A stretch of 49,529 nt of DNA from Meiothermus sp. (lineage in GTDB: Bacteria > Deinococcota > Deinococci > Deinococcales > Thermaceae): assembly GCF_025060375.1 (NCBI RefSeq), contig NZ_JANXCG010000043.1:1-49529 (forward strand). Reading direction: 5' to 3'. Below the pieces are notes generated by a model, which worked only from the letters and a program-made list of their open reading frames with translations, made no database searches and had not been told where the DNA came from. Both the position numbers and the translations under genes were made by a program. Shown one piece after another: positions 1-49,529 of the stretch. Numbering within the stretch: the stretch's first letter is position 1; every line of letters starts with the position of its first letter.

Positions 1-79
1 CCAGAATGGAAGGAGATGGGCTCATAGAGTTCCCTTTGTGTACCAACAGTCTACACCGGTTTCTCACCCGCCCTTTGGG

Positions 80-92
80 TAGATTAGGGGTC
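80..92 (+). promoter_or_regulatory. Leaderless -10 box of the YibE/F-like gene
   Basis: TAGATT at 80-85 is followed by seven bases and then the ATG at 93, so transcription would begin at or next to the start codon. No convincing -35 hexamer was seen. The first 79 bases of the window hold no gene I can support. Confidence 0.5.
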
Positions 93-1121
93 ATGCGCCA
101 GGCGCTGCTTTTGCTCGCCCTAGCCCTCCTGCCCTTTGCCCTTGCCCAAGAGCCCTCGGCACCCGGTACCTACGCCATAGCCCGCATCGTCGCCCTCAAC
201 GAGGGCACCGCCACGGTGGAGGTGGGCGGGCGGCGGGTGGAGGCCGAGCTACCCACCGAGTTCGTGGGCTTTTGGGTAGGACAGCGGGTGGTGGTCTACC
301 AAGCCGACGGCAAGACCTACATCGCCGAGCCGTACCGCATTCCCTACCTGTGGGGTCTGCTGGGGCTATTCGGGCTTGTCACGGTGGCCCTGGGCCGGGG
401 TAAGGGTCTACGCGGCCTACTGGGCACGGCAGCCAGCATGGGGGTGCTGGCCTTCTTCGTGGTGCCCCAGATATCAGCCGGGCAGAACCCCCTGCTGGTC
501 ACCTTTGTGGGGGCTTTCGGCATCCTAAGCCTATCCATCTACTTCGTCCACGGGGTCAACCGAAAGACCACCGCCGCCCTCATCGGCACTACCCTGGCCA
601 CAGCGGTAGCGTTGGTGCTCTCCTCACTCCTCACCGAGTGGATGCAGTTCACCGGCCTCACCTCGGAGGAGACCTTTCTGGCCCGCTTCCAGCTCGGCGG
701 GCAGCTCGACCTGGTGGCGCTGTACCTGGCAGGGGTGGTGGTGGGGGCCTTGGGGGCCCTCAACGACGTAACGGTAACCCAGGCCGCGGTGGTGCAGGCG
801 CTGGTGCAGGCCAACCCGCGCTACAGGGTGCGGGAGCTGTACAACCGGGGTATGAGCGTGGGCTTTGACCACATCGGTAGCCTGGTCAACACCCTGGTGC
901 TGGCCTATGCGGCGGGTTCCCTGCCCCTGCTCCTTCTAATCAGCAAGAGCGATGTTCCGCTGGTTTTCTTGGTGAACAACGAGACCTTCGCCGCCGAGGT
1001 GGTCACCATGCTGGTCGGCTCTTTGGCCTTGGTGCTGGCGGTACCGCTGACCACGCTGGTAGCGGCCTGGCTCTTGCGAGGAAGAAGCCTCGACTACATC
1101 AACCGGCGCTGGCCCAGGTAG
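93..1121 (+). CDS. YibE/F-like multipass membrane protein
   Basis: A 342-residue integral membrane protein of the YibE/F family, whose biochemical role is not established. The N-terminus is a Sec-type signal sequence (MRQALLLLALALLPFALAQ). An extracytoplasmic beta-rich stretch follows (about residues 25-90), then roughly seven to eight hydrophobic helices. The family-like motif GALNDVTVTQAAVV lies near residue 225, and an NRGMSVGFDHIGSLVNT segment follows it. I chose the ATG at 93 because the signal peptide starts there and a TAGATT box lies seven bases upstream. An upstream in-frame ATG at 6 would add 29 residues that hide the signal peptide. The gene stands alone and converges on dnaG with only about 40 bases between them. 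The family assignment rests on the hydrophobic profile and the NDVTVTQA region. Confidence 0.75.
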   Translation: MRQALLLLALALLPFALAQEPSAPGTYAIARIVALNEGTATVEVGGRRVEAELPTEFVGFWVGQRVVVYQADGKTYIAEPYRIPYLWGLLGLFGLVTVALGRGKGLRGLLGTAASMGVLAFFVVPQISAGQNPLLVTFVGAFGILSLSIYFVHGVNRKTTAALIGTTLATAVALVLSSLLTEWMQFTGLTSEETFLARFQLGGQLDLVALYLAGVVVGALGALNDVTVTQAAVVQALVQANPRYRVRELYNRGMSVGFDHIGSLVNTLVLAYAAGSLPLLLLISKSDVPLVFLVNNETFAAEVVTMLVGSLALVLAVPLTTLVAAWLLRGRSLDYINRRWPR

Positions 1122-1164
1122 GAAGGGGTCGTCACCGGGTCGGTCCAGGCAGCAGCTAAGCCTC

Positions 1165-2937
1165 CTAGCGTCTGTACAGCCGCCGCTCGGCCTCTATGGC
1201 CTGCAAGACCTCCTGAATCTCTCGGGTAAGGGTGCGGATCTCCTCCAGATCAGCGGAGCTTTTGAGCTGGGCTTTGAGCTTATCCAGCCGCATCTCGTAG
1301 TAGACCTCCCGCACCCGGGCCATGGCCACGGCCAGGTGCGCCTCGAGCTCGGCTCGCTCAAAGCTCGGGCTCTTCATCAAAATGTCCATCAACCTGGCCC
1401 CTTCCCCCCGCTGTTCAAAGTGGCGCAGAACCCGGCTTCTGCCGTGCTTGGAGCGAGAAACCTGCACGAATTCGGCCAGCAGGCTTCCCTCCGGCGGCCA
1501 GGTATTGGCCTCCACGTAGCGCACCCAGTCCTCAAACTCCTCCTCTGGGACCGCATACAGCAAGGCTACAACGTCCAGCTCGCGCAGCAAGCGCCTCTCG
1601 GTCAGGTCGGGGCGGCCCAGGCTCAGCCGGGCCAGCGGGTCGCCAGGGGAGGCCCGGCGGGGCTCGGGGGCCCGGGACAGGTAGTCCTCCAAAGCCCGGG
1701 GCGAGATGCCCAGGGCGCTGATGACCTTGGCCTTGAGCCGCTCCGCCACCCGGTCAAAGGGCTCCGGCGAAACGAGGCGGGGCCGCAGGGCCTCCAGTAC
1801 CCTCTGCTTGTGTTCAGGGCGGCGCAGGTCAAGGCCCTGAGCGGCCATCTGGAAACGGTACTCCACCTCTGGCAGGGCCTCGGCCAGGGCCTTCTCGAAG
1901 AGGGCCCGGCCCTCCGGAAGGAGGAGCAGGTCGCCGGGGTCCTTGCCCCCCTCGAGCAGCACCGCGTAGACCACGAAGCTCCGGGCTATTTCCAGGTTCA
2001 GGCTCTGTAAGGTGGCCCTACGCCCAGCCTCATCAGCGTCGAAGGCTAGGTAAAGCTCAGCCGCCTCAGCGCGGCGCAGAAGATGGGCCTGTTCGGGAGA
2101 GAGGGAGGAACCAAGCACCGCCACTGCCTCGGTAAAGCCCATCTGGTGTAGGGCAATCGCGTCAAAAAGCCCCTCTACCACCACAGCCCGCTGCCGCTCG
2201 CGGATGCTCTGGCGGGCCTGGGGGTAGGCGTAGAGCAGAAGGCTCTTCTTGAAAAGGGCGGTTTCGGGGGAATTGAGGTACTTGGGGTGGTCCTCCGGGG
2301 AAAGCGCCCGGGCGGTAAACCCCACGATGCGGCCCAGCGGGTCAAGGATAGGAAAGGTAATCCGGTTGCGGAAGCGGTCAAAGAGACGGCCCTCCCGCTC
2401 CACCAGCACCCCTGCCTCCAGCGCTTCCCGAGGACTTACCCCGTGGCGGTGCAGGTGCTTGAGCAGCCCATCCCAGGACGGGGGCGCGTAGCCCAGGGCA
2501 AAGCGCTCAATGGAGGCCTGGGTAAGCCCTCGAGCCTGCAGGTAGTCCAGCGGCGCGCCCTCCAGATGGCTTTGGAAATAGGTCTGGGCCAACTCCAGAA
2601 CCTGCAGGGCCTCCTTTCGGGCCGAGGGCGGCCCCCCCCGCCTGGGCAGCTCCACCCCAACCTCCTGAGCCAGCCGCTCCAAGGCCTCGCGGAACTCGAG
2701 GCCCTCTATCCGCTGCAGAAAGGCGAAGATGTCCCCTCCCGCTTTACAACCGAAGCAGTAGCAGAGCCCCTTGGCCTCGTTGACGTAGAAGGAAGGGGTC
2801 TTCTCCTGGTGGAAAGGGCATAACCCTTTCCAAACCCCCCTGCCGGCCGGCTTGAGGGCCACATAGCGTCCTACCAGCTCCCGAATGGAGACGCGGGAAC
2901 GGATTAGCTCAATGGCTTGAGCGCTTTCGGCATCCAT
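1165..2937 (-). CDS. dnaG: DNA primase DnaG
   Basis: Synthesises RNA primers for replication together with the DnaB helicase. The 590 residues show the full bacterial order. A CHC2 zinc finger comes first (Cys40-x2-His43, Cys61-x2-Cys64). The catalytic core carries the motif DRFRNRITFPI, and the Toprim motifs VVVEGLFDAI and LAFDADEAG follow. A helical C-terminal region, probably the helicase-binding part, ends the protein. Length is normal for the family. The ATG at 2937 has a purine-rich GGAGGCGGGG stretch upstream. The gene lies 48 bases downstream of the cyclase/TPR gene on the same strand. A TAGAAT box overlaps the stop codon of that gene and could give dnaG its own promoter. Confidence 0.96.
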   Translation of the reverse strand: MDAESAQAIELIRSRVSIRELVGRYVALKPAGRGVWKGLCPFHQEKTPSFYVNEAKGLCYCFGCKAGGDIFAFLQRIEGLEFREALERLAQEVGVELPRRGGPPSARKEALQVLELAQTYFQSHLEGAPLDYLQARGLTQASIERFALGYAPPSWDGLLKHLHRHGVSPREALEAGVLVEREGRLFDRFRNRITFPILDPLGRIVGFTARALSPEDHPKYLNSPETALFKKSLLLYAYPQARQSIRERQRAVVVEGLFDAIALHQMGFTEAVAVLGSSLSPEQAHLLRRAEAAELYLAFDADEAGRRATLQSLNLEIARSFVVYAVLLEGGKDPGDLLLLPEGRALFEKALAEALPEVEYRFQMAAQGLDLRRPEHKQRVLEALRPRLVSPEPFDRVAERLKAKVISALGISPRALEDYLSRAPEPRRASPGDPLARLSLGRPDLTERRLLRELDVVALLYAVPEEEFEDWVRYVEANTWPPEGSLLAEFVQVSRSKHGRSRVLRHFEQRGEGARLMDILMKSPSFERAELEAHLAVAMARVREVYYEMRLDKLKAQLKSSADLEEIRTLTREIQEVLQAIEAERRLYRR

Positions 2938-2982
2938 ACACCCCGCCTCCCGAAGCCAAAGCTGGCCCGGACGTAGGGCCCT

Positions 2983-2988
2983 ATTCTA
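2983..2988 (-). promoter_or_regulatory. Possible -10 box for dnaG
   Basis: TAGAAT on the minus strand. Its first three bases are the TAG stop codon of the upstream cyclase/TPR gene. No good -35 hexamer was found, so this is a weak candidate. Confidence 0.35.
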
Positions 2989-5900
2989 ACCTGCCCGCGT
3001 CCGTTCGGGGCAGGGCGCAGCCCTAGCCTGCCAGCGCAACCAGACCCCAAGCACGCCGTACCCCCGAAGTTGTTGGGGCTCAAAGCTGGGCCGCCTGCCG
3101 TCCACGAGCCCCCTGAGGGTCTGTTGCCAGGCCCAGGCCAGAGGGGTTTTGGCCTCGAAATCGAGGAGCCCCAGAGGCTCCTGTCCCTTCATCAGCAAAA
3201 GCTGAGCCTGCAGAAGCCGGGCGTAGCCATGCTGGGTTTCAAAGCCGGAGGCCAGCGTACTCCGAAACAGGTAACGGGAGAGGGCTAGGGCCTTCTGGCT
3301 CGAGCGGCCGCCCAAAAAAAGGCCCAAGCTCACCAGGGCATGGTAGTAGAGGCTGGGGTTGCCCACCTGCCGGGCCAGCCTCGCCGCCCGCTGCAGGTGA
3401 GGGATGGGGTCCTGCCGAAGGTGCCCTTTGCGCAGCCCCAGCGCAAGTTCCCCTACCGCCTGGGCCTCGACGTCCTCCAGCCCCTCCAGCCCCCGCAAAA
3501 GCCGCAACAGCACCTCACTGTCTCGTCCCGAGGCCAGCGCGCGGGCCAAGGCCAGGTAGGCCAACAGGGAGGCAGAAGGGCTGCGGGCCAGCGCGGCCTC
3601 TCCGTAGTAGAGGGCTTCCTCGAGCTGCCCCGACTCCAACAGGTAGCGCAGGCGCACCCGGCTCACCCGCTCAACCGCCCAGGTCGGGGCCCCCTCGAGG
3701 CACAGGAGGCCCTCCTCCAGAAGGCTACCGGCCCACTCGAGCTGGCCCAGGTCCAGGCACAAGGCTGCCCGGCTGCTTTGGTACAGGCTGCGAAACCAGG
3801 CGGGTAGTGCCTCGTGGGGCGGCGGACCCAGGGCCTTCAGGGCCTCTTTGGGCCTGAACTGCCGCCAAAGCGCCTCGGAGCAGATCTGACGGGCCTCAAA
3901 GCACCCCACCGGGCTCTGCGCATGCTCCTCCAGATAGGCCTCGCAGGCCGCCCGGGCTTGCTCCAGCTGGCCCGACCTCAGCCAAAGCCGGGCCTTCACC
4001 AAAAGGGCCGAGCCCTGCAAGGCTGGAGGCAGCCCCTCGAGTAGGGTCAGCGCCTCGTCCGTGGGAGCGGTTCGGGCCAGGGCCAGGGCCAGCCGGGGCT
4101 CCAGCGGCTCCTCCCGCCGAAGCTCCTTGGGTTCGTCCTGGCCCAAGGCCCAGGAGGCCTCCAGGTAAACCGCCCGAGCCCGCTGGCGCAGCACCAAAGG
4201 AGCCTCCGAAGCAGCGAGGAGCCGGCCTGCCAGCTCCAGGGCCTCGCCGTAGCGGCCTAGGGCCAGATGGGCCTCTGCAGCTTCCAGCACAGCCTGGCCG
4301 CGGACCCCACCCTCAGCCAGGCGCAGGGCCTCGAGGTAGCCCAGCAGGGCCTCCGCATAGCGCCCTTCGCTCCAGGCCTGCTGCGCCGCCAGGCGCCACA
4401 ACCGGTAAGCAGCGGCGGTCTCCCCTGCGGCCTCGAGGTGGGCGGCGGCCTCGGACAGCCGCCCCTGGCGCTGGTACCAGCGGGCAGCCTGCTGATGCCA
4501 GCGCCGCGCTTGCTGCCCCCCCACCTGTCCTAAAACCGCCTCTCGCAACCAAGGGACAACAAAGCGAAGCTGGCCCTTCCCGTCGGTCTCGAGAAAGCCT
4601 TCCCCCACCAGGCGGGCCAGGTCGGCCTCCTCCCCCACCAGGTGGCGCACCAGTTCGGGAGGGGCTGTAACCCCCAGCACCGCGGCGGCCTGCAGGGCTA
4701 ACCGGGCCAGGCGGGGAAGAGTGTCCAGGCGCGGCTGGTATAGGGGTATAGGCTCGGGCTCCCCGCTGGGGGTGAGGCTTAGAACCTGCACTGCCAGGGG
4801 ATACCCCCCGCTGGCCTCAACCAGGTGCTCAAGGCTGGCCGTGCCCAGGTCCGGGCGATAACACAGGATCAGGCGCCTGGACTCCTCCAGCGAAAGGGGC
4901 TCTAGGGGCAAAAAGACCACGTCGGGGTCCGCCCCCCAGCGGTTCTGCCGGGCCACCAGCACCAGCAGCACCCCGGCTGGGGCAGGGCGGCGGGTAAACT
5001 CGAGGACCGTCGCATCGGCACTCTGAAGGTCCTCCAAAATCACCACCACCGGCATCCCTCTCGCCAGCCGGCTCAGCAAGGCCCCCCAGGCCTCCACCAG
5101 CAGGGCGTCAAGCTCTGCGGCGGGCAGTGGGGGCCGCTGTCTAAGCCCAACGCTGAACTCCAGCGCCACTTGCAGGTGCTCAGGCAGCTCGAGCTGCCTG
5201 AGCTGGCCAAAGCCTCCGGGCAACAACCCCTGCAGGCCCTGGCGCAAGGTGTCGCGCAGGGGAATACCCTGGATGAGCCGGGGCACCATCACACCCTGCA
5301 CCCCCTCGGGCAAGGTCTCTAGGAAGTAGCGGACCAGGTGTGACTTCCCCACCCCCATAGGCCCGTACACCACCACCCGGCGGCCCTCCCCCCTTCGCGC
5401 CGCCTCCAGGGCCTGCTGCAAAACCTCCAGCTCCCGCTCCCGGCCCACCATATCGAGCGGCCCCTGGCGCATCCCTAGGTACCGGAAGACCACCAAGGGC
5501 TCAGCAAAACCCCTAAAGGGCTGTGGCGGGAGGAGCTCGGTAATGGCCCTCGGCACCAGCCGCACGGTAACCTCGTCGCACCACACCTCACCGGGAGGGG
5601 CCGCCTGGGAGAGGCGCTGGGAGAGGTTGACTGCAGGCCCCAAAACAGTCTGATCGCCGGCCAGCCCTCCCCCTAGAGGGGTACGCAGGACCAGGCCGCT
5701 GGCCACACCCACCCGGGAAGGCAGGGGGCTCGAGGCCACCGTGGCCCTTGCCGCCTCCAGCGCGGCCTGCGCATCGGACTCTTGGCTCCTTGGCACCCCA
5801 AAAACGGCCAGAAAACCGTCTCCGAAGAACTTGTCTATGTGCCCCCCCCGCAGGCGAACTTGGCTGGCCGCAATTTGCAGGGCTTCGTTGGTGGTCTCCC

Positions 5901-6078
5901 AGGTGACCTCCAGAGGATGCCTCAGGGTGTACTCAGTAAAGCGCGATATGTCGAAGAAGAGCGCGCTCACCCAGCGTCGCTCCTGGATCAGCCCGCCCCC
6001 AGGCCGCAGGATCGCCCCACAGCGGAGGCAGCTCTCCTCGCCTTCGGGATTGCTGTGGCCGCAGCGGGGGCAGATCAT
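2986..6078 (-). CDS. Zinc-ribbon / class III nucleotidyl cyclase / ATPase / TPR signalling protein
   Basis: A 1030-residue multidomain protein. A zinc ribbon (Cys3, Cys6, Cys17, Cys20) opens it. A class III cyclase domain (about 35-210) carries both metal-binding aspartates (FFDISRFT, Asp43; FFGDGF, Asp87). It also has the transition-state pair Asn151 and Arg155 in VNLSQR, and a DQTV segment where adenylyl cyclases carry the base-selecting Asp. A STAND/AAA-like ATPase follows, with P-loop GPMGVGKSHL near 240 and a VVILEDLQ Walker B. The rest is a long alanine/leucine-rich helical array of TPR type. The preserved residues suggest it makes cAMP, gated by the ATPase and TPR sensor. That activity is inferred. 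I chose the ATG at 6078 because the zinc ribbon starts there; a TTG at 6108 is the alternative. Confidence 0.85.
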   Translation of the reverse strand: MICPRCGHSNPEGEESCLRCGAILRPGGGLIQERRWVSALFFDISRFTEYTLRHPLEVTWETTNEALQIAASQVRLRGGHIDKFFGDGFLAVFGVPRSQESDAQAALEAARATVASSPLPSRVGVASGLVLRTPLGGGLAGDQTVLGPAVNLSQRLSQAAPPGEVWCDEVTVRLVPRAITELLPPQPFRGFAEPLVVFRYLGMRQGPLDMVGRERELEVLQQALEAARRGEGRRVVVYGPMGVGKSHLVRYFLETLPEGVQGVMVPRLIQGIPLRDTLRQGLQGLLPGGFGQLRQLELPEHLQVALEFSVGLRQRPPLPAAELDALLVEAWGALLSRLARGMPVVVILEDLQSADATVLEFTRRPAPAGVLLVLVARQNRWGADPDVVFLPLEPLSLEESRRLILCYRPDLGTASLEHLVEASGGYPLAVQVLSLTPSGEPEPIPLYQPRLDTLPRLARLALQAAAVLGVTAPPELVRHLVGEEADLARLVGEGFLETDGKGQLRFVVPWLREAVLGQVGGQQARRWHQQAARWYQRQGRLSEAAAHLEAAGETAAAYRLWRLAAQQAWSEGRYAEALLGYLEALRLAEGGVRGQAVLEAAEAHLALGRYGEALELAGRLLAASEAPLVLRQRARAVYLEASWALGQDEPKELRREEPLEPRLALALARTAPTDEALTLLEGLPPALQGSALLVKARLWLRSGQLEQARAACEAYLEEHAQSPVGCFEARQICSEALWRQFRPKEALKALGPPPHEALPAWFRSLYQSSRAALCLDLGQLEWAGSLLEEGLLCLEGAPTWAVERVSRVRLRYLLESGQLEEALYYGEAALARSPSASLLAYLALARALASGRDSEVLLRLLRGLEGLEDVEAQAVGELALGLRKGHLRQDPIPHLQRAARLARQVGNPSLYYHALVSLGLFLGGRSSQKALALSRYLFRSTLASGFETQHGYARLLQAQLLLMKGQEPLGLLDFEAKTPLAWAWQQTLRGLVDGRRPSFEPQQLRGYGVLGVWLRWQARAAPCPERTRAG

Positions 6079-6188
6079 AGATGAGAAAAACCCGTGGGCG
6101 GATGCCAAAAGATGCCGTGAAGAGTACGCAGGCTGTGCAAAATGCAGAGCGGCCCTCCCATCGCGAAAAGGCTTACTGGGCCAAGTCC

Positions 6189-6218
6189 AGTATAGGGGCT
6201 ACTCCACGGGCGGGACAA
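6189..6218 (-). promoter_or_regulatory. Promoter of the cyclase/TPR gene
   Basis: TTGTCC (6218-6213) and TATACT (6194-6189) on the minus strand are separated by 18 bases, close to the sigma-70-type consensus. The promoter overlaps the 3' end of purK and would leave a leader of about 100 bases before the ATG. The leader holds a GGCATC direct repeat separated by TTTT; I see no other feature in it. Confidence 0.55.
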
Positions 6219-7311
6219 CCGCCGACAACAGGTGCTCAAGCTGCTCCAGACGCTCCGCCAGGACCGCCGGCGAGTCGCTGCGCAGGGTAACATGCCCCAC
6301 CTTCCGTCCAGGGCGCACCGCCTTGCCGTACCAGTGGAGGTGGGCCCCGGGAATCTCCAGCACCCGGGTGAAGTCAGGCCGGAGCCCAACCAGGTTCAGC
6401 ATGGCCGCGTGACCCCGCGGTGCGGTGGAACCCAGGGGCCAGCCCAGCACGGCCCGCAGGTGGTTCTCAAACTGGCTGGTCTCGGCCCCCTCAATGGTCC
6501 AGTGGCCGGAGTTGTGCACCCGGGGGGCCATCTCGTTGGCCCAAAGCTCCCCCTCTACCTCAAAAAACTCTATGGCCAACAGGCCCACATACCCCAAGGC
6601 CTCCATAACCCGTCGGGCTAGGGCCTCGGCCCGGGGCTGGAGGGCCTCAGCCTGGGGCGCGGGGGCCAGGCTCTTGTGCAAAATGCCCCTCCGGTGGTGG
6701 TTCTCCACCAAAGGGTAGAAGGCCAGCTCACCTCGGGCCGAGCGCACCCCCAGGATAGAAAGCTCTCGCCTGAAGGGCACGAAGGCCTCCAGAATCAGGG
6801 GCACCCCCCCCAGGGTGGCCCAGGCCTCCTGGGCCTGGGCCGGCTCGCGCAGCAAGAGCTGACCTTTCCCATCGTAGCCAAGGCGGCGGGTCTTGAGCAG
6901 GGCCGGGCAGCCAACGCGCTCCAGCCCCTCCAGCAGATCGGCGTAGCTTTCCACCGGATGAAAAAGGGGGGTGGGAATCCCCAAGCGCCGGAAAAAGGTC
7001 TTCTCACCCAGGCGGTCCTGAGCTACCTCCAGCGCCTGGGGGGGCGGGTAGACCGGCAGCCGCGGGACCAGCTTGTGCAGCGCGGCGAGCGGAACGTTCT
7101 CAAACTCGAGGGTCACCCGGTCCAACCCCTCGGCGAACCGCTCGAGCAAGGGCCCGTCCTCGTAGTCCCCCACCCAAAGCTCGGCCACCTGGCCCGCCGA
7201 AGCCCCGGCGGCAGGGTCCAAAAAGCGGAATTCCAGGCCCAGCGGATACCCGGCCAGGGCCAGCATCCGGCCGAGCTGCCCACCCCCCAAAACGCCAACC
7301 CGGGCACCCAT
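6199..7311 (-). CDS. purK: N5-carboxyaminoimidazole ribonucleotide synthase PurK
   Basis: ATP-grasp enzyme of de novo purine synthesis. It carboxylates AIR with bicarbonate and ATP to give N5-CAIR, which PurE then rearranges. The 370-residue protein starts with the family signature MGARVGVLGGGQLGRMLA. It continues with ATP-grasp elements (CPALLKTRRLGYDGKGQ, LILEAFVPF, ELSILGVRS) and the late metal/ATP-binding segment EMAPRVHNSGHWTIEGAETSQFENH. I chose the ATG at 7311, where homology begins. A longer reading would overlap purE and add 29 unrelated residues. The gene sits eight bases after the purE stop, so purE-purK form an operon. Confidence 0.95.
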   Translation of the reverse strand: MGARVGVLGGGQLGRMLALAGYPLGLEFRFLDPAAGASAGQVAELWVGDYEDGPLLERFAEGLDRVTLEFENVPLAALHKLVPRLPVYPPPQALEVAQDRLGEKTFFRRLGIPTPLFHPVESYADLLEGLERVGCPALLKTRRLGYDGKGQLLLREPAQAQEAWATLGGVPLILEAFVPFRRELSILGVRSARGELAFYPLVENHHRRGILHKSLAPAPQAEALQPRAEALARRVMEALGYVGLLAIEFFEVEGELWANEMAPRVHNSGHWTIEGAETSQFENHLRAVLGWPLGSTAPRGHAAMLNLVGLRPDFTRVLEIPGAHLHWYGKAVRPGRKVGHVTLRSDSPAVLAERLEQLEHLLSAVVPPVE

Positions 7312-7319
7312 AGCTCGCC

Positions 7320-7829
7320 TCAGCCCTGCCGGGGGTCGGGGTTTGCCAGCACCGCTTCGGTCTGGGCGGCGCGGTAGCGCTTCAGGGCCTCCCTGCACTG
7401 GGGGTACTTGTTGCCCAGGATGCTCACCGCCAGAAGCGCCGCGTTGATGGCCCCAGCCCGACCAATGGCCAACGTACCCACCGGAACCCCCGCCGGCATC
7501 TGCACAATGGAGAGCAGCGAGTCCAACCCCCTCAGGCTTCTGGACTCCACCGGCACCCCCAGAACCGGCAGGCTGGTTTTAGCAGCGGTCATACCCGGCA
7601 GATGGGCGGCCCCGCCTGCCCCTGCGATGATGACCTCGAGCCCCCTCCCTTCGGCCTGCTCGGCGTACTCAAAGAGCAGGTCGGGGGTACGGTGGGCGGA
7701 GACCACCCGAACCTCAAAGGGAATCCCCAGCTCCTCCAGGGTGCGGGCAGCTGGCTCGAGGGTTTCCCAGTCGGACTTAGAACCCATAATCAGGCCCACT
7801 AAGGGATGGGGTGGAAGCCTCATCAGCAT
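7320..7829 (-). CDS. purE: N5-CAIR mutase PurE
   Basis: Converts N5-CAIR to CAIR in purine biosynthesis. The 169 residues contain the PurE hallmarks: [12 protein letters not shown] near the N-terminus, VVSAHRTPD with the catalytic His, and [34 protein letters not shown] and GAINAALLA then follow. The length is typical of the class I bacterial enzyme. Two close ATG codons (7829 and 7823) are possible; I list the first. It is first in the purEK operon and is transcribed divergently from icd. A 17-base palindrome covers its -10 box, which suggests repressor control. Confidence 0.95.
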
Positions 7830-7832
7830 CAG

Positions 7833-7849
7833 AAGGGTAGTTTACCCTT
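7833..7849. promoter_or_regulatory. Operator-like palindrome over the purE -10 box
   Basis: AAGGGTAGTTTACCCTT is a perfect 7-base inverted repeat with a 3-base spacer. On the minus strand it contains TAAACT (7844-7839), the likely purE -10 box, nine bases before the ATG. A protein bound here would block RNA polymerase. Confidence 0.5.
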
Positions 7850-7964
7850 TCCTGGGCTCGAGCTGGGCCATCCTCCAAATTTTGGGCTGTTGCTCCTCAG
7901 GCTATGGGCAGTCTAGCAAAAAATCACCATAACTCAAGCCCGTCCCGCACCGGGGCCCTTGCCC

Positions 7965-7970
7965 TAGATT
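7965..7970 (+). promoter_or_regulatory. Possible -10 box of icd
   Basis: TAGATT, 17 bases before the icd ATG, leaves room for a short leader that carries the GGAGG ribosome-binding site. No clear -35 hexamer. Confidence 0.4.
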
Positions 7971-7987
7971 GGGGTCCGGGAGGAGGT

Positions 7988-9433
7988 ATGCAGAAAACCC
8001 CCATCACAGTGGCCTACGGCGACGGCATCGGTCCTGAGATTATGCGCGCAGTGCTGCGCGTTCTGGAAGCCGGTGGGGCCCAGATAGAGCCCGAGCCCAT
8101 CGAGATTGGCGAGAGCGTCTACCGCCGGGGACACACCAGCGGCATTGAGGAAAAGGCCTGGGAAAGCCTGCGCCGCACCCGGGTCTTCCTGAAAGCCCCG
8201 ATCACCACCCCCCAGGGCGGGGGCTACAAGAGCCTGAACGTAACCGTGCGCAAGACGCTGGGGCTCTACGCCAATGTGCGGCCGGTGCGCAGCTACGAGC
8301 CTTTCATCGCCACCAAACACGGGGCCATCGACCTGGTCATCGTGCGGGAAAACGAGGAGGACCTCTACGCTGGGATTGAGCACCAACAGACCGACCAGGT
8401 GGTCCAGTGCTTGAAGCTCATCTCCAGGCCGGGAACCGAGCGCATCGTCCGCTATGCCTTCGAGTTCGCCCGACGGAACGGGCGCAAAAGGGTTACCTGC
8501 ATTACCAAGGACAACATCATGAAGCTCACCGACGGTCTCTTCCACAGAATCTTTGAGGAAGTGGGGCGCGAGTACCCAGAGATACAAAGGGAGCACATGA
8601 TCGTGGACATCGGGGCTGCACGCCTGGCTGAGACCCCCGAGCGCTTTGACGTCATCCTGGCCCCCAACCTCTACGGGGACATCCTCTCCGACATCGCCGC
8701 CGAGGTGGCGGGGTCGGTGGGACTGGCGGGTTCCGCGAACGTAGGGGACGACTGCGCCATGTTCGAGGCGGTACACGGCAGCGCACCGGATATAGCTGGA
8801 AGGGGCATAGCCAACCCCTCAGGGCTGCTGCAAGCCGCCGTTTTGATGCTGGTCCACATAGGTCAGCCCGAGGCCGCAGCACGGATCCAGAACGCCTGGC
8901 TCAAGACCCTGGAGGATGGTCTGCACACCCCCGACATCTACGACGAGCGGACCAGCCGGAAAAAGGTAGGCACCGAGGCCTTTGCCGATGCGATTATCGA
9001 GCGGCTTGGCCAGATGCCCGAACACCTCTCGCCTGCCCGGTTCAGCGAGGCCAGCAGGACCCCCATGCCCCCCATCCGGGTCCGAGAGTATCCCCCTGCC
9101 CAAAGGGAGCTGGTCGGGGTGGACGTCTTTTTCTGCTGGCGCGGCACCAAACCCGAGGAGCTGGCCGGAATTCTGCAGCCCTTCTCCAACGGAAAGCTCA
9201 GGCTCACCCTGATCACCAACCGGGGGGTCAAGGTCTGGCCGGGGGGTTTCCCGGAAACCTTCCGCACCGACCACTGGCGGGGACGCTTCATGAGCGAGGG
9301 GGGCTGCCTCAGCCACCGCGACATCGTGGAGCTGCTGGGGCGGCTGGCTGAGGCCGGCTTGGACTTCATAAAGACCGAGCACCTCTACACTTTCGACGGA
9401 AAACCCGGCTACTCCTTGGGGCAAGGGCAGTAG
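7988..9433 (+). CDS. icd: Isocitrate dehydrogenase, Thermus type
   Basis: Oxidatively decarboxylates isocitrate to 2-oxoglutarate in the TCA cycle, feeding the glutamate synthase encoded elsewhere in this window. The 481-residue protein has the beta-decarboxylating dehydrogenase fold: AYGDGIGPEIM at the N-terminus, the substrate-binding arginines around TVRKTLGLYANVRPVRSY, and IVRENEEDLYAG. The metal-binding aspartates are in NLYGDILSDIAAEVAGS, and HGSAPDIAGRGIANPSG is the coenzyme loop. About 140 extra C-terminal residues (from about 340) match the extension known from Thermus thermophilus isocitrate dehydrogenase. The ATG at 7988 has a strong GGAGGAGGT site just upstream, so I reject the earlier in-frame ATG at 7904. 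NADP preference is likely by family but not proved from sequence. Confidence 0.93.
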   Translation: MQKTPITVAYGDGIGPEIMRAVLRVLEAGGAQIEPEPIEIGESVYRRGHTSGIEEKAWESLRRTRVFLKAPITTPQGGGYKSLNVTVRKTLGLYANVRPVRSYEPFIATKHGAIDLVIVRENEEDLYAGIEHQQTDQVVQCLKLISRPGTERIVRYAFEFARRNGRKRVTCITKDNIMKLTDGLFHRIFEEVGREYPEIQREHMIVDIGAARLAETPERFDVILAPNLYGDILSDIAAEVAGSVGLAGSANVGDDCAMFEAVHGSAPDIAGRGIANPSGLLQAAVLMLVHIGQPEAAARIQNAWLKTLEDGLHTPDIYDERTSRKKVGTEAFADAIIERLGQMPEHLSPARFSEASRTPMPPIRVREYPPAQRELVGVDVFFCWRGTKPEELAGILQPFSNGKLRLTLITNRGVKVWPGGFPETFRTDHWRGRFMSEGGCLSHRDIVELLGRLAEAGLDFIKTEHLYTFDGKPGYSLGQGQ

Positions 9434-9524
9434 AATGGGAATCCGCGTGGAGAGCCAATTGTCGCTTCCAGCAAAGCCCATGGTACAGCCCTAGAACCCT
9501 GCAACTTGAACCTCAGCCCAAACC

Positions 9525-10493
9525 ATGGAAACCCTAGAACTCCTTCGCGCCAACCTACTTTCTCCCGCTGTGCTGGCCTTCGCCCTGGGGATAGTGGCCA
9601 CCCTGGTCCGTTCCGACCTCAGGATTCCCGAAGCCCTCTACACCAGCCTCTCCATCTACCTACTCCTGGCCATCGGGCTCAAAGGGGGGGCAGCCCTGGC
9701 CGCCACCCCCTGGAGCGAGCTGTGGAAGCCTGCTTTGGCTACCCTGGCCCTAGGGGTGTTCACCCCGTTGCTCTCCTACGCTGTGCTGCGGCGGCTCGGC
9801 CGAATGGATGTGGTCAACGCCGCAGCCCTGGCCGCCCACTACGGTTCGGTTTCGGCGGTCACCTTCATCGCCGCCAACTCCCTCATGCAATCCGTCAAGC
9901 AGCCGGTGGAGGGCTACCTGCCTACCCTGGTGGCCATCCTGGAGGTTCCGGCCATCGTTATCGCTCTGCTCATCGCCCGCCGCAACCTGAAAGGAGGCCC
10001 TATGGGCGAAGCGGTGCGCGAAATCCTCACCGGTCGCAGCGTCTTGCTGCTGGTGGGGGGATCACTTATCGGCTTCTTGAGCGGACCGGAGGGCCTCAAA
10101 AAGGTAGCTGCGGCTTTTGTGGACCCCTTTCAGGGGGTGCTGGTGCTGTTCCTGCTCGAGCTGGGTATGGTGGCAGCCAAGCGGCTGCGCGACCTGCGCA
10201 GCACCGGGGCCTTCCTCATTGGCTTTGGCCTGGGAATGCCGGTGGTACAAGGTGCGCTTGGGGTCTGGCTGGGCAGCCTGGCCGGGATGTCGGTGGGCGG
10301 GGCCACGGTCCTAGGGGCTATGGCGGCCAGCGCCTCGTACATCGCCGCCCCCGCCGCTGTGCGCATCGCCCTGCCCCAGGCCAACCCTAGCTACTACCTG
10401 ACGGCCTCGTTGGGAATCACCTTTCCCTTCAACTTGACCCTGGGCATTCCCCTCTACTTCGCCCTCTCTCGCTCTCTGCACGGAGGTGCGTGA
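9525..10493 (+). CDS. sbtA: SbtA-like sodium-dependent bicarbonate transporter
   Basis: A 322-residue membrane protein of the SbtA (DUF897) family, which in cyanobacteria imports bicarbonate with sodium. It has about ten hydrophobic helices in two inverted halves. The first half includes SIYLLLAIGLKGG and ALAAHYGSVSAVTF. The second includes MSVGGATVLGAMAASASYIAAPAAVRIALP. These are characteristic repeat signatures of the family. Its TGA stop overlaps the ATG of the PII-like partner, so the two are translationally coupled. A bicarbonate supply would suit PurK and other carboxylating enzymes, but that link is inferred. No ribosome-binding site precedes the ATG. Confidence 0.85.
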   Translation: METLELLRANLLSPAVLAFALGIVATLVRSDLRIPEALYTSLSIYLLLAIGLKGGAALAATPWSELWKPALATLALGVFTPLLSYAVLRRLGRMDVVNAAALAAHYGSVSAVTFIAANSLMQSVKQPVEGYLPTLVAILEVPAIVIALLIARRNLKGGPMGEAVREILTGRSVLLLVGGSLIGFLSGPEGLKKVAAAFVDPFQGVLVLFLLELGMVAAKRLRDLRSTGAFLIGFGLGMPVVQGALGVWLGSLAGMSVGGATVLGAMAASASYIAAPAAVRIALPQANPSYYLTASLGITFPFNLTLGIPLYFALSRSLHGGA

Positions 10494-10795
10494 TGGCGCT
10501 GGTGGCGCGCAAGCTGGTCACCATAATTGCCGAGGGGTTTCTGGAAGAGCGGCTGGTGCGGGAGATAAAACGCCTCGGGGCTAAGGGCTACACCATCACC
10601 GAGGCCCGAGGCGAGGGGAGCCGAGGGGTACGGGCCAGCGAGTGGGAGGGCAACAACATCCGCCTCGAGACCATCGTGAGCCCCGAGGTGGCCGAAAAAA
10701 TTCTGGCCCATCTGGCCGAGGTTTACTTTCCCAACTACGCGGTCATCGCCTACGTAGAGACCGTGGAGGTGGTCCGGGGCGAGAAGTACACCTGA
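10493..10795 (+). CDS. sbtB: SbtB-like PII-family regulator
   Basis: A 100-residue PII-like protein, probably the trimeric regulator of the neighbouring transporter. In cyanobacteria SbtB binds adenine nucleotides, including cAMP and AMP, and docks on SbtA. It begins with [28 protein letters not shown] and has a T-loop region rich in charged residues (ARGEGSRGVRASEWEG). It ends VRGEKYT, without the cysteine-rich redox tail seen in some cyanobacterial SbtB proteins. The ATG at 10493 shares its A with the sbtA stop (TGATG) and has GGAGG seven bases upstream. A GTG one codon earlier lies too close to that site. Confidence 0.82.
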   Translation: MALVARKLVTIIAEGFLEERLVREIKRLGAKGYTITEARGEGSRGVRASEWEGNNIRLETIVSPEVAEKILAHLAEVYFPNYAVIAYVETVEVVRGEKYT

Positions 10796-10807
10796 GGGCC
10801 CCGGCAG

Positions 10808-10820
10808 TAGACTGTCTGCC
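10808..10820 (+). promoter_or_regulatory. Leaderless -10 box
   Basis: TAGACT at 10808-10813, seven bases before the ATG at 10821. It gives the hypothetical gene its own promoter, separate from sbtAB. Confidence 0.5.
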
Positions 10821-11720
10821 ATGCCCAAACGTATCGTGAGCATCTCCATTGGTTCATCCAAGCGCAACTCCATGGTCGAGGTGCACGTCCTGGGGGAGAC
10901 CTTTCTGCTGGAGCGCATCGGCACCGACGGGAGCTGGGAGAGGGCCATCCAGCTGGTCAGGGAGCTGGACGGGAAGGTAGAGGCTTTCGGGCTGGGAGGG
11001 GCCGACCTGTACGTGTACGCTGGGGGGCGCCGCTACACCTTTCGCGATGCGCGGAGGGTTGCTGCAGCGGCCCAAAAAACCCCCATGGTGGACGGCTCGG
11101 GATTGAAGCACACCCTCGAGCGCCGCGCCGTGCGGATTCTGGAGGGTGAGCTGGGCTGGCAGGGCAAGCGGGTGCTGGTTCCCAGCGCGGTGGACCGCTT
11201 TGGCCTAGCCGAAGCCCTAGACGAAGCAGGGGCCCAGACCCTTTACGGGGACCTCATCTTTGGGCTGGGCCTGCCCATCCCCATCTACCGGCTCTCCCTG
11301 CTGCAGAAGCTGGGCTACCTTTTCCTACCCCTCATCACCCAGCTCCCCTTCCAGTGGCTCTACCCCACCGGGGAAAAACAGGAAAAGCAGGTGCTGGACT
11401 GGCGCCAGCGCTACTTCAGCTGGGCCCAGGTGGTGGCGGGCGACTGGCACTTTATAAGGCGCTTCATGCCCGAAAGGATGGAGGGCAAGGTCATCCTAAC
11501 CAACACCACCACCGAGGAGGACCTGGCGTTTTTGCGGGCTCGAGGCGTGGCCAAGCTCATCACCACCACCCCCCGGCTGGAAGGCCGCAGTTTCGGAACC
11601 AACGTGATGGAGGCCTTCATCGTGGCCCTAGCGGGAAGGTACCCGCTGAGCGAGGCCGACTACCTTAGGTACATAGAGCAGCTCCAGCTAAAGCCCGAGA
11701 TCACCGAACTTCAGGCTTAG
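10821..11720 (+). CDS. Conserved hypothetical protein
   Basis: A 299-residue soluble protein that I do not assign to a known function. Similar Thermales proteins may have been labelled quinate 5-dehydrogenase, but that is a loose recollection and I see no convincing dinucleotide-binding GxGxxG motif to support it. Visible features are a compact beta-rich N-terminus (RIVSISIGSSKRNSMVEVHVLG), FGLGGADLYVYAGGRRY, and VDRFGLAEALDEAGAQTLYGDLIFGLGLPIPIY. A hydrophobic LLQKLGYLFLPLITQLPF stretch lies midway. A C-terminal GVAKLITTTPRLEGRSFGTNVMEAFIVALAG segment resembles a nucleotide- or sugar-binding fold. It has a TAGACT leaderless promoter. Its last 20 bases overlap the end of the convergent GH13 gene. 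Confidence 0.6.
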   Translation: MPKRIVSISIGSSKRNSMVEVHVLGETFLLERIGTDGSWERAIQLVRELDGKVEAFGLGGADLYVYAGGRRYTFRDARRVAAAAQKTPMVDGSGLKHTLERRAVRILEGELGWQGKRVLVPSAVDRFGLAEALDEAGAQTLYGDLIFGLGLPIPIYRLSLLQKLGYLFLPLITQLPFQWLYPTGEKQEKQVLDWRQRYFSWAQVVAGDWHFIRRFMPERMEGKVILTNTTTEEDLAFLRARGVAKLITTTPRLEGRSFGTNVMEAFIVALAGRYPLSEADYLRYIEQLQLKPEITELQA

Positions 11721-14700
11721 GGAAGAGCGTCCGGAGGTACTCGGCCAGGCCCAGCCGGTCGCCCGCGGCCAGGTAGGCGGCCTGCTGGGGCCAGGTGGGT
11801 AGGCTGGAAGCGCCGCGCCGCCCGGCCGCAACCAAGGCCCGGCGCAGGTCCTCCAGGCTGGCCTTGGCAAGCTGGGCATAGGTGGTGAAGCCCGCTGCGC
11901 GCAAGGCCTGGGCCGTGCTGGGCCCGATGCCCCAGATGCGGGTAAGGTCGTCCCCTGCCCTGCGGGCCCGGGGGGGCTTCAGGGCGGCCAGGTAGGCCAG
12001 AAGCCGGTAGCCCACCTCCTCCGCCGTCCGGTTCAGGCGGGCCTCGAGGGACGACCAAGCCCTCCGCAAAGCCCCCCTGCGCGCGGCCGAAACCCCCTCG
12101 GCATAGGCCAGGGCCAAGGCCCTCCCCCTTAGGGCCGCCCAGAGGAGGGCATGGGCCTCGCGGTTGAAGTATGTCTCCCCAGCGAAGCGGTTAACCCCCA
12201 GAAATTCCTGCCAGCGCGGGTCTCGCAGCAGGCGAGGGTAGAACCGGGGCTCCCTGGAGAGGCCGGGGGTAGCCAGCACCCCTACCAGGCCAGCCGCCCG
12301 CCGGGCTGCCTCAGCCTCCAGCCCGGCCTGCTGGAAGGCCTCCTGAAGAAGCCCCCTCAGGCGCCACTCCTCTAGATGGGCCCCCAACCCTGGGACCAAG
12401 GCCCAGCCCAAGAGGGCCATCCTCACCTCCGGCCGAGGCTCAGTGCGAACTACCCAAAGCGCCCCCTCCAACCGCCGCAGAACGCGCGCGGGCGGGGGAA
12501 GCCTCAGGGCCGGAGCAAAGCGCCCAAGGCTTTGGTAGAGGGCGCGAAGGTCTTCCCGCAAGGCCTCGTCTGGGGAACCCCCACGCGACAACCGACGCAG
12601 CCGCTCCGGGGTGATCAGCCTGCGCAAAGGCGCGTGGACGGGGGCCAGCCATAGGGAAAGCCGCGCCTCCTCCAGGCTCGGCACCCCCTGCTCCCCCAGG
12701 ACCTCCCAAAGCTGGGCATAGCTGCCATCCGCATCGTGCACCTCGCGCCAGTCCATGAACACCCGCCGCTGGTAGGGGCCCAGCTCGAGGCAGAGCCCTC
12801 CCTCCAGAAGGGCGCGGTTGGGCCGCAGGTACTCCAGCCCTGTCACGCGGTCGCGAAAGAGGCTGTAGTAACCCTCCGCCGGGCGCAACCCCAAGCCCTC
12901 CGCCAAGCCCACCCGGCGCACCTCCCGCCCCCCCGGGGTCTTGAAGAGCTGGGGCACCGAACGGCGCAGGCAAACCCGGGCAACGGCGTTTTTGTTGTGG
13001 TAGACCACCAAGGCCCGCACCTCGCCCCGCCGGTTGGAGTAGGCGAAAACGTCCTGGTTCACCCCATCTTCCCCCTCGGCATCGTACAAGACGAAGTTCT
13101 CTACCTCAGCGAAAAGCGCCCGGTTTTTGAGGAGAGGTGCGATCTGCTCCTGGTGGTAGGCCACGAACCCCTCGTCCGGCGCCTCTTCGTAATAGGCCCG
13201 GGCGTACTCCATCCCGTAGCGTTCAGCCAGACCCTCCACCTGGCCGTGGGCCAGCATGGGCAGGCCCGGCAGGGTGGCGCAGAGGGTCATCACGCCAAAG
13301 TACTTGTCCCCCTTTCCAAACTGCTCCAGCGCGGTCTTCTCATCCGGATTGCTCAGGAAGTTCACGAAACGCTTGAGAATTTCCGGCTCAAACTCCAAGG
13401 TGTTCTTCAAGACCTCCCGGTAGCGGGCGTTCTCCTCATCGCGCAGCATGTTCATGAAGGCCGAGTTGTAGACCCGGTGCATCCCCAGGCTGCGCACAAA
13501 ATAACCCTCCATCATCCAGAAAGCCTCAGCCAAAAGCAGGGTGTCGGGCGCCTCCTGGGCCACCCGGTCCACCACCTCCCGCCAAAACTCCTGGGGCATG
13601 GCCCGGTCAAAATCCTCCTGAGGCATGGCGTGTTCGGCCCGGCTGGGCACCGAAGGGCCCCAGGGTGACCCCCCCGGTGGGGGCCACCACAACCGCTGGT
13701 AGTGCCGCCTGGTTAGGGTCATGGCCGCGTCAAAGCGAAGGATGGGGAAACGACGGGCCACCTTGAGGATGGTCTGGATAACCGCCTCTCGCACCTCGGG
13801 GAGCAGGTAGTTGAGCTGGGCAGTATCGTTCCAGGGCATGGCGGTGCCGTCGTTGCCATGGTAGATGTAGCGCACCTCACCGCTTTGTCGGTCCACCCGC
13901 TTGAAGACCACCGCCGCATCGGACCGGTCGTAGTAGTGGTCCTCCAGGTAGAGGCCCACCCGGGGGTCTTCGCTGAGATCAGGCCCGCTAAAGCTGTAGC
14001 TGGGAAAGGGAGGGTAGGGTAGGCTGATGAACCAATCGGGGTGTTCCACCACCCAGCGACCGTCCATTGCGGTGTGGTTGGGCACCATGTCCGCCGCCAG
14101 GCGTATGCCATACCGGGCCGCCTTCCGGCGCAGCACCTCCAGCGCCGCCTCCCCCCCCAGCGCTTCGGCGATGGTGTAGTCGTATACAGCGTAGGCCGAG
14201 GCCAGAGCCTCGGGGTTCCCCATCCGGCGCTTGATCTGGCGGGAGGCCCGGCTGCGCTCCCAAAGCCCAATCAACCACAGGGCGTTCACACCCCAGTCTT
14301 GAAGCCGCTTCAGCTCCTCCTCAGGAATGGCGTCCAGGGTCTGGATGGGGCGGGCGTACCTTTTGGAAAGCTGGTCGAGCCAGACAAAGGTGTTCTTGGC
14401 TAGCAGCACCACCTGCGGCATCCAGTCCAGGTCAGGGCTGAAGGCCTCGGGCTCGAGCTGCGCGCTGGCCCAAAACCGCTCCCGATCGAGCATCGGGCTC
14501 TCGGCGGGTCTTTGGGGAGGTCCAAAACCCACCGGCACGGCGAACGAGCGGGCCGCCTCACGCACCACATCCAGCGCCACCAGAAGCCGATAGTAAATAG
14601 CCCCCAGCCGCCCCCCAAAGCGCTCCAGCAAAAAGCGAAGCTGGGCCTCTAGGGAGTCGGGGTAGAGCCGGGCCGGCAGGCGCAGGGTTTGGAGGAGCGA

Positions 14701-15297
14701 CGCCCCCCCCTCCCCAAAGGCGGGCTGGGACTCAAAGAAGCGCTCAAGGTGGAGGACAACCGTAGGGTAGGCTGTGGAGGCCTCGAGGCTGGCGTCGTCA
14801 AAAAGCTCTAGAAAAGGCCCAAAGGCCGGATTGGCGTTGGCCAAATGGAGCATGAGGAGTTCCTCCAGGAGGACCTCGCGGTGGGGAATCCCCTCGGTCT
14901 GGCCCTCCATGTACGCCTCCAGGCTCAGCTCCCCTCGGTAAACCCTAAGAGGCGGAAACTCCTCAGCGAAAGCCCGCAGGGTTCTCTCCAGCACCTCTCC
15001 CCCCACCCGCTCCGCCAGGTACCCAAGGGCCGCCCGCATCAGCCCCGGGTGCTCCTCCAGGTACTGCCGCATCAAAAGGTGAAGTACCTCATCGATGAGG
15101 CCCATGGCGTTGATCTGGGCCGGGCTCACCGCCTGCTCGGGGGGCCTTCTGGCGTTCATGGCCGCAGCAAAGCGCCGGGCCGCTTGGAAGTCGGCCAAAA
15201 TCACATTCCCGCTCAGGGAGAAAAGCGAGAGGTCAAAGCGGTAGCGGTCGCGCGCCCGCCTAGAAACGTGAAACTCAAAGACTCCCGGCTGCCTCAT
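11701..15297 (-). CDS. GH13 amylase-family protein with C-terminal helix-hairpin-helix domain
   Basis: A 1198-residue protein. About 330 N-terminal residues match nothing I recognise. A GH13 (alpha-amylase family) barrel then carries region I (DMVPNHT, near 402), region II (LRFDAAM, nucleophile Asp near 523) and region III (LLLAEAFW, acid/base Glu near 589). Region IV reads FLSNPDEKTA, where the usual NHD is NPD. About 400 further residues include a beta domain and a helical part. The last 80 residues (from about 1110) are a helix-hairpin-helix module (DDLTRIWGIGPSTAQALRAA) of the kind seen in nucleic-acid-binding proteins. The enzyme probably acts on alpha-glucans or trehalose-like sugars, with substrate unknown. 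I chose the ATG at 15297 for its GGAGGAGGG site; the ATG at 15369 lacks one. Confidence 0.8.
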   Translation of the reverse strand: MRQPGVFEFHVSRRARDRYRFDLSLFSLSGNVILADFQAARRFAAAMNARRPPEQAVSPAQINAMGLIDEVLHLLMRQYLEEHPGLMRAALGYLAERVGGEVLERTLRAFAEEFPPLRVYRGELSLEAYMEGQTEGIPHREVLLEELLMLHLANANPAFGPFLELFDDASLEASTAYPTVVLHLERFFESQPAFGEGGASLLQTLRLPARLYPDSLEAQLRFLLERFGGRLGAIYYRLLVALDVVREAARSFAVPVGFGPPQRPAESPMLDRERFWASAQLEPEAFSPDLDWMPQVVLLAKNTFVWLDQLSKRYARPIQTLDAIPEEELKRLQDWGVNALWLIGLWERSRASRQIKRRMGNPEALASAYAVYDYTIAEALGGEAALEVLRRKAARYGIRLAADMVPNHTAMDGRWVVEHPDWFISLPYPPFPSYSFSGPDLSEDPRVGLYLEDHYYDRSDAAVVFKRVDRQSGEVRYIYHGNDGTAMPWNDTAQLNYLLPEVREAVIQTILKVARRFPILRFDAAMTLTRRHYQRLWWPPPGGSPWGPSVPSRAEHAMPQEDFDRAMPQEFWREVVDRVAQEAPDTLLLAEAFWMMEGYFVRSLGMHRVYNSAFMNMLRDEENARYREVLKNTLEFEPEILKRFVNFLSNPDEKTALEQFGKGDKYFGVMTLCATLPGLPMLAHGQVEGLAERYGMEYARAYYEEAPDEGFVAYHQEQIAPLLKNRALFAEVENFVLYDAEGEDGVNQDVFAYSNRRGEVRALVVYHNKNAVARVCLRRSVPQLFKTPGGREVRRVGLAEGLGLRPAEGYYSLFRDRVTGLEYLRPNRALLEGGLCLELGPYQRRVFMDWREVHDADGSYAQLWEVLGEQGVPSLEEARLSLWLAPVHAPLRRLITPERLRRLSRGGSPDEALREDLRALYQSLGRFAPALRLPPPARVLRRLEGALWVVRTEPRPEVRMALLGWALVPGLGAHLEEWRLRGLLQEAFQQAGLEAEAARRAAGLVGVLATPGLSREPRFYPRLLRDPRWQEFLGVNRFAGETYFNREAHALLWAALRGRALALAYAEGVSAARRGALRRAWSSLEARLNRTAEEVGYRLLAYLAALKPPRARRAGDDLTRIWGIGPSTAQALRAAGFTTYAQLAKASLEDLRRALVAAGRRGASSLPTWPQQAAYLAAGDRLGLAEYLRTLFPKPEVR

Positions 15298-15317
15298 ACC
15301 CTCCTCCGCTCGCCCCA

Positions 15318-15323
15318 AGTCTA
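15318..15323 (-). promoter_or_regulatory. -10 box of the GH13-HhH gene
   Basis: TAGACT on the minus strand, 20 bases upstream of the ATG at 15297. Transcription from here would include the GGAGGAGGG ribosome-binding site and exclude the longer ATG at 15369. It lies within 40 bases of the divergent promoter of the SRPBCC gene. Confidence 0.45.
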
Positions 15324-15355
15324 TCAGCCCCGGGTTCAGGGAATTCCCCACCTGG

Positions 15356-15367
15356 TAAACTAACCCC
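15356..15367 (+). promoter_or_regulatory. Leaderless -10 box
   Basis: TAAACT at 15356-15361 followed by six bases and the ATG at 15368. Confidence 0.5.
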
Positions 15368-15805
15368 ATGCCAGAGGTCTACGCTGAGCTCTACATCCCC
15401 AAACCCCCTCAGGAGGTCTACCGCGCAGCCCGGGACTTGGCCGGGCTGAAGCCCTATCTAAAGGATGTGGAAACCCTGGAGGTGCTGGAGGACAAGGGCA
15501 GCACCTCCCGCACCCGCTTCGTGGCAGTAGCCATGGGCAAGAAGGTCCAGTGGGTTGAGGAGGAAAGGTGGTTTGACGAGGAACTGCGCAACGAGTTCGA
15601 AAGCACCGAAGGTGACTTCGACCTCTACCGGGGCACTTGGACCTTCCTTCCGGAAGGGGACGGCACCAAAGCCGCCCTGCGGCTGGAGTACGAGCTGAAC
15701 ATCCCCATCTTCGGGGGCCTGCTGCAAAAGCTGGTCAAAAAGCTCATGCAGGAGAACGTAGAAAGCCTTCTGGCTGGCCTAAAAGAGCGCTGCTTGGCCG
15801 CCTAA
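15368..15805 (+). CDS. SRPBCC (START-like) family protein
   Basis: A 145-residue single-domain protein of the SRPBCC/START superfamily, which folds around a hydrophobic ligand cavity. The pattern fits the polyketide cyclase / COQ10 / RatA group. The N-terminal strand ends YIPKPPQEVYRAARDLAGLKPYL. A beta-sheet with VEEERWFDEELRNEFESTEGDFDLYRGTWTF follows, and a long C-terminal amphipathic helix (LLQKLVKKLMQENVESLLAGLKERCLAA) closes it. It has a leaderless TAAACT promoter divergent from the GH13 gene. The ligand cannot be deduced; lipid or quinone binding is the usual guess for this group. It precedes cysS but is separated from it by a promoter and leader. Confidence 0.75.
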   Translation: MPEVYAELYIPKPPQEVYRAARDLAGLKPYLKDVETLEVLEDKGSTSRTRFVAVAMGKKVQWVEEERWFDEELRNEFESTEGDFDLYRGTWTFLPEGDGTKAALRLEYELNIPIFGGLLQKLVKKLMQENVESLLAGLKERCLAA

Positions 15806-15825
15806 AACCCCCAAGCCCGGCGGGG

Positions 15826-15831
15826 TATACT
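15826..15831 (+). promoter_or_regulatory. -10 box of cysS
   Basis: TATACT, well matched to consensus. No good -35 hexamer lies 16-18 bases upstream. Transcription starting near 15838 would give a leader of about 105 bases. Confidence 0.5.
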
Positions 15832-15838
15832 CCCTTTG

Positions 15839-15943
15839 TGGGGGACCACCGCCGACGGCCTCCCCTTTGGGGGCGGTCCTCCAGTCCCGCGAGTCCGCAA
15901 AGCAACCCCAGCGAGCTAGCTTAGCTGACCCTGGAGTTTTCCT
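15839..15943 (+). promoter_or_regulatory. Structured 5' leader of cysS
   Basis: The leader can fold two competing hairpins. One pairs ACCGCC (15848-15853) with GGCGGT (15872-15877), extended by GGA/TCC. The other pairs 15857-15865 with 15869-15878 around a TTT loop, with one bulged C. Both use the same GGCGGT bases, so they exclude each other. A further AGCTAGCT palindrome lies at 15914-15921. GGAG, seven bases before the ATG, is the ribosome-binding site. The T-box consensus is absent. Confidence 0.4.
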
Positions 15944-17386
<1,443 letters not shown>

Positions 17387-17410
17387 GCAAGCTGGGCATC
17401 TTCTGCAACG

Positions 17411-17590
17411 GTGGGTAGGCCACCATGCGGGGACAGCAAGATTCCCTTGCCCCCACAGGGGGTTTACCCTCGAGGGCATTTTGCGCCAGGAAGTCCGGTC
17501 TGCGGCGAGCTGCAGGACATCGCCCTTTACGGACTTCTAGAGCAAGGCTGGCCCATGAAAAAGCCCCGCAGCAAGCGGGGCCGATCTTAG
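17411..17590 (+). CDS. Possible 59-residue small protein
   Basis: A short reading frame from GTG, about 25 bases after cysS. Its central part, CGELQDIALYGLLEQGW, looks protein-like and uses the GC-rich third positions of neighbouring genes. There are two cysteines and a basic C-terminal tail (MKKPRSKRGRS). No ribosome-binding site or clean -10 box precedes the GTG. The reading frame runs through a nested hairpin (17490-17537) and the minus-strand terminator of the metallopeptidase gene. It may be a real small gene, the end of a decayed gene, or chance. Confidence 0.25.
   Translation: MGRPPCGDSKIPLPPQGVYPRGHFAPGSPVCGELQDIALYGLLEQGWPMKKPRSKRGRS
17490..17537. repeat. Nested inverted repeat
   Basis: Outer arms GAAGTCCG (17490-17497) and CGGACTTC (17530-17537) pair perfectly. 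Inside them GGCGA and TCGCC form a second stem. It could be a small structured RNA, the 3' end of the cysS transcript, or part of the small reading frame that crosses it. Confidence 0.45.
17557..17581 (-). terminator. Rho-independent terminator of the metallopeptidase gene
   Basis: On the minus strand GCCCCGC (17581-17575), a five-base loop and GCGGGGC (17569-17563) are followed by TTTTT (17562-17558). It lies 30 bases past the metallopeptidase stop. Confidence 0.85.
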
Positions 17591-17611
17591 GAGCTTAGAG
17601 TGGCATCGGTC

Positions 17612-18289
17612 TTACTCGCGGTTTTGCATCATGATAGCCACGTAGTGCAGAATGGTGGCCACCGAGTTGGCCAAAGCGGCCACATAGGTCAGGGCCGCTG
17701 CCGTCAGCACCGCTCGGGCCCCGTCCATCTCACTGCGATCCAGGAGGTTCATCTTCTTGAGGATGTTCAGGGCTCGGTTGGAGGCGTCAAACTCAATGGG
17801 CAGGGTCACCAGCTGAAACAGGGCCGCCGCCGCAAAAAGCCAAATGCCGATGCTCATCAGGCCAGTGGCCTGCATAAACATGCCGGCCAAGAAAATCCAG
17901 GGGCCGAACATGCTGCCCAGGTTGGCAATGGGCAGAATGCTGTGGCGGACCCTCAACCAAGCATAGCTTTTGGCATCCTGGATGGCGTGGCCTACCTCGT
18001 GGGCAGCTACCGCCAGCGCGGCCGCCGAAGGCGAGTGAAAGTTAGGCTCAGAAAGCCGAACCGCCTTGGCGATGGGGTCGTAGTGGTCGGTCAAGGCCCC
18101 AGGCACCATCTCCACCCGCACATGGTGCAGCCCATAGGCGTCCAGAATGGCTCGAGCCACCTGCTCGCCCGTCACCCCGCGACTGTTGGCCACCCGGCTG
18201 TAGCGGGCGTAGGTGCGCTGTAACCAAAACTGGATGAACAGCGTCGCCACGAAGACCAGAATCATCAGCAAAAAGGTAATCGTCGTCAT
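17612..18289 (-). CDS. YugP-type membrane zinc metallopeptidase
   Basis: A 225-residue membrane-anchored putative neutral zinc peptidase (Zn_peptidase_2 / YugP family); its physiological substrate is unknown. An N-terminal transmembrane helix (TITFLLMILVFVATLFIQF) is followed by the family's NSRGVTGEQVARAILDAYGL. DHYDPIAKAVRLSEPNF comes next, then the zinc-binding HEVGHAIQ motif near 137. Two or three further hydrophobic helices follow (ILPIANLGSMFGPWIFLAGMFMQ, LWLFAAAALFQLVTLPIEFDASNRAL). The ATG at 18289 has AGGAGGGA upstream. A strong terminator follows the gene. It is downstream of spoVS on the same strand, but an upstream TAGAAT at 18407-18402 may give it a separate promoter. Confidence 0.88.
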   Translation of the reverse strand: MTTITFLLMILVFVATLFIQFWLQRTYARYSRVANSRGVTGEQVARAILDAYGLHHVRVEMVPGALTDHYDPIAKAVRLSEPNFHSPSAAALAVAAHEVGHAIQDAKSYAWLRVRHSILPIANLGSMFGPWIFLAGMFMQATGLMSIGIWLFAAAALFQLVTLPIEFDASNRALNILKKMNLLDRSEMDGARAVLTAAALTYVAALANSVATILHYVAIMMQNRE

Positions 18290-18401
18290 TTCTCCCTCCT
18301 ACACGTACCAGGGTAGCAAACCCCAGATGAGCGCTCTGAGTCCTGCGTCACCGCTTGGGCGACGGAAAGCCCGGCAGGCCGAGGCCCGCCGGTCCAGCCC
18401 T

Positions 18402-18407
18402 ATTCTA
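18402..18407 (-). promoter_or_regulatory. Possible -10 box of the metallopeptidase gene
   Basis: TAGAAT on the minus strand, about 110 bases upstream of the ATG at 18289. The intervening leader can form a GC-rich hairpin at about 18370-18391 (CCGGC/GCCGG arms). No consensus -35 was found. Confidence 0.3.
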
Positions 18408-18426
18408 CAAGGCCCTCGGGTGGAAG

Positions 18427-18445
18427 CATACCCCTAGGTGGTATG
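18427..18445. repeat. Perfect inverted repeat between spoVS and the metallopeptidase gene
   Basis: CATACC and GGTATG are separated by seven bases (CCTAGGT). It could be a protein-binding site or a weak hairpin after spoVS; no T-run follows on either strand. Confidence 0.4.
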
Positions 18446-18460
18446 TGCCGCGGTTTGGGT

Positions 18461-18733
18461 TCAGGGTTGCAAGGGCTGGCTGCGCACGGTGAAGCGCAGG
18501 GCGGTTCGCTCCTCGTTTTCCAGCTCGAGCTTTACAAAGGCTGGTTTGACGATGAGGTCAAGGTTGTCCGGGGCGATGTAGCCTCGGGCAATGGCGATGG
18601 CCTTGATCGCCTGGTTGACCGCCTCAGGACCAATGGCCTGCACCTCAACCTCGCTTTGGGAACGCAGCAAAGCGGCGATGGCACCCGCAACGGAGTTGGG
18701 ACGTGATTTGCCGGATACGCGCAGCGTTTCCAC
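18461..18733 (-). CDS. spoVS: Stage V sporulation protein S (SpoVS) homologue
   Basis: A 90-residue protein that covers the whole SpoVS family. It starts METLRVSGKSRPNSVAGAIAALLRS and continues VEVQAIGPEAVNQAIKAIAIARGYIAPDNLDL, both diagnostic. SpoVS acts late in Bacillus sporulation. In Thermales, which do not sporulate, it is thought to be a small Alba-like nucleic-acid-binding or regulatory protein; its role here is unknown. It starts with GTG, four bases after AGGAGG. It has a near-consensus promoter (TTGACA, 18-base spacer, TACAAT), so it is probably strongly expressed. It is divergent from gltB. Confidence 0.93.
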   Translation of the reverse strand: METLRVSGKSRPNSVAGAIAALLRSQSEVEVQAIGPEAVNQAIKAIAIARGYIAPDNLDLIVKPAFVKLELENEERTALRFTVRSQPLQP

Positions 18734-18764
18734 AAAACCTCCTAGGCGTTACGCTTCCCCCTGC

Positions 18765-18794
18765 ATTGTAGGAAAAAAGCAGAAGCGATGTCAA
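18765..18794 (-). promoter_or_regulatory. Consensus promoter of spoVS
   Basis: TTGACA (18794-18789), 18-base spacer, TACAAT (18770-18765) on the minus strand, with AGGAGG at 18743-18738 before the GTG start. Confidence 0.8.
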
Positions 18795-18886
18795 GAAAAC
18801 ACCATCACAATCGGTTTTCAGTCCCAAAATGGACCCTGGGGCCCTGTCCCACCTTCCCGGAGGATAGCCTTGGTCTAGGCTCGGTA

Positions 18887-18915
18887 TTGACGTGCAAACG
18901 CGGGATTCGTATACT
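18887..18915 (+). promoter_or_regulatory. Consensus promoter of gltB
   Basis: TTGACG (18887-18892), 17-base spacer, TATACT (18910-18915). Transcription should start near 18922, leaving a leader of about 70 bases. It is one of the best sigma-70-type promoters in the window. Confidence 0.8.
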
Positions 18916-18921
18916 GCTCCA

Positions 18922-18947
18922 AATCTTCGCATAAGGTTGCGAAGATT
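18922..18947. promoter_or_regulatory. Inverted repeat at the gltB transcription start
   Basis: Perfect 10-base arms AATCTTCGCA (18922-18931) and TGCGAAGATT (18938-18947) flank a 6-base spacer TAAGGT, exactly where transcription should begin. It is either an operator for a repressor or, in RNA, a 5'-end hairpin that stabilises the message. The position favours an operator. Confidence 0.6.
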
Positions 18948-18990
18948 CCCCCCCAACACCGGTTCGTTTCGCCAAGCCTGGAGGTCGTGA

Positions 18991-21900
18991 GTGAGATTCA
19001 GCGAAGCCTATCCTGGTATACCAAGCGGACGTGACGCCTGCGGCATTATCGCCATTGTTGAAAAAAGCGCCCGTCCGAGCCACGCCAACGTACAGCGCAC
19101 CCTTGAAAGCCTCTACAAGATGGCGCACCGAGCTGGCCTAATCCGGGGGGAAGGCGACGGCACCGGCATCCAGACCGACCTACCGCGCGAGCTCTGGGCC
19201 ACCTACCTCTACGAGGCAGGCCTGGACAGCAACCTAGCCCAAAACCCCCGCTTTTTTGTGGGGCACCTCTTCGTACCCAAAAGCGAGGGGGGCCGGGTGC
19301 AGGAACTCTTCGACCTGTTCCGGGTAGAGGGCTCTAAGCGGGGCATCCGGTTGCTCCTCGAGCGCAGAGGCGAGACCAACAGCAGCGTGCTGGGGCCGGT
19401 GGGAAAGCGCACCGAGCCCCTGTTCTACCAGGTGGCTGGCCTTTCCACTGATGGGGATGCCCCCCTTTGGGAGCTAGGTCTTCTCCTGGAGGAGCGATTC
19501 CCCGTGCACGTGGTCTCCCTATCCACCGCCACCGTGGTCTACAAGGTGCGGGGCTCTGCGGAAATTCTGAAGCGCTATTACCCCGAGCTCTCCCGCGCCG
19601 AGTACAAATCGGCCCTTACCCTCGGGCACAACCGCTACTCCACCAATACCCTTTCCACCTTTGAACAGGTCCAGCCCTTCGGTCTCCTGGGCCACAACGG
19701 CGAAATTAACACCATTGAGCGGCTGCGGCGAGAGGGCCGGTTCCTGGGCATCCCCCTCACCGGCGGCTCGGACTCGCAGGACCTCAACCGCATCCTGGAA
19801 GGGTTGCTCTACCGCTTTGGCCTTTCGCTTCCCGAGGCCATGGATGCGGTCTTTCCACCCATTCTGGGGGAGATAAAAAACTACTCCCCGGCCCTTCAGG
19901 ACCTCTACATGAACCTGCGCCAGCGCTTCGGACCCCTGGCCCAAGGCCCTGCGGCCCTGGTTACCCGCCATCGTGACGAGGCGGTTTTTGGCACTGACGC
20001 CATGGGCTTGAGGCCGCTGTGGTTCGTGGAGACGGAGAGCGAGTATGTCTTCAGCTCCGAGCGAGGCGTCTTCACGGTGGAGGAGTTCGTTTCCGAGCCG
20101 CGCCCCTTTGCACCCGGGGAAAAAATGTACCTGCGCCTTACCCCCGAAGGCGCCCGGCTCTACCCCTTCGACCGGCACCAGCGGCAGGTGCTGGAGCGCA
20201 TCCTCACCAAAACTCAAGCCCTAGAAGGCCACCGGGTGCACCTCCTCGGACCCCGCTACGAAACCCCCCCTCCCCTCGCGGGCGGCGTGGAGGCCCAGGT
20301 GGAGGAAAAACCAGCCCCCCCCTCGCTGGGCCTCGAGCGGGCCTATGGCTGGGATCGGTGGGACGGGGGGTACCTGGAGGCCCTGGTTGAGTCGGGCAAC
20401 GAACCCATTGGTTCGCTGGGCTACGATGGCCCCTTGGCCGCTTTGAACCCGGAGAAGCCCAACCTTTCGGAGTTCCTCAAGGAAACCGTGGCTGTGGTAA
20501 CCAACCCGGCCATCGACCGGGAGCGCGAAATTGAGCACTTCTCCACCCGCAGCATTCTGGGGCGGCGTCCCACCCCGGATGGCCGAGGCGGCGGACGCGT
20601 GGAAGAGCTGGTCATCCCCATCCTGCTCGAGGAGACCGCCCCCACAATACCGGCCGTCGCCCAGGGCCAGGGTACCCTGACCTACGAGGAAGCCCTTCGG
20701 CGCTTCCACCACACCGTTCTGCTCTCCCAGTTCACGGTGGAGGAGGGCCTGGTAGCTGGCCTCAAACGGCTCCAGGAGGCCGCCGTTGAGGCAGTGCGCA
20801 ACGGCGCCGAGCTTCTAGTCATTTCCGACCGCGGAGCCTTTGAGGGCGGGGTCTGGTTGGACGTATACCTAGCCCTGGCGGCCATCGGCCAGGCCCTGGA
20901 AGAGACCCGCGACGAGGAGGGCATCTCCCTGCGGCGGCGCACCTCTTTGGTGGTGCACTCTGGAGCGGTGCGCAACCTTCACGACCTGGCAGTCTGCTTG
21001 GGCCTTGGGGCTGATGCGGTAGCGCCCTGGCTGATGCAACAAAAGGCCCAGGCCACCAAGGGCCTGCTGGGCCTGCAAAACCTAATCGAGGGCCTCAAGA
21101 AGGGCCTCGAGAAGGTAATCTCTACCATGGGCATTCACGAGGTACGGGGCTACGGGCGCATCTTCAGCGCGATTGGCCTGAAGCCTGAGTTGGCCGAGGT
21201 GCTGGGGGTTCGCAACTTCTTGGGCTCCGATAGGGCCGGGTATGGGTTCCTGGAGCTCGAGCGCACGGCCCTAGAACGGCTGAACCTGCTGCACGCGGAA
21301 AAAGTCCCCCCTGCCAAAGACTTCCGTTTCAACTCCCGCATCTTCAAAGCAGCCCTGGAGGTAGCTACCGGGCAGTCTCCCTACGCCCACTTCCAGGAAA
21401 AGGTGCGGAGCCTGGAGCACGAATCGCCGGTGGCCGCGCGGCAGCTCCTATCGGTGCGCTTCCCTGAGAAGTCCCCCGTGCAGCCAGAGGAAGTGGACCT
21501 GAGCGTGGGCGGACACTCCCTGCCCTTTGTCATCACCGCGATGAGCTTTGGCTCCCAAGGCGAGGCCAGCTTCCGCGCCTACGTTGAGGCAGCCAAGAAA
21601 CTCAACATGGTCTGCATCAACGGGGAAGGCGGCGAAATCCCCGACATGCTCGGCAAGTACACCTACTGGCGGGGCCAGCAAGTGGCCAGCGGGCGCTTTG
21701 GAGCCCACGCCTACATGCTCAACTCGGCCAGCTTCATCGAAATCAAAATCGGCCAGGGAGCCAAACCCGGCGAGGGCGGCCACCTTCCCGGGAAGAAGGT
21801 CACCGCCAAGGTGGCCGCGGCCCGCAACGCAGTGCCCGGGGTTGACCTCATCTCCCCCTCCAACAACCACGACCTCTACTCCATCGAGGACCTGGCCCAG

Positions 21901-23487
21901 CTCATTGAGGAGCTGAAGACCGTAAACCCCAAAGCCAAGGTTTCGGTCAAGGTACCGGTGATCCCTGGCATCGGCACCATCGCGGTGGGCATCGCCAAGG
22001 CTGGGGCCGACGTGATCGCCCTATCTGGCTTTGAAGGGGGTACCGGTGCAGCCCGCTGGCATGCCCTGAAGTACGCCGGGCTTCCGGTGGAGATCGGCGT
22101 TCGACGGGCCCACCGGGCCTTGGTGCGGGCAGGTCTGCGCGACAAGGTGGAACTTTGGGCCGATGGCGGCCTCAAAACCGCCTACGACGTCCTGCGCATG
22201 GTGCTCCTGGGAGCCGACCGAGTGGGAATGGCCACCATGGCCATGGTGGCCATTGGGTGCACCATCTGCCGCCAGTGCCAGACCGACACCTGCCACGTGG
22301 GCATCGCCACCCAGATTGAAACCCTGGAGCAGGCCCAAGCCCACGGCTTGAAGCGCTTTGTCCCCCAGGAGCTGGACCGGGCTACTGAGCAGCTCGTGAC
22401 CTTCTTCAAGGCCAAAGGGGAGGAACTTAGGCGCATGGTGGCGGCCTTGGGGGTTCACAGCCTGCGGGAGCTGGTAGGCCGCAGCGACCTCCTGGACCAA
22501 GAGGGCCACACCCAAGCGCTCGACCTGAGCTACTTCTTTGAGCCGGTGAAAGCCCCCGACTGGTTGAACGAGCGGGCTGCCCATATCCTGCGCAAACCCC
22601 TCAACCAGCTCACCCGCTCCATCACCGATGTGGTGGTTGCTGCCTACACCTCAGGTGAGCGCGAACTGGTCTTTCAGGAAGGGCCTGTGGGCTCTACCGA
22701 CCGGGCCCTGGGCACCCACCTAGCTGGAGAGATCGCCCGCCGCCGCCTCTACGGCAAGGGCTGGGACGCCCGGGTAGAGCTGCGCTTCGACGCAGGGAGC
22801 ATAGCTGGCAACGGAATCGCCGCCTTCAACGTGGAGGGACTGGAAGTTCTGGTAGAGGGCGGGGCCCAAGATGGTGTAGCCAAAAACGCCTTTGGGGGTA
22901 AGGTGGCCATCCTCAAAGGCCGCAACCCCTACGGCCAGTATGTGGATGGATCCGTGGGCAAGTCGTTTGCCTACGGGGCCATCGGAGGACTTCTTATCGT
23001 GGAGGGCCAGGCCGACAGCCGCTTCTGCATAAGGCTCTCCGGGGCCGACGTGGTGCTGGGGGGTGAGCCCGACCGGCCAGTCCAAGACGAACTGGGCAAC
23101 ATTGCTGCGCGGGCTCAGGCCAAGGGTTTTGCCTTTGAGTACATGACCCGCGGGCGGGCAGTGGTGCTGGGCGACCCAGGCCCCTGGATCTGCTCTGGCA
23201 TGACCGGAGGTAGGGTCTACCTGCGCTACTGGCCGGAGATGGGGCTCACCGAGGAGGCCATGCAGCGCCGGCTCGCCAAGGGGGCCAAGGTGGTCATCCA
23301 AAAGCTAGATGAACGGGGCATTGCGGACGTGCGTGAGCTGATGAGCGCCTACCTAAACACCCTGCGGGCCGCCGAACGGGAGGAAAAGGCTGAGCGGCTT
23401 TTGAAGCTCCTGGCTGACCCTGCCGCCCACTTCCGCATGGTGGTACCGACCAATCAGCAAGTAGCTCAGGAGGTGAGCACCGAGTAG
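18991..23487 (+). CDS. gltB: Glutamate synthase, large subunit
   Basis: Transfers the amide of glutamine to 2-oxoglutarate, giving two glutamates. The 1498-residue protein has the full large-subunit order. A type II glutamine amidotransferase domain opens it, with nucleophile Cys17 after a 16-residue propeptide (GRDACGIIA) and GHNRYSTNT and GHNGEINT motifs. The central domain and an FMN/2-oxoglutarate barrel follow (AMSFGSQGEASFRAY, PSNNHDLYSIEDL, ALSGFEGGTGAA). The 3Fe-4S cysteines are in GCTICRQCQTDTCHVG. The GXGXG beta-helix (GSIAGNGIAAFNVEGLEV) ends the protein. The GTG start fits the expected propeptide. No small subunit (gltD) is in the window, so the electron donor is encoded elsewhere or is ferredoxin. 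A consensus promoter with an operator-like repeat precedes it. Confidence 0.97.
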   Translation: MRFSEAYPGIPSGRDACGIIAIVEKSARPSHANVQRTLESLYKMAHRAGLIRGEGDGTGIQTDLPRELWATYLYEAGLDSNLAQNPRFFVGHLFVPKSEGGRVQELFDLFRVEGSKRGIRLLLERRGETNSSVLGPVGKRTEPLFYQVAGLSTDGDAPLWELGLLLEERFPVHVVSLSTATVVYKVRGSAEILKRYYPELSRAEYKSALTLGHNRYSTNTLSTFEQVQPFGLLGHNGEINTIERLRREGRFLGIPLTGGSDSQDLNRILEGLLYRFGLSLPEAMDAVFPPILGEIKNYSPALQDLYMNLRQRFGPLAQGPAALVTRHRDEAVFGTDAMGLRPLWFVETESEYVFSSERGVFTVEEFVSEPRPFAPGEKMYLRLTPEGARLYPFDRHQRQVLERILTKTQALEGHRVHLLGPRYETPPPLAGGVEAQVEEKPAPPSLGLERAYGWDRWDGGYLEALVESGNEPIGSLGYDGPLAALNPEKPNLSEFLKETVAVVTNPAIDREREIEHFSTRSILGRRPTPDGRGGGRVEELVIPILLEETAPTIPAVAQGQGTLTYEEALRRFHHTVLLSQFTVEEGLVAGLKRLQEAAVEAVRNGAELLVISDRGAFEGGVWLDVYLALAAIGQALEETRDEEGISLRRRTSLVVHSGAVRNLHDLAVCLGLGADAVAPWLMQQKAQATKGLLGLQNLIEGLKKGLEKVISTMGIHEVRGYGRIFSAIGLKPELAEVLGVRNFLGSDRAGYGFLELERTALERLNLLHAEKVPPAKDFRFNSRIFKAALEVATGQSPYAHFQEKVRSLEHESPVAARQLLSVRFPEKSPVQPEEVDLSVGGHSLPFVITAMSFGSQGEASFRAYVEAAKKLNMVCINGEGGEIPDMLGKYTYWRGQQVASGRFGAHAYMLNSASFIEIKIGQGAKPGEGGHLPGKKVTAKVAAARNAVPGVDLISPSNNHDLYSIEDLAQLIEELKTVNPKAKVSVKVPVIPGIGTIAVGIAKAGADVIALSGFEGGTGAARWHALKYAGLPVEIGVRRAHRALVRAGLRDKVELWADGGLKTAYDVLRMVLLGADRVGMATMAMVAIGCTICRQCQTDTCHVGIATQIETLEQAQAHGLKRFVPQELDRATEQLVTFFKAKGEELRRMVAALGVHSLRELVGRSDLLDQEGHTQALDLSYFFEPVKAPDWLNERAAHILRKPLNQLTRSITDVVVAAYTSGERELVFQEGPVGSTDRALGTHLAGEIARRRLYGKGWDARVELRFDAGSIAGNGIAAFNVEGLEVLVEGGAQDGVAKNAFGGKVAILKGRNPYGQYVDGSVGKSFAYGAIGGLLIVEGQADSRFCIRLSGADVVLGGEPDRPVQDELGNIAARAQAKGFAFEYMTRGRAVVLGDPGPWICSGMTGGRVYLRYWPEMGLTEEAMQRRLAKGAKVVIQKLDERGIADVRELMSAYLNTLRAAEREEKAERLLKLLADPAAHFRMVVPTNQQVAQEVSTE

Positions 23488-23498
23488 CGCCAACAGGG

Positions 23499-23511
23499 TA
23501 CAATTGCCCCG
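23499..23511 (+). promoter_or_regulatory. Leaderless -10 box of the protoglobin gene
   Basis: TACAAT at 23499-23504 followed by seven bases and the GTG at 23512, only 24 bases after gltB. Confidence 0.55.
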
Positions 23512-24060
23512 GTGAACGCCCAAACCCTGCTGCAAAAGCTGCTGGCCCGCACCGGCTTCCAGCAGCGGCATGCTGAGACTCTGCGTGGGTTGGAGCCCCT
23601 TATGGCCCCCCTAGCGCCGGAGATCGCCTTGGCCTTTTACGACTACCTAGGCCGTGACCCGGAAATGCACGAAATCCTCTGGGGAACACCAGGAAGGGTG
23701 GAACGGCTGTACCGCTCGTTCGCCGCGTGGTATCGGGAAATTTTCTCAGGGGTCTACGACGCGGCCTACGCGACCCGACGGGTGAGAATTGGTCTTGTCC
23801 ACGCGCGCGTTGGGGTGCGGCCCGAGCACGTGTTGCCTGCGGCAGGCATCGTGCAGGAGCTTACCCTAGAGCACCTTCGCCAAGCCCTGCGGGGTGGGGA
23901 GGTGTTTTTGGCTATAGAGTCCTTTGAGAAAATCATGGCCGTGGAGATGGCCCTGATGGAGGAAAGCTACCTACAGGCCTTGGCTGAAGGGTTGAAGTTT
24001 ACCCAGGAGGTAAGGGAGGCTGCAATGGTAGGGGCCCAGGTTCTGCTCGAGGCAAGTTAA
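23512..24060 (+). CDS. Single-domain protoglobin / globin-coupled-sensor-type globin
   Basis: A 182-residue heme protein of the protoglobin class. The segment RIGLVHARVGVRPEHVLPA matches the globin-coupled-sensor consensus, with His97 as the proximal heme ligand. Upstream helices (FYDYLGRDPEMHEILWG, FAAWYREIFSGVYDAAYATRR) and the C-terminal helices fit the extended globin fold. No output domain (methyl-accepting, GGDEF or other) follows, so this is a stand-alone oxygen, NO or CO binder. It starts with a leaderless GTG right behind gltB. Co-location with an oxygen-sensitive iron-sulfur enzyme might point to gas protection or sensing; this is inferred. Confidence 0.78.
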   Translation: MNAQTLLQKLLARTGFQQRHAETLRGLEPLMAPLAPEIALAFYDYLGRDPEMHEILWGTPGRVERLYRSFAAWYREIFSGVYDAAYATRRVRIGLVHARVGVRPEHVLPAAGIVQELTLEHLRQALRGGEVFLAIESFEKIMAVEMALMEESYLQALAEGLKFTQEVREAAMVGAQVLLEAS

Positions 24061-24076
24061 ATCCCTGAAGATGGCG

Positions 24077-24088
24077 TAAGATTGGGCG
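24077..24088 (+). promoter_or_regulatory. Leaderless -10 box of the HAD gene
   Basis: TAAGAT at 24077-24082 followed by six bases and the GTG at 24089. Confidence 0.5.
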
Positions 24089-24868
24089 GTGGTTCAGGCA
24101 GTTCTCTTTGACTTGGACGAAACTCTTATTCTAGACCATCCGGTTTCCCTTCACGCCCTTCAAGGCTGCGCTTTTTATGCGGCCTCCTGGTACAGCCTGG
24201 ACATCCCCCGGCTGGTACAGGCTGCTGAGGAAGCCGCTGTGCGGCTGTGGAGGGCGGGGCCAGCCTATAGCTACACCCAGCGCATCGGGCACAGTGCGGG
24301 GGAGGGGCTTTGGGCCCGGTACACGGTACAGACCCACCCCGCCTTGAAGGTCTTGAGCGAGTGGGCCCCCGATTTCCGGGTGGCCGTCTGGCAAGAGGCC
24401 CTAGGGGAACAGCGCATCCGTGACCAGGCCCTCTGCGAGGCTCTGGCCCATCGCTACTTGAGCGAGCGGAGGCTCTTCCCTCGCTACCCCGAGGTGGACG
24501 CACTGCTGGAGAGGCTACGGGGCTACAAGCTCGGTCTCGTAACCAACGGAGTGCCCGACCTGCAGCGGGAGAAGCTGACCGGCGCCTCGCTCCAAGACTG
24601 GTTCCAGGCCGTCGCCGTGTCCGGCGAGCTGGACGTGGGCAAGCCCGAGCAGGGCATCTTTGAGCACATCTGCCGGGAACTCAACGTCGAGCCCTCGGCC
24701 TGTGTAATGGTAGGCGACAACCCTGAGCGGGACATCGCCGGGGCTTTACGGGCGGGAATGCGGTCGGTCTGGGTGAACCGCGGCTTCAAACCCAAGGACC
24801 CTCGCTACCAGGCCGACCTCGAGGTCTCCAACCTGCTCGAGATGCTGCCCTGGCTGGAAACTTTGTGA
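24089..24868 (+). CDS. HAD-superfamily hydrolase, subfamily IA
   Basis: A 259-residue phosphatase of the haloacid dehalogenase superfamily. Motif I is FDLDETL (nucleophile Asp8, acid/base Asp10). Motif II is GLVTNG, motif III is the Lys in LDVGKPEQGIF, and motif IV is VMVGDNPERDIAGALRAGM. A helical C1 cap lies between motifs I and II, as in YjjG-type nucleotide or sugar-phosphate phosphatases. The substrate cannot be read from sequence. It starts with a leaderless GTG and converges on ruvA. Confidence 0.85.
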   Translation: MVQAVLFDLDETLILDHPVSLHALQGCAFYAASWYSLDIPRLVQAAEEAAVRLWRAGPAYSYTQRIGHSAGEGLWARYTVQTHPALKVLSEWAPDFRVAVWQEALGEQRIRDQALCEALAHRYLSERRLFPRYPEVDALLERLRGYKLGLVTNGVPDLQREKLTGASLQDWFQAVAVSGELDVGKPEQGIFEHICRELNVEPSACVMVGDNPERDIAGALRAGMRSVWVNRGFKPKDPRYQADLEVSNLLEMLPWLETL

Positions 24869-24911
24869 TCCGAAGCCCACTGGGACTCCACGGGCCACCC
24901 GACGATCCTCC

Positions 24912-25493
24912 CTAGCGCAGCGCCTTTAGGGCCAGCTTGATAAGCTCCTGGGTGCTGGCCCCGGGGTATTTCCGGGCAACCTCCGCCACCACGCTGCGGA
25001 CCTGGCCCTCACGGAAACCCAGGGCGATAAGCGCCAGCTCCGCTTCCTCAGTCTGGCTGTTGCGCACAAGCCCCCCACCCTGGCCCAGCAGGTGCGCGGG
25101 AACCCTGCCCTTTAGCTCCAGGGCAATGCGTTCGGCCAGCTTCTTTCCCACCCCAGGGGCCGCGGTGAGCAGCCGCAGGTCGCCTTCGGCCAGGGCCCGC
25201 GCCAGAAGCGCAGGGGTATGGGACGAAAGCAGGCTCAGCGCCACTCGAGGACCCACCCCAGAGACCGAGAGCAACAGCTCAAACAGCTCGAGGCTCTCCT
25301 CATCGGCAAAACCAAAAAGGGAAAGGTCGTCCTCCCGCACAATGAGCCGGGTGTAGAGGGCGGCCTCCTGCCCCTCCTTAAGCCCACCCAGGGTAGTCGC
25401 AGGGCAGGCCACCTCAAAACCCAGCCCCCCCACTAGCAGCACCGCGCTCGAGGGCCCCTTTTTCAGCACCGTGCCCCTGAGGTACCTCAGCAT
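24912..25493 (-). CDS. ruvA: Holliday junction DNA helicase subunit RuvA
   Basis: Binds four-way DNA junctions as a tetramer and directs RuvB during branch migration. The 193 residues show the OB-fold N-terminus (MLRYLRGTVLKKGPSSAVLLVGGLGFEVACP) and LIVREDDLSLFGFADEESLELFELL. Paired helix-hairpin-helix motifs (VSGVGPRVALSLL and APGVGKKLAERIALELKG) and the small C-terminal RuvB-binding three-helix domain follow. Length is normal. It follows the two crotonase genes on the same strand with a 35-base gap. GAGAGGG precedes the ATG. RuvB and RuvC are not in the window. Confidence 0.96.
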   Translation of the reverse strand: MLRYLRGTVLKKGPSSAVLLVGGLGFEVACPATTLGGLKEGQEAALYTRLIVREDDLSLFGFADEESLELFELLLSVSGVGPRVALSLLSSHTPALLARALAEGDLRLLTAAPGVGKKLAERIALELKGRVPAHLLGQGGGLVRNSQTEEAELALIALGFREGQVRSVVAEVARKYPGASTQELIKLALKALR

Positions 25494-25528
25494 AGCCCTC
25501 TCCCGCTGTGGGCGCCCGGCGAACCCGC

Positions 25529-26299
25529 CTATCGCCCCTGGAACCGCGGCGAGCGCTTCTCGTAAAAGGCCTGTACCCCCTCCTTGTGGTCCTGGGTCCG
25601 CCCCGCCACCTCCTGGAGCAGGGCCTCGTACTCGAGCACCTCCTCCAAGGTGGCCCCCGCACTGTACCTCAGGGCTCGCTTGATGAGGCCATAGGTCTTG
25701 GTGGGCCCTTGGGCCAGCTCCAAGGCCAGGCGGGCCACCTCCTGCTCAAAGGCCTCTACCGGCACCACCCGGTTCACCAAACCCAAAGCCAGGGCCTCCT
25801 CTGCGCTCAATCGGGGCGAGAGGGCGGCCAGCTCGTAGGCCCGCGCGTAGCCCACCAGGCGGGGCAGGTAGTAGTTCATCCCGGCATCGGGTATCAAACC
25901 GATCTTGCTGAAACCGGTGGTCAGAAGGGCATCCGCCGCAGCCACCCGCAGATCACAGGCCAAGGCCAAAGAGAGCCCGGCCCCCGCTGCGGCGCCGTGG
26001 ATGGCCGCCAGCACAGGCTTCTCCAAAGCGGCAATCCCCTCCACCACCGAGCGGTAGTTGCGCAGGTGGCCCTTGTAGGAAAGGCTCTGCCCTTCAAACT
26101 CACGCAGGTCTTGTCCCGAGCAGAAGCCCCGGCCTGCCCCCCTCAAGACCACCGCCCGCACCTCCGGAGCGGTGGCCTCCTTGGCAAAAGCCTTGCCAAG
26201 CTCCCGAAGCATCTCAGTGGTGAGGGCATTGATGGCCTCGGGTCGGTTCAGGGTCAGGGTCAGCACACCGTCCTTCAGCTCCCTCAGAAGCACGCTCAT
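25529..26299 (-). CDS. paaG: Crotonase-family enzyme, PaaG-like isomerase
   Basis: A 256-residue enoyl-CoA hydratase/isomerase family protein. The oxyanion-hole segments are GRGFCSGQDLREF and HGAAAGAGLSLALACDLRVA. KIGLIPDAGMNYYLPRLVG and the C-terminal AGRTQDHKEGVQAFYEKRSPRFQGR resemble PaaG, the isomerase that turns ring-epoxidised phenylacetyl-CoA into an oxepin. In the second glutamate position the sequence reads PDAG, as in PaaG, rather than the PGGGG of hydratases. It follows the other crotonase gene by nine bases. The rest of the phenylacetate pathway is not here, so the substrate is a family-level inference. Confidence 0.75.
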   Translation of the reverse strand: MSVLLRELKDGVLTLTLNRPEAINALTTEMLRELGKAFAKEATAPEVRAVVLRGAGRGFCSGQDLREFEGQSLSYKGHLRNYRSVVEGIAALEKPVLAAIHGAAAGAGLSLALACDLRVAAADALLTTGFSKIGLIPDAGMNYYLPRLVGYARAYELAALSPRLSAEEALALGLVNRVVPVEAFEQEVARLALELAQGPTKTYGLIKRALRYSAGATLEEVLEYEALLQEVAGRTQDHKEGVQAFYEKRSPRFQGR

Positions 26300-26308
26300 C
26301 TTTCCCTC

Positions 26309-27079
26309 CTAGCGCCCCTTCCAGACCGGCTTGCGCTTCTCCACAAAGGCCCGGGTGCCCTCAGCCTTGTCCTCGCTGCCAAAGGCTACCAGAAAGTTGC
26401 TGCGCTCCAGGGCCAGTCCAGCCTCCAGGCCAACCTCCAGCGCCCGGTTCACCGCATCCTTGGCCAGCCTCACCGCCAGCGGGGCCCGCTCAGCCATCCC
26501 TTGGGCCAGCTCCAACGCCTCCTCTAGATAGAGTTCTACCGGCACCACCCGGTTCACCAACCCGTGCTTGTAGGCCTCCCAGGCTGAAAGCACCCGGCCG
26601 GCCAGAATCACCTCCATCGCCAGGTACCTGCCCACCTGCCGGGTAAGGCGCTGGGTACCCCCACCCCCAGGAATGAGGCCCAGGTTGACCTCCGGCTGGG
26701 CGAACCGGGCCGTCTCAGAGGCCACAATAAGGTCGCAAAGCATGGCCAGCTCGCAGCCGCCCCCGTAGGCATAGCCCGAAACCGCAGCCACCAGGGGCTT
26801 GCGTGCCCGGCGCAAGACCTCATAGGCGTCGGCCCGTTGGCCCCGCAGCAGCTCAGGAAGGCTGGTCTTCTGGAACTCCAAAATGTCCGCCCCGGCAGCG
26901 AAAGCCCGCTCGTTTCCGGTAACGACGATGGCCCCTATGGCCTCATCCTGCTCAAAATCCCGCACCGCCTGGGCCAGCTCGTTTAGGGTCGCGGAGTTAA
27001 GCGCGTTGAGCTGTTCAGGCCGGTTGAGCCGCACCAACCCTACCCCACCGTGGGTCTCCACCAGAATGTTTTCGAACAT
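26309..27079 (-). CDS. Enoyl-CoA hydratase (crotonase)
   Basis: A 256-residue crotonase likely to hydrate short-chain trans-2-enoyl-CoA in beta-oxidation or in phenylacetyl-CoA breakdown (PaaF-like). Both catalytic glutamates are present, in GGGCELAMLCD and in FAQPEVNLGLIPGGGGTQRL. RAFAAGADILEF forms the first oxyanion-hole region, and the C-terminus SEDKAEGTRAFVEKRKPVWKGR is typical. It is first in an apparent operon with the PaaG-like gene and ruvA. A TAGACT box lies ten bases before its ATG. Confidence 0.85.
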   Translation of the reverse strand: MFENILVETHGGVGLVRLNRPEQLNALNSATLNELAQAVRDFEQDEAIGAIVVTGNERAFAAGADILEFQKTSLPELLRGQRADAYEVLRRARKPLVAAVSGYAYGGGCELAMLCDLIVASETARFAQPEVNLGLIPGGGGTQRLTRQVGRYLAMEVILAGRVLSAWEAYKHGLVNRVVPVELYLEEALELAQGMAERAPLAVRLAKDAVNRALEVGLEAGLALERSNFLVAFGSEDKAEGTRAFVEKRKPVWKGR

Positions 27080-27089
27080 AGCCGGAAAG

Positions 27090-27095
27090 AGTCTA
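27090..27095 (-). promoter_or_regulatory. -10 box of the crotonase-ruvA operon
   Basis: TAGACT on the minus strand, ten bases upstream of the ATG at 27079. No -35 consensus was seen. Confidence 0.45.
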
Positions 27096-27139
27096 CCCCC
27101 ACGCCTGGCCCATGGGAAGCGGCCCCTCCCTCCCGGCCC

Positions 27140-29875
27140 TCAGGGCCGTATGGCCTTCAGCGCCGCCTCGAGCAGGGACTTGTCCAGGGTGAGAACCTGG
27201 CCAAAGCGCAGGTAAACCAACCGCACCTCGGGCTCCAGACCCCAGGCCCGCCGCACAGCCTCCAGGTAGAGGCCAAGCTGAAAGTGGTAGCGTTCAGGCT
27301 GCAACTCGTGGTCGGTCTTGTAGTCCTCCAGGTACCAGCGCTCTCCCACCCGGTAAAGCCGGTCTATCACCCCTTGCCAGATTGTGCTGCCGATGGGCAG
27401 GGCCACCGCGAACTCAGCGTAGTCCTCATCGCGGGGCCAGGGAAGGGCTTCTCCCAACAAGGCATGGTACCTGACCAAAAGCTCCCGCACCTCGGCCATG
27501 ATGGCCTCCCGCTCTTCAGGGTCGTAGGGGAACATCACCTCCTGCGCCTCGAGGTTGGCCATCTCGTCCGGACGGCCGGGATGCCAGTTCTGTCCTATAG
27601 CGTAGTGCACCAGGGTACCCACCGCGCGCGCCCCCCCCAGGGGTTCCTCGCCCTCAGCAGGGTCCGGCAACGGCAGGGGCTCGGCCTCCAGGCGCTTGTA
27701 GGCCGAAGGGGAGAAGATAGGCGGAAAGGGCTCAAAACCGAACCGCCGCTCCGCCCAGGGCGAGGGAGAAGGCCTTTTGGGTGGGGCTGGGGGAGGCTCC
27801 AGCTCCACCTCCTGAAAGGGCCAGGTCCTCAAGCAGAAACTAGACTGGTCGTAGGGCCTGCTCTGGTGCCCCAGCCCCATCTCCTCCAATACCCCAGCCC
27901 AGCCCTCCACCCTCCGAGTCGGGTTCACGCTGCCGGTAAGCACCAGAACATCGCGGGCCCGCGAAGCCGCCACGTAGAAAAGCCGCAGGCTCTCCTCCTC
28001 CTCCAGCCTTCGGGCCCGAGCCTTGTACTCCTCGAAGAGGGGGGTTTCGGGAAGGGCTAGGCGCTGCACCAGCCGCTCCCCCTGAAGGTCCCGCCCCCCC
28101 AGGTACAAAGGGGCCTCGCGCCGGTCCAGCCCCCGGCCCAGGTCAAAAACCGCCACCAGCCGCCACTCAAGACCCTTGGCGCGGTGCACCGTAAGCACCT
28201 GCACCCCCTCGCCGGACTGGGGCACGTCCCCTGCATCGGCCTGATGGGAGAGGTGCTCCAGCCGCTCCAAAAGTCCCTCCAGGCTCACCGGGGGACGCGG
28301 AGCGAAGTAGAAGAGCAGCGCATCCACGTTCTCGCGGGCGCGGGGCTCCAGGAAGTCCTGGTAGGCTCTGCCACCTATCAAGGGAGCCCGGAGCAAAAAC
28401 TGCAGCGCCTCCAAAGGAGCCCTGTTCCTGATCTCCTCGCCAATGCGAAGAAGCCGGCGGTGGATCGAAGGGAAGCGCTGTCCCAGAGCCTGCAGGGGGT
28501 CGCTGGAGCGCAGCAACCCCTCCACTTCTGATAGGGTAAGGGGCCGAAGCCCGCCCTCCTCGGGTTGGCCAAAGGGGCTGCGCAAAAAGGCCGCCAGGGA
28601 CAGGCCGCGAGGATCAAGGGCGGCTTTCAGCGCGTGGTACAGGTCGCGCACCTCCACCCGCTCGTAGTAGCCCCGACCCTGCAGCAGCACATAGGGAACC
28701 CCCGTGGTCTGAAAGGCCCTTTCAAGGAAGGGAACGCTCCCATAAGCGCGCACCAGCACGGCCATCTGAGAAAAGGGTACCTCAACCGAAAGCGCCCGCA
28801 GCCGCTCGGCCAGCACCCAGGCCTCGTAAGCCCTGAGCGCCTCCAGCGGCCTCTCCCCCACCACCCAGTGCACCTCCAGCCGCCCCTGCTCAGGACGCAC
28901 CCCCTCCACCGGCGGGGCCTCTTCCGGTCCGAAGCCCCGACCCTGTTCGGCCAGGTGCTGGGTCAGGCGGTTCAGGAAGCGCACCAGGACCCGGCTGTGG
29001 CGGTAGGTTTTCTGTAGCGGAGGGAGGCGCTCGCCCTCCTGCAGGGCCTGACGAAATACCTCCACATCAGCGTTGCGAAAGGCGTAGATGGACTGCTTCG
29101 GGTCGCCCACAACCTCGACGGCCAGCCCAGCCCTCCGCAAGGCCCCAAAGAAGGCCCCTTGCAGGGGGTTCACATCCTGATACTCGTCCACCAAGAGCAC
29201 CTTCACCCGCTCCTGCACCCGCTCCAAGGCCCCGGGGTGGCGCACCAGCTCCAGGGCCTTCTGCTCGAGCTCCGCCAAAGGCAAGAGGGCCGCCCCGAGC
29301 CTGGCCTGGTAGGCCCCGTAGACGGCCTTGTAGACCTCCAGAAACTCTGCGTTGGCCTCGCCCTGGGCGGGCTCAAAGGTCTCGGCCAAGGAGCGCCGGC
29401 CAAAAAGGTAAAGCAGGGGCTCCTCCCAGGCCTCCAAATCGCGCCCGTAAAACGGATGAGCCGGATCCCGGGCCAGGTAGCACAGGGTCTTCCACTCCTC
29501 CTCAAAGAGGGCCCGGGCCTCCCACTCCCCCAAAACCACAAAGTCCGGGTCAAGGTGCAGGAGGGGTGCGGACAACCGGAGGCAGTGGGCCATAAAGCTG
29601 TGGATGGTGCTTAGGATGGCCCCGGGCAGCTCCCGCTGAGCCTCCTCAAAAGCCCGGCGGTCCTTGGGGAGGAGCTCGTAGCCCTGGTAGCGGCCGTTTT
29701 GCAAAACCTCCGCGATGGCCAACCCCACCCGCACCCGCAGTTCATCGGCCGCCTTGTGGGTAAAGGTCACGCCCGCAATGCGGCGCAGAGGCGTTCCGGA
29801 GGCGATAAGCTCGAGGTAGCGCCGAACCAAGGCGCTGGTCTTTCCAGTGCCAGCAGAGGCAACGCGGACTTTCAC
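27140..29875 (-). CDS. addA: AddA-like UvrD-family helicase-nuclease
   Basis: A 911-residue superfamily 1A helicase with a C-terminal nuclease, as in AddA/RecB enzymes that process double-strand breaks. Motifs: P-loop ASAGTGKTSALV (5-16), VTFTHKAADEL, and LLVDEYQDVNPLQ (motif II). VVGDPKQSIYAFRNAD, YRHSRVLVRFLN, VLTVHRAKGLEW and LFYVAASRARDVLVLTG follow. Near 835-855 GVIDRLYR and YLEDYKTD give the RecB nuclease signature D-(x)n-D-x-K, and QLGLYLEAV supplies the final Gln/Tyr motif. I chose GTG at 29875 because it begins exactly before the P-loop strand and a TAAGCT box lies seven bases upstream. Its likely partner is the AddB-like protein 12 kb to the right. Confidence 0.85.
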   Translation of the reverse strand: MKVRVASAGTGKTSALVRRYLELIASGTPLRRIAGVTFTHKAADELRVRVGLAIAEVLQNGRYQGYELLPKDRRAFEEAQRELPGAILSTIHSFMAHCLRLSAPLLHLDPDFVVLGEWEARALFEEEWKTLCYLARDPAHPFYGRDLEAWEEPLLYLFGRRSLAETFEPAQGEANAEFLEVYKAVYGAYQARLGAALLPLAELEQKALELVRHPGALERVQERVKVLLVDEYQDVNPLQGAFFGALRRAGLAVEVVGDPKQSIYAFRNADVEVFRQALQEGERLPPLQKTYRHSRVLVRFLNRLTQHLAEQGRGFGPEEAPPVEGVRPEQGRLEVHWVVGERPLEALRAYEAWVLAERLRALSVEVPFSQMAVLVRAYGSVPFLERAFQTTGVPYVLLQGRGYYERVEVRDLYHALKAALDPRGLSLAAFLRSPFGQPEEGGLRPLTLSEVEGLLRSSDPLQALGQRFPSIHRRLLRIGEEIRNRAPLEALQFLLRAPLIGGRAYQDFLEPRARENVDALLFYFAPRPPVSLEGLLERLEHLSHQADAGDVPQSGEGVQVLTVHRAKGLEWRLVAVFDLGRGLDRREAPLYLGGRDLQGERLVQRLALPETPLFEEYKARARRLEEEESLRLFYVAASRARDVLVLTGSVNPTRRVEGWAGVLEEMGLGHQSRPYDQSSFCLRTWPFQEVELEPPPAPPKRPSPSPWAERRFGFEPFPPIFSPSAYKRLEAEPLPLPDPAEGEEPLGGARAVGTLVHYAIGQNWHPGRPDEMANLEAQEVMFPYDPEEREAIMAEVRELLVRYHALLGEALPWPRDEDYAEFAVALPIGSTIWQGVIDRLYRVGERWYLEDYKTDHELQPERYHFQLGLYLEAVRRAWGLEPEVRLVYLRFGQVLTLDKSLLEAALKAIRP

Positions 29876-29888
29876 CAAATAGAGCTTA
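29876..29888 (-). promoter_or_regulatory. Leaderless -10 box of addA
   Basis: TAAGCT (29888-29883, minus strand), seven bases before the GTG at 29875. It lies back-to-back with the aminotransferase promoter. Confidence 0.5.
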
Positions 29889-29918
29889 CCGGAAAATGAG
29901 GTCCCAGCCGCACCTGGC

Positions 29919-29947
29919 TTGGCAAAGTCTGGGAAAGCCAGTATAAC
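29919..29947 (+). promoter_or_regulatory. Promoter of the aminotransferase gene
   Basis: TTGGCA (29919-29924), 17-base spacer, TATAAC (29942-29947). Transcription would start about nine bases before the GTG at 29963. Confidence 0.6.
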
Positions 29948-29962
29948 AAGCGGTAGAGGACT

Positions 29963-30820
29963 GTGAGGTACACTTACATCAACGGGCACATACTGGAGCA
30001 CGCCCAGGCCACCCTGCACATCTCCGACCTGGGGCTTCGGCGTGGTTACGCCGTTTTTGAGTTCTTTCGTGTTCTAAAGGGAGTCCCGGTTTTCCTGGAA
30101 GACCACCTAGAGCGATTTGCCCACTCAGCAGCGCTCCTGGAGCTGGAGCCCCCCCATGGCCCAGAGGAGCTAGCCCGGGTCGTGCTCGAGCTCATAGACC
30201 ACAACGGGATGACCGAAGGGGGCATCCAGATGCTCCTCACCGGGGGCTACTCGGAGGATGCCTTTACCCCCGGGCAGCCCAACCTAATCGTCACGCCTAT
30301 CCCCGTGAACCCGCCCCCCCGCCAGCTGTACGAAAAGGGTGGCAAGATCATCCTGCACATGAACCGGCGCGAGCTGCCCGAGGCCAAGACCACCGACTAC
30401 CTGGTGGCTGTGCGGCTTGCCAAGCGGGCGCGGGCCCAAGGGGCTACCGAGGTGGTCTACCACGATGGACAGTGGGTCTCAGAAGGAGGCCGCAGCAGCC
30501 TCCTGCTGGTCAAAAACGGCGTGCTGGTCACCGCCAAAGAGGGGGTGCTCCCCGGCATCACCCGCAAACACCTCTTGCAGGTAGCCCGCCCACTGCTGCC
30601 CATAGAAGAACGCCCCATCGCCCTAGAAGAGCTTATGCATGCCGACGAGGTGCTCCTGACCGGGGCCACGCGGCAGGTCATGCCCATCACCCAAATTGAG
30701 GATCAGCCTGTGGGCGACGGCCAAGTGGGACCCTGGGCCAAGGCCCTGATGGGGGCATTTCAAAGGCACCTCGAGGCTTACCTGAGCCAGCGCGGGGCCA
30801 ATGCTCCTCGCAAGGTCTAG
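29963..30820 (+). CDS. Class IV PLP-dependent aminotransferase
   Basis: A 285-residue fold-type IV PLP enzyme, the group of branched-chain aminotransferases, D-amino-acid aminotransferases and aminodeoxychorismate lyases. It begins YINGHILEHAQATLHISDLGLRRGYAVFEFFRV. The Schiff-base lysine is Lys142 in PEAKTTDYL. The pyridine-nitrogen glutamate is Glu174 in WVSEGGRSSLLLVKNG, and VLPGITRKHLL binds the cofactor phosphate. The motifs do not separate the subfamilies with certainty; a D-amino-acid or branched-chain transaminase are both possible. The GTG start lies about nine bases behind the predicted transcription start. Confidence 0.8.
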   Translation: MRYTYINGHILEHAQATLHISDLGLRRGYAVFEFFRVLKGVPVFLEDHLERFAHSAALLELEPPHGPEELARVVLELIDHNGMTEGGIQMLLTGGYSEDAFTPGQPNLIVTPIPVNPPPRQLYEKGGKIILHMNRRELPEAKTTDYLVAVRLAKRARAQGATEVVYHDGQWVSEGGRSSLLLVKNGVLVTAKEGVLPGITRKHLLQVARPLLPIEERPIALEELMHADEVLLTGATRQVMPITQIEDQPVGDGQVGPWAKALMGAFQRHLEAYLSQRGANAPRKV

Positions 30821-30847
30821 CCACAAGCGCTTGCTGGCGAGCCGAGG

Positions 30848-30869
30848 GAAACCTTTCCCAGCGAAAGGG
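30848..30869 (-). terminator. Weak hairpin after tRNA-Arg
   Basis: CCTTTC and GAAAGG (30852-30868) pair around a five-base loop just past the tRNA 3' end. Only a TTT follows on the minus strand, so terminator function is uncertain. Confidence 0.35.
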
Positions 30870-30870
30870 C

Positions 30871-30946
30871 TGGCGCGCCCGGGAGGATTCGAACCCCCGA
30901 CCTACCGCTTAGAAGGCGGCTGCTCTATCCGCTGAGCTACGGGCGC
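30871..30946 (-). tRNA. tRNA-Arg (anticodon TCT)
   Basis: A complete 76-base cloverleaf. The acceptor arms are GCGCCCG and CGGGCGC with discriminator G and an encoded CCA end. The D arm is GCTC/GAGC. The anticodon loop CTTCTAA between GCCGC and GCGGT gives anticodon TCT, which reads AGA and AGG. The T arm is GGGGG-TTCGAAT-CCTCC. Beyond its 5' end (30947-31172) I find no gene I can support. Confidence 0.97.
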
Positions 30947-31172
30947 ACGGGGCCTAGAGCGGCCAGCGATAGTTTAGCAGACTCGAGGCTCCACGCCCAC
31001 CAAAGCCACGTAGAGGTCGGCCACAACAGGCGGTGCACCGAGCCCACAAGCCAGGGGCTGACGCCTTGAAACCAATGCGGTTAATCCCAAGCACGAGGTA
31101 GGCGGAAAACCCCAGCACCCTCGGGTACACAGGCCTCTCCCACTGGGGAGGAAGGAGGCCCCTCGAAAGGCC

Positions 31173-32018
31173 TCACCGGGCAGCCTGCCCCCTGCGGACG
31201 CTGGCCGCTCGAGCCTCTCCCTCACCGCCCACCAGCAGGGGCAGCAATTGGGCCGCCGTAGCGATAGCAATAGCCTCCGGGGCCTTGCTCTGGGTGAGGG
31301 GTAGGCCGATGGGGCAGGTCACGCGGGCCAGGTCGGTCTGGGATAGGCCCTGCTGCAACAGCTTCTGCTGAAAGTTGCGCCACTTGACCGCCGAGCCAAT
31401 CAGGCCGATAAAGCCCAGGTCGCCCCGGCGTAGGGCAGCCTCGAGCACGAACAGGTCCTCGGCGTGATCGTGGGTCATGACGACCAGGTGGGCCCCAGCA
31501 GGCAGGTCCTGAACGACGCTGTCTGGGATGGGGGCCTGAAAGACCCGCAGCCTTGCCGCGCCCTGGAGGGGCCTCAGGCGCTCCTCGCTGAGCATGGCGG
31601 GCCTTGAGTCCACCAGCCACAGCTCAATAGGCAGAATGGAGAGCACCTTAGCCAGGGCCAGGCCCACATGCCCCACCCCAAAGAGGGCCACCGTGGGGCG
31701 AATGGGGTGGACGGCCTCGAGCAGAACCTGCACCTCCCCCCCACAGCACTGCACCCCGTGCTCAGCGGGAGCCCGCTCAGTAAGGCGCAGGGTGTGCACC
31801 TGGGGGGTCGTCCCCCCCTCCTCCAGCACCTTCCGGGCCAGCCCAATGGCGGTGGCCTCGAGGTTTCCCCCGCCGATGGTGCCGTACACCGCCTCGGCTG
31901 TCACCAGCATCTTGGTCCCCGCCTCACGGGGCGCATGACCTCGCACCGAGAGCAGGGTTACCATCACCAACGGCACCTTCTGCTCGGTCAGGCGGGCCAG
32001 GTGCTCAAACCACAGCAT
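31173..32018 (-). CDS. xdhC: XdhC-family molybdenum cofactor insertion/maturation protein
   Basis: XdhC binds and sulfurates molybdenum cofactor and loads it into xanthine dehydrogenase. The 281-residue form begins MLWFEHLARLTEQKVPLVMVTLLSVRGHAPREAGTKM. It carries the domain signatures GTIGGGNLEA, VQCCGGEVQVLLE, the Rossmann motif VALFGVGHVGLALAKVL and MTHDHAEDLFVLEAAL. FIGLIGSAVKWRNF follows. It is third in the xdhABC operon. The start is uncertain: an upstream TTG at 32126 or GTG at 32036 would extend it, but those residues do not look like the family. The ATG at 32018 has only a weak ribosome-binding site. Two adjacent cysteines in the CCGG motif are kept. Confidence 0.88.
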   Translation of the reverse strand: MLWFEHLARLTEQKVPLVMVTLLSVRGHAPREAGTKMLVTAEAVYGTIGGGNLEATAIGLARKVLEEGGTTPQVHTLRLTERAPAEHGVQCCGGEVQVLLEAVHPIRPTVALFGVGHVGLALAKVLSILPIELWLVDSRPAMLSEERLRPLQGAARLRVFQAPIPDSVVQDLPAGAHLVVMTHDHAEDLFVLEAALRRGDLGFIGLIGSAVKWRNFQQKLLQQGLSQTDLARVTCPIGLPLTQSKAPEAIAIATAAQLLPLLVGGEGEARAASVRRGQAAR

Positions 32019-32135
32019 CCTCAACACCAGGTCCACATCGGGGCTTTTGGACCAACCCTCGAGCCGGCTCGAGGGATGAAGTTCGTGAGCATTGGCAACC
32101 CCCACTGCTCGCCCAGTCCGGTCCAACCAGCCCCA

Positions 32136-34448
32136 TCAATCCCCCGTAACCAAGGCCCTCTGCCGCACCTTCTCTATCGCCCAGTAGACCGCCTCGGGTG
32201 TGGCCGGCGAGGCCAGTTCTACAATGCCCCCTCCTCCAAAAGCTGCTACCGCATCCTTCAGGGCCTCGCGCACCGAGATGGCCAGCATCAGGGGGGGCTC
32301 CCCCACCGCTTTGGAACCGTACACCACCCCTGGCTCGGTGGCCCTGGGCAGAAGCCGCACGTTGAAGACCTCGGGCAGCTCGGAGAAGCTGGGCAGCTTG
32401 TAGGTGCTGGCCGAGCGGGTCGCTACCTGGCCCTTCTCATCCCAGCGCAGGTCCTCCAGGGTAAGCCAGCCCAGGCCCTGGATGAAGCCTCCCTCTACCT
32501 GGCCCAGATCCACCAGGGGTGAGAGCGAGTCGCCCACGTCGTGGAGGATGTCCACCCGGCGCAGGGTGTACTGCCCTGTAAAGCCATCCACCTCCACCTC
32601 GCTCACCGCAGCTCCAAAGGCGAAGTAGTGGAAGGGCTTGCCCCACATGCGGGCCTTGTCCCAGTGAAGCCCCGGGGTGCGGTAGAAACCGTCGGCGAAG
32701 AGCTGCACCCGCTGGGCGTAAGCAGCCCTCACCACCTCAGCGAAGCTCAAACGCTCCTCGGGCTTCCAGAGGCTCCAGACCTGGCCGTTTTCAAAGACCA
32801 CGTCGGCCGGATTGACCCCAAACCGCTGCGCAGCCACCCCAGCCAGGCGGACCTTTATCTTCTCGCAGGCCAATTTGACCGCGGCCCCGTTCAAATCGGC
32901 TCCGGTGGAGGCGGCAGTAGCCGAGGTGTTGGGCACCTTATCGGTGCGGGTGGGCATCACCCGGATGGCGTCGAGGGGTACCCCCAGGGCCTCGGCGGCA
33001 ATCTGCTGAATCTTGGTGTGCAGCCCCTGGCCCATCTCGGTGCCGCCGTGGTTGACCTGCACCGAGCCGTCCTGGTACACGAGCACCAACGCCCCAGCCT
33101 GGTTGTAGGCGGTGAAGTTGAAGGAAATCCCGAACTTGACCGGGGTGATGGCAATCCCCCGCTTGCGGTGGGGGTTTTTCTGGTTGAACTCAGCCACCTC
33201 GAGCCGCCGTTCCTCAAACAGAGCACTGCGCTTGAGCTCCTCCCAGATGAGCTGAATACGCTCTACATCCTTCACTTCCTGGCCGTAGGGGGTGATGTTT
33301 CTGCTCCCCTCTCGCCGGTAGAAGTTGCGCTCCCGCACCACCTCCGGCGGCAGACCCAGGCTGCGGGCCACCCGGTCCAGGATCTCCTCAATGAAGACCA
33401 TCCCTTGCGGTCCCCCAAAGCCCCGGAAGGCGGTCTGGGAGGTCTTGTGGGTCTTGCAAACCCGGCCCACCGCCCGCAGGTTTGGGATGTAGTAGGCGTT
33501 GTCCACATGGCAAAGCGCCCGGGCCATCACCGGCTCGCTTAGGTCCTGCGACCAGCCGCCATCGGAAAAAAGCTCTATATGCAGGGCGTTTAGCAGACCG
33601 TCCTCGGAAAAACCCACCTTGTAGCGGGCGTAGAAGGGGTGGCGCTTCCCGGTAAGAACAATGTCCTGGAGGCGGTTGAGCCGCACCCGCACCGGCCGCC
33701 CGGTGAGGTAGGCCCCTAGGGCCGCCACCGCCGCGTAGGGATTGGCCTGGACCTCCTTGCCGCCGAAGCCCCCGCCCATCCGGATGCACTGCACCGTGAC
33801 CCGGTTGCGAGGCAGGCCCAGCACCTGGGCCACGATCTCCTGGGTCTCCGAAGGGTGCTGGGTGGAGGAGTGCACGAAGACCTGGCCCGACTCGTCGAGC
33901 AGGGCTATGGAGGCCTGGGTCTCGAGGTAAAAGTGTTCCTGCCCGCCCAGCTCGAGCCTTCCCTCCAGCACCCGCGCCGAAGCCCTGAGGCCCGCCTCCA
34001 CATCCCCCCGACGAACCTCCAAGGTAGCCCCCTGGAAACTCCCCTGGCGGATGGCCTCCTCCACGCTGAGGATGGCCGGCAGGGGCTCATAGGCCACCTC
34101 AACCCGCTCGGCCCCCAGCCGGGCAGCCTCCTCGCTTTCAGCCAGCACCCAGGCCACCGCCTGGCCAAAGTACATGACCTCCTCGGGAAAGAGCGGCTCA
34201 TCGCCCTTTAGGCCCGAGTCGTTGAGCCCCGGCACATCCCTCGCGGTGAGCACCCGCACCACCCCCGGCACCGCCAGGGCCGGCTCCGTTTCCATGCGCA
34301 GGACGCGGGCGTGGGCATGGGGGGCCTGCACCGGCCAGGCGTGAAGGGCGTTTGGGTAGCGCGGCAGCAGGTCGTCGGTGTAGAGGGCCTGGCCCGTCAC
34401 GTGCAGGGGAGCCGACTCGTGGGGAATGGCCTTTCCGACCAATTTCAT
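32136..34448 (-). CDS. xdhB: Xanthine dehydrogenase, molybdopterin-binding subunit
   Basis: The catalytic subunit, which hydroxylates hypoxanthine and xanthine at a molybdenum centre. The 770 residues begin AIPHESAPLHVTGQALYTDD, as in XdhB proteins. Molybdopterin-contacting motifs include GGQEHFYLETQASIA, CIRMGGGFGGKE and TAFRGFGGPQGM. GTEMGQGLHTKIQQIAAEALG and ATAASTGADLNGAAV follow. The catalytic glutamate lies in YGSKAVGEPPLMLA near the C-terminus. Its ATG overlaps the xdhA stop by four bases (ATGA), so the subunits are translationally coupled. Length is normal. Substrate could in principle be another purine or aldehyde, but the QEHFYLE and VGEPPL signatures favour xanthine dehydrogenase. 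Confidence 0.93.
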   Translation of the reverse strand: MKLVGKAIPHESAPLHVTGQALYTDDLLPRYPNALHAWPVQAPHAHARVLRMETEPALAVPGVVRVLTARDVPGLNDSGLKGDEPLFPEEVMYFGQAVAWVLAESEEAARLGAERVEVAYEPLPAILSVEEAIRQGSFQGATLEVRRGDVEAGLRASARVLEGRLELGGQEHFYLETQASIALLDESGQVFVHSSTQHPSETQEIVAQVLGLPRNRVTVQCIRMGGGFGGKEVQANPYAAVAALGAYLTGRPVRVRLNRLQDIVLTGKRHPFYARYKVGFSEDGLLNALHIELFSDGGWSQDLSEPVMARALCHVDNAYYIPNLRAVGRVCKTHKTSQTAFRGFGGPQGMVFIEEILDRVARSLGLPPEVVRERNFYRREGSRNITPYGQEVKDVERIQLIWEELKRSALFEERRLEVAEFNQKNPHRKRGIAITPVKFGISFNFTAYNQAGALVLVYQDGSVQVNHGGTEMGQGLHTKIQQIAAEALGVPLDAIRVMPTRTDKVPNTSATAASTGADLNGAAVKLACEKIKVRLAGVAAQRFGVNPADVVFENGQVWSLWKPEERLSFAEVVRAAYAQRVQLFADGFYRTPGLHWDKARMWGKPFHYFAFGAAVSEVEVDGFTGQYTLRRVDILHDVGDSLSPLVDLGQVEGGFIQGLGWLTLEDLRWDEKGQVATRSASTYKLPSFSELPEVFNVRLLPRATEPGVVYGSKAVGEPPLMLAISVREALKDAVAAFGGGGIVELASPATPEAVYWAIEKVRQRALVTGD

Positions 34449-35839
34449 ACCCGCACCTCCTGGGTTTCCTGGTAAAACTTCAGGAGCAGGTTCCCGAGCA
34501 TGGCCCTGCGATAGGCCGCGCTACCGCGGTGGTCGTCGATGGGCTGGAACTCACCCCGCAGGACCTCTGCAGCAGCCCGCACAGTGTGCCCTTCCCAAGG
34601 TTTGCCTACCAAAAAGGCCTCGGTCCGGTAGGCCCGCACTGGGGTGGGAGCCACCCCACCTAGGCCAATGCGAAGCCGCTTCACCTGGCCCTCCTCCAGC
34701 TCCAGGGCAAAGGCCGCAGCCACAGTGGAGATGTCATCCAGGCGGCGCTTGGCCACTTTGTAGAAGCGGGCTGTGGGGGCTAGGGGCAGGGGTATCCGCA
34801 CCGCCCGGATAAGCTCGCCAGGCGCCAGAGCGGTCCTGCGGTAGCCGGTGAAGAAGGCCTCCAGCGGCAACGTCCGCTCGCCCTCTGGGCTGACAAGCAC
34901 CACCTCAGCCCCCAGGGCCAGCAGCACGGGGGGGCCGTCGCCGATGGGGGAGGCCGTCCCCAGGTTGCCCCCAAGGGTAGCCCGGTTGCGAATTAGGCGG
35001 GAGGCGAAAAGGGGAAACCACCCCGAGAGGAGGGGGATGCGGCCCTGCAGGCTGCGCTCGAGCTCTGAAAGGGTCAGGCCGGCCCCAAGCTCCACATACG
35101 CCGATTCCCAGCGCAGGGTCTTTAGCTCGGGGAGGGCGCTTAGGTCGAGGAGGGCTTCGGCGCGGGCGAAGCGCTGGTTGACCTCCACCCCAAGGTCGGT
35201 GCCGCCCGCCAGCAGCCGAGCCTGGGGGTACTCGGCCCACATCTGGAAAAGCTCAGCCAGGGAGGTCGGGCGCAGGTAGGTGCGCTGGACAGTGTAACGC
35301 ACCGGCCCCAGCGGGGGCGCCGGCCGCTCCAACCGCTGGACCAGGGGATCGTCTGGCGGGGGCTCCCCCAGGGAAAGGGCTGCGTCCCGGATGGGGCGGT
35401 AGCCGGTGCAGCGGCAGAGGTTGCCCGAGAGGGCCTCGAGGTCAAAGCCCTGTCGCCCCCTGCGGTAGTACTCCGCGGCCATGCTCACCACAAACCCCGG
35501 CGTGCAGTAACCGCACTGCGAACCCCCCTGGAGCATAGCCTCCTGCACCGGGTGGAGCCTGCCCCCCTGGGCCAGCCCCTCCACCGTCCAAACCTCCTGG
35601 TCCGCTAGGCTCGGGAGAAGCAACAAGCAGCCGTTCACCGCCTCCAAGCGCGAGGCCTGGCCGTCAGAGCGCAACAGCAACACCGCGCAGGCCCCACACT
35701 CCCCCTCGGCGCAGCCCTCCTTGCTGCCGGTGAGGCCCCTACCCCGCAACCAAGAGAGCAGGGTGGTGTGGGGGTCTACCCCGCTAATCCAGACTGCCTC
35801 GCCGTTGAGCCTAAAGCCGATGGTATCCATAAACACCAT
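34445..35839 (-). CDS. xdhA: Xanthine dehydrogenase, iron-sulfur/FAD subunit
   Basis: Passes electrons from the molybdenum subunit through two 2Fe-2S clusters to FAD and on to NAD. The 464 residues fuse the two parts. The plant-type ferredoxin domain is EGCAEGECGACAVLL with a later Cys in NGCL. The second cluster domain is CGYCTPGFVVS with GNLCRCTGYRP. The FAD domain follows (ARLLAGGTDLGVEV; NRATLGGNLGTASPIGDGPPVLLALGA) with a CO-dehydrogenase-like C-terminal part. I chose the ATG at 35839, behind a GAGGGG stretch; an ATG three codons later is also possible. It leads the xdhABC operon, and a palindrome lies about 45 bases upstream. Confidence 0.92.
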   Translation of the reverse strand: MVFMDTIGFRLNGEAVWISGVDPHTTLLSWLRGRGLTGSKEGCAEGECGACAVLLLRSDGQASRLEAVNGCLLLLPSLADQEVWTVEGLAQGGRLHPVQEAMLQGGSQCGYCTPGFVVSMAAEYYRRGRQGFDLEALSGNLCRCTGYRPIRDAALSLGEPPPDDPLVQRLERPAPPLGPVRYTVQRTYLRPTSLAELFQMWAEYPQARLLAGGTDLGVEVNQRFARAEALLDLSALPELKTLRWESAYVELGAGLTLSELERSLQGRIPLLSGWFPLFASRLIRNRATLGGNLGTASPIGDGPPVLLALGAEVVLVSPEGERTLPLEAFFTGYRRTALAPGELIRAVRIPLPLAPTARFYKVAKRRLDDISTVAAAFALELEEGQVKRLRIGLGGVAPTPVRAYRTEAFLVGKPWEGHTVRAAAEVLRGEFQPIDDHRGSAAYRRAMLGNLLLKFYQETQEVRV

Positions 35840-35882
35840 ACCCCTCGCCGGACCACCCCCGGGCACACACAGCGCTCCGATT

Positions 35883-35899
35883 TGGTATACAGAATACCA
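35883..35899. promoter_or_regulatory. Operator-like palindrome upstream of xdhA
   Basis: TGGTATACAGAATACCA has 6-base arms TGGTAT/ATACCA around a 5-base spacer, 44 bases before the xdhA ATG. On the minus strand it contains TATTCT, a possible -10. The shape resembles sites bound by GntR/FadR-type repressors, but no such regulator is encoded in this window. Confidence 0.5.
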
Positions 35900-35916
35900 C
35901 CCGGCTGGGCCCATCC

Positions 35917-37341
35917 TTATGGTGAACCTGGCCAAGCTCCCTGGCTTCGACTGGGGTTGGCCGCCTCCATCGCCCCCTTTCCCACGGGCGAGGTAATGCG
36001 CCGGATGAATATATCCACCAGCCTGGGGTCCAGCTTCTTCCCCTTGAGCCGCTGAAGTTCCTCGATAATCTCGGCGGGCGTCCAGGCCCGTTTGTAGGGG
36101 CGGGGGCTGTAGAGGGCATCAAAGGTGTCCACCACGGCAAAGATGCGGGCCAGGAGGGGGATGTCCTGCCCCTTTAGCCCATCAGGGTAACCCGTACCGT
36201 CCCAGTTCTCGTGATGGTGCCGGACCACCTCGAGGGTCTCCTGCGGCAGGAAGGGGACCCGGGAGAGCATCTCCCACCCCTTGGTAACATGAGTCTTCAT
36301 CACCTCCCACTCCTCCTCGGTAAGCTTGCCGGGTTTTCGGAGTATGTGGTCGGAAATGGACAGCTTTCCTATATCGTGAAGATAAGCACCCCAGCGCAAA
36401 AACTTACGCATGCTGGCATCCAAACCCACGTCTTGAGCGAGCTGGTCTGCCCAGGCCGCCACCCGCCTAGTATGCCCCTGGGTCTCGTGGTCGCGGAACT
36501 CTAAGGCCAACCCCAGGGCCCTGAGGGTCCCGTCGTATGCGTCCTCGAGCTGCCTCAAGGCCTCCATCTGCCCGAGCTGGGCCCCCATGATCCGGGCCAG
36601 GGAGTTGACAATGGCCTTCTCCTTAGCCTCAAAAGGCCGATGACCCTCACGGGCCAGGATGACCACCCCCAGTGGGCGTTTCTGCCGCGCCGAAACCGGC
36701 ACAGCCGCGGTGGACCAGCCCACGCTCTCGGGTATGCCCTCCAGGTAGTTACCTACGGTGAAGCTGTCGGTTAGGGAGGCCAGGCTGCTGAGCTTCTGCT
36801 GGGGAAGGTGCCGCCCCCGGTAACGCTCCAGCCCCCCTCGTGCGCTGACCACCACCGGCCTTCCCTCCCGGAAGCGGACGAAGGCCAGATGGGGGGCAAT
36901 TTTCAGGTTGTGCAAGGCGGTCATAGCGCTCTCGGTCAGCTCCAGAGGGTCAGCGGCGTTGCTGATGGCCAAGCTACCCTCCTCGAGCAATTGCATGTAG
37001 CGGAGCGACTCCTCCAGCTCCCGCTTTCTCCGCCAGTCCCGCTCCCGCAACATCGCCACAAACCCTAAGGCCATGACCCCCGGTAGGGTGGTGACGAGCA
37101 GGTTGTCCCAGCTGAATCCTCCCCAAGGGTAAAGGCACTGCAACAGGTTGCTCCCCAACAGCAGGGGCACCACCCATCCCAGGCCCCTGAGGCCGGCCTG
37201 CCAGGTCAAGGGGATGAGGAAGAGAAAGGCAAAGGCCTGGTAGTCGTCGGGCAGAAAGAGGAGCGAAAAACCAACCCAGACCAAGAAAGTCAGCAAGCTC
37301 AAGAGCTTGGGGTCGTAGAAGGTCCGCCTCAGACGGGTCAT
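35917..37341 (-). CDS. Membrane-bound GAF / HD-GYP domain protein
   Basis: A 474-residue signalling protein. About 95 N-terminal residues form three to four transmembrane helices (LLSLLTFLVWVGFSLLFLP and others). A short coiled coil (RERDWRRKRELEESLRYMQLLEEG) leads into a GAF domain (about 110-255). The HD-GYP domain carries LEFRDHETQGHTRRVAAW, the HD pair in AYLHDIGKLSISD, and HHHENWDGTGYPDGLKGQDIP. Intact HD and GYP motifs indicate a cyclic-di-GMP phosphodiesterase facing the cytoplasm, probably tuned by ligand binding to GAF. A TAGATT box lies 12 bases before the ATG. It is on the same strand as, and between, tRNA-Lys and xdhA. No GGDEF protein is in the window. Confidence 0.9.
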   Translation of the reverse strand: MTRLRRTFYDPKLLSLLTFLVWVGFSLLFLPDDYQAFAFLFLIPLTWQAGLRGLGWVVPLLLGSNLLQCLYPWGGFSWDNLLVTTLPGVMALGFVAMLRERDWRRKRELEESLRYMQLLEEGSLAISNAADPLELTESAMTALHNLKIAPHLAFVRFREGRPVVVSARGGLERYRGRHLPQQKLSSLASLTDSFTVGNYLEGIPESVGWSTAAVPVSARQKRPLGVVILAREGHRPFEAKEKAIVNSLARIMGAQLGQMEALRQLEDAYDGTLRALGLALEFRDHETQGHTRRVAAWADQLAQDVGLDASMRKFLRWGAYLHDIGKLSISDHILRKPGKLTEEEWEVMKTHVTKGWEMLSRVPFLPQETLEVVRHHHENWDGTGYPDGLKGQDIPLLARIFAVVDTFDALYSPRPYKRAWTPAEIIEELQRLKGKKLDPRLVDIFIRRITSPVGKGAMEAANPSRSQGAWPGSP

Positions 37342-37353
37342 AATGCTGCCCCC

Positions 37354-37359
37354 AATCTA
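37354..37359 (-). promoter_or_regulatory. -10 box of the HD-GYP gene
   Basis: TAGATT on the minus strand, 12 bases before the ATG at 37341; no suitable -35. Confidence 0.45.
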
Positions 37360-37388
37360 GCACCGGCAGGTGCGGGGGCCAGTTCATT

Positions 37389-37420
37389 TGACAAAAGCGA
37401 AGGCCGGGGTTTCCCGGCCC
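37389..37420 (-). terminator. Terminator after tRNA-Lys
   Basis: On the minus strand GGCCGGG (37419-37413), a short loop and CCCGGCC (37408-37402) are followed by TTCGCTTTTG. The T-run is interrupted, so termination may be partial and allow read-through into the HD-GYP gene. Confidence 0.6.
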
Positions 37421-37422
37421 TA

Positions 37423-37498
37423 TGGTGGGCTGTGCAGGACTCGAACCTGCAACCTACTGATTAAGAGTCAGCAGCTCTACCGGTTGAGCTAACAGCCC
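37423..37498 (-). tRNA. tRNA-Lys (anticodon CTT)
   Basis: A complete 76-base cloverleaf. The acceptor arms are GGGCTGT and ACAGCCC with discriminator A and encoded CCA. The D arm is GCTC/GAGC. The anticodon loop CTCTTAA between GCTGA and TCAGT gives CTT, reading AAG. The T arm is GCAGG-TTCGAGT-CCTGC. A consensus promoter lies just upstream and a terminator follows. Confidence 0.97.
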
Positions 37499-37510
37499 AA
37501 GCAGATGTTA

Positions 37511-37539
37511 AATCTAAGCACCCCGCCAAGGCTTGTCAA
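37511..37539 (-). promoter_or_regulatory. Consensus promoter of tRNA-Lys
   Basis: TTGACA (37539-37534), 17-base spacer, TAGATT (37516-37511) on the minus strand, 12 bases before the mature tRNA 5' end. Confidence 0.8.
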
Positions 37540-37595
37540 GGGAACCCCTGGGGAAAAGCGCCCTCCCAAGGCTTTTAGACCGGCACCTTTGCGAT

Positions 37596-37609
37596 TATGA
37601 TTCTGTGCA
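37596..37609 (+). promoter_or_regulatory. -10 box of the nucleoside transporter operon
   Basis: TATGAT at 37596-37601, eight bases before the ATG at 37610. TTTTAG lies 17 bases upstream as a poor -35. The transcript is probably leaderless or nearly so. Confidence 0.5.
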
Positions 37610-39109
37610 ATGGGCAAACCCCTCCTTCAACTGCGGGACATCACCAAGCGCTTCCCAGGGGTAGTGGCCAACGACAGGGTAAGCCTCGAGCTCTACCCCG
37701 GTGAGGTGCTCGCGCTCCTAGGGGAGAACGGGGCTGGCAAGTCCACCCTCGTCTCCATTCTCTACGGCCTCTACCGACCCGATGAGGGAGAAATTCTGGT
37801 AGAGGGCAGCCCGGTGCGCATAGCCTCTCCGGTGGATGCCCTCCGCTACGGCATCGGCCTGGTCCCCCAGCACCCGGTGCTGGTGGACCGGCACACCGTG
37901 GCCGAAAACCTAGCCCTAGGCCTTGGCAGCGCCCTCTTCCCCAGCCGACGCATCCTGCCCCTCATCGAACGAATCGCCGGAGCGTACGGTCTGCAGGTAG
38001 ACCCTAAGGCCTACGTGCACCAGCTCTCCCCGGGCGAGAAGCAGCGGGTGGAGATCGTGCGGGCCCTGCTGCGGGGGGCCAAGGCGCTCATCCTAGATGA
38101 GCCCACCAGCGTGCTCACCCCCCAGGAAGCCCAGGCCCTCTTTAGGGTGATGCGCGAGCTGAGGGCGGCGGGAAAGTCAATCATTTTCATCTCACACAAG
38201 CTCGAGGAGGTGCTCTCCATTGCAGACCGGTGCGTGGTGCTGAGACGGGGGCGGGTGGTCGGCAACCTACCCAGAGAGGAGGCCAGCAAGACCAGGCTGG
38301 CCGAGCTGATGGTAGGGCGCCAGGTGAGCTTCGAGCGCCGGCGGCAGACCCCCGATCCAGGCCCGGTCCTCCTAAAGGTGGAGGGCCTGACGGCCCGCTC
38401 CGAGCGAGGGCTGCTCGCCCTGCGGGGGGTGGGCTTTGAGCTGCGCTCGGGGGAGGTGCTGGGTATAGCCGGCATCGCCGGCAACGGCCAGAGCGAGCTG
38501 GTGGAGGTGCTGGCCGGCCTGCGCCTCCCCCAAGGAGGGCGGGTGCTGCTGGAGGGCAAGCCCCTGCCCTCTGACCCCGCCCGGCTTTTCGCCTTAGGGG
38601 TAGCCCACATTCCAGAAGACCGCATCCGCATGGGCAGTGTGCCCAGCATGAGCGTGGCTGAGAACCTGGCCCTGCGCAACTTCGACCAGCCTCCCCTGGC
38701 GCGCGGCGTTCTGCTCGACCCCAAGGCGATGTCCGCCCAAGCCGAGGAACGGGTGAGGGCATACGCCATCGCCACCCCCAGCGTGCACACCCCTGCCCGG
38801 CTCCTCTCTGGAGGCAACCTGCAGAAGGTGATTCTGGCCCGAGAACTCTCCACCAAAGCCCGGCTTATCCTGGCGGTGCACCCCACCTACGGGCTGGACA
38901 TCGGGGCCGCCGAGCAGGTCCACGAGGCTTTGCTGCAGCAAACCCGGCTGGGGGCTGCGGTGGTGCTGGTCTCCGAGGATCTAGAAGAGCTCCTATCCCT
39001 CTCCGACCGGATTGGGGTAATGCACCGGGGGGAGCTGCTCGGCCCCTATGGGGCGATGGAGGTCTCCCGTGAGCAGATCGGCCTTCTGATGACCGGAGGT
39101 GCGGCGTGA
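37610..39109 (+). CDS. Nucleoside/simple-sugar ABC importer, ATP-binding protein
   Basis: A 499-residue fused double ATPase of the RbsA/NupO type that powers uptake through the two following permeases. The first half is a full ABC domain: Walker A GENGAGKSTL, signature LSPGEKQRVE, Walker B LILDEPTSVLT and switch His in IFISHKLEE. In the second half the P-loop is GIAGNGQSE, the signature LSGGNLQKV and the Walker B LILAVHPTYGLD. This degeneracy is normal for the family. Its GTGA stop overlaps the next permease. Taken with the BMP protein and the nearby xanthine dehydrogenase, the cargo is probably a purine nucleoside or base. Confidence 0.9.
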   Translation: MGKPLLQLRDITKRFPGVVANDRVSLELYPGEVLALLGENGAGKSTLVSILYGLYRPDEGEILVEGSPVRIASPVDALRYGIGLVPQHPVLVDRHTVAENLALGLGSALFPSRRILPLIERIAGAYGLQVDPKAYVHQLSPGEKQRVEIVRALLRGAKALILDEPTSVLTPQEAQALFRVMRELRAAGKSIIFISHKLEEVLSIADRCVVLRRGRVVGNLPREEASKTRLAELMVGRQVSFERRRQTPDPGPVLLKVEGLTARSERGLLALRGVGFELRSGEVLGIAGIAGNGQSELVEVLAGLRLPQGGRVLLEGKPLPSDPARLFALGVAHIPEDRIRMGSVPSMSVAENLALRNFDQPPLARGVLLDPKAMSAQAEERVRAYAIATPSVHTPARLLSGGNLQKVILARELSTKARLILAVHPTYGLDIGAAEQVHEALLQQTRLGAAVVLVSEDLEELLSLSDRIGVMHRGELLGPYGAMEVSREQIGLLMTGGAA

Positions 39110-40158
39110 GGCTCGAGCCCCTCCCCAACCCCTCGCCCCTGCGGTCGGTAGGCGTCACGCTGCTGGCCTTGGGGCTGGCCTTCGCCCTGGTGGGTGGGGT
39201 CTTCTGGGCCTATGGTCTGAGCCCGCTCGAGGCTTACCGCACCATGCTGGAGGGCACGCTGCTGGACCCCCGGGGCTGGCAGGAGGTCCTGAGGCGGACC
39301 ATTCCCCTGCTGCTCATCGGGGCAGGCCTCAGCCTGGCCTTCCGCACCCAGTTCTACAACATCGGAGCTGAAGGGCAGCTCCTACTGGGAGCCGTGCTGG
39401 CCGCAGGGGTGGCCCTGTTCCTCCCCCTACCCCCGGCCTTGAGCCTTCCCGCCATGGCCTTGGCCGCAGCCCTGGGCGGGGCCCTGTGGTGTGGGCTAGC
39501 TGCCTGGCTCAAGAACCGCTTCTACGTCAACGAAATCCTCACCACCCTGATGCTCAACTACGTGGCCCAGTCGTTGGTCATCTACCTCATCAACGGTCCC
39601 TGGCGGGGCAAGGACGTACGGGGCTACATCTACTCCGACCGTTTCGCCGAGTACCAGCAGCTCCCGGTGCTCCTGGGCTCCAACGTGCACTGGCCTACCC
39701 TGGCGCTTGGGATCGCGCTGGCGCTTTTGTTGCAGCTTCTGCTTTTCCGCTCCACCCTGGGCTTCCGGCTGCGGGTGGTGGGGGAAAACCCGGGGGCAGC
39801 CCGGTACCTGGGCATCTCCCAAAGCCGCGCCTTCCTGGTGGTGGCGCTCATCACCGGGGGAGCAGCTGGCCTGGCAGGGTTCGGGGAAATTGCGGGCATC
39901 CACCACCGCCTTATCGAGCCCACCCAGCTCTCCTCTGGCTACGGCTTTACCGCCATCATCGTGGCCTGGCTGGCTCGAGGCAATCCGGCCCTGGTGCTTC
40001 TGACCGCCCCCTTGATGGGCCTGATCCTGGCTGGGGGGGATGTCCTCAAGGTGAGCTTTAACTTGCCTTTTCGTATCGTGGACGTGTTTAGCGGGGTGAT
40101 GCTCTTCGCCCTCATCGGGTCGGAGCTCTTCCTGCGCTACCGCTTGCGCCATAGATGA
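39106..40158 (+). CDS. Nucleoside ABC importer permease 1
   Basis: A 350-residue inner-membrane permease of the BPD_transp_2 group (RbsC/NupP type). It has about eight to ten hydrophobic helices. The signature FRTQFYNIGAEGQLLLGA lies near residue 75, and LGFRLRVVGENPGAARYLGIS is the cytoplasmic coupling loop that meets the ATPase. ITGGAAGLAGFGEIAGIHHRL and GYGFTAIIVAWLARGNP follow. The GTG start overlaps the ATPase stop by four bases. It pairs with the second permease to form the channel. Confidence 0.9.
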   Translation: MRLEPLPNPSPLRSVGVTLLALGLAFALVGGVFWAYGLSPLEAYRTMLEGTLLDPRGWQEVLRRTIPLLLIGAGLSLAFRTQFYNIGAEGQLLLGAVLAAGVALFLPLPPALSLPAMALAAALGGALWCGLAAWLKNRFYVNEILTTLMLNYVAQSLVIYLINGPWRGKDVRGYIYSDRFAEYQQLPVLLGSNVHWPTLALGIALALLLQLLLFRSTLGFRLRVVGENPGAARYLGISQSRAFLVVALITGGAAGLAGFGEIAGIHHRLIEPTQLSSGYGFTAIIVAWLARGNPALVLLTAPLMGLILAGGDVLKVSFNLPFRIVDVFSGVMLFALIGSELFLRYRLRHR

Positions 40159-40164
40159 GGCTCT

Positions 40165-41034
40165 ATGGAAGAAGTCCTGAACGCACTGGCTCGAGCCCTC
40201 TCCTTTGGCACACCCCTGCTCATTGCCTGCCTGGGGGCGCTTCTCAACGAGCGGGCAGGGGTGGTGAACCTTGGGGTGGAAGGCATGATGGCCCTGGGCG
40301 CCCTGGCCAGCTTTGCGGTGGCCTACGGCGAGGCGGGGGACGGCAACCTCTGGCTGGCCGTGCTGGCGGCCATACTGGCCGGAGGCCTTTCCGCACTGCT
40401 ACACGGGTTTGTCACCATCACCCTGCAGGCCAACCAGTTCGTCTCCGGTCTGGCCCTGAGCATGGTAGGGCTGGGAATAGCTGGGCTTCTAGGCAAACGC
40501 TACGAGGGGTTGCCCCTTTTCGACCACCCTTCCGAGGAGCCCTTCATCCTGGGGGCCATGGGGCTGGCGCTGTTGCTGGCCTTCCTCTTCGGCGCCACCC
40601 GGCTGGGCCTGTCCTTGCGCTCGGTAGGCGAGAACCCAGCGGCGGCCGACCTCCTGGGGATCAACGTGCTGGCCCTCCGCTACGGGGCGGTGGTAGCGGG
40701 CGGTGCATTGGCCGGGCTGGCTGGGGCCTACCTCTCGCTGGTCTACCGCCCTTCCTGGACCGACGGAATGACGGCGGGGCTGGGCTGGATTGCCGTGGCT
40801 CTGGTCATCTTCGTCGGCTGGAACCCCCTCAGGGCCATATTCGGTGCTGTCTTCTTTGGCCTCCTCTACTACCTGCAGTTCCGGCTCCAGGGCCAAAGCG
40901 GCATCCCCAGCGAAGTGTTTGCCAGCTTACCCTACCTGCTGGTTATACTGGTGCTGGCTTTATCAGGGCTGCGTGGTCAGCAAGGCAACGCCCCCGAAGC
41001 CCTAGGCAAGCCCTATCGGCGGGGGGAGCGTTAG
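40165..41034 (+). CDS. Nucleoside ABC importer permease 2
   Basis: A 289-residue permease, partner of the preceding one (NupQ type). It starts ALSFGTPLLIACLGALLNERAGVVNLGVEGMMALGA, the family signature. It contains the coupling loop LGLSLRSVGENPAAADLLGIN and then GGALAGLAGAYLSL and GLGWIAVALVIFVGWNPL. About eight transmembrane helices are expected. It begins six bases after the first permease with GAGG before the ATG and belongs to the same transcript. Confidence 0.9.
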   Translation: MEEVLNALARALSFGTPLLIACLGALLNERAGVVNLGVEGMMALGALASFAVAYGEAGDGNLWLAVLAAILAGGLSALLHGFVTITLQANQFVSGLALSMVGLGIAGLLGKRYEGLPLFDHPSEEPFILGAMGLALLLAFLFGATRLGLSLRSVGENPAAADLLGINVLALRYGAVVAGGALAGLAGAYLSLVYRPSWTDGMTAGLGWIAVALVIFVGWNPLRAIFGAVFFGLLYYLQFRLQGQSGIPSEVFASLPYLLVILVLALSGLRGQQGNAPEALGKPYRRGER

Positions 41035-41069
41035 GCCCAAAAGCTGGAAACGGGCCCAGGAGGTGCGTC

Positions 41070-42215
41070 ATGAAGATTAGGCTTTTGGCTCTCCTTGTAG
41101 CGCTCGGTCTCGGGCTCGGCCTGGCCCAGCAGAGCAACCTCAAGGCCTGCTTTATCTACGTGGGTCCCATCGGCGACGTGGGCTGGACCTACGCCCACGA
41201 CGAGGGCCGTCGCGCCGCTGAAAAGGCCATCCCGGGCCTTACCACCCAGTACGTGGAGTCGGTCAAACCCGCCGACACCCTGGCTACCGTAGACCGGCTG
41301 GTAGCGGGCGGTTGCAACGTCATCTTCACCACTTCCTTTGACTTCATGGACCAGACCCTCGAGGCGGCCAAGAAATACCCCAACGTTATCTTTGCCCATG
41401 CCTCCGGCTTCAAGCGAGCCCCCAACATGCTCACCTACATGGCCGATTTCTACCAGATCTACTACCTCAACGGCCTGATGGCCGGGGCCCTGACCAAAAG
41501 CGGCAAGGTGGGCTATGTGGCGGCCTTCCCCATTCCCGAGCTCAAACGCCATATCTCGGCCTTTGCCCTGGGAGTGCGCGCGGTCAACCCCAGGGCCACC
41601 GTCAACGTCAAGTGGATCAACGCCTGGTACAGCCCCGTCAAAGCCCGCGAGGCCACTGAGGCCCTGATAGCCGAGGGCAACGATATTGTGGCCTTCACCG
41701 AAGACACCGCCACAGTGATCCAGACCGCAGCCCGCCGCAGGGTCCCCAGCTTCAGCCACTACAACTCCATGTACAAGTATGCCCCCGACTACGTGGTTTC
41801 AGGGCAACTTGTGGACTGGAGCGTAATCTACATCGACATCCTGAAAAAGGTACAAAACGGCACCTATACCCCCAAAAACCTGGAGAACGTGGACTACTGG
41901 TGGCTGGCACGGGAGCGGGCGGTCATGCTGGGGGCCCAGGTCGGGATGCCCATCAACCCCAAGTTTGAACCTGCCCTGAAGCAGGCCACCATGGTGGTCA
42001 ACGGCAAGCGGATGAGCGTGTACGACCGGGTGATGGAACTGTACAGGGACATCCAGAGCCCAAACCCCAAGTGGGACCCCTTCACCGGCCCTATTCGCGA
42101 TCGCAACGGGGTCCTGCGGGTGCCCGCAGGCCGCAGGATGACGGTCAAAGAACTCAACGAGATGCAGTGGGTGGCCCCAGGGGTGGTGGGCCCGGTGCCG
42201 GACGAACCCAAGTAG
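41070..42215 (+). CDS. BMP-family substrate-binding protein of the nucleoside importer
   Basis: A 381-residue extracytoplasmic binding protein of the BMP/PnrA family, which binds purine nucleosides in characterised members. A Sec signal peptide MKIRLLALLVALGLGLGLAQ comes first. The binding domain follows: FIYVGPIGDVGWTYAHDEGRRAAEKAIPG and VIFTTSFDFMDQTLEAAKKYPNV, then YLNGLMAGALTKSGKVGYVAAFP. The cleavage site lacks the lipobox cysteine common in BMP lipoproteins, so this one looks soluble or uncleaved. The ATG at 41070 has AGGAGG upstream and was chosen over a much longer reading that overlaps permease 2. It ends the importer operon, before a strong terminator. Confidence 0.9.
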   Translation: MKIRLLALLVALGLGLGLAQQSNLKACFIYVGPIGDVGWTYAHDEGRRAAEKAIPGLTTQYVESVKPADTLATVDRLVAGGCNVIFTTSFDFMDQTLEAAKKYPNVIFAHASGFKRAPNMLTYMADFYQIYYLNGLMAGALTKSGKVGYVAAFPIPELKRHISAFALGVRAVNPRATVNVKWINAWYSPVKAREATEALIAEGNDIVAFTEDTATVIQTAARRRVPSFSHYNSMYKYAPDYVVSGQLVDWSVIYIDILKKVQNGTYTPKNLENVDYWWLARERAVMLGAQVGMPINPKFEPALKQATMVVNGKRMSVYDRVMELYRDIQSPNPKWDPFTGPIRDRNGVLRVPAGRRMTVKELNEMQWVAPGVVGPVPDEPK

Positions 42216-42224
42216 GCCACTGGA

Positions 42225-42256
42225 GGCCGCGGGCACCCCGCGGCCCAGTTTTTTCT
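42225..42256 (+). terminator. Strong rho-independent terminator of the importer operon
   Basis: GGCCGCGGG and CCCGCGGCC (42225-42245) form a perfect 9-base stem around CAC, followed by CAG and six T residues. It lies ten bases after the binding-protein stop and ends just before the AddB-like promoter. Confidence 0.92.
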
Positions 42257-42261
42257 CCTTG

Positions 42262-42273
42262 TATATTGGCCTT
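42262..42273 (+). promoter_or_regulatory. Leaderless -10 box of the AddB-like gene
   Basis: TATATT at 42262-42267 followed by six bases and the GTG at 42274. This fixes the start at the GTG, not at the TTG at 42259. Confidence 0.55.
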
Positions 42274-44595
42274 GTGCACCTGATTGTTGGCCCCCCTGCC
42301 TCGGGCAAGACCACAAAGCTGTTGGAGGTAGCCCACACCCACCTGCGCCAGCGCAAGCGGGTCTGGTGGGTGGGGTTACCCATGCAAAAGGCCTACGTCT
42401 ACCGCCGGGCCACCGAGCAGAGGGCGGTGCTGGGGCTGGAGGTGCTCACCTCCCAGCAGCTTTACTACCGTCTACTGGCGGCAAACTTTGGCCTAAAGCC
42501 CATCCTGACCGGACCGGGGCGGGTAGCCCTAGTGGGGGAGGCCCTCCACTCAGGGGAGGGCCCGCCCCCAGGCCCAGGCGAAGCCCGGCTCTTCACCCGG
42601 GCCATTGCTGAGGCCAAGCGCAACGGGGTGGGGCCGGAGGACATCCCCCAAATAGGGCCTGAAACCCGCCGGCTGAGGGAGGTCTACCGGCGCTACGAGG
42701 AGCTAAAGGCCTCCTGGGGTCGCTGGGACTACGACGATTTTCGCAGCGGGGCCCTGAGGCTGCTGGAAGAGGGAAAGCCCCGCATTGAGGCCGAACTGGT
42801 GGTGGTGGACGGTTTCCGCGAGCTAGGGGTGCTCGAGCTTCGCCTGCTCAAAGCCCTCTCCCGTCACGTAGAGGTCTGGGTGAGCCTGCCGGAGAGCCCC
42901 CCAGGCCTCTCCCCAGAGGTAACCCTCTCCGCCCATCCGGTCTGCATGCTCCGTTTCCGTGCCCCCAACCCGGTGAGCGAGGCTCGCTGGGTTTTGCAGG
43001 CCGTCAAACGCGACCTGGCCCAGAATTTCTCGCCGCTCGAGCTGGCCATCGTGGCCCCTCAACCCCGCATCCCGACCTTTCTGACCCTGGCTGACGAGTA
43101 CGGGCTGCCCCTGGTCAACCAGCTCCCCCCCACCACCGCCGACACCCCCGAAGGACGGCTTCTTCTAGCCCTTCTGGAGCTTCCCGACTACCCCACCCCA
43201 AGCCGCCTGCTGGCCCTGCCCGAACTCGCACCGCTGGGCCGGGCTGCCCTGGAGCGGGGTTTGGTGGGCCTGGAGGCCATTGGCCGGCTAGCTGAGGAGC
43301 TCGGCATGGGTGTGGTCTGGAAGGCTTGGCTGGCCCGGCTGCGCTCCCCAGGTGAGGAAGGCGCTGGATCGGCCGGAAGCCCCCTCTCTCCCCTAGCCTG
43401 GGCCGAGGAACTGGTGGACGCCCTACCCGAGGTGCGGCACAGCTCCTCCCGGGAACGCCTGATGGAGCGGGCCCGGGAAGCCCACCGAATCGCCTGGGGC
43501 CCCCACTTTCGGCAGTGGTGGGCTGCCTTGTTGGCCGAGACCTACGAGCCGCACCACCCCAATGGAGGGGTAGCCCTGCTCACCCCCAACCTGGCCTCAG
43601 GTCAGCGCTTCCGCAGGGTCTACATAACCTACGCGGTGGAGGGAGCCTATGGGGCGGAAGAGGTGGAGGACTATTTTGTCCCGGAGGAGTTGCGGGTGGG
43701 CCTCGAGGAAGCCCTGCGGCGGGCCGGAGGGGTGCTGCCCCGGCGCTTTACGGGGCGCGACAGGTTGCTCCTGGAGGAACTCAAGACCCGGGCCGAGGAG
43801 GTGGTGATTACCTACCCTGAGGCTGACCAGGAGGGCCCCTTGGAGCCCGACCCGGTCCTGGTAGGCCCTGCACCAGACCCTCTGCCCCCTCTCCCAGCGG
43901 CCAGCCCGCTCGAGGTGAACCCTCCCCAGCCCTACCGAGCGGGCCTTGGTCCAGTTCTTCTGGCCTCCCCCACGGTGGAGGACCTGCGCCACTACGAGGA
44001 GTGCCCCATGCGCCACTGGGCGGAACGCCTCGTCCAGGACCCTAAACCAGAGTGGTGGCAGCTTTGGGCACGGGAGGTGCGCGAATCGAAGAAGCTGGTT
44101 CCAGCCCGGCTCGAAGCCCTGGCCCAGCAGTTTCCCCAGGCCGAAGGCTGGATGCGCCACCACCACACCTTGCTAAGGGGGCTGAACCTGGGCTTCAGCC
44201 TGGAGGACAAGGGGCTCAGGGTCCAGCTGGACGGCATCTCGCGCAGGGACCGCGAAGTCCATATCTACCGCTTCGTGGCTCCCGGCACCCCATCCAAGGA
44301 GGCCGAAGAAAAGGTACGCAAACGCTGGAGCGAGCGCTGGGCGGCGGCGTACCTTCTCTCACACCCCACGTGGCAGATTCGACGGGTTTCGCTGTGGGCC
44401 TGGCCGGTGCTGGGGGAGCCAGTTCTGGTCTACGGAAACCCCATAGAGAGGCTTTGGGAAGCGCTCAAACAGCATCAGCGCAGGGTTCAGGAGGCGAAGG
44501 AGCGCTACTCAAGCGGGGAAATAAAGCCCAAGCCCGGTTTTCCCTGCCGCAATTGCGCAGTTAGGGACGTGTGCCGCGAGGGCAGCCCTGGTTAG
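42274..44595 (+). CDS. addB: AddB-like protein with degenerate nuclease motif
   Basis: A 773-residue protein that resembles the AddB partner of AddA helicase-nucleases. It opens VHLIVGPPASGKTTKLLEVA, a P-loop at the very N-terminus as in AddB, and lacks later UvrD helicase motifs. Cys near 576 (YEECPMRHWAERLVQ) and the C-terminal CRNCAVRDVC (about 758-768, C-x2-C-x5-C) match the four cysteines that hold the AddB iron-sulfur cluster. Between them the RecB-type nuclease region reads LDGISRRDREVHIYRF. The expected D-(x)n-D/E-x-K ends with no lysine, so nuclease activity here may be lost. It is smaller than Bacillus AddB (about 1150 residues). The GTG start follows a TATATT box. Confidence 0.78.
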   Translation: MHLIVGPPASGKTTKLLEVAHTHLRQRKRVWWVGLPMQKAYVYRRATEQRAVLGLEVLTSQQLYYRLLAANFGLKPILTGPGRVALVGEALHSGEGPPPGPGEARLFTRAIAEAKRNGVGPEDIPQIGPETRRLREVYRRYEELKASWGRWDYDDFRSGALRLLEEGKPRIEAELVVVDGFRELGVLELRLLKALSRHVEVWVSLPESPPGLSPEVTLSAHPVCMLRFRAPNPVSEARWVLQAVKRDLAQNFSPLELAIVAPQPRIPTFLTLADEYGLPLVNQLPPTTADTPEGRLLLALLELPDYPTPSRLLALPELAPLGRAALERGLVGLEAIGRLAEELGMGVVWKAWLARLRSPGEEGAGSAGSPLSPLAWAEELVDALPEVRHSSSRERLMERAREAHRIAWGPHFRQWWAALLAETYEPHHPNGGVALLTPNLASGQRFRRVYITYAVEGAYGAEEVEDYFVPEELRVGLEEALRRAGGVLPRRFTGRDRLLLEELKTRAEEVVITYPEADQEGPLEPDPVLVGPAPDPLPPLPAASPLEVNPPQPYRAGLGPVLLASPTVEDLRHYEECPMRHWAERLVQDPKPEWWQLWAREVRESKKLVPARLEALAQQFPQAEGWMRHHHTLLRGLNLGFSLEDKGLRVQLDGISRRDREVHIYRFVAPGTPSKEAEEKVRKRWSERWAAAYLLSHPTWQIRRVSLWAWPVLGEPVLVYGNPIERLWEALKQHQRRVQEAKERYSSGEIKPKPGFPCRNCAVRDVCREGSPG

Positions 44596-44634
44596 AAGGC
44601 CCCTCCCTGCCCCTAACCTTATCCCAAAAACCGC

Positions 44635-44647
44635 GACAGGTTCTGTC
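44635..44647. repeat. Short palindrome upstream of the small membrane protein
   Basis: GACAG and CTGTC flank GTT, 25 bases before the GTG of the 57-residue gene. It may be a small operator. Confidence 0.3.
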
Positions 44648-44672
44648 ACGCTAGGGCTTCAGACTGGCCCGC

Positions 44673-44846
44673 GTGAGGAGCTTGTGTCTCCTTGTAGCGC
44701 TGCTGGTCCTGCTAAGCGCCGGCCTGCTGGTTCGCCTGGAGCCCCCATGGGTGGAGCCACTCGAAAGCCCAGGGAATTCCCCCTTCAGACCGATCGCCGA
44801 TGAACCCAAGTGCTGCTTGGGCGGTCAGGAAGCGGTTTTCTGGTAA
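44673..44846 (+). CDS. 57-residue single-span membrane or secreted protein
   Basis: A small gene between the AddB-like and TPR-regulator genes. The product starts VRSLCLLVALLVLLSAGLLV, one hydrophobic span preceded by an arginine. A proline-rich outer segment (EPPWVEPLESPGNSPFRP) and a short tail with adjacent cysteines (KCCLGGQEAVFW) follow. The span suits a membrane anchor or signal peptide. CAGACT lies seven bases before the GTG, close to a leaderless -10 box, and GACAGGTTCTGTC stands further up. It ends 31 bases before the regulator gene. I recognise no family. It could be a membrane-linked modulator of the next gene, but that is a guess. Confidence 0.5.
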   Translation: MRSLCLLVALLVLLSAGLLVRLEPPWVEPLESPGNSPFRPIADEPKCCLGGQEAVFW

Positions 44847-44865
44847 ACCCAAGGCTGGGTGCGGG

Positions 44866-44877
44866 TATGATGAGAAA
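44866..44877 (+). promoter_or_regulatory. Leaderless -10 box of the TPR regulator
   Basis: TATGAT at 44866-44871 followed by six bases and the GTG at 44878. This decides the start against an ATG at 44800 that lies inside the small upstream gene. Confidence 0.55.
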
Positions 44878-46509
44878 GTGCGCAAGCGTGACATGGGCCA
44901 CCTCCAGAGCAACCTGCTGGCCCTTTTGGAGGCGCACCCAGACAAGGTAGCGCCGGTCTTGAAGCGCTGGGTAAGCGAGGCGGATGGCTACGTGGCCGCC
45001 CGGCAGCTGGTGGAGGAGGTTTTCTCCCTCATCCCAAAGGGGTTCCTGCGGGACAACCCTACTGCTTTGGGGCTGTACGCGCAAACCCTGAGCATCGCAC
45101 GGATGCACGAGGAGCTGCTCGAGCAGACCGAGGGCCTGCCCCTTCAAACGGACTACGCCAAGGCCTTGCTCTACCGGGCCTGGGCTTTGAACCGAGCGGG
45201 GCGCAGCCAAGAATCTCTGGGGCTACTGGAGCGCATAGAGCAGTTGCTCGAGCCGGAAAACCGAGGGCAGTGGCTGCGGTTCAAAGCCGAGGCCATGGCA
45301 CGGCTCCACCAACCCGGCTGGCAGGAGGTCTATGCCCAGGCCAGCCAATGCCTCAAAGGGAGCGAGTTGGGCCGCTGCCTCCACGACTGGGGGTATTACC
45401 TCTACCGCCAGGGCCAGACCGCCGAGGCGCGGAGCCTTTGGGGTAAGGCTCTAGCCCACGTGCACCATGACCCCTACTACCAAGCCTGGCTCCACCACAA
45501 CCTGGGCATCACCGTACTGCACAGCCACCCTGAGGAGGCCGAGTACCACCTGCTGCAGGCTGCAGAGCTCAGCAAAAGGAAGGAGGCCGGGGATTTCCGG
45601 GCCAGAGCCCTGTGCGGGCTGGCGGCGGTGCGGCGAACCTTAGGGGAGTGGGAACGGGCCCTCAAGAGCTATCATGCTGCGGTCCAGGCTGCCAAAGAGA
45701 CCGACGATCTTCGGGTGGCTTACCAGGGCATTGGCCTTACCCTGCGCCTGATGGGCAAGCCCGCCGAGGCCCTAGCCTACTTCTGGAAAGCCCACGCTGC
45801 TGAACCGTTGGATGAGGTCTACGTGGATATCGCCATCGCCAACCTAATGCTGAACAACCCAAACGCGGCTGAAACTGCCTTGAACCAGGCCCGGCAGATA
45901 GGCCCCCGTGCCGCGATGAAGGCTCTGCTGGCCCGGGCTGAGCTGGCCCGGAGGAAGAAGAAGACCGAGGCCCTTGCTGCCCTCCTGGGGCAGATCGAGT
46001 GGTCGCAACCCTGGTTGCTGGAGGAGCAGGCCTGCCTCCCTGCCCTATTTGCCGAGGCCAGGCAGCGCGGCTACCTGGAAGGCCCAAGGAACAGAGCTAG
46101 ACCCCTTGAGGTAGAGGTGCGCGCCGGTGGTGTGCTTCAGGTCAAGGTTAACGGACGGGAAATACCCCTGAGCCCCACCAGCCGGGCTGGTGAGGTGCTG
46201 GTGCTGCTCCTAGAGAACGGAGGGGAGGCCACGCTGGACCAGCTTATGGACCAACTCTACCCAGAGGAAATCCACCGCCACAAGGCGCGGCGGGCCATCT
46301 GGCCGCACATTGAACGGCTTCGGGAAGCCTTAGGGTGGGAGCGGAGCGTCGAGGCCAGAGGCGGCACCTATCGCTTGGACCCCAGGGCCCGCTGGCGCTA
46401 CGACATGCGCGACCCCCGGGTAAGGCGCAAGGGAAAGTTTATGGAAGGGGTCTTTTCCAACTGGGTACAGCAACGCCGAGAGGAAATCATGCAGGAAACT
46501 TCTATGTGA
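44878..46509 (+). CDS. TPR-repeat protein with C-terminal winged-helix DNA-binding domain
   Basis: A 543-residue cytoplasmic regulator. Residues from about 10 to 390 are a helical tetratricopeptide array, for example ALLYRAWALNRAGRSQESLGLLERIEQLL and ALCGLAAVRRTLGEWERALKSYHAAVQAA. The C-terminal 120 residues begin with a beta segment (LEVEVRAGGVLQVKVNGREIPLSP). An OmpR/SARP-like winged helix follows: AGEVLVLLLENGGEATLDQLMDQLYPEEIHRHKARRAIWPHIERLREALG, then RGGTYRLDP. The order is the reverse of classic SARP proteins, which carry the DNA-binding domain first. It probably senses a protein or peptide through the TPRs and controls transcription. Its targets are unknown; the WYL and cas3 genes lie just downstream. 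Confidence 0.75.
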   Translation: MRKRDMGHLQSNLLALLEAHPDKVAPVLKRWVSEADGYVAARQLVEEVFSLIPKGFLRDNPTALGLYAQTLSIARMHEELLEQTEGLPLQTDYAKALLYRAWALNRAGRSQESLGLLERIEQLLEPENRGQWLRFKAEAMARLHQPGWQEVYAQASQCLKGSELGRCLHDWGYYLYRQGQTAEARSLWGKALAHVHHDPYYQAWLHHNLGITVLHSHPEEAEYHLLQAAELSKRKEAGDFRARALCGLAAVRRTLGEWERALKSYHAAVQAAKETDDLRVAYQGIGLTLRLMGKPAEALAYFWKAHAAEPLDEVYVDIAIANLMLNNPNAAETALNQARQIGPRAAMKALLARAELARRKKKTEALAALLGQIEWSQPWLLEEQACLPALFAEARQRGYLEGPRNRARPLEVEVRAGGVLQVKVNGREIPLSPTSRAGEVLVLLLENGGEATLDQLMDQLYPEEIHRHKARRAIWPHIERLREALGWERSVEARGGTYRLDPRARWRYDMRDPRVRRKGKFMEGVFSNWVQQRREEIMQETSM

Positions 46510-46576
46510 AGTTTAGATATCCTTAGCGCACTACCCATGAAAAAGGTAGTTAGTCCACCCGTGGATGCCTGGCTGA

Positions 46577-46588
46577 TAAGCTGCAAGC
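46577..46588 (+). promoter_or_regulatory. Leaderless -10 box of the WYL regulator
   Basis: TAAGCT at 46577-46582 followed by six bases and the ATG at 46589. Confidence 0.5.
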
Positions 46589-47578
46589 ATGGCAAAAGGA
46601 GCTAGCCACAAAAAAGCCCAACGCCTTCTAGAGGCCCGAGAGCTCCTTCTAGCCCGTCCCTACACCGCCCAGGAGCTGGCCCGGGCCCTGGGGGTTCACA
46701 AGCGCACCGCCCTGCGCTATCTCCTAGAGGACCTGGGGGCCATTGAAACAGAGCGAGACGGGCGCTCGCCCAGATACCAGTTGCTGCAAAGCCAGGAGTT
46801 GAGCCCCGTGGAGGCCCTGGTCACCCACAGCGCCCTGCGCCTCCTCTACCACCACACCCCGGGTTACGAACCCACCTATTTCTCTGCCCTAAACAAGCTG
46901 GCCCGCCGGCTGCCCATGCCAGCCCAAGAACTAGCCCTAAAGAGTACCCGCGACCTACAGTGGCGCAGCCTGATCCACAAGGACCAAGGGCTGGCCATGG
47001 CCACGGTGGCCGAGGCCTGGTTTCGGCGACAGCTCCTCGAGTTTGATTACCTAAAACCAGGAGGTTCCGGCCGGCCACGTAAGAACCTGCTGGAGGTTTA
47101 CTTTCTAGAGGTCTCCCGCACCAACCTGGGGATGTACGTGATTGGCTACGAGCGCGGCTACCACAAGGCCCTGCGCACCTACAAGCTCTCCCGCATGCGC
47201 CGGGTGCGGCTGGTGGGCGAGCCCGGGGCTTACACCATCCCCAAAGACTTCGACCCCCGCGAATACCTCTCGAACGCCTGGGGGGTCATTGGCAGTAGCG
47301 GAAGGCCACCGGTGGAGGTGCGGCTGCTCTTTCGGCCCGAAGCCGTCTACCGGGTTGAGGAGGGTGGTTACCCCAATCTCCAGATCATCCAAAAGCACCC
47401 CGACGGCAGCCTGGAGGTCTCCATCACAACAGGCACAGACAACGACAACTTCCCCCTGGAGCTTCTTTCCTGGGTGCAAAGCTGGGGGGCGCGGGTCGAG
47501 GTGCTGGCCCCGGAGAACCTCCGGCGGCGGTGGCTCGAGGAGGCCCGGCAGGTGGCGGCCATTTGTGACAGGATTTGA
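46589..47578 (+). CDS. HTH-WYL transcriptional regulator
   Basis: A 329-residue regulator with an N-terminal helix-turn-helix ([43 protein letters not shown]). A WYL domain (about 145-215) reads [61 protein letters not shown]-terminal WCX-like domain follows. WYL proteins bind nucleic-acid-type ligands and often control CRISPR-Cas or other defence genes. Only 25 bases separate its stop from the cas3 ATG, so it is the natural candidate regulator of that locus; this is inferred from position. It has its own leaderless promoter. Confidence 0.88.
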
Positions 47579-47591
47579 CACGCTGGGGAGG

Positions 47592-47603
47592 TATACAAGG
47601 CTT
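47592..47603 (+). promoter_or_regulatory. Near-consensus leaderless -10 box of cas3
   Basis: TATACA at 47592-47597 ends in A rather than T and lies six bases before the ATG at 47604. TTGACA at 47575-47580 lies only 11 bases upstream, too close for a standard -35. A TGTGA half-site at 47565-47569 recalls cAMP receptor protein sites. Confidence 0.4.
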
Positions 47604-49529
47604 ATGCTCTCCGAAGCGGCCAAAACCCTCTGGGCCAAGAGCGAAAAAGACGGCGCCTGGCATCCGCTGCTGGCCCATATGCTGGACGTGGCGGCCTGCG
47701 CTGAGGCCATCCTGGAGCGAGAACCCGAGAAGACCCTGGAGCTTTACGCCGGGGACCTGAACCTTCCGCCTGAGCAAGCCAAGGCCTGGGTGTGCGCCCT
47801 GGCGGGGCTGCACGACATCGGCAAAGCTAGCCCCGCGTTCCAGCAAAAGTGGCCGGCGGGAAAAGAGCGGGTTTGGCAAGCAGGGCTAACCTGGACTACT
47901 CCCCCAACGGCGCCGCCCGATGACGTTTCCCACAGCGCCATCAGTGAGGCGGTGCTGCCGGATCTCCTCGAGGCGCGAGGCTGGGTACGCAGGGCCGCCG
48001 AAAACGTCGCCGCTGCGGTAGGCGAGCACCACGGTTTTCGGACAGCGCAACAGGACCTAGACAGCGTTACGGGCAAGGAAAAAGGCAGGGGGGCCTGGGA
48101 CGAGGTGCGGCGTGAGCTTTTTGAGGCCGTGCTCGAGGTACTCGGTGTGGGCGAGGCGCCGGGGGTCTGCATCTACGGGGGCGCGGCCTTCGAGCGCCTG
48201 GCGGGCCTGACCAGCTTTGCCGACTGGATTGGCTCGAGCCTCGAGTTCCACCCCCTCGGCGATGACCTGGCTGGGTATTACCGGAAGGCCAAGGAGCGGG
48301 CGGGGAAGAAGCTCGATGAAATCGGCTGGTTCCGGCGCGAACCGCTGCTGCGCGAGCCGAAGGGGCTGGAAGAGGTTTTCAGCTACCTGGGCATGCCCGA
48401 AGAGCCCTTCAGAGCGCGCCCCCTGCAAAGGGAAGTGGAGCGCCTTCTTCAGGGGGCCAGAGGCCCTGCCATGCTCCTGATTGAAGCCCCCATGGGCGAA
48501 GGCAAAACCGAGGCCGCTTTGTACGCCCACCTGCGCCTGCAGGCAGCCAACCAGCACCGGGGCCTGTACCTGGCCCTGCCCACCCAGGCGACGGGCAACC
48601 TCATGTTTGAGCGGGTCAAGGCCTTCTTGGCCCAGCTGGGCAGCGAGCGCAAGCCCGACCTGCAGTTGCTTCACGGGGCCAGCGAGCTACAGGAGAGCTA
48701 TCAGAAAATCATCGTGCGGCCCAACATGCCCAGCCAGAACGAAGAAGGGGTGGAGGCCCAGGTCTGGTTTTCCCACCGCAAGCGGGGCCTGCTCTCCGAA
48801 TACGGCGTGGGTACGGTGGACCAGGCACTTTTGGGCGTCCTGCCCACCAAGCACCACTTCGTGCGGTTGTGGGGGTTGGGAAACCGGGTGGTGGTGCTGG
48901 ATGAGGTGCACGCCTACGACACCTACACCAGCGGCCTCATTGAAGCCCTGGTGCGGTGGCTCCATGCGCTGGACTCTTCGGTTGTGCTCATGAGCGCAAC
49001 CTTGCCCAGGGTTAAGCGAGAAGCCCTGCTGCGGGCCTACGGAGCCGAGGCGTGGGATGAAGCCTGCTACCCCCGCATTAGCTGGATACAGAAGGGCGAG
49101 CGCAAAGCGCACGCAACAAGCTTTGAGGCCCGGCCTCAGCCCACCCTGACCCTCAGGCCCACCCGGCTCGAAATCGAAAACCTTGAAAGGAGCGCCCTCG
49201 AGCAGGCCCGCTTGGGAGGTTGCGTGGCCTGTATCGTCAACACCGTGCAGCGGGCACAGGAGCTGTACCAGAGGCTGGTGGACAACCAGGATGGGATAGA
49301 GGTAAGCCTGTTCCATGCCCGCTATCCGCTCGAGGAGCGCTTGGTGCGTGAGCAGGCCGTCGTTGCCAAGTTTGGCAAGAAGGGTCAGCGTCCTCCAAAG
49401 GCCATCCTGGTCGCCACCCAGGTGGTGGAGCAATCCCTCGACCTCGACTTCGACGTGATGTTCACCGACCTGGCCCCCATTGACCTGGTGCTCCAGCGGG
49501 CCGGGCGGCTGCATCGCCACCAGGGGCGC
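47604..49529 (+). CDS. cas3: CRISPR-associated nuclease-helicase Cas3 (3' end beyond window)
   Basis: The target-degrading enzyme of type I CRISPR-Cas: it unwinds and cuts DNA marked by Cascade. The 642 visible codons stay open to the window edge. The N-terminal HD nuclease has His20/His25 ([10 protein letters not shown]), HD at 70-71 ([15 protein letters not shown]), GEHHG and [11 protein letters not shown]. The superfamily 2 helicase follows: Walker [13 protein letters not shown] near 295, [19 protein letters not shown] at 433-436 and [16 protein letters not shown] and [19 protein letters not shown] then lead to QRAGRLHRH. The order HD then helicase, with TVDQALL and DEVHAYD, resembles type I-E Cas3, but the subtype needs the downstream Cascade genes. 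It sits 25 bases after the WYL regulator. No CRISPR repeats are in the window. Confidence 0.94.

Follow-up and report, generated by a model that had tools for sequence, protein, structure and literature searches.

The window, a 49,529-nt stretch of Meiothermus sp. DNA, encodes a GH13 enzyme whose core belongs to a separate, divergent GH13 lineage. We lean towards reading the protein as a retaining enzyme of glycogen metabolism, most likely an undescribed type of glycogen branching enzyme that replaces GlgB or the GH57 branching enzyme, the branching specificity being the part that we infer. The broader proposal, to which we give an even chance, makes this lineage a third, hitherto unrecognised kind of glycogen branching enzyme. 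Its members have about 900–1200 residues, their helical N-terminal domain has a fold that is apparently new, and they would take over from GlgB and its GH57 counterpart in Meiothermus, in further Deinococcota and in Chloroflexota, KSB1 and additional phyla. The C-terminal helix-hairpin-helix (HHH), which had drawn attention to the gene, is a borrowed module; the enzyme itself is more unusual than its tail.

Gene, domains and catalytic core

The open reading frame (11701..15369, reverse strand) comprises 1222 codons from the first ATG. The ATG at 15297 yields a protein of 1198 residues and matches the start position in most relatives; the upstream in-frame ATG at 15369, which yields 1222 residues, overlaps the start of a divergent gene at 15368. 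The genome is Meiothermus-like, with a protein identity to M. luteus of 88%. Numbered from the ATG at 15297, the features are:

11701..15297, reverse strand: whole gene, 1198 residues plus stop (ORF call, start of relatives)
14422..15297, reverse strand: N-terminal all-helical domain, residues 1-292 (family conservation; no Pfam, PDB-sequence or PDB-fold match)
13108..14421, reverse strand: GH13 (beta/alpha)8 barrel, residues ~293-730 (Pfam, AlphaFold2 model, Foldseek)
14074..14091, reverse strand: region I DMVPNH, residues 403-408 (D403 and V405-H408 invariant)
13729..13737, reverse strand: region II RFD, residues 521-523, nucleophile D523 (R521 and D523 invariant)
13525..13527, reverse strand: region III, acid/base E591 (invariant)
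13339..13350, reverse strand: region IV NPDE, residues 650-653, transition-state Asp kept and the usual His replaced by Pro (101 of 102 relatives)
12736..13107, reverse strand: beta-sandwich after the barrel, residues ~731-854 (model secondary structure)
11971..12735, reverse strand: inner C-terminal helical domain, residues ~855-1109 (model, alignment of relatives)
11704..11970, reverse strand: linker and HHH tail, residues ~1110-1198 (HHH_5 core 11839-11952)

The AlphaFold2 model of the 1198-residue chain has a mean pLDDT of 87.6; in it the N-terminal helices span residues ~13-277, the barrel ~298-730, the beta-sandwich 736-854 and the second helical domain 859-1106. The N-terminal domain modelled alone reaches a pLDDT of 87.9 and a pTM of 0.82, and Foldseek against the PDB returned no significant match to it (best E 0.73); it apparently adopts a new fold. 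Profile searches with the N-terminal and inner C-terminal parts gave only chance-level matches in the PDB and no Pfam family, in agreement with an initial annotation of this DNA that could place neither part. Family members of about 905–950 residues lack the inner C-terminal helical domain; thus, the minimal unit consists of the N-terminal domain, the barrel and the beta-sandwich.

The barrel with regions I–III, proposed in the same annotation, is borne out by a match to Pfam Alpha-amylase (PF00128; residues 351-709 in the 1222-residue numbering, E 1.2e-7, 31.8 bits against a cut-off of 22) and by the motifs DMVPNH, RFD and AE, to which region IV, NPDE, can now be added. Residues D403, H408, R521, D523, E591 and D652 are invariant across 82 aligned relatives. 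Specifically, the protein has the TIM barrel, Asp nucleophile, Glu acid/base, Asp stabiliser and Arg two residues before the nucleophile that define GH13 membership. The His that usually, though not universally, precedes the region IV Asp in GH13 is absent, and NPDE occupies this position in 101 of the 102 family members. Among three GlgE copies compared, two have Pro before the region IV Asp (NTPD) and one has His, so Pro in place of His implies neither inactivity nor exclusion from GH13.

In Foldseek searches the barrel matches GH13 structures (E ~5e-13), all of them general GH13 matches, with TreS and GlgE among the better ones. By our reading of the motif, region III looks more like that of TreS than that of GlgB. 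The family profile matches PDB chains mostly near region I, and neither search found a close relative among solved structures. In a scan of genome contigs, the lineage was detected in at least 580 genome stretches from several phyla, and the 80 relatives retained represent Chloroflexota, Deinococcota, KSB1, Deltaproteobacteria, Spirochaetota, Acidobacteriota and Planctomycetota, among other groups. No description of the lineage was found in the literature searched.

Each of the 18 genomes searched from the genus encodes the GH13 part and the HHH in a single frame. This establishes the fusion reported in the initial annotation as genuine and rules out a sequencing or assembly artefact. The Meiothermus hypogaeus copy (L034:5920-9887, identical to L103) is split into two overlapping frames of 363 and 985 residues, by a frameshift or a sequencing error. 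In an Anaerolineae metagenome-assembled genome (MAG; L024:896-6382), the frame of an AAA_16-TPR protein continues into a family member and reaches the contig end after 1829 residues, which may reflect a fusion.

Other genes of the window were also noted. At 9525-10795 (forward strand), genes for an SbtA-family bicarbonate transporter (PF05982, E 1e-114) and a small P-II-family protein (PF00543) overlap by 4 bases, which is the arrangement of an SbtA-SbtB pair, here in a non-cyanobacterium. The pair is followed at 10821-11720 (forward strand) by a gene for a 299-residue protein with no Pfam or NCBIfam match; 20 bases at the 3' end of this gene are shared with the end of the enzyme gene. A 1040-residue protein encoded at 2986-6108 (reverse strand) combines a zinc ribbon, a cyclase-like domain, an AAA_16 ATPase and TPR repeats.

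Distribution, gene neighbourhoods and the branching reading

The distribution of the family was compared with that of known branching enzymes in 111 Deinococcota genomes, 98 GlgA-positive and 13 GlgA-negative. Absence here stands for the lack of a profile match, and the assemblies vary in completeness. The family occurs in glycogen-making genomes that lack the other branching enzymes: no known branching enzyme was found in 56 GlgA-positive genomes, and 53 of these have the family, whereas 38 of the 42 with such an enzyme lack it and the remaining 4 carry both. The association is strong (Fisher p 4e-19; genus level p 7e-5), although the genomes are related, so that the p-values overstate independence, and the independent switches between enzyme types number only a handful. 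Among GlgA-negative genomes, 11 of 13 have neither the family nor a known branching enzyme, and the two exceptions are MAGs that are 72–77% complete. Three GlgA-positive genomes have neither enzyme type: G100 and G101 of family f5, and G003 of family f2. G101 and G003 are incomplete MAGs, one 79% and the other 91% complete, and G100, at 96% completeness, has a GlgA match that is broken.

The pattern is also seen between genera. The genus that we take, from the control genome and its uniformity, to be Thermus (g4) has the GH57 branching enzyme and lacks the family, and most Meiothermus show the reverse. Other GH57 proteins, which lack the C-domain of the branching enzyme, are present in family f3 and in some Meiothermus. 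The source genome itself contains GlgA, GlgP and GH77. Searches of it found no GlgB (TIGR01515, E 1e-60), no GH57 branching enzyme, no CBM48 (PF02922) protein and no GlgE N/S domain (PF11896). By our reading, the remaining GH13 proteins of this genome resemble an amylosucrase, an oligo-1,6-glucosidase-like enzyme and a neopullulanase-like enzyme.

Gene neighbourhoods place the family beside two routes of glycogen synthesis. Two KSB1 contigs have an operon-like order of family gene, GlgE and TreS, with the family gene first and gaps of ~3–14 bases. In one Deinococcota genome the family gene is divergent from GlgE-TreS, and in six further Deinococcota genomes TreS adjoins it. In Chloroflexota and Spirochaetales, GlgA, GlgC, GH77 or GH57-DUF3536 adjoin the family gene at ~14 of the 75 loci, many of the 75 being on truncated contigs and several being mutually related. 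No GlgB or GH57 branching enzyme was found in the glycogen-gene neighbourhoods of the family. The GlgA and GlgE pathways share the branching enzyme GlgB (PMC5042117). Because the family joins both GlgA and GlgE clusters and occurs in genomes without GlgB or the GH57 enzyme, branching is the best reading of its role.

Neither the distribution nor the neighbourhoods can tell branching apart from some other step of glucan remodelling. A plausible, if less probable, alternative is that the protein is an alpha-glucan GH13 enzyme of other specificity that acts beside glycogen synthesis without serving as the branching enzyme; it might, for example, debranch glucans, transfer maltosyl or oligosaccharide units, or isomerise in the manner of TreS. 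The same glycogen-gene neighbourhoods are consistent with it, as are the likeness of the region IV NPD to the NTPD/NTHD of GlgE and the rank of TreS and GlgE among the structural matches. CBM48-type debranching enzymes, too, are missing in most Meiothermus. However, Thermus mostly lacks CBM48 proteins and yet also lacks the family, so the family is predicted by a missing branching enzyme and not by a missing CBM48-type debranching enzyme. Moreover, GlgE and TreS adjoin the family gene in KSB1 and in one Deinococcota genome, so the family does not replace them.

Some points weigh against the branching reading: the family is not close to GlgB, it has no CBM48, its region III is nearer to that of TreS, and among the GlgA-positive genomes three have neither enzyme type and four have both. 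The protein shares with GlgB (GH13; TIGR01515) the barrel and the retaining catalytic residues, and a common role is suggested by their complementary occurrence across genomes and by the GlgA or GlgE-TreS neighbourhoods that they share. Unlike GlgB, which has a CBM48 before the barrel, it has no CBM48 (PF02922) and instead carries the 292-residue N-terminal and inner C-terminal helical domains and NPDE in region IV; no TIGR01515 or other GlgB model is among the NCBIfam matches listed for it. The same role is proposed for it as for the Thermus-type GH57 branching enzyme (PF03065 plus PF09210), found in Thermus where the family is absent, but that enzyme belongs to a different fold family with no sequence relation, and neither PF03065 nor PF09210 is among the Pfam matches of the window protein. 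TreS and GlgE also share the GH13 barrel, and two of three GlgE copies share the Pro before the region IV Asp. They are neighbours in several genomes, and since they adjoin the family in the same clusters, their function differs from that of the window protein, in which no TreS model matches at cut-off and the GlgE N/S domain PF11896 is missing. Within a known superfamily the enzyme is new in architecture, and it is a candidate for a third type of glycogen branching enzyme.

The helix-hairpin-helix tail

The C-terminal HHH recognised in the initial annotation is supported by a match to Pfam HHH_5 (PF14520; residues 1140-1177 in the 1222-residue numbering, E 4.3e-7, 30.8 bits against a cut-off of 27), with a GIGP hairpin between two helices. 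In the full-chain model the module is helical, spans residues 1126-1191 at a pLDDT of ~90–96, and follows a low-confidence linker at 1110-1114. It is present in 19 of the 102 non-redundant family members, all from Deinococcota. In the tree of the core enzyme, the HHH carriers and genus g2 form one well-supported clade made up of Thermaceae and family f3. This fits one gain in Thermaceae and family f3, and one probable loss in the sister genus g2. The HHH is a late add-on to the GH13 family. A tree of the module copies neither recovered nor contradicted a single origin of the GH13-borne copies.

The same module occurs at the C-terminus of ribosomal proteins L4, L19 and S1 and of membrane coiled-coil proteins in Deinococcota, in copies 37–50% identical to that of the window. 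By profile match it also ends reaction-centre protein-O from the Dinoroseobacter RC-LH1 complex (PDB 8yy9 chain O, E 1.7e-14) and NuoE (PDB 9wqv chain a, E 1.5e-8), where its carriers are membrane and respiratory proteins. The module is invisible in the density of protein-O, and the authors of that structure describe its function there as obscure (PMC12079452). Its presence on many unrelated proteins marks the module as a mobile appendage and does not imply nucleic-acid binding; we therefore rejected the HHH as a sign of DNA binding.

L4, L19 and S1 proteins with the tail were located in other Deinococcota (L117:1533-2603, L118:622-1674, L122:722-2056, L123:883-1716 and L121:2984-5428), where a Lys/Ala/Pro-rich linker often precedes it. 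The HHH-ended membrane-anchored coiled-coil proteins have ~660–820 residues (L115:689-3004, L116:1835-4303, L125:591-2933 and L126:1916-3892), and most contain a second, weaker HHH copy ahead of the terminal one.

GH13-borne copies in the genus have a net charge of +4 to +10, compared with 0 to -8 for most copies borne by other proteins, a contrast that also holds within single genomes (G035 and G040). With this basic charge, the tail may meet an acidic partner. Another arrangement would be pairing of the HHH with another HHH protein, for example the membrane coiled-coil protein of other Meiothermus, which would anchor the enzyme at the membrane. Several Meiothermus encode such a protein, and the net charges are opposite where compared. 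However, the source genome contains no second good copy of the module, the only other match being weak (E 0.003, 45 residues), and self-pairing alone would remain there. Pairing with a second protein was accordingly rejected as a general rule, and we consider this arrangement unlikely.

The initial annotation had raised the possibility that the enzyme also binds nucleic acid or a protein scaffold. The scaffold half of this suggestion fits the data at least as well as the other, and the nucleic-acid half is unsupported, given a promiscuous module that most of the family lacks. Tethering of glycogen metabolism to the nucleoid or to RNA through the HHH would draw on the GIGP hairpin, on the basic charge, which is suggestive only, and on the Lys/Ala/Pro-rich linker that precedes the HHH in several GH13 relatives. 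We regard it as less likely still than HHH pairing: the module ends proteins with no DNA role (NuoE, protein-O and membrane coiled-coils), is absent from most GH13 relatives and, probably by loss, from genus g2, and in the source genome its hairpin lacks the Lys after GIGP.

Proposed mechanism and implications

As a branching enzyme, the protein would act by the retaining GH13 mechanism. Specifically, D523 would attack an alpha-1,4 glucan to form a covalent glycosyl-enzyme, with E591 as the acid/base and D652 of NPDE stabilising the transition state. The acceptor of the cleaved chain would then be a 6-OH on the same chain or on a different one, making the enzyme an alpha-1,4 to alpha-1,6 glucan transferase. 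The beta-sandwich and the N-terminal helical domain probably shape glucan binding. The mobile HHH was added at the C-terminus in Thermaceae and a sister family, where it would most likely dock the enzyme on a presumed partner without a part in catalysis.

The mobile HHH occurs on ribosomal, respiratory, photosynthetic and carbohydrate proteins, and this enzyme is a soluble system for studying it. If the branching reading is true, a branching enzyme from a thermophile would be of interest for starch modification, and a function would be assigned to a widespread GH13 lineage for which there is no specific family model. That branching enzymes seem to be missing is a recognised puzzle, which has been raised for archaea (PMC11046441). 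The branching reading, if true, would also explain how genomes that make glycogen seemingly do so without a branching enzyme.
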